DNA from: Kiritimatiellota bacterium
Lineage (GTDB): Bacteria; Verrucomicrobiota; Lentisphaeria; Oligosphaerales; JAADHN01
Length of the DNA stretch: 41,799 nucleotides
Reading direction: 5' to 3'
NCBI GenBank assembly: GCA_013151865.1
Contig: JAADHN010000172.1
Coordinates: 1 to 41,799, forward strand
Below, one piece after another: positions 1-41,799 of the stretch. The position numbers and the translations under genes were made by a program. The notes beneath the pieces are model-generated. The model was not told the origin of the DNA. It worked only from the letters and a program-made list of their open reading frames with translations, and did not search any database. Position 1 is the stretch's first letter. Each line of letters opens with the position of its first letter.

Positions 1-307
1 GGCAGGTGCGCTCGGTACTCGCGCAACGGTCGATGTAATCCGATAAAACCGGGCGCGTTGCCCGCGAGGGTGCGGCCGGGCGACCGGCGTCCACAGCCGT
101 CGCCCCGGCCGGTCCCGAAGGAATTGCGCACCGCCGGGGCAGAGAACATATTGTCCAGCGGTCCCCCGAAGTCCCCGGCGGTAACGGCCGGTCGATTTCA
201 CGCCCTGCTGCGCAGCGGACACCGGACGGACGCACAATCGGAGCCGGCGCAGACCGGTCGAGGGCGGTTTTTCCTTAAAGCGGTTCGAGTACACGGGGAA
301 ACAGACC
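1..307. other. Upstream region, no gene seen
   Basis: GC-rich stretch before the first gene. Open frames here overlap the start of the aminotransferase and show no recognisable protein. I see no clear promoter, terminator or RNA gene. The end of the stretch supplies the ribosome-binding region (GGGGAAA) of the next gene. Confidence 0.5.
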
Positions 308-1573
308 ATGAGTTCCGGAAAAGCATTCCAAGCGCTCGCGCTCAATGGCGGCCCAAAGGCGCGGGCCACCCCCTGGCCCCCACGTCGCCTGTTCGGTCCC
401 GAAGAGAAAGCCGTCGTCGTCGACATGTTCGACCAGGCGATTGAAACCGGTGTCGCTTTCGGGTACAACGGTCCCGAAGAAGAGGCCTACTGCCGCGAAT
501 TCGCGGCCTTCCTAGGGGGGGGATACGCCGACGCGGTCAATTCCGGAACCGCTTCCGTTTTCGTGGCACTGCGCGCCCTTGATCTCCCGGCTTTTTCCGA
601 AGTGATCGTCGGGGCCGTCACCGACCCGGGCGGACTGATGCCCGTGCCGCTGCTGAACCTGGTTCCCGTAATTGCAGACGCCGCACCGGGATGCTACAAC
701 AGCGGTCCGGAGCAGATCGAGGCACTGATCACGCCCCGGACCAGCGCGATCCTGGTCGCACATATCGCTGGAGAACCGGCCGACATCGAGGCGATCGCCG
801 CAGTGGCGCAACGGCACGGTCTGCCGTTGATCGAAGACTGCTCCCAATCCCACGGCGCCACGCTGAACGGCAAACCCGTGGGTACATTCGGCGCCATCGC
901 CGCATTCTCGACCATGTCCGGGAAGCACCATTGCACGGGGGCCCAGGGCGGCGTGGTCTTCACCCGAAACGAAGAACTTTCCGGCTGTATGAAGCGCGCC
1001 GCGGACCGCGGCAAGCCGTTCGGCCTGCCGCCCGGAAGCACGAATTGTTGGGCCTCTCTCAACCTGAACTCGAACGAATTGGCCTGCGCCATCGGTCGTG
1101 TGCAACTGAGGAAACTGCCGGGAATCATCAGGCGCCGCCGGGAAGCAGTCCGGCGACTGGCGGCCGGAATTGCGGAATTCGCGACGGTGTCCGTGCCGAC
1201 CCCTCTCCCCGGCGCAGACCCCAGTTATTGGTTCCTGCGGATGGTCTTCCATCCGGAACGGGCCAAGTGCGACAAATCAACGTTTTGTCGAGCCCTCAGC
1301 GCCGAAGGTCTGCCCATCAATCCCAGCTACCGAGGGGCGCTGCCGCACCTCATGGACTGGTTCGTTAACCGCCGCGTATTCGGCGGGAGCGGCTACCCGT
1401 GGAGTGCGCCCGAATACACCGGGGACCGCAACCGACAATTCCCCTGCCCCAACGCAAACCACACCATGGACACGCAGTTCAACCTGGCAATCAACGAAAG
1501 CTGGGGACCGGCGGAAATCAGCGATGCGGTCGCGGCCTTCGCCAAACTCGACGCCGCCTTTCGCCGGTCCTGA
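308..1573 (+). CDS. DegT/DnrJ/EryC1/StrS family PLP-dependent aminotransferase
   Basis: A 421-residue fold-type I PLP enzyme of the DegT/DnrJ/EryC1/StrS group, which typically aminates keto-sugars or scyllo-inosose-like cyclitols in the cytoplasm. Visible features are the phosphate-binding NSGTAS (about 78-83), the cofactor-facing Asp in IEDCSQSHGA (D177), and the Schiff-base lysine in STMSGKHH (K206), followed by the usual G-rich GAQGG. The helix containing ELACAIGRVQLRKL is also typical. Length fits the family (370-430). The ATG at 308 has GGGGAAA upstream. The gene stands alone, convergent with hemB, so the substrate cannot be read from context. The family is secure; the specific sugar or cyclitol is unknown. 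Confidence 0.88.
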   Translation: MSSGKAFQALALNGGPKARATPWPPRRLFGPEEKAVVVDMFDQAIETGVAFGYNGPEEEAYCREFAAFLGGGYADAVNSGTASVFVALRALDLPAFSEVIVGAVTDPGGLMPVPLLNLVPVIADAAPGCYNSGPEQIEALITPRTSAILVAHIAGEPADIEAIAAVAQRHGLPLIEDCSQSHGATLNGKPVGTFGAIAAFSTMSGKHHCTGAQGGVVFTRNEELSGCMKRAADRGKPFGLPPGSTNCWASLNLNSNELACAIGRVQLRKLPGIIRRRREAVRRLAAGIAEFATVSVPTPLPGADPSYWFLRMVFHPERAKCDKSTFCRALSAEGLPINPSYRGALPHLMDWFVNRRVFGGSGYPWSAPEYTGDRNRQFPCPNANHTMDTQFNLAINESWGPAEISDAVAAFAKLDAAFRRS

Positions 1574-1796
1574 GGCACTGGACGCCCCGAGTCCCCGGAG
1601 GCCGGCCCGCGTGCCGATGCGGTCCGTCCGGCCAGCAGCACTCGGCGGGCCTGCACCGTCCATTCCCACCTCTGTTCAAGTTCTTTCTTCCGGGAGCAGA
1701 ACCGGGCGCGAGCGCTTGAGCCGGCGGACGTGCCCCGCCCACAGATCGAATTCGCGCCCCGGAAGGACGACCGCCCAAGTATCGCGCCGGCCCCCG

Positions 1797-2786
1797 TCAC
1801 TCCACCCCCGCCTGAATCCGAAGTCGCGACGCGACCTTGCGGGCAAAGTACGTCAGTATCAAGTCGGCGCCGGCCCGACGGATGCCGGTGAGAAGTTCCA
1901 TCATCACGCGCTCGCCGTCGATCCAGCCTTTTTCGGCGGCAGCCAGGACCATTGCGTACTCACCGCTGACGCTGTAGGCGGCCACGGGAAGATCCACAGC
2001 CTGGCGGACCTCGTGAATCACATCCAAATAGGCCAGGGCCGGCTTGACCATGACGATGTCCGCGCCTTCGGCCACGTCCAACGCAACTTCCCGCAAGGCC
2101 TCGCGCCGATTGGGCGGGTCCATCTGATAGGCGCGACGGTCCCCAAACTGCGGGGCGGAATCCGCCGCATCGCGAAACGGCCCGTAAAAAGCCGAGGCAT
2201 ACTTGGCGCTGTAAGCCAGAATGCCAACCTGGTACAGCCCGTTCTCGTCCAACGCTCGGCGGATCGCCCCCACGCGCCCGTCCATCATGTCGGAAGGCGC
2301 CACCATGTCCGCTCCGGCACGTGCATGGGAAAGGGCCATTTCCTCGAGTCGCAACAGGGTGGCGTCGTTGTCGACTTCCCCATCCTTGATAATGCCGCAA
2401 TGGCCGTGGGAAGTGTACTCGCACAAACATACGTCCGTGATAACCAGCAACTCCGGGGTCCGTTTCTTGATCTCCCGGACCGCCTCCTGGATCACCCCGT
2501 GGTCGGTCAGAGCCGACGAGGCGTTTGCGTCTTTCGAATCCGGGATCCCGAACAGGAGCACCGCCGGAATGCCCAATTCGAAGAGTTCCTCGCACTCTCG
2601 GGCCAGCACGTCCTGGGACATCCGCGCCACGCCGGGCATCGAGGCGACCGGCTCACGGACGTTTTCACCGGGGCAAACAAAGAGAGGCGCAATCAAATCC
2701 TCGACCGACAGACGCGTCTCCCGCACCATGCGACGCACGGACTCGGTGCGCCTCAGCCGCCGCATTCGAACCGTCGGAAACTCCAT
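1797..2786 (-). CDS. hemB: Delta-aminolevulinic acid dehydratase (porphobilinogen synthase)
   Basis: Condenses two 5-aminolevulinate molecules to porphobilinogen in tetrapyrrole synthesis. The 329 residues match the family. The two active-site lysines are in [13 protein letters not shown] (K195) and [12 protein letters not shown] (K248). The cysteine-rich metal site [13 protein letters not shown] (C120, C122, C130) marks the zinc-dependent class rather than the Asp-rich magnesium class. YSVSGEYAM (about 271-279) is also conserved. The ATG at 2786 is preceded on the minus strand by AGGAG at a good distance. No other heme gene is adjacent. The gene is convergent with the aminotransferase, with a 220-bp gap that shows no convincing terminator. 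Confidence 0.97.
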
Positions 2787-3189
2787 GACACCATTCTCCT
2801 GATATATCCGGGCGGCTTTCCGCCGACAGCCGCGGGGTTATGGTGCAAAAAGGCAGCGACAGGACGATGGCCCGTCCGTGCCGCCCCCCCGGATGAAACT
2901 GTAGCCTGATCGGACTGAAATGAAACTGCAAATCGCGGCAATTCTCGGGCCCATCGCAGGATTGTTGCCGGCCCCAAACTCCCGTGCCGCGGACCTCGCG
3001 GCGCGTTCATGGACGGCCGCCTTGATGTGGGACGCATCCCTCGGCCGGGGCGCCGGCGTCGCGCATGGGGGACGCCGGGAGCGACCGGTGTTGAGCGGAA
3101 GGTGCATCCGCAGGCCGCTGCGCTATATTTCGTGCCTTCTCCAACTCGCCCTGCGATAAGACCTCAAACTCGGTTCAAGGATCCGTCGA
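2787..3189. other. Intergenic region between divergent hemB and larE
   Basis: About 400 bp between two divergently read genes, so it must hold both promoters. It contains short ORFs on both strands (for example 2920-3159 plus, 79 codons), but they have arginine- and proline-rich products and no recognisable domain. A loose AT-rich patch (TATATT on the plus strand near 3123) could be part of the larE promoter, but no matching -35 is convincing. Confidence 0.4.
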
Positions 3190-4017
3190 ATGGACACACG
3201 GGAAAATGAACTGGATCGAAAATTGACGATTCTCCGCGCGCGACTCCGGGAATATGGGTCGGTGCTGATCGCCTTTTCGGGAGGTGTGGACTCGACTTTT
3301 CTCCTGAAAGTCGCTGTGGACGAACTCGGGTCCGCCGCAATGGCCGTAACGGCCCGGTCCGCCACGTACCCAAGCCGTGAGTTCCACGAGGCCGAATCCC
3401 TGGCCCAAAGCATGGGCGCGCGCTGGGTCGTCATCGAGAGCGACGAGCTTGACGTACCGGGGTTTCGAGAGAACCCGCCGGACCGGTGCTACTACTGCAA
3501 GGGATCTCTGTTCGGCGATCTCTTGCGAATCGCCCGGGAAAACCGTGTGGCCGTCGTCTGCGACGGATCCAATGCGGACGACCTTTCCGACCACCGCCCC
3601 GGCCGTCGGGCGGCTGCCGAACTGGGTGTGCGCAGTCCGCTGGCCGAAATCGGGCTCACCAAGACCGACATCCGGGCTTTGAGTCGGCGACTCGGACTGC
3701 CCACTTGGGACAAACCGGCGTTCGCCTGTCTTGCCTCCCGTTTTCCGTATGGGCAGCGGATCACCGAGTCCGCACTCGACGCCGTCGACCGGGCCGAAGC
3801 CGCGTTGCACGAGTTTGGTTTTGGCCAGGTACGGGTCCGTGTCCACGGCCCTGTGGCTCGAATCGAAGTGGAACCGGACCAGGTTCGGCGCGCCGTGGAA
3901 AAGCGACAGAAGATTGTGAGCGCTCTCAAGGCGTGCGGATATCATTACGTGACGCTGGATTTGGAAGGTTATCGGACCGGTAGTCTGAACGAACTCTTGC
4001 CCGATGCCCCCCCCTGA
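3190..4017 (+). CDS. larE: ATP-dependent sacrificial sulfur transferase LarE family
   Basis: PP-loop ATP pyrophosphatase of the LarE family. LarE adenylates the carboxylated pyridinium precursor and inserts sulfur to build the nickel-pincer (NPN) cofactor of lactate racemase and related enzymes. The 275 residues carry the PP-loop AFSGGVDSTFLL (about 28-39), the family motif PDRCYYCKGSLF (C100, C103), the DGSNADD segment, and PAFACLASRFPYG (C180). Having three cysteines (C100, C103, C180) rather than one resembles the LarE subtype reported to use a [4Fe-4S] cluster; that link is inference. No larB, larC or lactate racemase is visible in this window. The ATG was chosen because the upstream frame has no plausible coding. 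A T8 tract follows the stop. Confidence 0.9.
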   Translation: MDTRENELDRKLTILRARLREYGSVLIAFSGGVDSTFLLKVAVDELGSAAMAVTARSATYPSREFHEAESLAQSMGARWVVIESDELDVPGFRENPPDRCYYCKGSLFGDLLRIARENRVAVVCDGSNADDLSDHRPGRRAAAELGVRSPLAEIGLTKTDIRALSRRLGLPTWDKPAFACLASRFPYGQRITESALDAVDRAEAALHEFGFGQVRVRVHGPVARIEVEPDQVRRAVEKRQKIVSALKACGYHYVTLDLEGYRTGSLNELLPDAPP

Positions 4018-4028
4018 CGAACGCCCGC

Positions 4029-4048
4029 CGGCAAGCGCCGTTTTTTTT
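4029..4048 (+). terminator. Possible intrinsic terminator after larE
   Basis: A short GC hairpin (CGGC, loop AAGC, GCCG at 4029-4040) is followed at once by eight T residues, 11 bp after the larE stop. The stem is only 4 bp, so strength is doubtful, but the T8 tract in a GC-rich genome is notable. Confidence 0.4.
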
Positions 4049-4060
4049 CGATTTGCGGCC

Positions 4061-4088
4061 TTGCAATCCGGGCGCACGCAACTATTAT
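4061..4088 (+). promoter_or_regulatory. Probable promoter of tRNA-Gly(GCC)
   Basis: TTGCAA at 4061-4066, a 16-bp spacer and TATTAT at 4083-4088 give a sigma-70-type promoter. The expected start is about 8 bp before the mature tRNA at 4103. Confidence 0.5.
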
Positions 4089-4102
4089 TCTGTTCTGCTG
4101 GT

Positions 4103-4178
4103 GCGGGCGTAGCTCAGTTGGTAGAGCACTACCTTGCCAAGGTAGCTGTCGACGGTTCGAGTCCGTTCGCCCGCTCCA
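4103..4178 (+). tRNA. tRNA-Gly (anticodon GCC)
   Basis: Full cloverleaf: acceptor GCGGGCG pairs with CGCCCGC; D arm GCTC/GAGC; anticodon stem CTACC/GGTAG with loop TTGCCAA, giving anticodon GCC for GGC and GGU glycine codons; T arm with TTCGAGT; discriminator T and encoded CCA (4176-4178). 76 nt. Confidence 0.97.
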
Positions 4179-4483
4179 TTTTTTTTGCACTCGCTCACTC
4201 TTCTCCGCCCCGGTTTTTTCAGGGGCGCCGCGGGTCCGACGGTACACGCCCCAGCCCTCCCGCGCAGCGGGATCGGCAAGTTCTTTTCAACCTTTTTTTC
4301 TTCCGTCAAGCCGTCTTGACGCCAAGTCGCTCGGATACTGCGCCCCCGAGAGTCCCCACCAGCACGACCGACCGTCGGCTCGCGCTGGCGTACGCCGAGG
4401 CCGCAGAGTATGGTACTCTGCCAATGTCCGACAGGCGCCGGCGTCCCCTCCCATCCCCATCGACGCAGCTCGAGGAAGCGCCC
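4179..4483. other. Leader region upstream of the CBM9-like gene
   Basis: About 300 bp without a supported gene. A frame open from 4004 through the tRNA into the next CDS is an artefact of GC-rich sequence. The main structured element is the palindrome at 4403-4421, listed separately. No strong -35/-10 pair was found. Confidence 0.4.
4403..4421. promoter_or_regulatory. Perfect palindrome, candidate operator
   Basis: GCAGAGTA, 3-bp spacer, TACTCTGC: a perfect 8-bp inverted repeat ending about 62 bp before the start codon at 4484. Its size, symmetry and position suit a dimeric transcription factor site. No T tract follows, so a terminator is unlikely. Function is inferred. Confidence 0.45.
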
Positions 4484-5152
4484 ATGCAGTACATCATCAG
4501 ACGCACTTCGGCCGAACCTGCTCCGACCGCGGACTGGAACGCCCCGGTTTGGCGACCGGCGGCCGAGTTGGCCATCGACAGTTTTCGACCCGAGAGTTCC
4601 GACCATCGCCCGGAAACCCAAGCCAGGCTCCTGTACGACAACTTGGCCATTCATGGAGTCTATCGTGTGGCGGACCGGTACGTCCGGTGCGTTCACGAAG
4701 GCTTCCAGGCCCCCGTGTGTCGCGATAGTTGCGTCGAGTTTTTCTTCAAGCCTCATAAAGGGCCGGGATACTTCAATTTCGAGTTCAACTGCGGCGGAAA
4801 CTTTCTGTGCTCATACATCCGTGACTGGACTCGGATCGGCGACGTCGGCTTTGCCGATTTTACCAAGCTGACGCCGGAACAGTGTTCCCAGGTCACTGTG
4901 AGCCATTCGATGCCCACCCGCGTCGATCCCGAAATCGCCACCCCAACAGTTTGGACAATTCAGTTCCGAATCCCGTTCGAAGTGGTCCAGGCGTACACCG
5001 GGGCCCTCGACGACCTCTCCGGGGTTCGGTGGTCCGGCAATTTCTACAAGTGCGGAGACGAAACCAGCCATCCTCACTGGGCGGCGTGGGCCCCAGTGGA
5101 CGAACTTAATTTTCATCTGCCGCGGTGCTTCGGAACGATCATGTTCGAGTGA
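4484..5152 (+). CDS. CBM9-like (DOMON-fold) carbohydrate-binding protein
   Basis: A 222-residue protein consisting essentially of one CBM9-like module. Family traits visible are the N-terminal W..PVWRPAAEL, the LYDN.AIHGVYRVADRYVR strand pair, the acidic DSCVEFFFKPHKGPGYFNFEFNCGG region (about 86-110), and a C-terminal segment around WSGNFYKCGDE and HWAAWAP. The same module type recurs in the two large exported proteins of this window. No signal peptide is seen from the ATG at 4484, which has GAGGAA upstream, so it may be cytoplasmic. A longer frame upstream runs through the tRNA and is rejected. The ligand is unknown. Confidence 0.75.
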   Translation: MQYIIRRTSAEPAPTADWNAPVWRPAAELAIDSFRPESSDHRPETQARLLYDNLAIHGVYRVADRYVRCVHEGFQAPVCRDSCVEFFFKPHKGPGYFNFEFNCGGNFLCSYIRDWTRIGDVGFADFTKLTPEQCSQVTVSHSMPTRVDPEIATPTVWTIQFRIPFEVVQAYTGALDDLSGVRWSGNFYKCGDETSHPHWAAWAPVDELNFHLPRCFGTIMFE

Positions 5153-5345
5153 ACGTGACTCATGGCGATGCCCCTCTCCTGCCCGGTTCGGTCATGAACT
5201 GCCCCGAAAACCACGAAGTGTCGCCCCAGAACGGACTCGTGAACGGACACGTGAGGTTTTGCGAGAGTCCCTCAGCCTAAGGGCGGGCTCGAATGGAGAC
5301 GGGCCAGGCGCCGCTGCAACTCCCTCGAAAGCGAATTGGTCCCGC

Positions 5346-6911
5346 ATGAAAAACGGGCCGGCACACAGTTTCCTCAGTCGGACCGGGCCGCTCCCATCCG
5401 GCCTGCCGGCATCACTGGCCGTGCCCGGCTTCGCGATGTTGGGCGTTCAACTCCTGGTGGCGGCCCTGTCGCACCCGACAACTTGGCGTGCACTCCGCGC
5501 CCTGCCGCCGGCCCAAACCTTGGTCGCGCTCGAGGTGACCGCCGGGATCCTGTATCTGGCGGCGGTCCGCTTCGCCATGCGCACCGGGGCAACCGGGGGC
5601 GCCGCCGCCAAGTCCGCCCTGGTGTGGTGCCTTGCAATCGGCGTTGCGATGCGCGTGGCGATGTTTTTCTCCACCCCCATGTTCGAGAACGACTATTATC
5701 GGTATCTGTGGGACGGCGGGGTGACGGCCCATGGGATCAACCCGTATCGCGTCTCGCCCGAAAGCCTGTCCACGGGGCGAGCCGGCGCCACAATAGTGCC
5801 GCCCACCCTGAAACAGCTGGCCCGGGACGCCGTCGGCGTGCTGCCCGGCGTCAATCATCCCCGGCTTCGCACCATCTACCCGCCGGCGGCCCAGGCCGCA
5901 TTTGCACTCGCCCACATTCTGAGTCCATGGGACCTTCAGGCCTGGCGGTTGGTTCTCCTGTTCTGCGAGGCGGCAGGCTTGGTGTTGCTGCTGCGCGGTG
6001 TCCGTTCCGCGGACCGGCGGCTTGTCCTGGCCGTCATTTACTGGTGGTCGCCCTTGTCAATCAAAGAGATCGTCAACTCCGCCCACATGGACGCTCTGCT
6101 TTTCCCCTTGCTACTCGGCTGCCTGCTCCTGGCTTCTCGAAAGCGCACGACCGGGGCGGCTTTCCTGCTGGCGCTGGCGGCGGGGGTCAAAGTCTGGCCC
6201 GTTCTTCTGGCGCCTCTTGTGTTGCGCCCGGTCCTGGCTCGACCAAAACGCCTCGCTGCAGCCCTCGCGGCTTTTGTCGTACCTGTCTTGGCCATGGCGA
6301 TCTTCATGTGGCCGGCCTTTCGCGGGGCCGATTCCGGATTCAACACCTACAGCCGCACCTGGGAAATGAACGATGCTTTGTACATGGTCGTGTTCTGGAC
6401 GACACGTCTTGCAGCCCGTCTCTCCGGCGCCCCCGACGCGGCAACCGTTCATGTTTCCGCTCGAGCCGTGATCGGAGTCGGCCTCCTGGCTTGGGCCGTA
6501 TGGTGCGCTCGAGCCCGCCTTGATTCTTTCGAAGGCTTGGCCGGACGCGCCGGTGCGGTCACGGCAGCACTCTTTCTTTTCAGCCCGACCCAGTTCCCGT
6601 GGTATGGTCTGTGGCTGTTGCCGTTTCTGGCGATAGCGCCATCGCGCCCACTTCTCTTGCTCCAGGTCACTCTGCCGCTCTACTACTTGAGGTTCCCGAT
6701 GCAGGCCGCAGGTCACGCCGATCTCTTCGATTCCGGCGTGGTGTGGATCGAATTCGGTCCGGTCCTTGCCCTCATGTCTTGGGAGGCCCTGCGTCGATAT
6801 TCGGCACGCCGCCGCGACCCCGGGCCGGCACCATCCGGAAGAACTCCTGGCCCGCATTCCACGCCGAACGAAGCGGACATGGACTCGGTTTCGCCATCGC
6901 CTGCCACGTGA
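5346..6911 (+). CDS. Polytopic GT87-like (DUF2029) glycosyltransferase
   Basis: Integral membrane protein of about 521 residues with roughly ten hydrophobic segments. It resembles GT-C glycosyltransferases of the GT87/DUF2029 group, which use polyprenyl-phosphate sugars (typically mannose) at the outer face of the membrane. The first extracytoplasmic loop carries ENDYYRYLWDGG followed by INPYRVSPE (about 113-140), the acidic loop expected for such enzymes. The HMDALLFPLLLGC segment also fits. The ATG at 5346 is preferred; a TTG at 5259 would add 29 unconvincing residues, and the binding site is weak in both cases. The next gene begins 44 bp downstream and encodes glycosyltransferases, suggesting a joint pathway. 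Donor and acceptor are unknown. Confidence 0.75.
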   Translation: MKNGPAHSFLSRTGPLPSGLPASLAVPGFAMLGVQLLVAALSHPTTWRALRALPPAQTLVALEVTAGILYLAAVRFAMRTGATGGAAAKSALVWCLAIGVAMRVAMFFSTPMFENDYYRYLWDGGVTAHGINPYRVSPESLSTGRAGATIVPPTLKQLARDAVGVLPGVNHPRLRTIYPPAAQAAFALAHILSPWDLQAWRLVLLFCEAAGLVLLLRGVRSADRRLVLAVIYWWSPLSIKEIVNSAHMDALLFPLLLGCLLLASRKRTTGAAFLLALAAGVKVWPVLLAPLVLRPVLARPKRLAAALAAFVVPVLAMAIFMWPAFRGADSGFNTYSRTWEMNDALYMVVFWTTRLAARLSGAPDAATVHVSARAVIGVGLLAWAVWCARARLDSFEGLAGRAGAVTAALFLFSPTQFPWYGLWLLPFLAIAPSRPLLLLQVTLPLYYLRFPMQAAGHADLFDSGVVWIEFGPVLALMSWEALRRYSARRRDPGPAPSGRTPGPHSTPNEADMDSVSPSPAT

Positions 6912-6955
6912 CAATCCGCGAACAAAGCACGTGCAATTACGAAGGCCGGCAAGCA

Positions 6956-8998
6956 ATGAGAAAAGACGCCTGCATTGCCGTTGTGATCCCGGCCCTGAAC
7001 GAGGAAGCATCCCTTGGAAAAGTCGTCGAGGCGATCCCCGAATGGGTAGACCATGTCGTGGTAGTGGACAACGGTTCGGTCGACGCCACTGCCGAGGTCG
7101 GACGAAAAGCGGGCGCCCGAGTGGTTCGCGAACCGCGGCGCGGCTACGGGCAGGCTTGCCTCGCCGGCCTTGCGGTTGTCCGGAACAAGGCAGACGTGGT
7201 CGTTTTCCTGGACGCCGATTTCAGCGACGACCCGAACTGCATGGACCGACTTGTGGATCCCGTAGCCACGGGAGCTGCCGATCTGGTCATCGGCTCTCGC
7301 ACTCTCGGGGAACGAGAAAAAGGCGCGCTCACCCTCCAGGCCCGTTTCGGCAACTGGTTGGCCTGCCGCCTGATCCGACTGTTCTGGGGGGTGGGCTATA
7401 CAGACCTTGGTCCATTCCGGGCCGCTGACGCAGCCGCACTCGAACGACTGCAAATGCAGGACCGGGACTACGGATGGACGGTCGAGATGCAGATCAAGGC
7501 GGCCTGCCGGGGCCTCCGCGTCCGGGAAGTCCCGACTCCTTACCGTCGGCGGGTCGGGAAGTCGAAGATCTCCGGCACGGTGCGCGGCGTGCTTGGGGCA
7601 GGCACGAAGATCCTGGGCTGGGTTTTCGCCGCGGCCCTGAAGTCGGCATGGGACTGGTTGTTGTCGCGTCCGGAGTCGACACGCTTGGTCGTGTTTTCCC
7701 GTTTTCCTCGTACCGGGGCCTGCAAAACCCGGATGATCCCGGCTTTGGGTGCGGAGGAAGCGGCCCAACTTCAACGGGGCATGACGGAGCACGCCTTCAA
7801 CACGGCTTGCGAACTCCGCAGAATCAGAAACGCGGAAATCGAGGTCCGGTTCACCGGCGGCGATCCCGACGAATTCCAGTCGTGGCTCGGTGACAATGCC
7901 CTCTATACGCCGCAAGGCGATGGGACACTCGGGGACCGAATGCGGCGGGCCGTTCGCGACGCGTTTGCCCGAGGGTCCGCCGGAACGGTGATCATCGGGG
8001 CCGACTGTCCCGGGGTCACTGCCGCACTTCTCGGGCAAGCCTTCGACGCCTTGTCCGGGAACGACCTCGTACTCGGTCCGGCACTGGACGGCGGTTACTA
8101 TCTGATTGGTATGTCCCGCCCGATCCCCGACCTTTTCCGGATCATGGCGTGGGGAAGTGCCACCGTACTGGAAGAGAGCCTGGCTCGGGCGCGACGCGCC
8201 GGCCTTGCCGTCAGGCTCCTACCTGCGCTGGGGGATGTGGACCGCCCGGAAGACCTGGAGCTCTGGCGGCAGACCCCGGCGGCCCATGCCCCGCAGACCA
8301 TAACGGTGGTGATTACCGCCCTGAACGAAGAAGAATATGTTGGCAACGCCGTCGACAGCGCCCTCACGGTTCCCGGAACCGAGGTGATCGTGGTGGACGG
8401 CGGCAGCAACGATAGGACGGTCGAGACAGCCAAGGCACGCGGGGCGAGCGCGGTGTGCGTGTCCCCGTCTGCGTATGGGAGGGCCGCTCAAATGAATGCC
8501 GGCGCACGACTGGCACACGGCGACGCCCTCCTTTTTCTCCACGCCGACGCGCGCCTCCCACCGGGATTCGGCCGGGAACTGCGCCGAATCCTGGCAACCC
8601 CCGGGGTCGTCGCCGGGGCCTTTCGGTTGCATATCGCGGACCCCGCACGGCGTTTTCGTTGGGTCGAGCGTGCCGTGTTCTTGCGGTCGAAACTGCTGGG
8701 CGCGCCCCACGGCGATCAGGGCTTGTTCATGAAACGCGACCTCTTCGAGGCCGTCGGAGGGTTCGAAAATCAGCCCGTCCTCGAAGACTTGGACATCCTC
8801 CGCCGCCTTCGGCCACATGGCCGAATCGTGCTCGGAGACCTGGCCGTGACCACGCCGGCTCGGCGCTGGAAAAGCGCCGGCACGTTCCGCACAACCATCG
8901 TCAACCACGTGCTCCTGCTCAAGGCCCTGGGGACCCACGTCCGCCGGGACGTGCCCACCCGGATTCATGCCAGGAACAAGAGCCCGGGGCTACGGTGA
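6956..8998 (+). CDS. Three-domain glycosyltransferase fusion: GT2 + TIGR04282-like + TIGR04283-like
   Basis: A 680-residue protein made of three enzymes in one chain. Residues about 1-235 form a GT2 domain (IAVVIPALNEEASLGKVV, then VVFLDADFSDDP) of the dolichyl-phosphate-mannose-synthase-like kind, but without its membrane anchors. Residues about 242-445 form a DUF2064/TIGR04282-like nucleotidyltransferase-fold domain (LVVFSRFPRTGACKTRM, IIGADCPG, LDGGYYLIG, DVDRPEDL). Residues about 447-680 form a second GT2 domain of the TIGR04283 type (VVITALNEEEYV, VDGGSNDRT, LFLHADARLP, GDQGLFMKRDLF). The last two are known partners in rSAM/selenodomain (arsenosugar-type) loci. The ATG at 6956 follows GAAGG. 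It lies 44 bp after the GT87-like gene and is probably co-transcribed. Confidence 0.87.
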   Translation: MRKDACIAVVIPALNEEASLGKVVEAIPEWVDHVVVVDNGSVDATAEVGRKAGARVVREPRRGYGQACLAGLAVVRNKADVVVFLDADFSDDPNCMDRLVDPVATGAADLVIGSRTLGEREKGALTLQARFGNWLACRLIRLFWGVGYTDLGPFRAADAAALERLQMQDRDYGWTVEMQIKAACRGLRVREVPTPYRRRVGKSKISGTVRGVLGAGTKILGWVFAAALKSAWDWLLSRPESTRLVVFSRFPRTGACKTRMIPALGAEEAAQLQRGMTEHAFNTACELRRIRNAEIEVRFTGGDPDEFQSWLGDNALYTPQGDGTLGDRMRRAVRDAFARGSAGTVIIGADCPGVTAALLGQAFDALSGNDLVLGPALDGGYYLIGMSRPIPDLFRIMAWGSATVLEESLARARRAGLAVRLLPALGDVDRPEDLELWRQTPAAHAPQTITVVITALNEEEYVGNAVDSALTVPGTEVIVVDGGSNDRTVETAKARGASAVCVSPSAYGRAAQMNAGARLAHGDALLFLHADARLPPGFGRELRRILATPGVVAGAFRLHIADPARRFRWVERAVFLRSKLLGAPHGDQGLFMKRDLFEAVGGFENQPVLEDLDILRRLRPHGRIVLGDLAVTTPARRWKSAGTFRTTIVNHVLLLKALGTHVRRDVPTRIHARNKSPGLR

Positions 8999-9342
8999 AA
9001 AACCGGGCCGTCCTACGTCCCGCCCCGAGACGGTCGTCCGCAGCCCGGGGTTCGTCTTCGCGCGGCGCACGGGACGGCATCTCGCTTGGTTCAGACATCA
9101 CGGGCGTGGGGCGGTGTGTCCAGGAGCGAATCTCGGTGGCCGGCAAAGTCCCTGCGAGACGCGTGAGACAGGTCCCACGGACGTTGGCAACCCCGCGAAC
9201 ATGTGAGCGAAGTTGACCGAGAGCGCCTCGGGCTCGACGCGCCTGTGGGAACGTCGATTTGGCCGACGCATATCGCACACTGCAACGTCTCGGGTCCCCC
9301 GGGGCGCACAGAATCCGAGCCGAAAATGGAAAGGGCGATACG
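8999..9342. other. Intergenic region before the beta-mannosidase gene
   Basis: About 340 bp. Open frames here have no recognisable product. I looked for riboswitch-like consensus blocks (cobalamin, TPP, glycine) and could not support any. The 3' end carries GAAAGGG, the binding site of the next gene. Confidence 0.4.
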
Positions 9343-11658
9343 ATGCGCACTGTTTCGTTGAATGGCCCCTGGAAACTCTCGTACGGACCGCAAACAGCCG
9401 AAGCGCCTGAGACGCCCGACACCCCGGCGCTGCGGGGCTGGCCGACGATCCCGGCCCAGGTTCCGGGCAATGTTGAGATCGACCTCATGCGGGCCGGAGT
9501 ACTATCGGAAATCGAGACAGGCAACCGGGTTTACGAAACCCGGGAATTCGAGATGTATCGGTGGTGGTATCGCCGAACCTTCGAATCGCCGGAACACGAG
9601 CCGGGCGACCGCGTGGAGCTGGTTCTACGCGGAGTAGACTGTCTGGCGGTGGTTTTCGTGAATGGACATGAAGTCGGGCGATGCGACAATATGTTCATTA
9701 CCTGGAGATTCGACATCACCGACCACCTGTGTGAAGATGCCTCGAATCACCTGGCTGTCCGCCTCGATTCCGCCGTTCTCGCTGGTCGGCGGGCGGGGCA
9801 CGAGGTGTTCGAACAGCATTTTGTGCGCACCGGATGGGAATCGCTTCATGTGCGCAAAGCGCCGCACATGTACGGATGGGACATTCTGCCCCGTATCGTC
9901 AGCGCCGGTCTTTGGCGAGACGTACAGATCGAGGTCCGCCCGCCGACTCATTGGCGGTCGGTGTACTGGACCACGCGCTCGATTTCGCCGGGGGACCGCA
10001 CCGCGGCACTGCTCGTGGATTGGGATTTCGAGACCGACCGACTCGGCATCGACGATCTGACGGTGCGGGTCACCATCGGCCGCAACGGCAACGTGGTTCA
10101 CCGGAGCGACTGGCGCGTGTCCTCGACGCACGAACGGACCACGCTCAATCTTCGCGATGTAGACCCATGGTGGCCGCGCAACATGGGCGATCCGGTGCTC
10201 TACGAGGCCACACTCGAACTGCTGGACGCCGACGGTACGGTACTCGACGCTCGACGCTCGCGTATCGGCCTGCGGTCCATCGAACTCAAACACACGGAGA
10301 TCTCAACCCGGGAGGAGCCGGGCGAATTCGTGTTCATCGTCAATGGCGAGAGGGTGTTTATCAAAGGAACGAACTGGGTCCCGCTGGACAGTCTCCACAG
10401 CCGCGACGCCGGGCACCTGAAGGCCGTGTTCGACATGGTCGTGGACCTCAACTGCAACATGGTCCGTTGCTGGGGCGGCAATGTGTACGAAGACCATCCG
10501 TTTTTCGACCTGTGCGACGAAAACGGCGTGATGGTATGGCAGGATTTCGCCTTCGCCTGCGGTGTTTACCCCCAGACCGACGCTTTTGCCGCCGCGGCGG
10601 CGCGGGAAGCCGAAGCCGTGGTATGCGAACTCCGCAATCATCCCAGTCTCGCATTGTGGGCGGGCAACAATGAGAACGATATGGCCATGATGTGGGGCGG
10701 CCTGAACATGGACCCGAACAGGGACCGAATCAGCCGAGAGGTACTCCCCGATGTTTGCCGCCGATTCGACCCGTTTCGACCTTACCTGCCCAGCTCACCG
10801 TACGTGGGCCCCGAGGTGTTTCGCCGCCGCGGCGGCCAAGAAATCATGAGCGAAGTCCACCTGTGGCGCCGTCCATATCCAAAAGATCCGTTCTACCGAG
10901 ACTCGGCAGCCGTGTTCGTGAGCGAAATCGGCTTCCACGGCTGCCCGGTTCGGGAAACACTCGAGCAGATGCTCGATCCCGACTCTCTCTGGCCATGGCA
11001 AGAAAACGACCAATGGCGAACAAAGGCCGTTCGCCCTTTGCCGTGGGGCGACGCCTTTGTGTATCGCATCCCGTTGATGGCCGAAAAGATCGAAAGAATG
11101 TTCGGGGCGGTACCGGAGGACTTGGACGATTTCATCCTGGCGTCGCAAATCGCTCAGGCCGAGGCCGTCAAGTTCTTCATCGAATGGTGGCGCATCCACA
11201 AGTGGAACAAGACCGGCATTCTCTGGTGGAACCTGCGGGACGGTTGGCCCATCTTCTCCGATGCCGTCGTAGACTTCTACAACCGGAAAAAACTGGCCTA
11301 CTGGTATATCAAGCGGGTGCAGACCGACGTGGCCGCCATTGTCGGCGAGCCGAGCGCGGAAGGGAGACACCCAGTGGTCGTGATCAACGATACCCGTGAG
11401 GCCGTGGCCGGCACCGTCCGAGTCCGAGACACAGTCACCGAGGCGGTCCTGCTGGAGGCTCCGTTCCATGCAAACCCCAACGGACGAATGGAACTCGGAA
11501 GCATTCCGCACCCGGAAAACCGGGGAATGTGGACGACTCATTTGGCGGCCGGGCGCTTTCAACAAACCAACCATTACCTCGTGGGGACACCGCCGTTCGA
11601 CCTCGCAACTTATCACGGATGGCTGCTCCGAGCCGGACTCCTCGATCCGCCTGAATGA
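9343..11658 (+). CDS. GH2 family beta-mannosidase-like glycoside hydrolase
   Basis: Cytoplasmic-type glycoside hydrolase of family 2 (771 residues, no signal peptide), most like beta-mannosidases that release mannose from the ends of beta-mannosides. An N-terminal jelly-roll (SLNGPWKL, VPGNVEIDLM) is followed by Ig-like domains and a TIM barrel. The barrel contains WGGNVYEDHPFFDLCDENG and MVWQDFAFACG. The acid/base glutamate is in NHPSLALWAGNNEN (E444) and the nucleophile in SEIGFHGCP (E528). The DLCDE.G.MVWQDF.FAC block favours beta-mannosidase over beta-galactosidase. The ATG at 9343 has GAAAGGG upstream; a TTG at 9259 in frame is less likely. The substrate may be an oligosaccharide imported after outside digestion, which is inference. 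Confidence 0.9.
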   Translation: MRTVSLNGPWKLSYGPQTAEAPETPDTPALRGWPTIPAQVPGNVEIDLMRAGVLSEIETGNRVYETREFEMYRWWYRRTFESPEHEPGDRVELVLRGVDCLAVVFVNGHEVGRCDNMFITWRFDITDHLCEDASNHLAVRLDSAVLAGRRAGHEVFEQHFVRTGWESLHVRKAPHMYGWDILPRIVSAGLWRDVQIEVRPPTHWRSVYWTTRSISPGDRTAALLVDWDFETDRLGIDDLTVRVTIGRNGNVVHRSDWRVSSTHERTTLNLRDVDPWWPRNMGDPVLYEATLELLDADGTVLDARRSRIGLRSIELKHTEISTREEPGEFVFIVNGERVFIKGTNWVPLDSLHSRDAGHLKAVFDMVVDLNCNMVRCWGGNVYEDHPFFDLCDENGVMVWQDFAFACGVYPQTDAFAAAAAREAEAVVCELRNHPSLALWAGNNENDMAMMWGGLNMDPNRDRISREVLPDVCRRFDPFRPYLPSSPYVGPEVFRRRGGQEIMSEVHLWRRPYPKDPFYRDSAAVFVSEIGFHGCPVRETLEQMLDPDSLWPWQENDQWRTKAVRPLPWGDAFVYRIPLMAEKIERMFGAVPEDLDDFILASQIAQAEAVKFFIEWWRIHKWNKTGILWWNLRDGWPIFSDAVVDFYNRKKLAYWYIKRVQTDVAAIVGEPSAEGRHPVVVINDTREAVAGTVRVRDTVTEAVLLEAPFHANPNGRMELGSIPHPENRGMWTTHLAAGRFQQTNHYLVGTPPFDLATYHGWLLRAGLLDPPE

Positions 11659-11856
11659 GACCGTGAACACGACTTGCCGCGACTCCTTGCCGGGGACAAG
11701 ACGCGAAGAGGGCCGCCCGCAGGCGTCCCACGGAAGCAGGCGCCGGCATGGGGGTCGGCGCGACACGGGAACGCCGGAACGCCGGTTCCGCCTCGGAGAT
11801 CACGGCGAACGCCGCGGAAAGCTGGAGAAGCACGAGGTGCGGCGTCCGCCCCTGCG

Positions 11857-11874
11857 AACGGCGGTCGCCGTTTT
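11857..11874 (+). terminator. Possible terminator of the beta-mannosidase gene
   Basis: AACGGCG, 2-nt centre, CGCCGTT, followed by TT: a 7-bp inverted repeat running into a short T stretch about 200 bp after the stop. The tight centre means that one or two inner pairs would open. Weak but plausible. Confidence 0.35.
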
Positions 11875-11985
11875 CACGTCTGCGGTTTCCCATAAAGAAA
11901 CTTGACGAACAGATCGACGTGCCGATCTGCCCGTACCGGCCTGCGGCCATTCACGGTTCTGTTATGTGCCCAGAACTCGGTAATG

Positions 11986-12148
11986 CTGTAAAGCAGAACG
12001 CCCTCTTTTTTTGTCGCAGTCACCGCCAGTGCGGGCGACCACTTCACAGAAGATGACGCTTCCAAGCTCAGATTCGCGCGAAACTGTAAAGCAGTCGCCC
12101 ACACCCACTCCCGGGAGTCCGTCCAAAAAAGGGAATTCAACTTTACAG
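11986..12148. repeat. CTGTAAAG repeats in a low-GC island
   Basis: CTGTAAAGCAG occurs at 11986-11996 and again at 12084-12094. The inverted form CTTTACAG is at 12141-12148, so the second and third copies could form an 8-bp stem. The island differs in composition from its surroundings. Function unknown. Confidence 0.45.
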
Positions 12149-12319
12149 ACCTCCAAGTTCAATCTACTAAGGTCTGGTGCCGGGCCCGCCGGCGCCCGAT
12201 GTCCGCTTCGGTGCTGCCATCTCTGCGATTCCTGTGGTCCGTTTCAGCCACATCGCCGGGGGACCCCATACCGCGCCCGCCGGGCCCGCAGGATGTCTGC
12301 GTCCCGCGCTCGCAACCCG

Positions 12320-15300
12320 TCACTTTTTTCCGGCGCGAGGTTGAACGAGGATCATCTCGAGATTGCGGGGACCGATAGCGAGGTCCAGTCGGTTCGACTT
12401 CAACACCAACGGACTGTTCTCCATCTTGTCGCCGTCCCTCTGCCGTTCCCCGGCGAAGACGATGGGGTGTTTCAAGGCGCGGCTGACTTCGAGACCGCCG
12501 CGACCGAAGCCCAGGGCCGCCGTATCAAAGAGTAGGCGTACGGCCTTCTCCGCGCGGTTCCAGTTCGCCGCCACGACCAGGGCGCGCTTCTCAGCGGCGC
12601 GGCGATAGACGCTCACCAACACATTCGGCGGTGCGCCCTCGGCCACCACGGGACAGCCGGGCCGCCAATACGGCAGGAATTCCGCGTTGGCAGGAGATAT
12701 CCACGGATCCATGGCCTTCCAAATGCGCAGCGTAACCGGGGTGGCGCCCGGAGGAAGCTTGTCCGCCGGATTCACGCTGAGGCACGGCAGCACCCGGTGG
12801 GGGAGCGTATACGCCAGAATCTGACAGACGGGGACCCGTCCCCCGGTGGCGATCCCGCGGTAGTATTGGTGGAAACAATACCATCCGTAGGGCACGCCGC
12901 GCTGCACGCGCATGTCCACGGCACGGAATTCTTCGGGAGTGAGGTCGTCGTATTGCCGGTTCCCGGTGCGCCCCCACCCCTCGCCTTCAGTGACGTAATC
13001 CACGAAGCCGGCCACAGCCGCGACAGGCATACCATGGCGAAACATGACGCCGCGGCGCCCATTGAGCCGCAGCACATTATACAGACGTTTGTAGAGTTTG
13101 CGCGTGTTGCGGATATCGCAAGTGGGGCGGCGGATGCCGTCCCGCACATAGCCGCTTCCCTGGTAAAGATTACTGCTGGCGGTCACACTCGACACATCGA
13201 GATACACGCCGCCGAAGCCGAGGTCGGCGACCAATTTATTCACACTCCAAGCGTGGAAATCACGCAGGGAGGCGCTGATCGGGGAGGCCGTCACGGTGGG
13301 CCCCTGCAATTCGGTGATAATGCGCACCGGATGGACCTCCCACTCGGGAACGAACGGGAGTGTTGTCGGCTCGCAACTGCTCACACGGTGCGTGCAGTAG
13401 TAAGGCACCACGCGTACGCCGTGTTCCAGGAACGACTTGTTATGGTGGAGGAAGCTGTTGCGGCTGATCCGGAAGCTGGGATAATTCTGGTACTTGAGCG
13501 CCCAATAATCGCAGACCGCGTACAGTTGTTCCAGTGTTTCCGGCTGTGTGCCGGCATGGTAAGCGACGTGCCAGCGCTTCGGGTCTTTCGGCCAGGGAAT
13601 CACAGGCGTGGCCTGGAACATGTACTGGTACGTCAGCGGCGTCCGAACCAGATGCTCGCCGTCGATCAGGTGAATCACGGCCGTGCGGCGCGACGATTCA
13701 TATCGGACCTCGGTGCGTTTCTTGCCGAACAGGTACTGCTGGGTCTCGCACATCACCGAGAACCCCCGCTCATCGTCGCCGATCCACAATTCGTGGAACC
13801 AGTCCTCGGGCCAAGCCCAACCGGTGCGATTGAAATACCAGACCGAATGCTGAACGGAATCGACCTTCGGGGGAACGTCGAGCAGCGCGGCCACCCCGGC
13901 GTGGACGGGCGCCATGGCGTTCTTGCCGCGTGCGTACAATGCGCGCTCGGCGGCAAACGGGAACTCGAGCGCCAGCGCCTCGACCCGCACCGGCTTGTCC
14001 ACGGGCTTGACCGTCACGTCCCACAGCACGAATCCGTCGAACTCGGCGGTCACGACACCCGTGAGCAGCAGGCCGGCCGCAGCGGCGCTGAATGTCCACT
14101 TCGCCTCCGCCGGGCTGTTCGAAACCAATTTCAGGCCGTCGCCGCTCCACTCGTGTTCTCCACCGGCCGTTTTCAGGCGCAGGCGCGGTGCCGCCGCAAA
14201 GAGCGGCCTGCCTTGCACTGTCACTTGGTGCGGCAGACCGATTCGGTTCAGCCGATACTCGCGTCCGCTCACCGAGAATCCGTTCTCCCGCACCTTCAAG
14301 GGGGTCCACGGAGCGGGAACGACGTCCGAGACCCCCAGCGTGTTGCCCAGCCACTCGGGGTCCTCGATCACGTCGAACGCCGTGGCCGTCGCACCGATCA
14401 CGTCGCCACCGGCCGAGACTTGCACTTTGGCATCGTACTTGCCCGGAGGGAAATCGCGGATACCGAACCGCAGGTCGCAGGCCAAAGGCGATTTCGTCCA
14501 GACGTGAGCGAGCGTCTTGACGACCTGCCGGTCGGCACCCAGGATGTCGACCCGGGCCGACACCGGACCGGCGGTCTTCGGCAGGTTGCGTGCATCGATG
14601 GACACCCAGGCAAACTTATCTTTGAAAATGGGAACCACGCGGGCCCGAAGCGCGGTCTCCGCAACCATGCCCACGGTGCTTTCCAGGAGCTTGGTTCCCA
14701 CGGCGTCCATTACCCGCACCTGGTAGAGGGCCTCCGTCCTGCGATTGACACGGAGCCGGTCGCTCAACGCGAAATGTCCGTCCGGACCAGGCTCTCCCGC
14801 CTTGATGCTGAGGGTGCGATTGCTCGCCGCGTCGACGGCGCGTGCCGAGATTCGGAGCCCCGTCGTCTCGCCGTTGGTCACGCGCCCGGAGATGGACAAC
14901 TGCCCGGCCGCCAAGTCGCCGACCTCCGTCCACTGCACCGCGGGGGCGTGCGGCTGAAACACAAGACGCCCGAAATTGCCGAGGCTCTTGAAAGAGCCTG
15001 TGACGGGAGACCAAGTCGTCCAGTCGCGCAGCTTGCGCCGAGTGCCTTTCTTCACTGAAAAGTCCCGGCAAAAGTTGGCGCGCCAAGTCTCTCCGGGCTT
15101 CGGCGTGTCCCGGCCGAACGCGCTGAACGGCACGAAAATCTCGGACGTCCACAGGTGCCGGTCGAACAACAGAATGCCGCCGGTCATACGTTCCAGGGTC
15201 TGGACGTGATTGGCAAAACTCCACGGGGCGTTCCACGCCAGACCCTCGCCCCGACGCTGGTCCAGAATGAGGCCGGCGGGATTGCCGTAGAACTGATACC

Positions 15301-16243
15301 AAGTATCCGTGTCCGCAGGCACGAGCCAGATTTCCACGTTCTCCATTGCCTGATGCCCACCCGTGCTGTCGCGTAGTTTCTCGCCTTTCATGAATTTGCC
15401 CGAATGCGGACAGCGAAAGGCCACGTACAAACCTTCCGAGGTGTAGCCGACGAATACGGTGGTCTGCCGGGACGACAGGGTCTTGCTGCTGAGTGTCACG
15501 AACCCGGTCACGGCCGCGGCGGCGTCCCATTCGCCCGGCGCCATTTTGCCGTCGATCACGGGTGGCTTCCGCATGAACGGCACCGTGAGGATCGGGCGCG
15601 GCGCGGCGTTGATGTCCGCGGCGCGCCGAACCTCTTCAGCCTCAGTCCCGGGGCGGGGCGGGGCCATGCCGGCGCGAGTGACGGTCGTTTCATCCACGAG
15701 AATGCCGCCGCTTCCGGCGATTTCGAACCCGATGTGTTTTGTGGAGGATTGGTCCAAGTCTTCGGGAATCGTGGTTCGCCACACGACTTGCGTCCACGCA
15801 TCCGGACTATTGACGGATTGGACCTTGTACTCGCGCCAATTCCAGCGCGCCGCACCTTTGCGCAACCGGAAGTCATTACGTACCGCCGTCAACACGAACT
15901 CGAGGCGCCCCCTGCCCTTAACCCAGGCGGACACGCATACGGGGCCGGTGACGATTGCGTTGAGTTTTCCCCACAACCGCCGCCGGCCCTTGGTTCCGTC
16001 GAAGCGAAACGCGCGCCAGCCGTGGTGGGCCGTCGCGACACCGGAGACCAGTGTGGGTCCGTTGCTAGAGGTCGCGCCCCATCCCGCCACTTTGCCGTCG
16101 CGCGAATCGTCTTCGAAGCTCCCGTTGACCGCCAACTGTGTGCCCAACGCCACGGCATCGTCATAACTCGAGCTGTCGCCCCGGACCGAAAGGCGGGATG
16201 CCCCAACCAGGGCGATGACCAGAAAAAAAATTCGGGAATGCAT
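12320..16243 (-). CDS. Large exported multidomain protein with CBM-like modules and putative DUF6067/GH-type catalytic region
   Basis: A 1307-residue protein with a signal peptide (MHSRIFFLVIALVGAS). Residues about 30-200 resemble a CBM4/9-type jelly-roll (NGSFEDDSRDGKVAGWG). Residues about 225-430 form a CBM9-like module (KPPVIDGKMAPGEWD, then VEIWLVPADTDTWYQF). Ig-like segments follow. The second half resembles the DUF6067/GH123-N-like group (HELWIGDDERGFSVMCET) and ends in a TIM-barrel-like region with GVYLDVSS. Catalytic residues cannot be named with confidence. The ATG at 16243 is chosen over 16408 because the signal peptide begins there and GAGGGAG precedes it. This leaves a leader of about 205 nt from the promoter at 16456-16484. 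A polysaccharide substrate outside the cytoplasm is likely but unproven. Confidence 0.7.
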   Translation of the reverse strand: MHSRIFFLVIALVGASRLSVRGDSSSYDDAVALGTQLAVNGSFEDDSRDGKVAGWGATSSNGPTLVSGVATAHHGWRAFRFDGTKGRRRLWGKLNAIVTGPVCVSAWVKGRGRLEFVLTAVRNDFRLRKGAARWNWREYKVQSVNSPDAWTQVVWRTTIPEDLDQSSTKHIGFEIAGSGGILVDETTVTRAGMAPPRPGTEAEEVRRAADINAAPRPILTVPFMRKPPVIDGKMAPGEWDAAAAVTGFVTLSSKTLSSRQTTVFVGYTSEGLYVAFRCPHSGKFMKGEKLRDSTGGHQAMENVEIWLVPADTDTWYQFYGNPAGLILDQRRGEGLAWNAPWSFANHVQTLERMTGGILLFDRHLWTSEIFVPFSAFGRDTPKPGETWRANFCRDFSVKKGTRRKLRDWTTWSPVTGSFKSLGNFGRLVFQPHAPAVQWTEVGDLAAGQLSISGRVTNGETTGLRISARAVDAASNRTLSIKAGEPGPDGHFALSDRLRVNRRTEALYQVRVMDAVGTKLLESTVGMVAETALRARVVPIFKDKFAWVSIDARNLPKTAGPVSARVDILGADRQVVKTLAHVWTKSPLACDLRFGIRDFPPGKYDAKVQVSAGGDVIGATATAFDVIEDPEWLGNTLGVSDVVPAPWTPLKVRENGFSVSGREYRLNRIGLPHQVTVQGRPLFAAAPRLRLKTAGGEHEWSGDGLKLVSNSPAEAKWTFSAAAAGLLLTGVVTAEFDGFVLWDVTVKPVDKPVRVEALALEFPFAAERALYARGKNAMAPVHAGVAALLDVPPKVDSVQHSVWYFNRTGWAWPEDWFHELWIGDDERGFSVMCETQQYLFGKKRTEVRYESSRRTAVIHLIDGEHLVRTPLTYQYMFQATPVIPWPKDPKRWHVAYHAGTQPETLEQLYAVCDYWALKYQNYPSFRISRNSFLHHNKSFLEHGVRVVPYYCTHRVSSCEPTTLPFVPEWEVHPVRIITELQGPTVTASPISASLRDFHAWSVNKLVADLGFGGVYLDVSSVTASSNLYQGSGYVRDGIRRPTCDIRNTRKLYKRLYNVLRLNGRRGVMFRHGMPVAAVAGFVDYVTEGEGWGRTGNRQYDDLTPEEFRAVDMRVQRGVPYGWYCFHQYYRGIATGGRVPVCQILAYTLPHRVLPCLSVNPADKLPPGATPVTLRIWKAMDPWISPANAEFLPYWRPGCPVVAEGAPPNVLVSVYRRAAEKRALVVAANWNRAEKAVRLLFDTAALGFGRGGLEVSRALKHPIVFAGERQRDGDKMENSPLVLKSNRLDLAIGPRNLEMILVQPRAGKK

Positions 16244-16369
16244 GCGGGGTCTCCCTCGGTCGTCTGCAGGCGGTCGGCACTCGACGCAGATATCCAGACA
16301 AGAACCCGGACACTTCCGGCAAGCGTCCCGCTCCCCGAACGCGACGCCCCGCCCCACCGGTGCACCCGC

Positions 16370-16391
16370 GAATCGCTCCCGCACCTCCACC
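16370..16391 (-). promoter_or_regulatory. Conserved leader motif, copy 1
   Basis: On the plus strand it reads GAATCGCTCC then CGCACCTCCACC. The same motif with one gap and one mismatch occurs at 37696-37716 in the leader of the other secreted-protein gene. In both it lies about 65-70 bp downstream of the -10 box. The role is unknown; it may be an RNA or DNA control element. Confidence 0.45.
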
Positions 16392-16440
16392 GGGATTCTC
16401 AGCATCACGATGCTTCCAGAGCAGACAGCGTGTCCATGTT

Positions 16441-16495
16441 CTCCGGACAGTCCGAATAATGATGTTCCCCTGCCGCCTTGTCAAGCTGTCCGGAG
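16441..16495. repeat. Perfect inverted repeat flanking promoter 1
   Basis: CTCCGGACAG (16441-16450) and CTGTCCGGAG (16486-16495) are exact inverted copies 35 bp apart, bracketing the -10 and -35 boxes of the minus-strand promoter. The left arm also overlaps a smaller palindrome CGGACAGTCCG (16444-16454). This would suit operator half-sites, or a stem in the plus-strand transcript. Confidence 0.55.
16456..16484 (-). promoter_or_regulatory. Promoter 1 of the secreted multidomain gene (twin promoter family)
   Basis: Minus strand: TTGACA (16484-16479), a 17-bp spacer containing AGGGGAACAT, then CATTAT (16461-16456). The wider 38-bp block matches the promoter at 37787-37815 at 32 positions, including the spacer, which ordinary promoters do not conserve. 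A shared activator or repressor, or an unusual sigma factor, is implied. Confidence 0.72.
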
Positions 16496-16506
16496 CCGCC
16501 TAGTAT
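16478..16506 (+). promoter_or_regulatory. Possible opposite-facing promoter sharing the -35 palindrome
   Basis: CTTGTCAAG is its own reverse complement apart from the centre, so TTGTCA (16478-16483) also reads as a -35 on the plus strand, followed after 17 bp by TAGTAT (16501-16506). It would drive the terpene cyclase gene with a leader of about 400 nt. The -10 matches consensus at four of six positions. Confidence 0.4.
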
Positions 16507-16919
16507 ATCCATGGGCCCCATGAGTTGCCCCCCGCCGCGGAGCCCGTCTCCTCATGCCTTCGCTCGCGAGACGCTCCGGTGCGGGGCTTCGGGAGCCGGA
16601 ATACGTTACGATGGCGCAGGCGCCGCGCGCCCTGGTCCGTGGAGACAACGGTACCGGAATGGCGGAAATCCGCAATTTGGACAACCGGGAACGAGCGGAC
16701 ACCGAACGGGCGGGGGCGGAGGGACAGCTCTCGCGGCCGCCCGAATGTTTGGTTCCCCTTTCGGGACGACCGGAGGGGAGTCGCGAGCAACCCGATTCGA
16801 CGAGTCGAAGCGGCCGGACGGAGGCGGTCGACCGCAGGGAGATGGGCCGACCGGAGCGTCGGCAACCGAATGGCAACCCCAGCGTTTGCAACGATTCCGT
16901 GACCAACGCGGCTGTGATT

Positions 16920-18716
16920 ATGCAAAAAACGCGGATTCCGCATGATGTGGGAGCGTGCGCGGACCTGAATGCGGCCGTGAGCCACCTCCTGGCGCAACGG
17001 GCTCCGGGTTCGGGATTCTGGCCCGGCCGACTTTGCTCGTCGCCTCTGGCCACGGCGACGGCCGTGAGCGCCCTGGCCGCTGCCGCCCCGGAGGCCACGC
17101 GTGACTTACGCCGGCGTGGACTCGCCTGGCTGATCGAGTCCCAGAATGCCGACGGAAGTTGGGGAGACCTTCCGGCGCCCCCAGGCAATCTTGCGGCCAC
17201 GCTTCTGGCAGTCTCGGCGCTGCGCCTGTCGGACGACGTGCGTCCAACGGGGAGCGAGACGGCGCTTCGACGAGCGGAGCGTTTCTTGACGGCAACTGCG
17301 GGTGCGTCGCCGGAGTCGCGCCGCGAGGCCCTTGTCGCCTTCTACGGTGCGGATCGCACGTTCGCGGTCCCCATCCAGGTCACTGCAGCACTGGCGGGAC
17401 TGTTCGAATGGCCGACGATCCCGCGGTTGCCGTTCGAGCTGGCGGTATTGCCTCGAAGCAGCTATCGACTGCTTCGGCTCCAGGTCGTCAGCTACGCGTT
17501 GCCGGCCCTGATTGCCATCGGCCTGCTCCTCCATGCTCGGCGCCCGTCCGGAGCGCCCCCGATCCGCGGGCTGCGCAATCTCGTGACCGCGCGCGCACTT
17601 CGCCGTTTGGCACGTCTGCAACCGACCTCCGGGGGGTTTCTCGAAGCCATTCCCCTGACTGCATTCGTGGTGTTGAGTCTGGCATCGTGCGGCCACGCAG
17701 GCATCGAGGCCGTTCGCAGGGGGATTCGTTTCTTGATCGACACCGCTCGGGCGGACGGAAGTTGGGCCATCGACGTGGAGCTTTCCGGTTGGGTGACGGC
17801 ACTATCGGTCCAGGCCCTGTCTGCCGCCCCCGGAGTCGACCCGGCGATTGCCGATTGGTCGACCCCGACGCGGGATTGGCTGATACGCTCCCAGCACACC
17901 TCGAGACACCCGTTCACCGGAGCAACCCCGGGCGGTTGGGCGTGGACCCCGTTGCCGGGCGGCGTGCCGGACGCGGACGACACGGCCGGGGCCCTCATCG
18001 CCCTGCGCTTGCTGGGGACGCCGCCCGACGCCGCCCCTGTCCGACTCGGAGTGCATTGGCTACTGGATCTGCAGAATCGGGACGGCGGCTGGCCCACATT
18101 CTGTCGGGGCTGGAACAAGCTCCCTTTCGATCGGAGCGCTCCGGACATCACCGCCCATGTTCTGCGTGCCTTGCGAATCGCAGTCGGCACGGGGTCGGAC
18201 GCGACGAGGGTGCGGCGTGCGCGTCGCCGGGCACTCCTGTTCCTCCGCCGATGCCGCCGAAGCGACGGAAGTTGGTTGCCGCTCTGGTTCGGCAACCCGC
18301 TCGCACCAAACGGCGAGAACCCGGTTTACGGCACGGCACTGGTTCTCCGGTCCCTGCTTGAAATCGAGCAGGCGCCCCCCGGGGACAGCACTGCGGGCAT
18401 CGATTACTTGCTGGCGGCCCAAAACCCGGATGGCGGCTGGGGAGGCGCCCCCGGAGTCCCCAGCACCGCGGAGGAAACCGGCTGTGTACTTACGGCGCTC
18501 TGCCACAGGAGCAACAGTTCGACCGAAGTGCGTGCGGCCTGCACCCGGGGCGCGGCATGGTTGACGGCACGAATTCGGGACGGAACATGGTGCAGACCGT
18601 CGCCGATCGGACTATATTTCGCCGGCCTACGCTACAGCGAGGCGCTCTACCCGATCATCTGGACCGTTTCGGGTTTGGGGCATGCCTCGGCCGTCGGCAT
18701 CGAGCCGGGGAAATGA
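16920..18716 (+). CDS. Squalene-hopene cyclase-like class II terpene cyclase
   Basis: A 598-residue member of the squalene/hopene cyclase and prenyltransferase alpha-barrel superfamily. The protonating DXDD motif is present as PDADDTAG (D351, D353, D354). Several QW repeats are visible: QNADGSWGD, ARADGSWAID, QNRDGGWPTF, RRSDGSWLPLWFG and QNPDGGWGG. DRSAPDITAHVLRAL is also typical. Bacterial squalene-hopene cyclases have about 630 residues, so this one is slightly short at the N-terminus. The start is uncertain: ATG 16920 has no clear binding site, and the frame is open from 16554. A polyprenyl synthase fusion follows, suggesting that both make a cyclic terpenoid, possibly not squalene-derived. 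No squalene synthase (HpnCDE) is visible. Confidence 0.85.
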   Translation: MQKTRIPHDVGACADLNAAVSHLLAQRAPGSGFWPGRLCSSPLATATAVSALAAAAPEATRDLRRRGLAWLIESQNADGSWGDLPAPPGNLAATLLAVSALRLSDDVRPTGSETALRRAERFLTATAGASPESRREALVAFYGADRTFAVPIQVTAALAGLFEWPTIPRLPFELAVLPRSSYRLLRLQVVSYALPALIAIGLLLHARRPSGAPPIRGLRNLVTARALRRLARLQPTSGGFLEAIPLTAFVVLSLASCGHAGIEAVRRGIRFLIDTARADGSWAIDVELSGWVTALSVQALSAAPGVDPAIADWSTPTRDWLIRSQHTSRHPFTGATPGGWAWTPLPGGVPDADDTAGALIALRLLGTPPDAAPVRLGVHWLLDLQNRDGGWPTFCRGWNKLPFDRSAPDITAHVLRALRIAVGTGSDATRVRRARRRALLFLRRCRRSDGSWLPLWFGNPLAPNGENPVYGTALVLRSLLEIEQAPPGDSTAGIDYLLAAQNPDGGWGGAPGVPSTAEETGCVLTALCHRSNSSTEVRAACTRGAAWLTARIRDGTWCRPSPIGLYFAGLRYSEALYPIIWTVSGLGHASAVGIEPGK

Positions 18717-18955
18717 CCGAGCCGGGATCGGGTGTGCGGTCTTTCGGGCGTGTCGGGACCGCTTGCCAACGTGCTGGTTACGCAGGCGTTCTCGCGTTCA
18801 TAAAACGGCGTGAGCATCGGCACAGTCTTGTTGCGCGCCGCTGATCGAAGACAGGTGCACAAACCGTCGAAGAGCGACGAACCGCGCCTGGTTCGGACTT
18901 TGCCGCGCGGGAAAAAACGGTCCGTGGGTTGTCCGGCAACGGGTTGACGTAACGA

Positions 18956-20725
18956 GTGCAAAACGACATTTCCATAGCAGGGTCCATTGCGCCGGCCGCC
19001 CCTCGGCCTCTTCCGGGCGCGCCGGAGGGGGCGCCGCGTCCGTATCGTGCCGTGCCCGCCTCGGCGGAAGCGCGGGACCGGATTCGACGGTTCGCGGCGG
19101 AGGCCGTGCAACAGTTGTCTCCCGACCGAGTCCCCGCTCTCCGGGACCTCGAACGCTTGGCCCGGGACGTCCTCGACCACGCCGACTGCGCCTTGCAGTA
19201 CCTGGCTTTTGCCGTGGTTGCCGTGAGCAATGCTTTCTGGCGGCCGCGGTTCGCTTCGATCCCGTTCCACCGTCGGCTGCTCTTGCTGCCGCACTGTATG
19301 CGCAACAGCGCCCTGTGCCGGGGAGAGTACGACGGCGGACGATTTGACTGCGCCGGCTGCGACAGTTGCGACTTGAACCCGCTCATCGTAGAGGCGCGGC
19401 AGCTCGGTTACCACGTTTTGACCGCGGAGGGCGCGCCGCCGTTGCTGGCGGTACTCCGGTCCGGCACGTGCGATGCGGCCCTGGGCGTGGCTTGTCTCGA
19501 TTCGTTGGAACATACCTTCCGGCACGTGAGCGCCACTGGCATTCCGGCCTTGGCAATTCCTTTGCTGTTCGATGGTTGCGTAAACACACAGGCCGAAGCG
19601 GACGTAATCCGGGACCTCCTGACGCTCACCGGTTCCCGGCGCGCGGCGCCGCTGCCGAACTTTCTGCCGCTGTGGCGCGCCGTGGACGGCTTGTTTCGGG
19701 AGCCGGCATTCTCAAAGCTCCTGGCCGACAGTGGAGCGGGAGCCGATCCGGCGGCCTCGGACCCGACGGAAAAACTGGCCATCGAGTGGTTGCGCGAGAG
19801 CGGCAAACGGATCCGTCCGTTCATGACGCTGGGTGCATACGCCGCTCTTCGTTCGACAGGAGGACCGAAGGGAAGCGCGTCCCCTTCCCCTTATGCCGAC
19901 GCGATGTTCGGCACTGCTGTGCAGCGTTTTGCAGTCGCGATGGAAGCCCTGCACAAAGCGTCGCTGGCACACGACGACATTGCGGACAACGACGCATTTC
20001 GGTACGGGCGCCCTACCCTGCACCGGGAATTCGACATTCCGACCGCGCTGAATGCCGGCGATCACCTGATCGGAATGGGGTATCGTCTGGTTCTAAGCGC
20101 CCGAGCCGAGGTCGGCCCAGAGACCGCCAACACGTTTCTCACACATTTGGCCGAAACCCACCAGGCCTTGTGCCGGGGGCAGGGACAGGAACTCGGGCTC
20201 ACCGGACCCGACGCCCCACCGCCGCGGCCGTTGGACATCCTGACTGTATACGCGCGAAAGACGGCGGCAGCGTTTGCCGTTTCCCTCGAAGCCGGAGCCG
20301 CGGCGTCCGGTTTCGGCGATGTGTATTACAGCCTGTTCCGGCGATTCGCCCGGGCCCTGGGGGTTGCGTATCAGATTCAAAACGACTTGGACGACTGGCG
20401 CGATTCCCGCCACAACAAGCGTGTCGCGGGGCAGGACGCGTTGCGCCAATGCCCGACCATTCTCCGCGCCTTTGCCGTGGAGCAGGCCGGAGTGGAACGT
20501 GAAGCCGAAATTCTCGACGGCTTGGGTGCGGACAACTGCCTCTCGGCCGTGGACAGGCTTCGAGCTTTTTACCGGGATTCCGGGGCTTTTGCCCGCGCAG
20601 AGTCCCTACAAGCCAAGTTGACGATGCAGGCGGCGGAGTTGGCCGGACAGGTGTCGCATCCCAGGCTGCGCAGCTTCCTGGAATTCCTGGTGGAACTCCT
20701 CTTTCCCGGTTCTCCTGCGGATTGA
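18956..20725 (+). CDS. DUF116-polyprenyl synthase fusion protein
   Basis: A 589-residue fusion. Residues about 40-245 form a DUF116-type domain with a cysteine set LPHCMRNSALC (C114, C121) and DCAGCDSCDLNPL (C132, C135, C138) plus C180, which could hold an Fe-S cluster or metal. Residues about 270-589 form a trans-polyprenyl diphosphate synthase: first Asp-rich motif HDDIADND (D340, D341, D344), RYGRPTLH, and second motif QIQNDLDDW (N476, D477, D479, D480), where Asn replaces the usual first Asp. It would elongate isoprenyl diphosphates, perhaps feeding the cyclase encoded just upstream. A GTG start at 18956 is assumed; no good binding site is seen, and later starts would cut the DUF116 domain. 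Confidence 0.85.
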   Translation: MQNDISIAGSIAPAAPRPLPGAPEGAPRPYRAVPASAEARDRIRRFAAEAVQQLSPDRVPALRDLERLARDVLDHADCALQYLAFAVVAVSNAFWRPRFASIPFHRRLLLLPHCMRNSALCRGEYDGGRFDCAGCDSCDLNPLIVEARQLGYHVLTAEGAPPLLAVLRSGTCDAALGVACLDSLEHTFRHVSATGIPALAIPLLFDGCVNTQAEADVIRDLLTLTGSRRAAPLPNFLPLWRAVDGLFREPAFSKLLADSGAGADPAASDPTEKLAIEWLRESGKRIRPFMTLGAYAALRSTGGPKGSASPSPYADAMFGTAVQRFAVAMEALHKASLAHDDIADNDAFRYGRPTLHREFDIPTALNAGDHLIGMGYRLVLSARAEVGPETANTFLTHLAETHQALCRGQGQELGLTGPDAPPPRPLDILTVYARKTAAAFAVSLEAGAAASGFGDVYYSLFRRFARALGVAYQIQNDLDDWRDSRHNKRVAGQDALRQCPTILRAFAVEQAGVEREAEILDGLGADNCLSAVDRLRAFYRDSGAFARAESLQAKLTMQAAELAGQVSHPRLRSFLEFLVELLFPGSPAD

Positions 20726-20972
20726 TCCGGATGAATCGGGGGAGGCCCCGCAAGGCCCCCTCGGTGAACAGCCTACGACCCGATGTCGCCGACGGGGCAC
20801 GGATCCGACCGAGGGTAACCGCGAGACAGGCCTCTTGAAGAATGCGCCCGGGCCCGAGGCGCTTTCCGCAAGTGCGACCAAACGTTTCCAACGGCAATCG
20901 GGGCCCGGCGGATCTGCTTCTGCCGCGGTGCGGAACGAAGCCTTCCGACCGCGGCGGAGAATGGGGTGTATC

Positions 20973-22175
20973 ATGCAGACGACAGTCAAGGCTGTTCTGC
21001 TGGTTCTAATTTCGTTCCTCGTGGTTTTCGGTTTGGCCATACTGTATTCCACGACGTACGCACAATTCGGTGAAGAAAAACTGGTCAAGCAGGCGGTCTG
21101 GATTGCAGCCGGGACTGCGGGCGCCTATCTCACTTATCGTATGGACTACCGCCTGCTCACTCGCCACTCGGGAGCCCTGCTGATTGCAGTCGGTATTTCT
21201 CTCTTATACCTGGCGACTGCCGCAGTGCTCTACGGACCTCCTTTCCGACTCCACGGCGCAGTGAAGCATTTTCCCTTTGTCCGGCGTGCCGTGAACGGGG
21301 CATTCCGGTGGTTCCGGATCGGCGGGTACTCGATCCAGCCGTCCGAATTCGCCAAAATCGTTCTCATCCTCTACCTTGCAGACTACTACAACCGTCATGC
21401 CCGACACGTCGAACTCTTCATGCCGGGCTTTTTCATTCCCATGTTTCGGACAGGTCTCGTGATCGGCTTGATCCTGTTGGGGCGGAACCTCAGCGTGACC
21501 GTGATTACCGGGGCCGTTGCGATGACTCTGGCTTTTGTCGCCGGCGTCCGCTTGCGCTTCTTGGCCGTGGGCGTGCTCGCAGGTGCGGCCATTGTTTGCG
21601 TCACGCTTTGGCTCAGTCCGAATCGTTCCGGACGTCTGGATACTTTCCGAGACCCGGAGAAGTACGCCAAGGACAGGGGGTACCAGCTCTGGCATTCTCA
21701 ACTGGCCTTGGGGTCCGGCGGGCTGACGGGACAGGGCTTCACGAGCAGTCGGATGAAGCAGTACTTCCTTCCGGAAGCGCACACCGACTTCATCATGGCC
21801 ATCGTCGGTGAAGAACTGGGGTTTCTCATGGTCGCGATCATTCTGACGGTGTATCTGGCTTTGGCGGGCACCGGGTTCTGGTTGGCGGCTCACGCACCCG
21901 ACCGAACCGGCATGTTGGTCTGCACCGGTGTTTCGACATCTTTGGCCGTCCATGCGTTCGTGAATTTGAGTGTCGTCTCCGGCTTCAGTCCGACGACCGG
22001 CGTGACAGCGCCGTTTATCAGTTACGGCGGATCGAGCATTTTGGCGTGCTTTCTCGGCGTCGGCCTGCTGTTCAGTGTGGCGCGACAATTGGAGGCGGAC
22101 CCGGACTCGGTGCGAGGCGTCGGTTGGGAACCGCGAAGCGATCTTTCGTGCGTTCGAGACTTGCCCGAATCGTGA
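20973..22175 (+). CDS. ftsW: Peptidoglycan glycosyltransferase FtsW (SEDS family)
   Basis: A 400-residue SEDS-family membrane protein that polymerises lipid II glycan chains at the division septum. About ten membrane segments are present. Family signatures are GGYSIQPSEFAKI (about 112-124), the LALGSGGLTGQGF segment, LPEAHTDFIMAIVGEELGF (typical of FtsW rather than RodA), and the late GVTAPFISYGGSS. The ATG at 20973 follows GGAG and GGGG. A longer in-frame extension to 20835 is arginine-rich and unlikely. murG follows, as in dcw clusters, but the other mur and fts genes are absent here, so the cluster is split. Confidence 0.93.
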   Translation: MQTTVKAVLLVLISFLVVFGLAILYSTTYAQFGEEKLVKQAVWIAAGTAGAYLTYRMDYRLLTRHSGALLIAVGISLLYLATAAVLYGPPFRLHGAVKHFPFVRRAVNGAFRWFRIGGYSIQPSEFAKIVLILYLADYYNRHARHVELFMPGFFIPMFRTGLVIGLILLGRNLSVTVITGAVAMTLAFVAGVRLRFLAVGVLAGAAIVCVTLWLSPNRSGRLDTFRDPEKYAKDRGYQLWHSQLALGSGGLTGQGFTSSRMKQYFLPEAHTDFIMAIVGEELGFLMVAIILTVYLALAGTGFWLAAHAPDRTGMLVCTGVSTSLAVHAFVNLSVVSGFSPTTGVTAPFISYGGSSILACFLGVGLLFSVARQLEADPDSVRGVGWEPRSDLSCVRDLPES

Positions 22176-22397
22176 ACGCCCGCACATCACGACCCGAAAA
22201 ATCCGGGGACCGCTCTCGAATTCGCCCGTCGCGGATGCCGCAATGCTTCTTTCGCGTATCGTGGGACCGAGGCACGAGGATCGAGGACGCGGCAAACATA
22301 CCACCCGCTCTTGCACCGCCGAGAATGCGGCGCCGGCGCCTGTCGAACGAACTCGGGCGGCCGAATCTCGGGAAAAACACCGGACAATGGAACGCCC

Positions 22398-23567
22398 ATG
22401 AGTTCGTGTGAAACAAGCAACTCCGAGTTCGCTACGGCTGGGCTCCATCTCGCGATTGCCGCCGGAGGTACCGGCGGCCATTTCTATCCGGCGCTGGCTG
22501 TTGCCAAGTCTTTTGCTTCGGCGGGCGGACGCGTGACGGTGCTGATTTCGGGACACCAGTGCACCCGCCACCTCGAAGCCGCACGTGCGGCGGGATTCGA
22601 GGCTGTTGCCGCGCCCGCAGTTCGTCTGCCCCGCCGCTCGGCCCCGGCCCTGGTCGGTTTTGCGGCGCGTCTGCTCTTGTACCGCCACAGAGCGCGCGTC
22701 ATCCTTCGGCGCACCGCACCAGACGTCCTCCTGGCCATGGGGAGTTATGCGTGTGTACCGGCGGCGTTGGCGGCGCTTGCCGAAGGCGTCCCGCTGGTTT
22801 TGCATGAAGCCAACGCCGTAGTCGGGAGGGCCAATCGCTTTCTGTCGCGTTGGGCCAAGTGCCTGGCCACATCCCTGCCCTTGGTTCCGGGACAAGCCAT
22901 CCGCTGTCCACAGGTGCACACCGGGCTGCCGTTGCGCTCTGAACTTCTCGCCGTTGCGAGCTCGACGGAAGGCACGTGTTCCGGCGATTGGCGACAAAGA
23001 AACGGTCTTCAACCCGAGCTTCCGTTGCTGCTGGTGTTCGGGGGGAGCCAGGGGGCCAAAGCCCTGAACGGCGCCGTACCCGAGGCCGTTGCGAGAATGC
23101 CGGAGGGTTGCCGGGATTTCCAGGTCCTGCACCTCTGCGGTGCCGGTGCGGAACGGAGAGTCCGAGCTTCTTACGAAACCGCAAAGGCTTCCGTCGTGAT
23201 CAAGGAACACGAAACAGAAATGGGGCAGGCATACCGCGCTGCGGATCTTGCAGTTTGCCGCGCCGGGGCCGGAACGGTGTGTGAACTGGCGCTTTTCGGC
23301 GTGCCGTCCGTCCTGATCCCGCTGCCCACGGCGGCGGACGACCACCAGACGGCCAATGCCCGCATCCTGGCGAAGCGCGGTTCGGCTTTTCTGCTGCCCG
23401 AGTCCGAAAACCTGAAACGAGAATTGCCCCGACTCCTGATTGAATGGCGGCAGTCTGCATCGACTTGGCGCCTGCGTGCGGCCCCACAGCCGGACCTTGC
23501 GCCGCCGGATGCCGCGGCCCGTATCGTCCGGGTACTGCTGAACAACGCCTGCCGAAAGGCGAATTGA
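22398..23567 (+). CDS. murG: UDP-N-acetylglucosamine--lipid I N-acetylglucosaminyltransferase MurG
   Basis: A GT-B (GT28) enzyme that converts lipid I to lipid II at the inner face of the membrane; 389 residues, in the usual range. The N-terminal glycine-rich loop AAGGTGGHFYPALAVA (about 21-36) binds the acceptor diphosphate. VFGGSQGAKALN, CRAGAGTVCELALFG and IPLPTAADDHQTANA form the UDP-GlcNAc site. The AGAGT sequence replaces the more common RAGAST but keeps the fold. The ATG at 22398 with GGAA upstream is chosen over an in-frame extension from 22311. It lies 222 bp after ftsW. Confidence 0.95.
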   Translation: MSSCETSNSEFATAGLHLAIAAGGTGGHFYPALAVAKSFASAGGRVTVLISGHQCTRHLEAARAAGFEAVAAPAVRLPRRSAPALVGFAARLLLYRHRARVILRRTAPDVLLAMGSYACVPAALAALAEGVPLVLHEANAVVGRANRFLSRWAKCLATSLPLVPGQAIRCPQVHTGLPLRSELLAVASSTEGTCSGDWRQRNGLQPELPLLLVFGGSQGAKALNGAVPEAVARMPEGCRDFQVLHLCGAGAERRVRASYETAKASVVIKEHETEMGQAYRAADLAVCRAGAGTVCELALFGVPSVLIPLPTAADDHQTANARILAKRGSAFLLPESENLKRELPRLLIEWRQSASTWRLRAAPQPDLAPPDAAARIVRVLLNNACRKAN

Positions 23568-23639
23568 AATCCGACAAGGCGTCAACGGGACGGGCATATT
23601 CGACCCGCCCGCCGGCCACTGGAATCGGAGTACGTGCAG

Positions 23640-24284
23640 ATGTTCATGTGGCAAAAAAACAAGCAGGTCCATGCGGATGTGGAACGTTACCTGACGGTGG
23701 TGGACGAATGCCTGGACTGTTTCTGCCGCGCCCTCCAGCATGTGGTGAAGCACGGGCATGACACCCACTTCGAGCGGCTCGTAGACGAAACCCACCGAAA
23801 AGAGTCCGACGCCGACACGATACGCCGGGAAATCGAGTTTCGGCTCTATGAGAAATCACTGCTGCCGGACTCGCGTGAAGACCTGATGCTCTTGTTGGAA
23901 CGTCTCGACTCCATTCCCAACACCGCCGAAGAGATCATCAGGCGCATTTCTTACCAGGGCCTAAACATTCCCGACTTCCTCCACGGTCCCTTGCTCGAGA
24001 TTGCGCGGCTCGGGATCGAGACATTCGAATTGGTGAAAGAAGCAGTCAACGACGCTTTGGGCACCGGGGATCGGACCCAGGAATTGGCGCGCCGGATCGA
24101 CGAGGCCGAGAGCGTGGCGGACCGGATCGAAGGGGACAGCACTCGGGCCATTTTTCGCAGCGATCTGGGGACCGGCAAGAAGATCTTGCTGGCCGGCTTG
24201 ATATCGGGCGTCAGCGACCTATGTGACGAAGAAGAAGACGCGGCGTATTTTCTAAGGGTTTTCGTGATCAAGCGTCGGATATGA
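23640..24284 (+). CDS. DUF47 / PhoU-like phosphate transport regulator
   Basis: A 214-residue all-helical protein of the DUF47 (TIGR00153) family, cytoplasmic partners of PiT phosphate permeases with a PhoU-like metal-binding helical bundle. Conserved features are ETHRKESDADTIRREIE near residue 50, SIPNTAEEII near 90, and RIDEAESVADRIE in the third quarter. The ATG at 23640 has GGAG nine bases upstream; the GTG at 23634 would be too close. The PiT gene follows at 24406, the usual pairing, and is probably in the same transcript. Confidence 0.9.
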   Translation: MFMWQKNKQVHADVERYLTVVDECLDCFCRALQHVVKHGHDTHFERLVDETHRKESDADTIRREIEFRLYEKSLLPDSREDLMLLLERLDSIPNTAEEIIRRISYQGLNIPDFLHGPLLEIARLGIETFELVKEAVNDALGTGDRTQELARRIDEAESVADRIEGDSTRAIFRSDLGTGKKILLAGLISGVSDLCDEEEDAAYFLRVFVIKRRI

Positions 24285-24405
24285 GCCCATACGCTTCGCT
24301 GCCCCGGTGGCCGACGGCAGGACGGCCGGGCGCGCCACCGCCGTGCGGGGCTCGATCGGGGCACTTGGAGAAAGCCCGTCGAACGGGAAGACGAACGGCC
24401 ATGCC

Positions 24406-25344
24406 ATGATGGGTTATCTGGGCAGTCTGCTCCTGGGATGGTGCTTGGGCGCCAATGACGGGGCCAACATTTTTGCACCGGCCGTGGGTACCCGGATGGT
24501 TTCTTTTCGGGCCGCCACCCTCTTGGCCGCAGGTCTGGCCGTAGTCGGCGCAATGGCAGAAGGCGAAGGCGGCATCCGAACTCTGGCGGGGCTCACTCCG
24601 CAAACCCCGAACACGGCGGCGGCGGTGCTTCTCGGTGCGGCATTTTCGGTCATGATAATGCTCCGACTGGGCATCCCCACCAGCATTACCCAGGCGGTGG
24701 GCGGCGGGATTGTGGGTGCGGGTCTTCTCCAGCAGCACGCCGAATTTCATGGGATCGGCCGGGTGTTGATCTGTTGGGTCACCAATCCGGTCGCCGGTGC
24801 GTTGGTTTATGTCGCAGTCCACCGTATTCTCCGGGGGCTCGTTCGCCGAGTCAAGCCCTCGGTCTTTGCCTTGGACCCTTGGCTGCGAGCCGGGCTGATC
24901 GTTTTTTCATGCTACGGGGCCTACGCGCTCGGGGCCAACAATGTGGCCAACGTGACCGGCGTCCTGGTTGCCAGCGGTCAGCTTTCAGTCCGAGGTGCAG
25001 CGCTCATGGGAGGCGCCGGAATTGCGTTGGGGGCGCTTTGCGCAAGTCGGCGGACTTCGCACACTGTGGGTGCGGGATTGGTGCACTTGGATGCATTCAC
25101 TGCCTGCGCGGTTGTTCTGGCGCAAGCGATTACCGTTCATTTCTATGCCGTCCTCGGCGTACCCGTTTCCGGGACCGAAGCCATGGTGGGTGCGGTGCTG
25201 GGAGTCAGTCTTGTCAAAGGTTTGCATGTGGTCCATTGGCGAAGAACGGTCCAAGTGTTCGGCGGCTGGGTGATCACGCCCTTCACGGCGGCGGCGGCAA
25301 CGGCTATCCTTGTAATGCTTTCCCGGCTGACGTACAACCCGTAG
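24406..25344 (+). CDS. pit: PiT family inorganic phosphate permease
   Basis: A 312-residue inner-membrane phosphate (or metal-phosphate) transporter. It shows the inverted duplication of the PiT family: GANDGANIFAPAVGTR (about 15-30) in the first half and ALGANNVANVTG in the second. GIPTSITQAVGGG and GVPVSGTEAMVGAVLG are the paired signature segments. Length is at the short end, as is normal when paired with a DUF47 protein. The ATG at 24406 is preferred (GGGAAG upstream); 24409 is possible. No Pho-box-like sequence was identified. Confidence 0.93.
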   Translation: MMGYLGSLLLGWCLGANDGANIFAPAVGTRMVSFRAATLLAAGLAVVGAMAEGEGGIRTLAGLTPQTPNTAAAVLLGAAFSVMIMLRLGIPTSITQAVGGGIVGAGLLQQHAEFHGIGRVLICWVTNPVAGALVYVAVHRILRGLVRRVKPSVFALDPWLRAGLIVFSCYGAYALGANNVANVTGVLVASGQLSVRGAALMGGAGIALGALCASRRTSHTVGAGLVHLDAFTACAVVLAQAITVHFYAVLGVPVSGTEAMVGAVLGVSLVKGLHVVHWRRTVQVFGGWVITPFTAAAATAILVMLSRLTYNP

Positions 25345-25718
25345 TCGGCGCCGTTTCTGAAGGGACCGGGAGAATCCGTCCTGTTCCGGGGAACGCGGGC
25401 GCTCGGGCAGGGGTCAAACAAGCAATCCGGACAATCAGCCTCTGCGCGAGGCGGACTTGCCGGCAGACCCGGGGCGCTCCGGAGGCAACGCCCTCTTCGG
25501 CCCGACACACCGAGACCAAACAGACGCCGGCGGAAGGACACGGCCGATTCCGGATAATCGCTGTGCCGTCCCACGCAGCGCTTGCCGGAGCTGCCCGGAA
25601 GGACTTACCGGATCCGCTGTGGCTCGCCTCTGCTTCGGGTTGCCCTGTGACGGCCGACAATTCGAAGCAGGCGCGACTGCCGACGCACAGTTCAGACGAC
25701 CTCCGAAAAAAGGACGCC
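25345..25718. other. Intergenic region before the ABC permease gene
   Basis: About 370 bp. Several frames stay open through it because of the GC content, but the residues are unrecognisable. I see no clear terminator or promoter. AAAGGA at the right end is the binding site of the next gene. Confidence 0.4.
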
Positions 25719-26948
25719 ATGATGTTCTCCCTGGCGTGGAAAGAAATCGTCCGACGGCGAAGTCGAGCCTTCCTCTCGATCTTGGGCTATCTTCTGGTGG
25801 CGTTTCTCGTCGCAGCCGGCATCTGCATGGGCGATGCGGTGCGACGGGCCACGACCGAACCGCTGGACGTCACCGGTTCCGATCTGGTCGTGACCCGGAA
25901 AGTCTCGCCTTGCGCCTTTGCCGACGTCAAACGGCCCAAAGACCTCGGCGCAATTACGATGGAGGAGGTCGACAAGATCAGGAACATCCCCGGTGTCCGC
26001 ACGGTCAGTGGTTCGCTGGTGGTATGGGCGTTTCACGAGGGGCGTCCGACCGTGGTCGCTGGTGTGGAGCCGGGAAACGTCAAAACCGGACCGTTGCGAC
26101 AATACAGGTCGGGACAGCGTTGCTGTGTCCTCGAACAAGGGGCGTTGTTCGGACCCGACGACCTGGACGCCGCCATACTGGACAGCGAATACGCCCGTCA
26201 ACAAGGGGTTTCGCTCAACCAGAAAACCTACCTCGGCCCCCGGCAGTTTCGGGTGGTGGGAATACTGAAAGTCACCGGGGTCGCGGTCATGGGAGGCGGC
26301 CAGGCATACGCCCCCCTGAAGACAGTTCAAGCGATGCTCGGGGAGGGGGCCGTTGTGGACTATGTCTTCGTCAATCTCCAGCAAGGTGCAAATCCGGACA
26401 CGATTTCGCGAAAAATCCGTGCCATTATCGGCAAGGGCTGCCAAATCAGCAGCCGCAAGACGCTCCCGTCGCAAATCAGCAAATCGGCCGCGGTCACGGC
26501 TGCCAGTACGACGGCGTTCATCGCGTTGATTCTGGTTATCGGAGGCCTGTTGATGGCGCGTGCATCCCTCGCTTCGGTTCGGGAACGCGTCGGGGAGATC
26601 GGCATCCTCCGTGCTATCGGCTGGCGTCGCCGACACGTGATCTCGTTGCTGGGGCTGGAAATGACCTATCAAGGAATGCTGGGCGCCATCCCCGGAATCG
26701 CGCTGGGGTACGCCACGGCTTTCATCGTGTGTTCGCGACTCAGCCTTGCTCTTCCGGCAAAATTCAATTCGTATCCGCCGTGTGCGACCACCGCCCCGGC
26801 GCTTCAGTTGACGCTGTTGCCCCGCATCGGGGCCGGGGGCGTGGCGGTATCGTTTCTGCTCACCGTGGCTGCAGCGCTTTTTGCGGGCTTGGTAGCAGGG
26901 AATTACGCCGCCCGCCGGGACCCGGTGGATTCGCTGCGGCAACCGTGA
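25719..26948 (+). CDS. FtsX-like (MacB/LolCDE-type) ABC transporter permease
   Basis: A 409-residue type VII ABC permease. One N-terminal membrane helix (about 18-38) is followed by a large extracytoplasmic domain (about 40-265). Three helices then lie in an FtsX domain, including FIALILVIGGLLMARASLA (about 266-284) and a last one near 373-396. The ERVGEIGILRAIGWRRRHV segment is the coupling region typical of MacB/LolC/FtsX proteins. The ATG at 25719 has AAAGGA upstream. The ATPase gene follows at 27180. Such systems act as mechanotransmission pumps for lipoproteins, peptides or periplasmic substrates. No membrane-fusion protein is encoded here. The substrate is unknown. Confidence 0.88.
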   Translation: MMFSLAWKEIVRRRSRAFLSILGYLLVAFLVAAGICMGDAVRRATTEPLDVTGSDLVVTRKVSPCAFADVKRPKDLGAITMEEVDKIRNIPGVRTVSGSLVVWAFHEGRPTVVAGVEPGNVKTGPLRQYRSGQRCCVLEQGALFGPDDLDAAILDSEYARQQGVSLNQKTYLGPRQFRVVGILKVTGVAVMGGGQAYAPLKTVQAMLGEGAVVDYVFVNLQQGANPDTISRKIRAIIGKGCQISSRKTLPSQISKSAAVTAASTTAFIALILVIGGLLMARASLASVRERVGEIGILRAIGWRRRHVISLLGLEMTYQGMLGAIPGIALGYATAFIVCSRLSLALPAKFNSYPPCATTAPALQLTLLPRIGAGGVAVSFLLTVAAALFAGLVAGNYAARRDPVDSLRQP

Positions 26949-27179
26949 CGCCCCGACAGCAGTTGACGTCCGGCCACGTGACAGGATGTGTCGAGGCGGG
27001 TGCGTGCCCCTGCTGCAAACCATCGTTTGCCGATCATTGCGAAAACAACCTGAGAGGCAGGCGGACGCGCGGCCCCTGCATGCTCATCCCAGTAGTGTAG
27101 TTCTGTGGTGTGCTTTGGAAGCCCCGGAGAGCGCCCCGGGGACTTGCTTGCAATACGTCGCACAGGCGGGAGACCGAAG

Positions 27180-27878
27180 ATGGTGAACAGCGCACCGGCC
27201 CTGGAAGCCCCCGCGGTCCGTGCGGCGGGACTGGTGAAGATGTACCCCCGGAGCGAGGGGGACGTGTATGCACTCGATCACGTGACGCTTGCCATCCCGC
27301 GTGGATCGAGCACGGTCATCACCGGCCCGTCTGGGTCCGGCAAGAGCACATTGCTGTTTCTCATCGCCGGGCTTGCGCGCCCCAGTGAAGGGCACGTCAC
27401 GGTCCTCGGGCAAAACTTGGCGGGCATGAACGACGACGAACTGGCCGATATGCGCCGCAGCCATATCGGTTTCGTGTTTCAGAACTATCACCTGATTCCG
27501 ACTTTGACGGTTTGTGAAAACGTGATGCTGCCGCTGACGCCGGCTCGACTGGATGCCTTGAAAGTGCGAGCAAAAGCCTTGCACTGTATCGAGCAGGTTG
27601 GGTTGCAGAAGCGAATCAATCACCTTCCCGGCGAACTGAGCGGAGGCGAGCAACAGCGCGTGGCTCTGGCGCGCGCGTTGATGAATAATCCGGAACTCAT
27701 TCTGGCCGACGAGCCGACAGGAAACCTGGACCCCGAATCCGCCGACACGATCCTGTCTCTCTTGCTGGATTTGGGCCGATCAGACTGCCGGACAGTCATT
27801 CTGACCAGTCACAACCGAGACGTGGCCGGGCGCTGCGAACATCAGATCCGGATGGAAGCGGGCCGGCTCGTTCCGTGA
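27180..27878 (+). CDS. ABC transporter ATP-binding protein (LolD/MacB type)
   Basis: A 232-residue nucleotide-binding subunit. Walker [10 protein letters not shown] (49-57), Q-loop [12 protein letters not shown] (Q101), signature [15 protein letters not shown] (from 153), Walker [13 protein letters not shown] (173-184) and switch His in TSHNRD (H211) are all intact. The [14 protein letters not shown] stretch is typical of LolD/FtsE/MacB ATPases. The ATG at 27180 follows GGGAG. It should pair with the permease encoded 231 bp upstream. The two genes downstream, encoding exported or anchored thioredoxin-like proteins, may be partners or cargo. Confidence 0.95.
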
Positions 27879-28130
27879 TCCGAAATACCGCCCGCAGAGA
27901 CGATGGAGACACGCCCGCCACTCGGAAGAAACGAGAAACGACGCAGGCCGGCGGCTTTGGGGCTGTATGTGCGTCTCTGCCAAGGTATATTGCAGCATGT
28001 TCTTCGGTTCCATCGGTTCCACGCGAGAACCGGAGACGCCGGGGCCGGTGATGGGCCGTGCGATGCACCCTCGAAACCGGAGCGAGACGGCGGCGGGCCC
28101 GAAGCGTGGCAGGAGCGAGGATCGAACAAA

Positions 28131-28934
28131 ATGCGAAACAACTTGTTGTATCTGAATTTGGTTGCGTTCGCCCTGCTTTCAGTGGGGCCGATCGCGTACG
28201 GAGCGACTGCTCCGCCCCAAAAGGCGGCCGAGCGCCAAGTGCGCGTGGTGGCGTACATCAACCAGACTTCCGGCTGTCAGAAGCCCACGGAAGCCGTCCT
28301 CAACCGACTCGCAGAAAAATACAAGGGGCACCTGAAGTTGGAACTGGTCGATTTCGGCGGCAAGGGACGGAGTCGCTGGCTCCGTGACGGCATGCACTGC
28401 ATGGGGATCCGCATCAACGGCAGTGTCGAGGCGGACATCGTCGAAAAAGGCGTTCCACTCCGCGTCCGCTTCCAGATGCCGGCGGGGTACAACTGGACGC
28501 TCGAGGAACTGGAGATTGCTGTTCGGCAGGCGATCCAAGGGGTTTCCGATTCAGACCGACGGCCACCGCCCGTGAGTGTAGAAAAAACCAAAGACGGGGC
28601 CCGGCTGCTGATCGGAGGGACGGCGGTCCTTTCCCTGCCGGAAGCTGACCGTATCACCCGCGCAGCCGATGTCTTGAAGGCCAATACCCCGGAGAAACGG
28701 GGCTTGACGCGCGAAGACTTTTCTTTCGATCTTACAGGCGCTGCAGCGACCATTCGGGTCCGTGGGCAGCCTCTGCTCGAGGTTTTCGAGGCAGACGCCC
28801 AACGCCTGAAGACGCCCCTACCTGCCCTGGCGGCCCGATGGACGTCGGCCGTGTCCGCCCCTTACCCCGTTCGCACGCGTCCGCTGCCCAACGCCCGGCG
28901 GCGTCGCAGTCAGGGAGGGATTCCCAGATGGTGA
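28131..28934 (+). CDS. Exported thioredoxin-fold-like protein A with isolated cysteines
   Basis: A 267-residue protein with a signal peptide (LLYLNLVAFALLSVGPIAYG). After it, VRVVAYINQTSGCQKPTEAV (C49) followed by LKLELVDFGG looks like the first strand-helix-strand of a thioredoxin fold, with a single Cys where CXXC would be. A second cysteine (C90, MHCMGIRINGS) sits where the next strand begins. The downstream gene encodes the same pattern (C105, C147). The C-terminal half is not recognised and ends arginine-rich. The ATG at 28131 follows AGGAGCGAGG. It overlaps the next gene by 7 bp, so the two are translationally coupled. The family name is unknown to me; the fold is inference. Confidence 0.7.
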   Translation: MRNNLLYLNLVAFALLSVGPIAYGATAPPQKAAERQVRVVAYINQTSGCQKPTEAVLNRLAEKYKGHLKLELVDFGGKGRSRWLRDGMHCMGIRINGSVEADIVEKGVPLRVRFQMPAGYNWTLEELEIAVRQAIQGVSDSDRRPPPVSVEKTKDGARLLIGGTAVLSLPEADRITRAADVLKANTPEKRGLTREDFSFDLTGAAATIRVRGQPLLEVFEADAQRLKTPLPALAARWTSAVSAPYPVRTRPLPNARRRRSQGGIPRW

Positions 28935-29704
28935 CTCCGGTCGGCAGCGATGATGCCCAGCTCGAGGTAATGCAACAGGAAGAGCAGGAGGAATTCCTGA
29001 GCGAAGAAGCTCGACTGGACTTCCTCCGGGCTCGACGGCGGCGCATCATGTTCTGGTCGCTGCTCGGGGTGGCGTTGTTTGCGGTCGCCGGGCACCTGAC
29101 CATGTATCGCTTGGGCTGGTACGGACAGCGGGACAAAGGCGACGGCGGCAAAGGTCGCTCGGCCCCGGTCAAGATCGATCCGGTCGGCAACCCCTCGGCC
29201 AAGGTCAAAATCGAATGCATCCTCCCCACCGGCTCGGGCTGCCATGACCCCGTGGTAAAGTTGCTTCAGACAGCCGCCAAGAGGCGCCCCGACCGTATTC
29301 GCGTCGAATTCGAGGCGATGGAAGGCATGGCGGACAGAACGATCAAATTGAAAGTCGGCGAAGTCTGTGCCGGAGTGCTCATCAACGGCAAGCGGGAATT
29401 TGACATCGAGAAGTCGGGACAGCGCCGGCGGGTTCGTCTGGTGGGGGCCGCGCCATCGCATTTTTCGCTCTATGATCTTGCCGATGCCCTGACCCAAGTG
29501 TACGTCCGCGAGTACGGCCCGGTCGAAGGCGAACCTTTGGTCGACCTGCCGCCGAAAGCGAAGCATGAACTGGAGAGGACGCCGAAGGAAACGGCTGAAC
29601 AAGCCGAATCGAAACAGCCGGCCGAAAAGCTGAAGTTGGATCTTCCGCCAGCCCTTGATCTCGAGCTGTCCCCGACCCAGTCGCCGAGTCAACCACCAAA
29701 GTAG
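28928..29704 (+). CDS. Membrane-anchored thioredoxin-fold-like protein B, paralogue of the upstream gene product
   Basis: A 258-residue protein. Acidic N-terminus (about 1-35), one membrane helix (FWSLLGVALFAVAGHLTMY, 42-60) after an RARRRRI basic stretch, then an extracytoplasmic domain. KIECILPTGSGCHDPVVKLL (C97, C105) and LKVGEVCAGVLINGKREFDI (C147) align with the exported protein A encoded upstream, including the 41-42 residue spacing and the INGxxExDI strand. The tail from about 205 is rich in Lys, Glu and Pro. The ATG at 28928 has GGGAGGG upstream and overlaps the previous stop. Possible heterodimer with protein A, or adaptor of the ABC exporter; both ideas are inference. Confidence 0.7.
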   Translation: MVTPVGSDDAQLEVMQQEEQEEFLSEEARLDFLRARRRRIMFWSLLGVALFAVAGHLTMYRLGWYGQRDKGDGGKGRSAPVKIDPVGNPSAKVKIECILPTGSGCHDPVVKLLQTAAKRRPDRIRVEFEAMEGMADRTIKLKVGEVCAGVLINGKREFDIEKSGQRRRVRLVGAAPSHFSLYDLADALTQVYVREYGPVEGEPLVDLPPKAKHELERTPKETAEQAESKQPAEKLKLDLPPALDLELSPTQSPSQPPK

Positions 29705-30058
29705 GCGCTTGTGCGGGACGGATTTTCTCGTGCGGGAACGAAAGAGTCCGGCAACTCTCTCGGCGCCCCCGAAAACCGGTGGCCGCCCCCCCGGCCCGGG
29801 ACCGGCTTCGAAGTCCGTCGTGCTTGTCCCGAACGCAGTCGGACCGAACTGCTGGTGGCTACTCACGCCGGGGCCGAGGTCCGAACAGGAGACCGACGAC
29901 GCCGGACCTGTTTGGATACCCTGGCAGTTACGATGTCTGAAAAGAAGTTATGGGACACCTCGGATCCGGGGCCGAAAACACGCTTTTTCGATGGTAATAC
30001 GGGTTGATTTTTTCCCGCAGGGGCGTAAGTTATTCTCCTGTTGTCAAGCGAGTGTGTT
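29705..30058. other. Intergenic region before tRNA-Gly(CCC)
   Basis: About 350 bp. GC-rich for the first two thirds with no recognisable coding, then AT-richer from about 29990, where a tRNA promoter probably lies. No clear terminator for the upstream genes was found. Confidence 0.4.
30004..30033 (+). promoter_or_regulatory. Possible promoter of tRNA-Gly(CCC)
   Basis: TTGATT at 30004-30009 and AGTTAT at 30028-30033 are separated by 18 bp, with the expected start about 18 bp before the mature tRNA. The -10 is a weak match. Confidence 0.35.
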
Positions 30059-30132
30059 GCGGGTGTAGCATAGTGGTAATGCGCCAGCTTCCCAAGCTGG
30101 TGAGGTGGGTTCGATTCCCATCACCCGCTCCA
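30059..30132 (+). tRNA. tRNA-Gly (anticodon CCC)
   Basis: Acceptor GCGGGTG pairs with CACCCGC; D arm GCAT/ATGC; anticodon stem CCAGC/GCTGG with loop TTCCCAA, giving anticodon CCC for GGG; T loop TTCGATT; discriminator T and encoded CCA (30130-30132). 74 nt. Confidence 0.96.
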
Positions 30133-30154
30133 ACGACTCCGGCGGCAAACGGGG

Positions 30155-30190
30155 CTGGGGGATTTCCGAAAAAAACTTTTTTCTCCCCAG
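30155..30190 (+). terminator. Probable terminator after tRNA-Gly(CCC)
   Basis: CTGGGG (30155-30160) and CCCCAG (30185-30190) form a 6-bp stem enclosing an A7/T6 inner hairpin, 23 bp after the tRNA. The inner T run would also end transcription. Confidence 0.45.
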
Positions 30191-30301
30191 ACCGCGGAAC
30201 CCCCCTTCAAATCCGGGCGTCTAAAAGGTAACGGCTCGGCATTAGGCGAAAGTCATCAAGCAGACAACAACGAGGAAACGGAACGATCTCTAAAAAAAGA
30301 C

Positions 30302-30393
30302 CTGGTCAAACCAGATCGCATACAGTCCCCCCGCCCTGGCAGGTTCCTGCTCCCCTCCCCCTCCTCCTTCCCCGCCTGCCAGGGCACTTTTTT
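30302..30393 (+). ncRNA. Candidate small RNA 3' end or terminator with C/U-rich loop
   Basis: A small hairpin CTGG-tcaaa-CCAG (30302-30314) is followed by a perfect 11-bp stem GCCCTGGCAGG (30333-30343) and CCTGCCAGGGC (30375-30385), then AC and six T (30388-30393). The 31-nt loop is almost pure pyrimidine with CCTCCTCC-like runs, which resemble the anti-Shine-Dalgarno core. A plain terminator would normally have a short loop. It could be the end of an sRNA that pairs with ribosome-binding sites. No upstream promoter was identified with confidence, so the 5' end is unknown. Confidence 0.4.
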
Positions 30394-30661
30394 GTCTCGG
30401 CTGCGTCTGCGGCCGTCAATGCCGATACGCTGCCGCATGCACGACCCAAACGACCGAATTCGACTTCGATTCGAAAGACCTGCTAACTTGACCGCTCCCT
30501 GTCAGCACCGCGCTGGCTCCGGGCCCAAATCCGTTTGCCGGGACGATGCCCGCACTCCACCGTGTCCGGGCTTCGGTTTGCTCCAGGTACGCTGCAACCC
30601 AAAACGACAGCGTCTCGCCGGGCGGGTTCCATCAGGGCAGGGAAGAAAACATCGGCGGTAC

Positions 30662-30691
30662 TTGCGCGCCGCTTGCGAAATGGCATAGTAT
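30662..30691 (+). promoter_or_regulatory. Possible promoter of tRNA-Arg(TCG)
   Basis: TTGCGC (30662-30667), 18-bp spacer, TAGTAT (30686-30691), ending 19 bp before the mature tRNA. Confidence 0.45.
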
Positions 30692-30710
30692 ATGTTTTCC
30701 CGTCAGTCGT

Positions 30711-30787
30711 GCGTCCGTAGCTCAATTGGATAGAGCATCTGGCTTCGGACCAGAGGGTTGGGGGTTCGAGTCCCTCCGGACGTACCA
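30711..30787 (+). tRNA. tRNA-Arg (anticodon TCG)
   Basis: Acceptor GCGTCCG pairs with CGGACGT (terminal G-U); D arm GCTC/GAGC; anticodon stem TCTGG/CCAGA with loop CTTCGGA, giving anticodon TCG for CGA; T arm GGGGG/CCCTC with TTCGAGT; discriminator A and encoded CCA (30785-30787). 77 nt. argG begins 244 bp downstream on the same strand. Confidence 0.96.
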
Positions 30788-31031
30788 GTCTCCCCCGTCA
30801 TGCGGGGCTGCCCGGTTCGCCCGGCAGACGGCTGCCGGTGGAGAGCCGCGGGTAAGTTTGAGCACGATTTCCGGTACGGCGCCGTCTGCAGCGACCGTCC
30901 CGTGCTTGCGGGCGATGGAGGCTCTCGGGAAAAGACTTGGCCCCTTCCAGCGGGGGCGTCGGATCGCAGGACTGGTCGGTGGATTCTTCTGAGCGCGGGT
31001 TGACGACTCGAAAACCAGGAGAAGTAATCGT

Positions 31032-32294
31032 ATGGACATCAATGCCATCCTGAAAAAAATCGACGCCGTCGATACCCCTCAACTGAAACGCGTCGCCTTG
31101 GCTTTTTCCGGCGGGCTGGACTCTTCTCTCGGGGTTGAACTGCTTCGCCGTAAATACCGGGTGGAAGAAATCGTCCCCATCACAATCGATGTCGGCCAGG
31201 GAGAAGCGGAACTGCAGGAATGCCGGGAGAAGGCCGAAGCCCTGGGGATCGAGCCGATCTTCATCGATGCCACGGAAGAATTCACCGAAGACTGGGTGGC
31301 TTTGGCCATTCGGGCTAACTCCGACTACAACGGCTACCCGGTCAGCACGTCCATGACCCGGCAATTGGTGGCGCGCATTGTCGCCCTGGAAGCGCGCAAA
31401 CGCGGGTGCGACGGTGTGATGGAGGGGTCCACCGGAAAAGGCAACGATCAGTACCGAATGCACAATGTGTTCAAGTTCTTTGCGCCGGAACTCGAAGTCT
31501 TGGTCCCGGTCCGGGATTTCGACCTGACCCGCCAAGAGGAACGGGCGCTCTGCGAAGCCTGGGGGGTACCGGTCACCGAGCAAATTTCGGGCGGAGACGA
31601 CAAGACCATGTGGTGTCGCTCGATCGCTTCCGGCGCCGTGGACCTGAACCAGGAAATCCCGGACTGGGTCTGGTTGTGGCTCACACCCCCTGAAAAGGCC
31701 CCGGATACATCCACCGAGATCGAACTGCATTTCGAAAACGGCGTCCCGACGGCGTTGAACGGACGCCAGATGCCTTTGGGCGAACTTGTCCCGGAACTGA
31801 ACACGATCGCCGGGGCCGCCGGTATCGGACTCATCGATATGTTCGAGGACGGCATCATGGACCTGAAAAGTCGGGAAATCTACGAAGCGCCGGCCGCACA
31901 CGTCATCCTGAAGTTGCATCGGGACCTCGAACAGGCCAGTCTCCCCAAGGACACGATTCAGTTCAAGAAAACCGTCGACGCCAAGTGGGCCTTTCTCACG
32001 TATCACGGGATGTGGTATCATCCGCTCAAAACGGCGTTGGACGCCTTCATCGAGGCGACGCAGGCGCCCGTGAACGGCAAGTACCGGGTGCAATTGTACA
32101 AAGGCAACATCACGATCATGCAGCGTGATTTGCCCACCTCGCTCTTCTCCGCCGAGATTCGTTCCATCAAGTCGAGCGGTTTCAACCAACAGATCTGCCG
32201 CGATGCGGCCAAGATCCGCGGCTTGCCGTTCGAGATCCTTGCCAAACAGCAGAAGGCCCTCGACAAGTACAACAGCAACGATTCCGAGGGGTGA
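31032..32294 (+). CDS. argG: Argininosuccinate synthase
   Basis: Joins citrulline and aspartate with ATP to argininosuccinate, the penultimate step of arginine synthesis, in the cytoplasm. 420 residues. The N-terminal PP-loop ALAFSGGLDSSLGVELL (about 22-38) binds ATP. The YPVSTSMTRQLVA stretch and EGSTGKGNDQYR bind citrulline and aspartate, and GIGLIDMFEDGIMDLKSREIYEAPAA is highly conserved. The ATG at 31032 follows AGGAGAAG. argH starts 52 bp after the stop, so the two form an operon. No ARG-box-like palindrome was seen immediately upstream. Confidence 0.97.
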   Translation: MDINAILKKIDAVDTPQLKRVALAFSGGLDSSLGVELLRRKYRVEEIVPITIDVGQGEAELQECREKAEALGIEPIFIDATEEFTEDWVALAIRANSDYNGYPVSTSMTRQLVARIVALEARKRGCDGVMEGSTGKGNDQYRMHNVFKFFAPELEVLVPVRDFDLTRQEERALCEAWGVPVTEQISGGDDKTMWCRSIASGAVDLNQEIPDWVWLWLTPPEKAPDTSTEIELHFENGVPTALNGRQMPLGELVPELNTIAGAAGIGLIDMFEDGIMDLKSREIYEAPAAHVILKLHRDLEQASLPKDTIQFKKTVDAKWAFLTYHGMWYHPLKTALDAFIEATQAPVNGKYRVQLYKGNITIMQRDLPTSLFSAEIRSIKSSGFNQQICRDAAKIRGLPFEILAKQQKALDKYNSNDSEG

Positions 32295-32346
32295 GGTCAT
32301 CGTCCCCGCACCGGACGGGGCGTTCACCGGAGGAAACACACCTCCC

Positions 32347-33726
32347 ATGAGTAAACTCTGGGCCAAGGGCTATGACTTGGACAAGGCCGTCGAGGAATTC
32401 ACCGTCGGAGAGGATCCGATCCTGGACATCGAACTGGTGCGCTGGGATGCGGTGGGATCCATGGCGCATGCCCGCATGCTGGCCGCGATCGGCATTCTGA
32501 CCCCGCAAGAAGCGACGACGCTCTGCCGCGAACTGGCCCGGATCGTCGATCTGGACAACCGTGGTGAGTTTGCGATCCCCATCGAGCTGGAGGATGTCCA
32601 CACTGCTGTAGAGAACCACTTGGTCCACGAGTTGGGGGAACTGGGCAAGAAGCTCCATACGGCACGGTCCCGCAACGATCAGGTCATCCTCGATCTCCGC
32701 CTGTACATGCGCGACCGCGTATTGGCGGTGGGCGACGGGATCGGCGGAATGGTGCGGGAACTGATCGATTTCGCCGACACCCACCGAGATGTTCCCATTC
32801 CCGGGCGGACTCATTTTCAACTCGCCATGCCCAGTTCCGTGGGACTTTGGGCCGGGGCCTTTGCCGAGGCCCTGCTGGATGACTGGGAACTGCTCGATGC
32901 CGTGGTCCAAATCGTGGACCAGTGCCCGCTCGGCTCGGCGGCCAGCTACGGAGTCAACCTGGATATCGACCGCGAAATGGTGGCTGAACTCCTGGGCTTT
33001 CGCTGTGTGCAGAACAACGTTCTGTACGTCAATAATTCGCGCGGGAAGATCGAAGCCATGCTGCTTTCGGTCTGTGCGCAGGTGGCCAACGATCTGAGTA
33101 AACTCGCCACGGACGTAATCCTTTGGTCCATGCCCGAGTTCCGGTATTTTTCGTTGCCGCCCGAGTTCTGCCCCGGTAGCTCTCTTATGCCGCAAAAACG
33201 CAACCCCGGCCCATTCGAACTGACACGGGCCAAGGCAGCGACAGTCCAAGCCTGCCTGTTCGAAATCCTCGAAATCGTACGTCCGCTCATCAGCGGCTAC
33301 AATCGCGACTTTCAACTGACCAAGGGACCGTTGATGCGCGGACTGAGGACGACCGTCGCCTGCCTCGAAGTCAATCGCCTCTGTATGGAAAGACTGCAGG
33401 TGAACCGTGACGCCTGCCTTGAGGCGTTTCGACCCGAATTGTTTGCCACCGACCGTGTCCTCGATATGGCGCGCAAAGGCGTTCCGTTTCGTGACGCATA
33501 TCGCCAGGTCGCCGGGGCGCTGGACCAAATGGAGATGGAAGATCCGGTGGCCAATATTCGCCGGAAAACACACACTGGGGCCACTGGAAATCTGGGACTC
33601 GACTTGGCCCGTGCCCGCCTGGCGGAAGCCCGGAAGACGCTGGAGACACGGCGGAAGAGATGGCAGGGCGCTCTCACCCTTCTCTTGGACGCGGCAGCAC
33701 CGGGGGCCGATCCGGCCATCCCGTAA
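32347..33726 (+). CDS. argH: Argininosuccinate lyase
   Basis: Cleaves argininosuccinate to arginine and fumarate, the last arginine step. 459 residues, the usual length. The fumarase/aspartase superfamily signature GSSLMPQKRNPGPFEL (about 278-293) is intact, as are the substrate-binding ARSRNDQV region near residue 108 and DVHTAVENHL near 81. The ATG at 32347 lies behind GGAGGAAA with somewhat long spacing. It follows argG by 52 bp. Beyond the stop lie several inverted repeats and then tRNA-Arg(TCT). Confidence 0.97.
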   Translation: MSKLWAKGYDLDKAVEEFTVGEDPILDIELVRWDAVGSMAHARMLAAIGILTPQEATTLCRELARIVDLDNRGEFAIPIELEDVHTAVENHLVHELGELGKKLHTARSRNDQVILDLRLYMRDRVLAVGDGIGGMVRELIDFADTHRDVPIPGRTHFQLAMPSSVGLWAGAFAEALLDDWELLDAVVQIVDQCPLGSAASYGVNLDIDREMVAELLGFRCVQNNVLYVNNSRGKIEAMLLSVCAQVANDLSKLATDVILWSMPEFRYFSLPPEFCPGSSLMPQKRNPGPFELTRAKAATVQACLFEILEIVRPLISGYNRDFQLTKGPLMRGLRTTVACLEVNRLCMERLQVNRDACLEAFRPELFATDRVLDMARKGVPFRDAYRQVAGALDQMEMEDPVANIRRKTHTGATGNLGLDLARARLAEARKTLETRRKRWQGALTLLLDAAAPGADPAIP

Positions 33727-33829
33727 AGGCCGGCGTGCTCACTGCTCCACAGCCGCCGCGTGCTGTCGAGGACGCGCCCACATCCGGGGTGTACATTGTT
33801 ACTGTTAAGGACGGGGCGTCCGGCTTGGT

Positions 33830-33855
33830 CCGGCTACCGGGTCCGCTTAAGCCGG
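33830..33855. repeat. Inverted repeat downstream of argH
   Basis: CCGGCT (33830-33835) and AGCCGG (33850-33855) can form a 6-bp stem with a 14-nt loop about 100 bp after argH. No T tract follows. It may act in mRNA end formation. Confidence 0.3.
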
Positions 33856-33899
33856 ATGGCCGCACTATTCATTGACATTTGGAGACCTTGTCCCGAGTC

Positions 33900-33920
33900 G
33901 CAGTTGCGTGACGCAACTGC
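33900..33920. repeat. Perfect 9-bp palindrome between argH and tRNA-Arg
   Basis: GCAGTTGCG, TGA, CGCAACTGC: an exact inverted repeat with a 3-bp centre and no following T run. It is suitable as a dimeric regulator site or a tight RNA hairpin. Confidence 0.5.
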
Positions 33921-33959
33921 CTCGTTCGATGTCGAATGCACGGGTGACAAGAAACTGCC

Positions 33960-33984
33960 GACGGCCTTGCGCCGTCCTGCTTTT
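33960..33984 (+). terminator. Probable terminator upstream of tRNA-Arg(TCT)
   Basis: GACGGC, loop CTTGC, GCCGTC (33960-33976), then CTGCTTTT. It resembles a short intrinsic terminator for the arg operon, but lies only 16 bp before the tRNA, so the tRNA may instead be processed from the same transcript. Confidence 0.4.
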
Positions 33985-33999
33985 ACCGGTTGCCTCCTC

Positions 34000-34076
<77 letters not shown>

Positions 34077-34292
34077 GTTTTCCGCACGGTTCGCCAATAC
34101 ATGCCCTGCGCCCAATTGTGTCCTCGCATCCCCGATAACTGCATTGCTGCTGCAGAGGCCCACCGGCTTTTCTCTGAGGCGCCCTGCCACACAGTTGCAC
34201 GAAGCGCCGCACAATCCCTGAGACGTTCCCTGCAGAGACAGCGAGAGAGTTCGCCGCGCCCCCCATTATTGTTCCGAGGCGGGAAACATCCC

Positions 34293-37200
34293 TCAGCGCC
34301 CCGTTGCGCCTTTCCGGAGCCGGCTGATGTACTCGGCCGCAGTTCGACGCCAGGCATCGTAATCTGCGGCCCCGTACTTCGCGGCCATGGCCTTGACAAG
34401 TGCGCTCGGCCCTTCTTCCAGCGGTAGTCCCAGCAATGTCCGGCGCAGGTCATCGAGCCAAGCCCGGGCCTGTCGCATTTCCGCGGTATCCACTTTCCTC
34501 GCCGCCGCTGTGTCCAGAAGGTTTTCGAGCGTCGAGAGGTAGCGCATGTCGTCCACTCCCTCGCGATAGCCTTCCCAAAGTCGGGTCGATACGATCTTGC
34601 CGTCGACCGGAAATGCATAGCCGAAATCGTAGCCGTCCGCGTCATCGAGCGGATTGCCGCGATACGAGTTGTACGCCCAAGGGCAGTGGGTCGTGATCGG
34701 GGTGAGCCAGAGCCAATAACCATTACAGAGCCGCGACCATTCCGCCGTAACCTCGATACTGCGCGGGTTGTAGTAGCACCAGGCTTCGTCCCCCGACTTC
34801 TTCAGCTCCGCGGTCAACTCGCTCATGGTGTGCCCCGCCGCGAGCCACTCGTCGATGCTGTGCCCATGATAGCAGCGAATGTCGACGTACGGATCGATCT
34901 CACGAATCATCTCTGCGACACCGGGTCGGGGGCGGTTATGAAACGTGATATAGATGCGCTGGTCCGGCACTTGCCGAACAGCACGCGCCAACCGGATGAA
35001 GCGATCAAGCCGCTTTCGTCCGAACACTTCGTCCATGTGGGTGACCACCAGTTCCGGCCAACCGCGCTTCTTGCCAAGCTCCCGCAGCCCGACGATGGCC
35101 CGCTTGGCGGCGGCCAAAAACTGCGCCCCTTCTTCGCCATCGGTGAGACGCGCCAATTGCTCCAAACCGTCCCAGACGATGAACGGCCCCTGGAACCCGA
35201 ATTCCAGCATGACGTTCACATAGGATTCCACCTGCCCGTAATTGATGGCCACCTCGACGCCGTCTTTGGCATAAACAATCCGCGGCCGCCAGAGCAACCG
35301 GTCAGCCCCGTGCGCCCGGATATCCGCGAGTTCGGCCCGAATGAGCGGCATGGACTCCGGGGTCAAGTTCCGGCGATAGTACAACGCATAGTGCTTGCGG
35401 GGAGGATCCAGCCTGAGCGACAAGACCTCGAACACGACCGGCAAGACCGCCGCCCGGCCGCGACGCGGCGTCACGGTCAAACGGCCGCGATAGACCCCCG
35501 GAACGGCGTCGTTCGGCACGTGTGCAATCACTTGAATACGCCGAAAAGTGTCCGCAGCCATGTCGAACGGAGCGTTTTCGAGCAGGTACCGGCTGCGCAA
35601 CCCCACGTCCTCAGGGGGACGGCTGTAATGCGTTCGCACAAACAGCCGTTTTATCAATCGTACGTCCAAAGCGGCGGCCGGAATGACGGCGTCCCCGTCC
35701 GTGATCGTCAACGGCGAAACAGAAACAGACAAGCCTTGCAAGGGTTTCGAAGCCACGATGACAGCGCCCAGCGACTCGTATTCGCCCGGACATGCGAACG
35801 CCTGCAACACCCGCCTCCGACCAAGCTCCTGCGGCAGCACCGCCGGATCCACGTCGTCCAACGGCGGAAACGCACCAAGGACGAACCCGCCGTCGGTCTC
35901 CGGAGCTTTCGTTCCCAGCGTATTCGGATCGACACTCCGCACCGGGGGCAAGATCACGCGTTCCTCAGGCCTGTCGAGTGTAACTTCTACTGCCATCGGG
36001 AGATAACGCGGAGAAACAACCGCCAGTACCGCCCTGCCCCGCGGCAGTCCACCGATCTCGAAACGTCCTCGGTAATTGGTCCGCGACACCCCCCTGGCGC
36101 TGCTCACTGGGATCCCCGCCATACGCTGCCCATCCGGCCCGACCACGATCCCCACCAAACGGGTCTGGATTCGAGCCGAACGCGTGGGCTTCAGGCCGAA
36201 AGCAAGCTTTCCGAACTTCCCCGGACTGTGGAAACGTCCTCCCACCGGTGCCCATGAGGACAGTTCACCATTGATTTTTCGCTCCCGGCAAACGTTGCCG
36301 CGCCACGGCCCGGCCGACGGGCCGGAGCCGGGGAACGCAGAGAACGGGATTGCCGCTTCCACGGTCCATTCCTTTTCACCGCGCACCGCCCCCACCCGCA
36401 CACGACTCTCCCATTTGGGGTCGCCGCGAGGGGCGCAACGCGCATCGTAAACCGTTCCCAACGCATTGATCGCCCAATGGTAGTATGCCCGCGATCCGGG
36501 CGGCCGAAGGAAGAGTTCGACGCAATCGTCGTTCCAAACCGGGCCGTCGTGCTGGCGAACTGCGGCTGTCAACCGGTTCATTTGAGTTTCCCGGCAGCGT
36601 ACAGCCACATAGATCGCGCGGTCGTCGTATGCAAGGTACGCCGTTGTCCTCTGGCTGATGGAGGCACCGACTGCAGTGTCGTCAAGCGATAACACCAGGG
36701 CCTCCTTCCATGCGGGGTCCTCAATTCGCCCATCGATGACCGGCGCGGAGGCCACACGGCCGATGACGACCTCCGGGACCGGAATGACAGGGGCGGCACC
36801 GGAAAAAGCAATCGGTTTCGCTTGGACAGTCGGCTCGAATGCGAGGACATCGCCGAAAGACGTCCGCGCGACCTCGGACAGACGCACCTCGTCCACCGCG
36901 CCGTTCAAAAACCGGCGGTGTTCCCGAACCTCACCCCCGATCTCGAGCGGGACACGAGACTGAGCCAACCGGCCGGTCAGTGCCTTCGAAGCCTCTGGCC
37001 GACCGTTCACGTACAGTCGCATTCTCTTCCCATCGTATGTGCCGGCCACATGCGTCCATTTTTTCAAAGGCACCCGGGCACGCACCGCCGTCCACTCGCC
37101 ACCCGCACTGATGTAAAAGGTCAGTCCCTGTCCTGTCTGGTCGAGGTACAACCCATACACGGAACTCCGGTAGGCAATTCTCTGCAACTTGTCGCCGGGC

Positions 37201-37505
37201 CCATCCACTCGAATCCAGGCTTCGAGCGTGAGTTCACGGTCCAGGTCCATCACGGGATGATGCGCTACGTACACCCCTCCTTTCCGCGTGTCCAAACCTT
37301 TTCCGAAGCGCCCTCCGGAGCGAACGGCCTGTCCCTGCAGGCGCCCGACGACTCCGACAGGACCGGAATCCGGTACCTCGGCGCCACTCCCTTCAAAATG
37401 ATAGAGCAGCACGGTGTATTCATCCGCCGTGAAGGGGCGGTCGGGCACAGGCGCCGCAGTCGCGCCCAGGGCGATCATCAGGAAAAGTCCGAATGTCATT
37501 CGCAT
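34293..37505 (-). CDS. Secreted LamG-CBM9-GH123-like (DUF4091) glycoside hydrolase
   Basis: A 1070-residue exported protein with a signal peptide (MRMTFGLFLMIALGATAAPV). Residues about 28-210 form a LamG-type jelly-roll (LTLEAWIRV, WTHVAGTYDGKRMRLYVNG). About 245-440 form a CBM9-like module (APVIDGRIEDPAWKEA, DDCVELFLRPPGSRAYYHW). About 455-530 form a carboxypeptidase-regulatory-like fold. About 600-1060 form a DUF4091/GH123-like TIM barrel with the adjacent acid pair THMDEVF (D825, E826), matching the Asp-Glu pair of GH123 N-acetyl-beta-galactosaminidases, and the end signature REGVDDMRYLSTLE. The actual sugar cut is not known. The ATG at 37505 has AAGGAAG upstream; a 76-residue in-frame extension lacks signal character. 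Its promoter is the twin of the one at 16456-16484. Confidence 0.85.
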   Translation of the reverse strand: MRMTFGLFLMIALGATAAPVPDRPFTADEYTVLLYHFEGSGAEVPDSGPVGVVGRLQGQAVRSGGRFGKGLDTRKGGVYVAHHPVMDLDRELTLEAWIRVDGPGDKLQRIAYRSSVYGLYLDQTGQGLTFYISAGGEWTAVRARVPLKKWTHVAGTYDGKRMRLYVNGRPEASKALTGRLAQSRVPLEIGGEVREHRRFLNGAVDEVRLSEVARTSFGDVLAFEPTVQAKPIAFSGAAPVIPVPEVVIGRVASAPVIDGRIEDPAWKEALVLSLDDTAVGASISQRTTAYLAYDDRAIYVAVRCRETQMNRLTAAVRQHDGPVWNDDCVELFLRPPGSRAYYHWAINALGTVYDARCAPRGDPKWESRVRVGAVRGEKEWTVEAAIPFSAFPGSGPSAGPWRGNVCRERKINGELSSWAPVGGRFHSPGKFGKLAFGLKPTRSARIQTRLVGIVVGPDGQRMAGIPVSSARGVSRTNYRGRFEIGGLPRGRAVLAVVSPRYLPMAVEVTLDRPEERVILPPVRSVDPNTLGTKAPETDGGFVLGAFPPLDDVDPAVLPQELGRRRVLQAFACPGEYESLGAVIVASKPLQGLSVSVSPLTITDGDAVIPAAALDVRLIKRLFVRTHYSRPPEDVGLRSRYLLENAPFDMAADTFRRIQVIAHVPNDAVPGVYRGRLTVTPRRGRAAVLPVVFEVLSLRLDPPRKHYALYYRRNLTPESMPLIRAELADIRAHGADRLLWRPRIVYAKDGVEVAINYGQVESYVNVMLEFGFQGPFIVWDGLEQLARLTDGEEGAQFLAAAKRAIVGLRELGKKRGWPELVVTHMDEVFGRKRLDRFIRLARAVRQVPDQRIYITFHNRPRPGVAEMIREIDPYVDIRCYHGHSIDEWLAAGHTMSELTAELKKSGDEAWCYYNPRSIEVTAEWSRLCNGYWLWLTPITTHCPWAYNSYRGNPLDDADGYDFGYAFPVDGKIVSTRLWEGYREGVDDMRYLSTLENLLDTAAARKVDTAEMRQARAWLDDLRRTLLGLPLEEGPSALVKAMAAKYGAADYDAWRRTAAEYISRLRKGATGR

Positions 37506-37695
37506 GATTGACTTCCTTTTCTGCCATTTGGCTGTGTGCGCGGAAAAAGGCGACCTGAGAGAGAAACGGCAGCAAAGCGGCAACGAGCGCTCAACCGTTT
37601 TCCCCGTAACGTTCGGCAGGGCGCCGATACTTGGCGCAGGAGCCCCGGAAAAAACAGGGCAGCAGCCCGTGAACGTCCCACGCCGAACGGCCGCT

Positions 37696-37716
37696 CGAAT
37701 CGCTCCGCCCCTCCAC
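37696..37716 (-). promoter_or_regulatory. Conserved leader motif, copy 2
   Basis: Plus strand: GAATCGCTCC then GCCCCTCCACC (with C/T changes beyond), aligned with 16370-16391 at about 20 of 22 positions with one gap. It lies about 70 bp downstream of the -10 box, nearly the same place as copy 1. Confidence 0.45.
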
Positions 37717-37786
37717 CACCCCCTCTGCCCCACAAGGTCGCCACCGCATAATGATCGTCCACACTCCCCAAGCGGTTCGAGTTCGA

Positions 37787-37815
37787 ATAGTAATGTTCCC
37801 CTACTGACTTGTCAA
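37787..37815 (-). promoter_or_regulatory. Promoter 2 of the GH123-like gene (twin promoter family)
   Basis: Minus strand: TTGACA (37815-37810), 17-bp spacer with AGGGGAACAT, then TACTAT (37792-37787) followed by TCGAACT. Identical spacing and 32 of 38 positions shared with the promoter at 16456-16484. The conserved spacer argues for a regulator or special polymerase contact. Confidence 0.72.
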
Positions 37816-37837
37816 GCCGAGTGAAACCGTCTACTGT
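37809..37837 (+). promoter_or_regulatory. Possible opposite-facing promoter sharing the -35 palindrome
   Basis: TTGTCA (37809-37814), 17-bp spacer, TACTGT (37832-37837). Same geometry as at 16478-16506. The -10 matches consensus at only three of six positions, so support rests on the parallel arrangement. It would give the beta-helix gene a leader of about 430 nt. Confidence 0.35.
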
Positions 37838-38275
37838 ATGCAGAACATCAACAGGTTGCGACCCACAGCCTGGACGCGCACTGCGTTTCCTGCGGCGATT
37901 CGCACCCCCTCCGAACGAACGCGTAAACGGCGAGGAGTCGCCGCTTCCTTTGGCCCTCTCCCCCGGGTCGGCTTCGTCCCGGCGCCACTGCTCCGGCAGC
38001 ATCGATCCCCGCGAAGATAAGCCGAAGCGAGTGGAAGCAGGCTCTGGCAGGACGCTGTCGAGCTACTTGTGTCCGTGCCCGTCTGCCACGCGGCGGCGCC
38101 GTTGCGACTTGCTCCGTTGCTGCGATCAGCCCGTAAGACAGGGTGTTGCTGTGAACGCGGCCCGCAGTTGGCGTGCTGCAGCCCCAACCACCCCGTTTCA
38201 GGACTTCTTGATCCAGCGCCCGTTCTTTTCCGGAACCAATCCGGAACCAAGAAAAGCTTGCAGGAGGTCCGTGCA

Positions 38276-41200
38276 ATGTCACAATCGCGATTTGCCACGG
38301 TATTGATCGCGGTCTTGAGCTGTTTCCAACCGATGTGCGTTCCGGCCGCCGAGCCCAACGACAACGCAACGCGGCCATCTGCGAGGCAGGACCGGCGCAA
38401 GTACTTCATTGACTTCGAAAACGGCGACGACCGCAACTCCGGCGCCAGGGACGCGCCTTGGCGGCATCATCCATGGGACAAAAACGCCACCGGCAATGCC
38501 GCAGAAGCACGGGGGGTGGCAACCTATGTCTTCAAGAAAGGCGTCATCTATCGCGGAAGTCTTGTCGCACGCGATTCTGGCGAGCCGGGCAATCCAATCG
38601 TTTTGACGGCAGAACCGAATTGGGGCAAAGGAAAGGCGTGGATATTCGGCTCGGAACGAATCGTTGCCGGATGGAAAAGATGCAATGATAAACAATGCGC
38701 AAAGATTCCCAAGAAAACCAGGGGCGCGACATGGTATCAAGATCTCACCCTGGACTATGTCCCGATGATGGCGTACGAACTACGCGGGAGTACGGTAACC
38801 GCAATGAACATCGCGCGTGCACCAAATTGGACGATTTCAGACCCCGATGACCCGCGAAAGGAATGGTGGGAATTCACAAATACAATCGTAGAATACCGAA
38901 TTACGCTGGACAACGTCGACGGCTTCAAGGTCGGCGACGCCGTATTCGGCAGCGGCAAGTGGGTTGATCGCTGGGGGGATAAGCTGAACATCGACCAGGG
39001 AGTCAACAGGATCGTCGATCTCGGGGACAACTGGATAATCGTTCGCGTCGAGAAAAAGAAGAAAGGTGAATTCAGTAAAGACGCCAAGGTCACTAATGGC
39101 AAGACGACCCATACCATTCAGAAGATAAAGAAAGAGTCCAGGAGGTTTCAAGACCGCCTGCATTTGACCCAGTCGGCCCCCGATTACTGGCGGGGCGGCG
39201 TGATTTGGTTCGAAGGGTCGGCCACTATGCCCATTCCCAGAATTGCCGTTATCGACGGATACGACCCGGCCAGGAACGAGATATCCTTTGAATCAAGATG
39301 GGGAGCGGACCAATACTGCCGCTACTTTATCGAAGGGCTGCCGCAGTTGCTCGATGCGACAAACGAATGGTGCTACGTGAAAAACGGCAGGAATAAAGGC
39401 CGTATCTACATTAGGCTGAACCAGAACCGTAACCCAAACACCGCGATCATTGAGATTGCGAAACACCGGACGTTTCTCAGCATTGACGGCAGAAAACACA
39501 TCCTCGTCAGAAACCTCCACTTGAGGTTCTTTAATGCCTACGATTCCCGCGAGCCCTACAAGGCCCGCAACCCAATGTATTACAGCTCCGTGTTCAGGAT
39601 TACCGGCGACTCTGGAGACATATCGATCCTGGAGTGCGAGATAGAACATTCTTCCCAGGGGATCTCACTGTTCCCGAACGGCAGTAATCAACTGCTCGAC
39701 GACTTCAAGTTCAACCGCAACCGAATCGCCGATTTGGAATGCAACGCCATAACATGTTCGCTGACCGAGCAGATGTGGGAACTGAGGAACAAAGGAGTCA
39801 TCGGGTCGGTTCGCCAGTCGAGGATCAAGCATGTCCAAGTCAGTGGCAACCGAATCCAGAACTGCGGCTTCAGAACGCAAAACTTCAACCCCGTTGGCGT
39901 CATTGGGTTGAGAGGTGCGGAGTTGGTGGAAATCTCCCACAATATTGTGGATACGGCCTATGAGCCGGGAATCCTGGTCAAAAACGGGGGCTATTATGAG
40001 CAGCAATGGCATCATTACCGGATGGATTACCCCTTGAGTCGGACTTTCATTTTTGGCAACGTGGTTACCAACACGGTCCTGGCGGCCCAAGATTACGGCG
40101 GAATCGCTTCTTGGCATGGAGGACCGGTGTACATTTACAATAACATTTCCGGGAATGCCGTTGGAGCAAAGTACGCAGAAAAAAAGAAGTTTCCGAACAA
40201 AAAGGATTGGTACCGTACAGGCTGCTATGCTCCGGCCATCTATTTGGACCAGGGATACAAGCACTATGTGTTCAATAATATCCTTTGGGGAAAGAACAAC
40301 AATGAGAACGATTGGATCTACAATTCCGTTGCATTCAACGAGGCCGAAGGTTTTATGAACGTCGTGTTCAACAACACAATGTATAACTGCGCTGTGGGGC
40401 TTCATAAAGGCATGGGAATGCACAATAGATGCTACTATCTTAACAACCTTTTCATCGCCATAGGCGAACGATACATAGATCAAGAAGTTTACGGGAAGAA
40501 TATCGGAGAAGCCCTGCAATATGACTCCCTGGCGTATGCAGGGAATGTCTTTTGCGGTCACGGGAGGGGCGTATTTGGTCGCCTCAGGGCAGGGAAGGAC
40601 TTTTCAACCCTCTCGGATTGGGTCCGGAATCTCAAGAAACAGAAGGCCATGGTCGCCGGCACGGGTGTGGTGACCGGGGCGCCGCAGGTGATGGACGCCG
40701 AGAAACATGATTTCAGACCGCGGAGAGCCGCAGTCTGCATCGACAAGGCCAAGAAGGTCTTCGTCCCGTGGGGATTGTATAAAGTGGTTGGCGAATGGGG
40801 GTTCTACCAACATCCCGCGGATGTGACGCGGATATTGGACGAGCATATAAACTGGAACAAGGATTGGTCCACACGGGTGGAGGTGCGGGCCGGGCGCACT
40901 CCGCGGTACGATCTGAAAGCTCACGGGGTCGGCGGATCGAATTTCAGGGCGGGAATACTGGAAGACTGGGTCAAAGGCGCGCTTTCCCTCGACGGCGAAA
41001 GGCAGTACTGCAGTCTCGAGGCGAGAGAATGCCGGCTGCTCGACATGGACGCGAACAATTTCCTGGTCGAGGTTGTCGTCCTCGTCCCCCAAAACGAAAC
41101 TGACGGACCCCTTGTCGTCAAGCGAGACCGCGCGAAAGGGTACAGTTTGTTGGTCGAGGGCGGCAGGCTGAAGATGCGACTGGATTTCGGCACAGAAACT

Positions 41201-41587
41201 TGTTCGCGATGGAGCGCCGTGAGAATAAACGACGGACAGTGGCGGCACGTCGTCGTCGAGGTGGACCGGAACAAGCAGGAGGGCATAAACATATACGTTG
41301 ACGGAAAACTCCGGAACGGGAGATTCGGCGGCAGAATGAACGCCGACACGAGCCTGCGCAACAGCGGCGACTTCAATGTCGGCCGCGATGGAACGGGTGG
41401 ATATCTTGCCTGCACACTTGATTTTCTGCGGGTCTCCCGCGGGACATTGGCTCAAGCGGAAACGACCATTGAAGAACTGTACGACTGGGAGTTCAACGGC
41501 CCATTCTTGAAAGACTTCTACGGCCGTCCGACACTCGGCAAGGCCCGGGATACGGGGGCGATCGAGTACGTTCCCGGCACCAACTGA
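38276..41587 (+). CDS. Large secreted right-handed beta-helix protein with C-terminal LamG domain
   Basis: A 1103-residue exported protein with a signal peptide (ATVLIAVLSCFQPMCVPAAE). The N-terminal KYFIDFENGDDRNSG and GVIYRG...GEPGNPIVLTAEP pattern, then Asn-rich strands such as VSGNRIQNCG, EISHNIVDTAYEPGI, YNNISGNAVG and FNNTMYNC (about residues 380-800), mark a right-handed parallel beta-helix, a fold common in polysaccharide lyases and glycanases. About 881-1068 resembles a LamG jelly-roll (WRHVVVEVDRNKQEGINIYVDGKL). Catalytic residues cannot be named. The ATG at 38276 has AGGAGG upstream. Base use is lower in GC with more AAA, AGA, AGG and ATA codons than neighbours, and an integrase remnant follows, both hinting at transfer. 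Confidence 0.82.
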   Translation: MSQSRFATVLIAVLSCFQPMCVPAAEPNDNATRPSARQDRRKYFIDFENGDDRNSGARDAPWRHHPWDKNATGNAAEARGVATYVFKKGVIYRGSLVARDSGEPGNPIVLTAEPNWGKGKAWIFGSERIVAGWKRCNDKQCAKIPKKTRGATWYQDLTLDYVPMMAYELRGSTVTAMNIARAPNWTISDPDDPRKEWWEFTNTIVEYRITLDNVDGFKVGDAVFGSGKWVDRWGDKLNIDQGVNRIVDLGDNWIIVRVEKKKKGEFSKDAKVTNGKTTHTIQKIKKESRRFQDRLHLTQSAPDYWRGGVIWFEGSATMPIPRIAVIDGYDPARNEISFESRWGADQYCRYFIEGLPQLLDATNEWCYVKNGRNKGRIYIRLNQNRNPNTAIIEIAKHRTFLSIDGRKHILVRNLHLRFFNAYDSREPYKARNPMYYSSVFRITGDSGDISILECEIEHSSQGISLFPNGSNQLLDDFKFNRNRIADLECNAITCSLTEQMWELRNKGVIGSVRQSRIKHVQVSGNRIQNCGFRTQNFNPVGVIGLRGAELVEISHNIVDTAYEPGILVKNGGYYEQQWHHYRMDYPLSRTFIFGNVVTNTVLAAQDYGGIASWHGGPVYIYNNISGNAVGAKYAEKKKFPNKKDWYRTGCYAPAIYLDQGYKHYVFNNILWGKNNNENDWIYNSVAFNEAEGFMNVVFNNTMYNCAVGLHKGMGMHNRCYYLNNLFIAIGERYIDQEVYGKNIGEALQYDSLAYAGNVFCGHGRGVFGRLRAGKDFSTLSDWVRNLKKQKAMVAGTGVVTGAPQVMDAEKHDFRPRRAAVCIDKAKKVFVPWGLYKVVGEWGFYQHPADVTRILDEHINWNKDWSTRVEVRAGRTPRYDLKAHGVGGSNFRAGILEDWVKGALSLDGERQYCSLEARECRLLDMDANNFLVEVVVLVPQNETDGPLVVKRDRAKGYSLLVEGGRLKMRLDFGTETCSRWSAVRINDGQWRHVVVEVDRNKQEGINIYVDGKLRNGRFGGRMNADTSLRNSGDFNVGRDGTGGYLACTLDFLRVSRGTLAQAETTIEELYDWEFNGPFLKDFYGRPTLGKARDTGAIEYVPGTN

Positions 41588-41640
41588 CTATGTCGAAGTG
41601 TGGGCGGAGTCACCCGTTTTGGAATCGCGGCTTGCCGATT

Positions 41641-41799
41641 GAAGCATCCCACTTCGCGGGCGTACGCCTCTCCCGAGCGCCGGGAAAGGCCCGTCAATAC
41701 CAGGGAGTCGGCCACATAGCGGTACCAGGCGTTGGCGTCGCAACCATCGAAGTCGAGGTCAGGAAGCGGGTTGACAGCGGCGGCGGGACGGGTAGGTTC
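41641..41799 (-). pseudogene. Truncated tyrosine recombinase (integrase) N-terminal fragment, runs off the window
   Basis: Reading the minus strand inward from the window edge, the open frame gives DFDGCDANAWYRYVADSL and then VLTGLSRRSGEAYAREVGCF. This looks like the SAM-like N-terminal (core-binding) domain of phage/integron-type tyrosine recombinases (compare L.LRGLS.RT..AY...V). The similarity stops near 41641. The frame then runs into the tail of the beta-helix gene and ends at 41518 with unrelated residues, and no other frame continues the domain. The catalytic Arg-His-Tyr domain is therefore missing. The start lies at or beyond the window edge. A decayed mobile element end is the simplest reading. 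Confidence 0.5.

What the first reader, a model, noticed from the sequence alone, without database searches (positions are those of the whole stretch)
6956..8998. Three glycosyltransferase-type domains fused in one protein next to a GT87-like membrane enzyme
TIGR04282- and TIGR04283-like domains are known as partners near rSAM/selenodomain (arsenosugar-type) genes. Here they are fused behind a third, dolichyl-phosphate-sugar-synthase-like GT2 domain, and placed 44 bp after a polyprenyl-phosphate-sugar-using type of transferase. No ArsM- or ArsS-like gene is visible. The fusion could channel an activated sugar through successive steps, or the domains may serve a pathway other than arsenosugars.
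Basis: partly seen in the sequence, partly recalled or inferred. Interest (0 to 1): 0.6.

Follow-up and report, generated by a model that had tools for sequence, protein, structure and literature searches.

The report
Three-domain sugar enzyme, arsenosugar gene set
A bacterium carries one protein that joins three sugar-handling enzyme domains and sits behind a membrane sugar transferase; relatives carry the same parts, fused or separate, next to or in the same genome as the genes that make arsenic-containing sugars, so it probably performs the unsolved later steps of that pathway.

Summary
Window 6956-8998 is one uninterrupted 680-aa frame with a DPM1/AglJ-like GT2 (D1), TIGR04282/DUF2064 (D2) and TIGR04283 (D3), 44 bp behind a GT87 gene. 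A same-order relative has the same fusion at 49% identity, behind a 43%-identical GT87, so it is no assembly artefact.

In the relative the order on one contig is ArsS / DUF547-ArsM-GT87-fusion. Only 4 of 149 class genomes have ArsS, and all four carry D2 and D3. The same parts occur in at least six other fusions and as separate genes.

The middle domain looks misnamed: its motifs, fold neighbours (FbiD/CofC guanylyltransferases, GlmU, KdsB) and, in some Flavobacteria, a neighbouring nucleoside phosphorylase point to a nucleotidyltransferase.

Best reading: D2 makes an NDP-sugar, probably from arsenoribose-1-phosphate; D1 loads it on polyprenyl phosphate; GT87 and D3 transfer it. Pathway membership is well supported; substrates and step order are inference. 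D2-D3 fusions without ArsS, often beside ArsM, mean related pathways exist. New variant of a known kind.

The parts
5259..6911 (+). GT87-type membrane glycosyltransferase (ORF opens at TTG 5259; ATG at 5346 is the likelier start)
   Evidence: PF09594 34 bits, cut-off 25; 43% identical to the GT87 directly before the triple fusion in G101/L012; about 9 hydrophobic segments by simple hydropathy; D145, R148, Y149, W151 and H276 invariant in 14 GT87s of this kind
6956..8998 (+). 680-aa triple-domain protein (D1-D2-D3)
   Evidence: single open frame; homologues of the same architecture in L012 and L011; AlphaFold2 mean pLDDT 85, below 50 only at 237-239 and 661-680; pTM 0.50, so domain arrangement is uncertain
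6956..7660 (+). D1: dolichyl/polyprenyl-phosphate-sugar-synthase-like GT2 domain (residues 1-235)
   Evidence: AglJ model residues 7-204, 157 bits; Glycos_transf_2; matches GpgS, ArnC and dolichyl-phosphate mannose synthase by sequence and fold; D86, D88, R115 and R155 invariant in 77 sequences
7685..8257 (+). D2: TIGR04282/DUF2064 domain, nucleotidyltransferase-like (residues 244-434)
   Evidence: TIGR04282 203.6 bits over cut-off; model pLDDT 95.5; Foldseek 3cgx, then 3-PG guanylyltransferase 7p97, FbiD, GlmU, KdsB; KTR...GxD.P...DVD.PEDL motif
8300..8926 (+). D3: TIGR04283 GT2 domain (residues 449-657)
   Evidence: 247.7 bits, cut-off 182; H529-A530-D531, E610-D611 and R636 invariant in 16 sequences

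Best explanation
The protein is a compacted sugar-activation and transfer enzyme of an arsenosugar/arsenolipid-type pathway, working with the adjacent GT87 and with ArsM and ArsS encoded elsewhere in the genome. Proposed route: ArsM methylates arsenite; ArsS adds the 5'-deoxyadenosyl group; a nucleoside phosphorylase or nucleosidase removes adenine, in the phosphorylase case leaving 5-deoxy-5-dimethylarsinoyl-ribose-1-phosphate; D2 couples this sugar phosphate to an NTP, giving an NDP-sugar; D1 moves the sugar to polyprenyl phosphate; GT87 transfers it at the membrane to its final acceptor; D3 makes the soluble or second glycosidic bond. Shown here: architecture, conserved residues, co-occurrence, fusion network, fold class of D2. 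Known from the literature: ArsM and ArsS chemistry. Inferred: D2 as nucleotidyltransferase (about 0.75), arsenoribose as the substrate (about 0.5), polyprenyl-phosphate intermediate (about 0.5), order of steps and acceptor (low). The confidence below is for membership of an ArsM/ArsS-type arsenosugar or arsenolipid pathway with D2 as the activating enzyme, not for every step.
For: Own genome: ArsS over cut-off and an ArsM-like gene 58 bp apart on contig C52; tetranucleotide profile of that contig is the closest to the window of 90 stretches (r = 0.985, next 0.944). Same-order relative L012: ArsS facing away, then DUF547, ArsM, GT87, triple fusion on one contig. Class: ArsS in 4/149 genomes, TIGR04282 in 14/149, all 4 ArsS genomes inside the 14 (P = 5e-5). 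Fusions joining the same parts elsewhere: D1-D2, D2-D3, D3-D2, GT87-D3, BcsA-GT87-D3 (next to D2-ArsS), GT87-D1. Bacteroidota with D1-BcsA(-GT87) and no local ArsS: 16/19 have ArsS elsewhere, against 31/197 class background. ArsS-centred sample of 19 loci independently recovers D2 (6), D3 (4), GT87 (2), D1 (1), ArsM (7). Purine-nucleoside phosphorylase directly after D2 in Flavobacterial ArsS/ArsM clusters. D2 fold and motifs. Family-invariant residues of all four domains kept.
Against: ArsM/ArsS are not next to the fusion in this genome; TIGR04169 and DUF547, frequent partners, were not found in it. Ten of 14 TIGR04282 genomes in the class lack ArsS, and 13 of 17 D2-D3-type genomes in the phylum lack it. 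Seven alphaproteobacterial GT87-D1 genomes all lack ArsS. A plasmid carries the full unfused set (BcsA, GT87, FAD/Fe-S, D1, D2, D3) with no ArsS on the whole plasmid. The ArsM-like protein is below the family cut-off (194 vs 263 bits). No substrate has been tested.
Confidence: 0.55

Rival explanations
1. The domains are an ordinary polyprenyl-phosphate-sugar-dependent surface glycosylation module (lipid, glycan or protein) that uses common sugars; its co-occurrence with arsenic genes is incidental or ecological.
For: D1 and GT87 are the standard kind of pair for polyprenyl-phosphate-sugar glycosylation (general knowledge); the pair occurs in 7 alphaproteobacterial genomes without ArsS and the full set on a Pseudoalteromonas plasmid without ArsS; the window has several glycoside hydrolase genes.
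Against: Repeated gene fusion and adjacency of the same parts with ArsS, ArsM and TIGR04169 in several phyla; ArsM within a few genes of GT87-D1 in Hyphomicrobium and Methylocystis; 16/19 versus 31/197 ArsS co-occurrence in Bacteroidota.
Confidence: 0.25
2. The module serves a sister pathway that starts from ArsM but uses another radical SAM enzyme (Rv1681-like) instead of ArsS, making a different C-As or other 5-deoxyribosyl product; the fusion in this genome may serve both.
For: ArsS-less D2-D3 loci carry ArsM, an Rv1681-like radical SAM protein, DUF547, a VTT protein and a FAD oxidoreductase (L178, L180 with ArsA/ArsD-like genes, L181). In a Planctomycetota MAG that radical SAM is fused to ArsM right after BcsA-GT87-D1.
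Against: The window genome and the two other triple-fusion genomes (L012, L011) have true ArsS; I did not search this genome for Rv1681-like proteins specifically.
Confidence: 0.15
3. Sequencing or assembly artefact joining neighbouring genes.
For: The data are an assembly of 176 contigs, apparently a MAG.
Against: Same architecture at 49% identity in an independent same-order genome and in a Syntrophaceae MAG; D2-D3 alone is fused in about 15 further phylum genomes.
Confidence: 0.01

Closest known systems
TIGR04282 and TIGR04283 'arsenosugar biosynthesis glycosyltransferases' (NCBIfam)
   Same: D2 and D3 score above the curated cut-offs; D2-D3 fusions are common in the phylum
   Different: Here both are fused behind a DPM1-like GT2; D2 looks like a nucleotidyltransferase although the family is named a glycosyltransferase
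3cgx, DUF2064 structure from Desulfovibrio desulfuricans
   Same: Same family as D2: 32% identity, TM 0.88
   Different: Stand-alone protein; function not determined ('putative nucleotide-diphospho-sugar transferase')
CofC/FbiD-type guanylyltransferases (7p97, Rv2983)
   Same: Next-best folds to D2; KTRL, metal-site Asp and DVD.P.DL motifs align
   Different: 18-26% identity; D2 is far below the CofC cut-off (32 vs 105 bits) and has its own GP.DGGYYL.G motif
Dolichyl-phosphate mannose synthase / ArnC / AglJ
   Same: GT2 fold and invariant DxD residues of D1
   Different: AglJ equivalog cut-off not met; no C-terminal multi-span membrane domain; fused to D2-D3
ArnC-ArnT (aminoarabinose-lipid A) pathway
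   Same: Works-like comparison from general knowledge: a GT2 loads a sugar on polyprenyl phosphate and a membrane GT uses it
   Different: Different membrane GT family and different proposed sugar; analogy only

Membership tests
TIGR04282 | Score above curated cut-off (134 bits) | tested here: met
   203.6 bits, full model 1-189
TIGR04282 | Glycosyltransferase activity implied by the name | not testable with these tools
   Fold and motifs point to nucleotidyltransferase instead
TIGR04283 | Score above curated cut-off (182 bits) | tested here: met
   247.7 bits, model 1-208/221
AglJ / dolichyl-phosphate sugar synthase | AglJ equivalog cut-off (TIGR04182, 325 bits) | tested here: not met
   157 bits; works like, not filed as, AglJ
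AglJ / dolichyl-phosphate sugar synthase | GT2 fold of the DPMS/ArnC/GpgS type with DxD | tested here: met
   D86 and D88 invariant
GT87 | PF09594 gathering score and multi-spanning protein | tested here: met
   34 vs 25 bits; about 9 hydrophobic segments
CofC 2-phospholactate guanylyltransferase | TIGR03552 cut-off (105 bits) | tested here: not met
   32.1 bits; so nucleotidyltransferase-like, not CofC
Arsenosugar biosynthesis gene set | ArsS (TIGR04167) in the genome | tested here: met
   403 bits, cut-off 300, contig C52
Arsenosugar biosynthesis gene set | ArsM in the genome | tested here: inconclusive
   NF008823 194 bits, cut-off 263, adjacent to ArsS
Arsenosugar biosynthesis gene set | Adjacency of the GT genes to arsM/arsS | tested here: inconclusive
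   Not in this genome; yes in L012 and, for ArsS, L011
Arsenosugar biosynthesis gene set | TIGR04169 peroxidase-like partner in the genome | tested here: not met
   No match in G000; present in G101
Arsenosugar biosynthesis gene set | Production of arsenosugars | not testable with these tools
   Needs culture or heterologous expression

The most novel reading that the evidence does not exclude
The set D1-D2-D3-GT87 (with a BcsA-like GT2 in many Bacteroidota) is the missing later half of bacterial arsenosugar/arsenolipid synthesis: D2 makes nucleotide-activated arsenoribose and D1 makes polyprenyl-phosphate-arsenoribose, a lipid-linked arsenical donor not described in the literature I could search, which GT87 delivers to a membrane lipid or surface glycan.
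Probability: 0.25. Interest if true: 0.85.

Novelty: new variant of a known kind. Interest (0 to 1): 0.55.

Why it matters
The C-As bond-forming steps of arsenosugar synthesis (ArsM, ArsS) are known, but I found no paper in the held library that assigns enzymes to the activation and glycosylation steps. The triple fusion and its relatives tie a DPM1-like synthase and a GT87 membrane enzyme to the two named partners, and suggest the 'glycosyltransferase' TIGR04282 is a nucleotidyltransferase. That gives a concrete, testable gene list for the second half of the pathway, and implies that bacteria outside cyanobacteria, Bacteroidota included, may make arsenosugars or arsenolipids.

Tried and rejected
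Assembly artefact: rejected by independent copies. 'No ArsS in this organism': rejected. TIGR04282/04283 as strict arsenosugar markers: rejected, most genomes with them lack ArsS. Triple fusion as a common architecture: rejected, the window genome is the only one among 388 sampled phylum genomes; two others are known (L011, L012). A single origin of all fused D1s: L011, L012, L013 and L016 form a supported clade (97/85), but the window's D1 is unresolved beside them, so one or two fusion events cannot be told apart. My first label 'rSAMb' mixed ArsM and radical SAM proteins because one protein (L083) fuses them; corrected. Literature searches for TIGR04283 and DUF2064 found no paper. The full-length model gives no reliable domain arrangement (pTM 0.50), so channelling between domains was not assessed.

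Full report
Observation. Window 6956-8998 encodes a 680-aa protein in one open frame. NCBIfam and Pfam find three domains: an AglJ/DPM1-like GT2 (D1, residues 7-204), TIGR04282/DUF2064 (D2, 244-434) and TIGR04283 (D3, 449-657); D2 and D3 are above the curated cut-offs. The upstream ORF ends 44 bp earlier and matches GT87 above the Pfam gathering score. It has about nine hydrophobic segments. Family-invariant residues are kept in all four domains.

Is the fusion real? A same-order genome (G101, the same contig as L012, JABHEG010000042, Lentisphaerae) has the same three domains in the same order, 49% identical end to end, starting inside the stop of a GT87 gene that is 43% identical to the window's. 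A Syntrophaceae MAG (L011) has a third copy at 49%. The fusion is rare: only the window genome has it among 388 sampled genomes of the phylum, where about 15 others have D2-D3 alone. In the D1 tree the fused D1s of L011, L012, L013 and L016 group together (97/85); the window's D1 lies in the same larger group but is not resolved with them.

Arsenic genes. The genome search finds ArsS (403 bits, cut-off 300) and, 58 bp downstream of it, an ArsM-like methyltransferase (194 bits, below the cut-off of 263) on contig C52, with a 4Fe-4S protein upstream. C52 matches the window's tetranucleotide profile best of 90 stretches compared (r = 0.985, next 0.944), so a binning error is unlikely; but binning itself uses such profiles, and the two contigs are not physically linked. 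In L012 all are on one contig: ArsS on the minus strand with a TIGR04169 match beside it, then DUF547, ArsM, GT87 and the triple fusion on the plus strand. L011 has TIGR04169, ArsS, a GH15-like gene, then the triple fusion.

Co-occurrence. In the class ArsS passes its cut-off in 4 of 149 genomes, TIGR04282 is found in 14 and TIGR04283 in 13; all four ArsS genomes carry both (P = 5e-5). The reverse is not true: most D2/D3 genomes lack ArsS. In the phylum ArsS is in 21 of 388 genomes and D2-D3-type proteins in 17, with 4 shared (P = 0.01). These P values ignore relatedness of genomes.

Fusion network. The same parts are joined in many ways: D1-D2 behind GT87 (L013), D2-D3 (many), D3-D2 near ArsS (L063), GT87-D3 beside BcsA and near ArsS (L136), BcsA-GT87-D3 directly after D2-ArsS (L102, L103), GT87-D1 beside a DUF2064 gene, a radical SAM gene and a carboxymuconolactone-decarboxylase-family gene (L171), and D1-D2-D3. 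A Pseudoalteromonas plasmid has all parts unfused in one run: BcsA, GT87, FAD/Fe-S protein, D1, D2, D3, without ArsS anywhere on the plasmid. The window's two genes are therefore a compact form of a wider multi-gene set.

Independent samples. From 80 loci fetched by similarity to the fusion (76 with D1), 9 have ArsS, 9 ArsM, 8 the TIGR04169-like gene and 5 a purine-nucleoside phosphorylase within about 10 kb. From 19 ArsS-centred loci in the phylum, 6 have D2, 4 D3, 2 GT87, 1 D1 and 7 ArsM by the same kind of search. Among Bacteroidota-type genomes with D1-BcsA(-GT87) and no ArsS nearby, 16 of 19 have ArsS elsewhere against 31 of 197 in the class of one of them. D1 loci without that module also had ArsS in 6 of 14 genomes, and seven alphaproteobacterial GT87-D1 genomes had none. 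ArsM-like genes, 51-53% identical to the ArsM-like proteins used as queries (own genome's and L012's), lie near GT87-D1 in Hyphomicrobium and Methylocystis.

ArsS-less loci. D2-D3 fusions in genomes without ArsS often sit with an ArsM-like gene and, in several, an Rv1681-like radical SAM gene, DUF547, a VTT membrane protein and a FAD oxidoreductase; one has ArsA/ArsD-like genes downstream (judged by eye from the sequence). In a Planctomycetota MAG that radical SAM domain is fused to the ArsM domain directly after BcsA-GT87-D1 (L083). So the arsenic link is wider than ArsS, and a sister pathway is likely.

What D2 does. TIGR04282 is named a glycosyltransferase. The D2 model is confident (pLDDT 95.5). 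After its own family (3cgx) its best PDB matches are 3-phosphoglycerate guanylyltransferase, FbiD (Rv2983), GlmU, KdsB and IspD. Sequence motifs align with FbiD: KTRL, the metal-site Asp in GxD.P, and DVD.P.DL. In Flavobacterial clusters a purine-nucleoside phosphorylase directly follows D2, in the run AhpD-ArsS-(rhodanese-like)-D2-PNP-ArsM (L071; also L052, L054, L087). A phosphorylase would turn the ArsS product into a sugar-1-phosphate, the natural substrate of a nucleotidyltransferase. This is the main mechanistic inference of the report.

Mechanism. ArsS is described as the enzyme that adenosylates arsenic in oxo-arsenosugar synthesis (PMC12159101, citing Cheng 2021). For an algal phytyl arsenoriboside a route by adenine removal followed by transfer to phytyl diphosphate has been proposed (PMC10456119), so isoprenoid-linked arsenoribosides exist in nature. 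I propose D2 makes NDP-arsenoribose, D1 loads it on polyprenyl phosphate, GT87 uses it at the membrane, and D3 makes a further or alternative glycosidic bond. Steps after ArsS are inference; substrates and acceptor were not tested.

Against. The gene set is split over two contigs here, the genome lacks detectable DUF547 and TIGR04169, and the module occurs without ArsS in other lineages. An ordinary polyprenyl-phosphate glycosylation role, or an ArsS-independent sister pathway, remains possible.

Novelty. All four domains belong to described families and the arsenic link of D2 and D3 is already in NCBI's names. New here are the triple architecture, the inclusion of D1 and GT87 (and BcsA) in the set by fusion and co-occurrence, and the reassignment of D2. 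I found no paper on them in the held library, which does not cover most subscription journals.

Noticed in passing
L083:10715-12544: Radical SAM domain (Rv1681-like) fused to an ArsM-like methyltransferase in a Planctomycetota MAG, directly after BcsA-GT87-D1.
   Followed up: partly
L102:10385-13861 and L103:10144-13647: 1159-1168-aa fusion of BcsA-like GT2, GT87 and TIGR04283 directly after D2 and ArsS in two genomes of the class.
   Followed up: partly
L171:427-7669 (Miltoncostaea oceani plasmid): GT87-D1 fusion beside a radical SAM gene, a carboxymuconolactone-decarboxylase-family gene and DUF2064, with selA, selB and selD a few genes away.
   Followed up: partly
L172:1720-9482 (Pseudoalteromonas plasmid pPBSW1): Complete unfused set BcsA, GT87, FAD/Fe-S protein, D1, D2, D3 on a plasmid without ArsS.
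   Followed up: yes
window 3190-4017: LarE-type sulfur transferase (TIGR00268, 343 bits, cut-off 150) just upstream of a tRNA-Gly gene at 4103-4178.
   Followed up: no
L101:9755-10516: Unassigned 253-aa protein with 4Fe-4S motifs directly upstream of arsS-arsM in the window's genome; no Pfam family.
   Followed up: partly
L169 and L170: Actinobacterial plasmids carry DUF2064 (with an annotated GT2 before it in L169) followed by a SAM methyltransferase, with molybdopterin oxidoreductases nearby; one has an MTA phosphorylase nearby.
   Followed up: no
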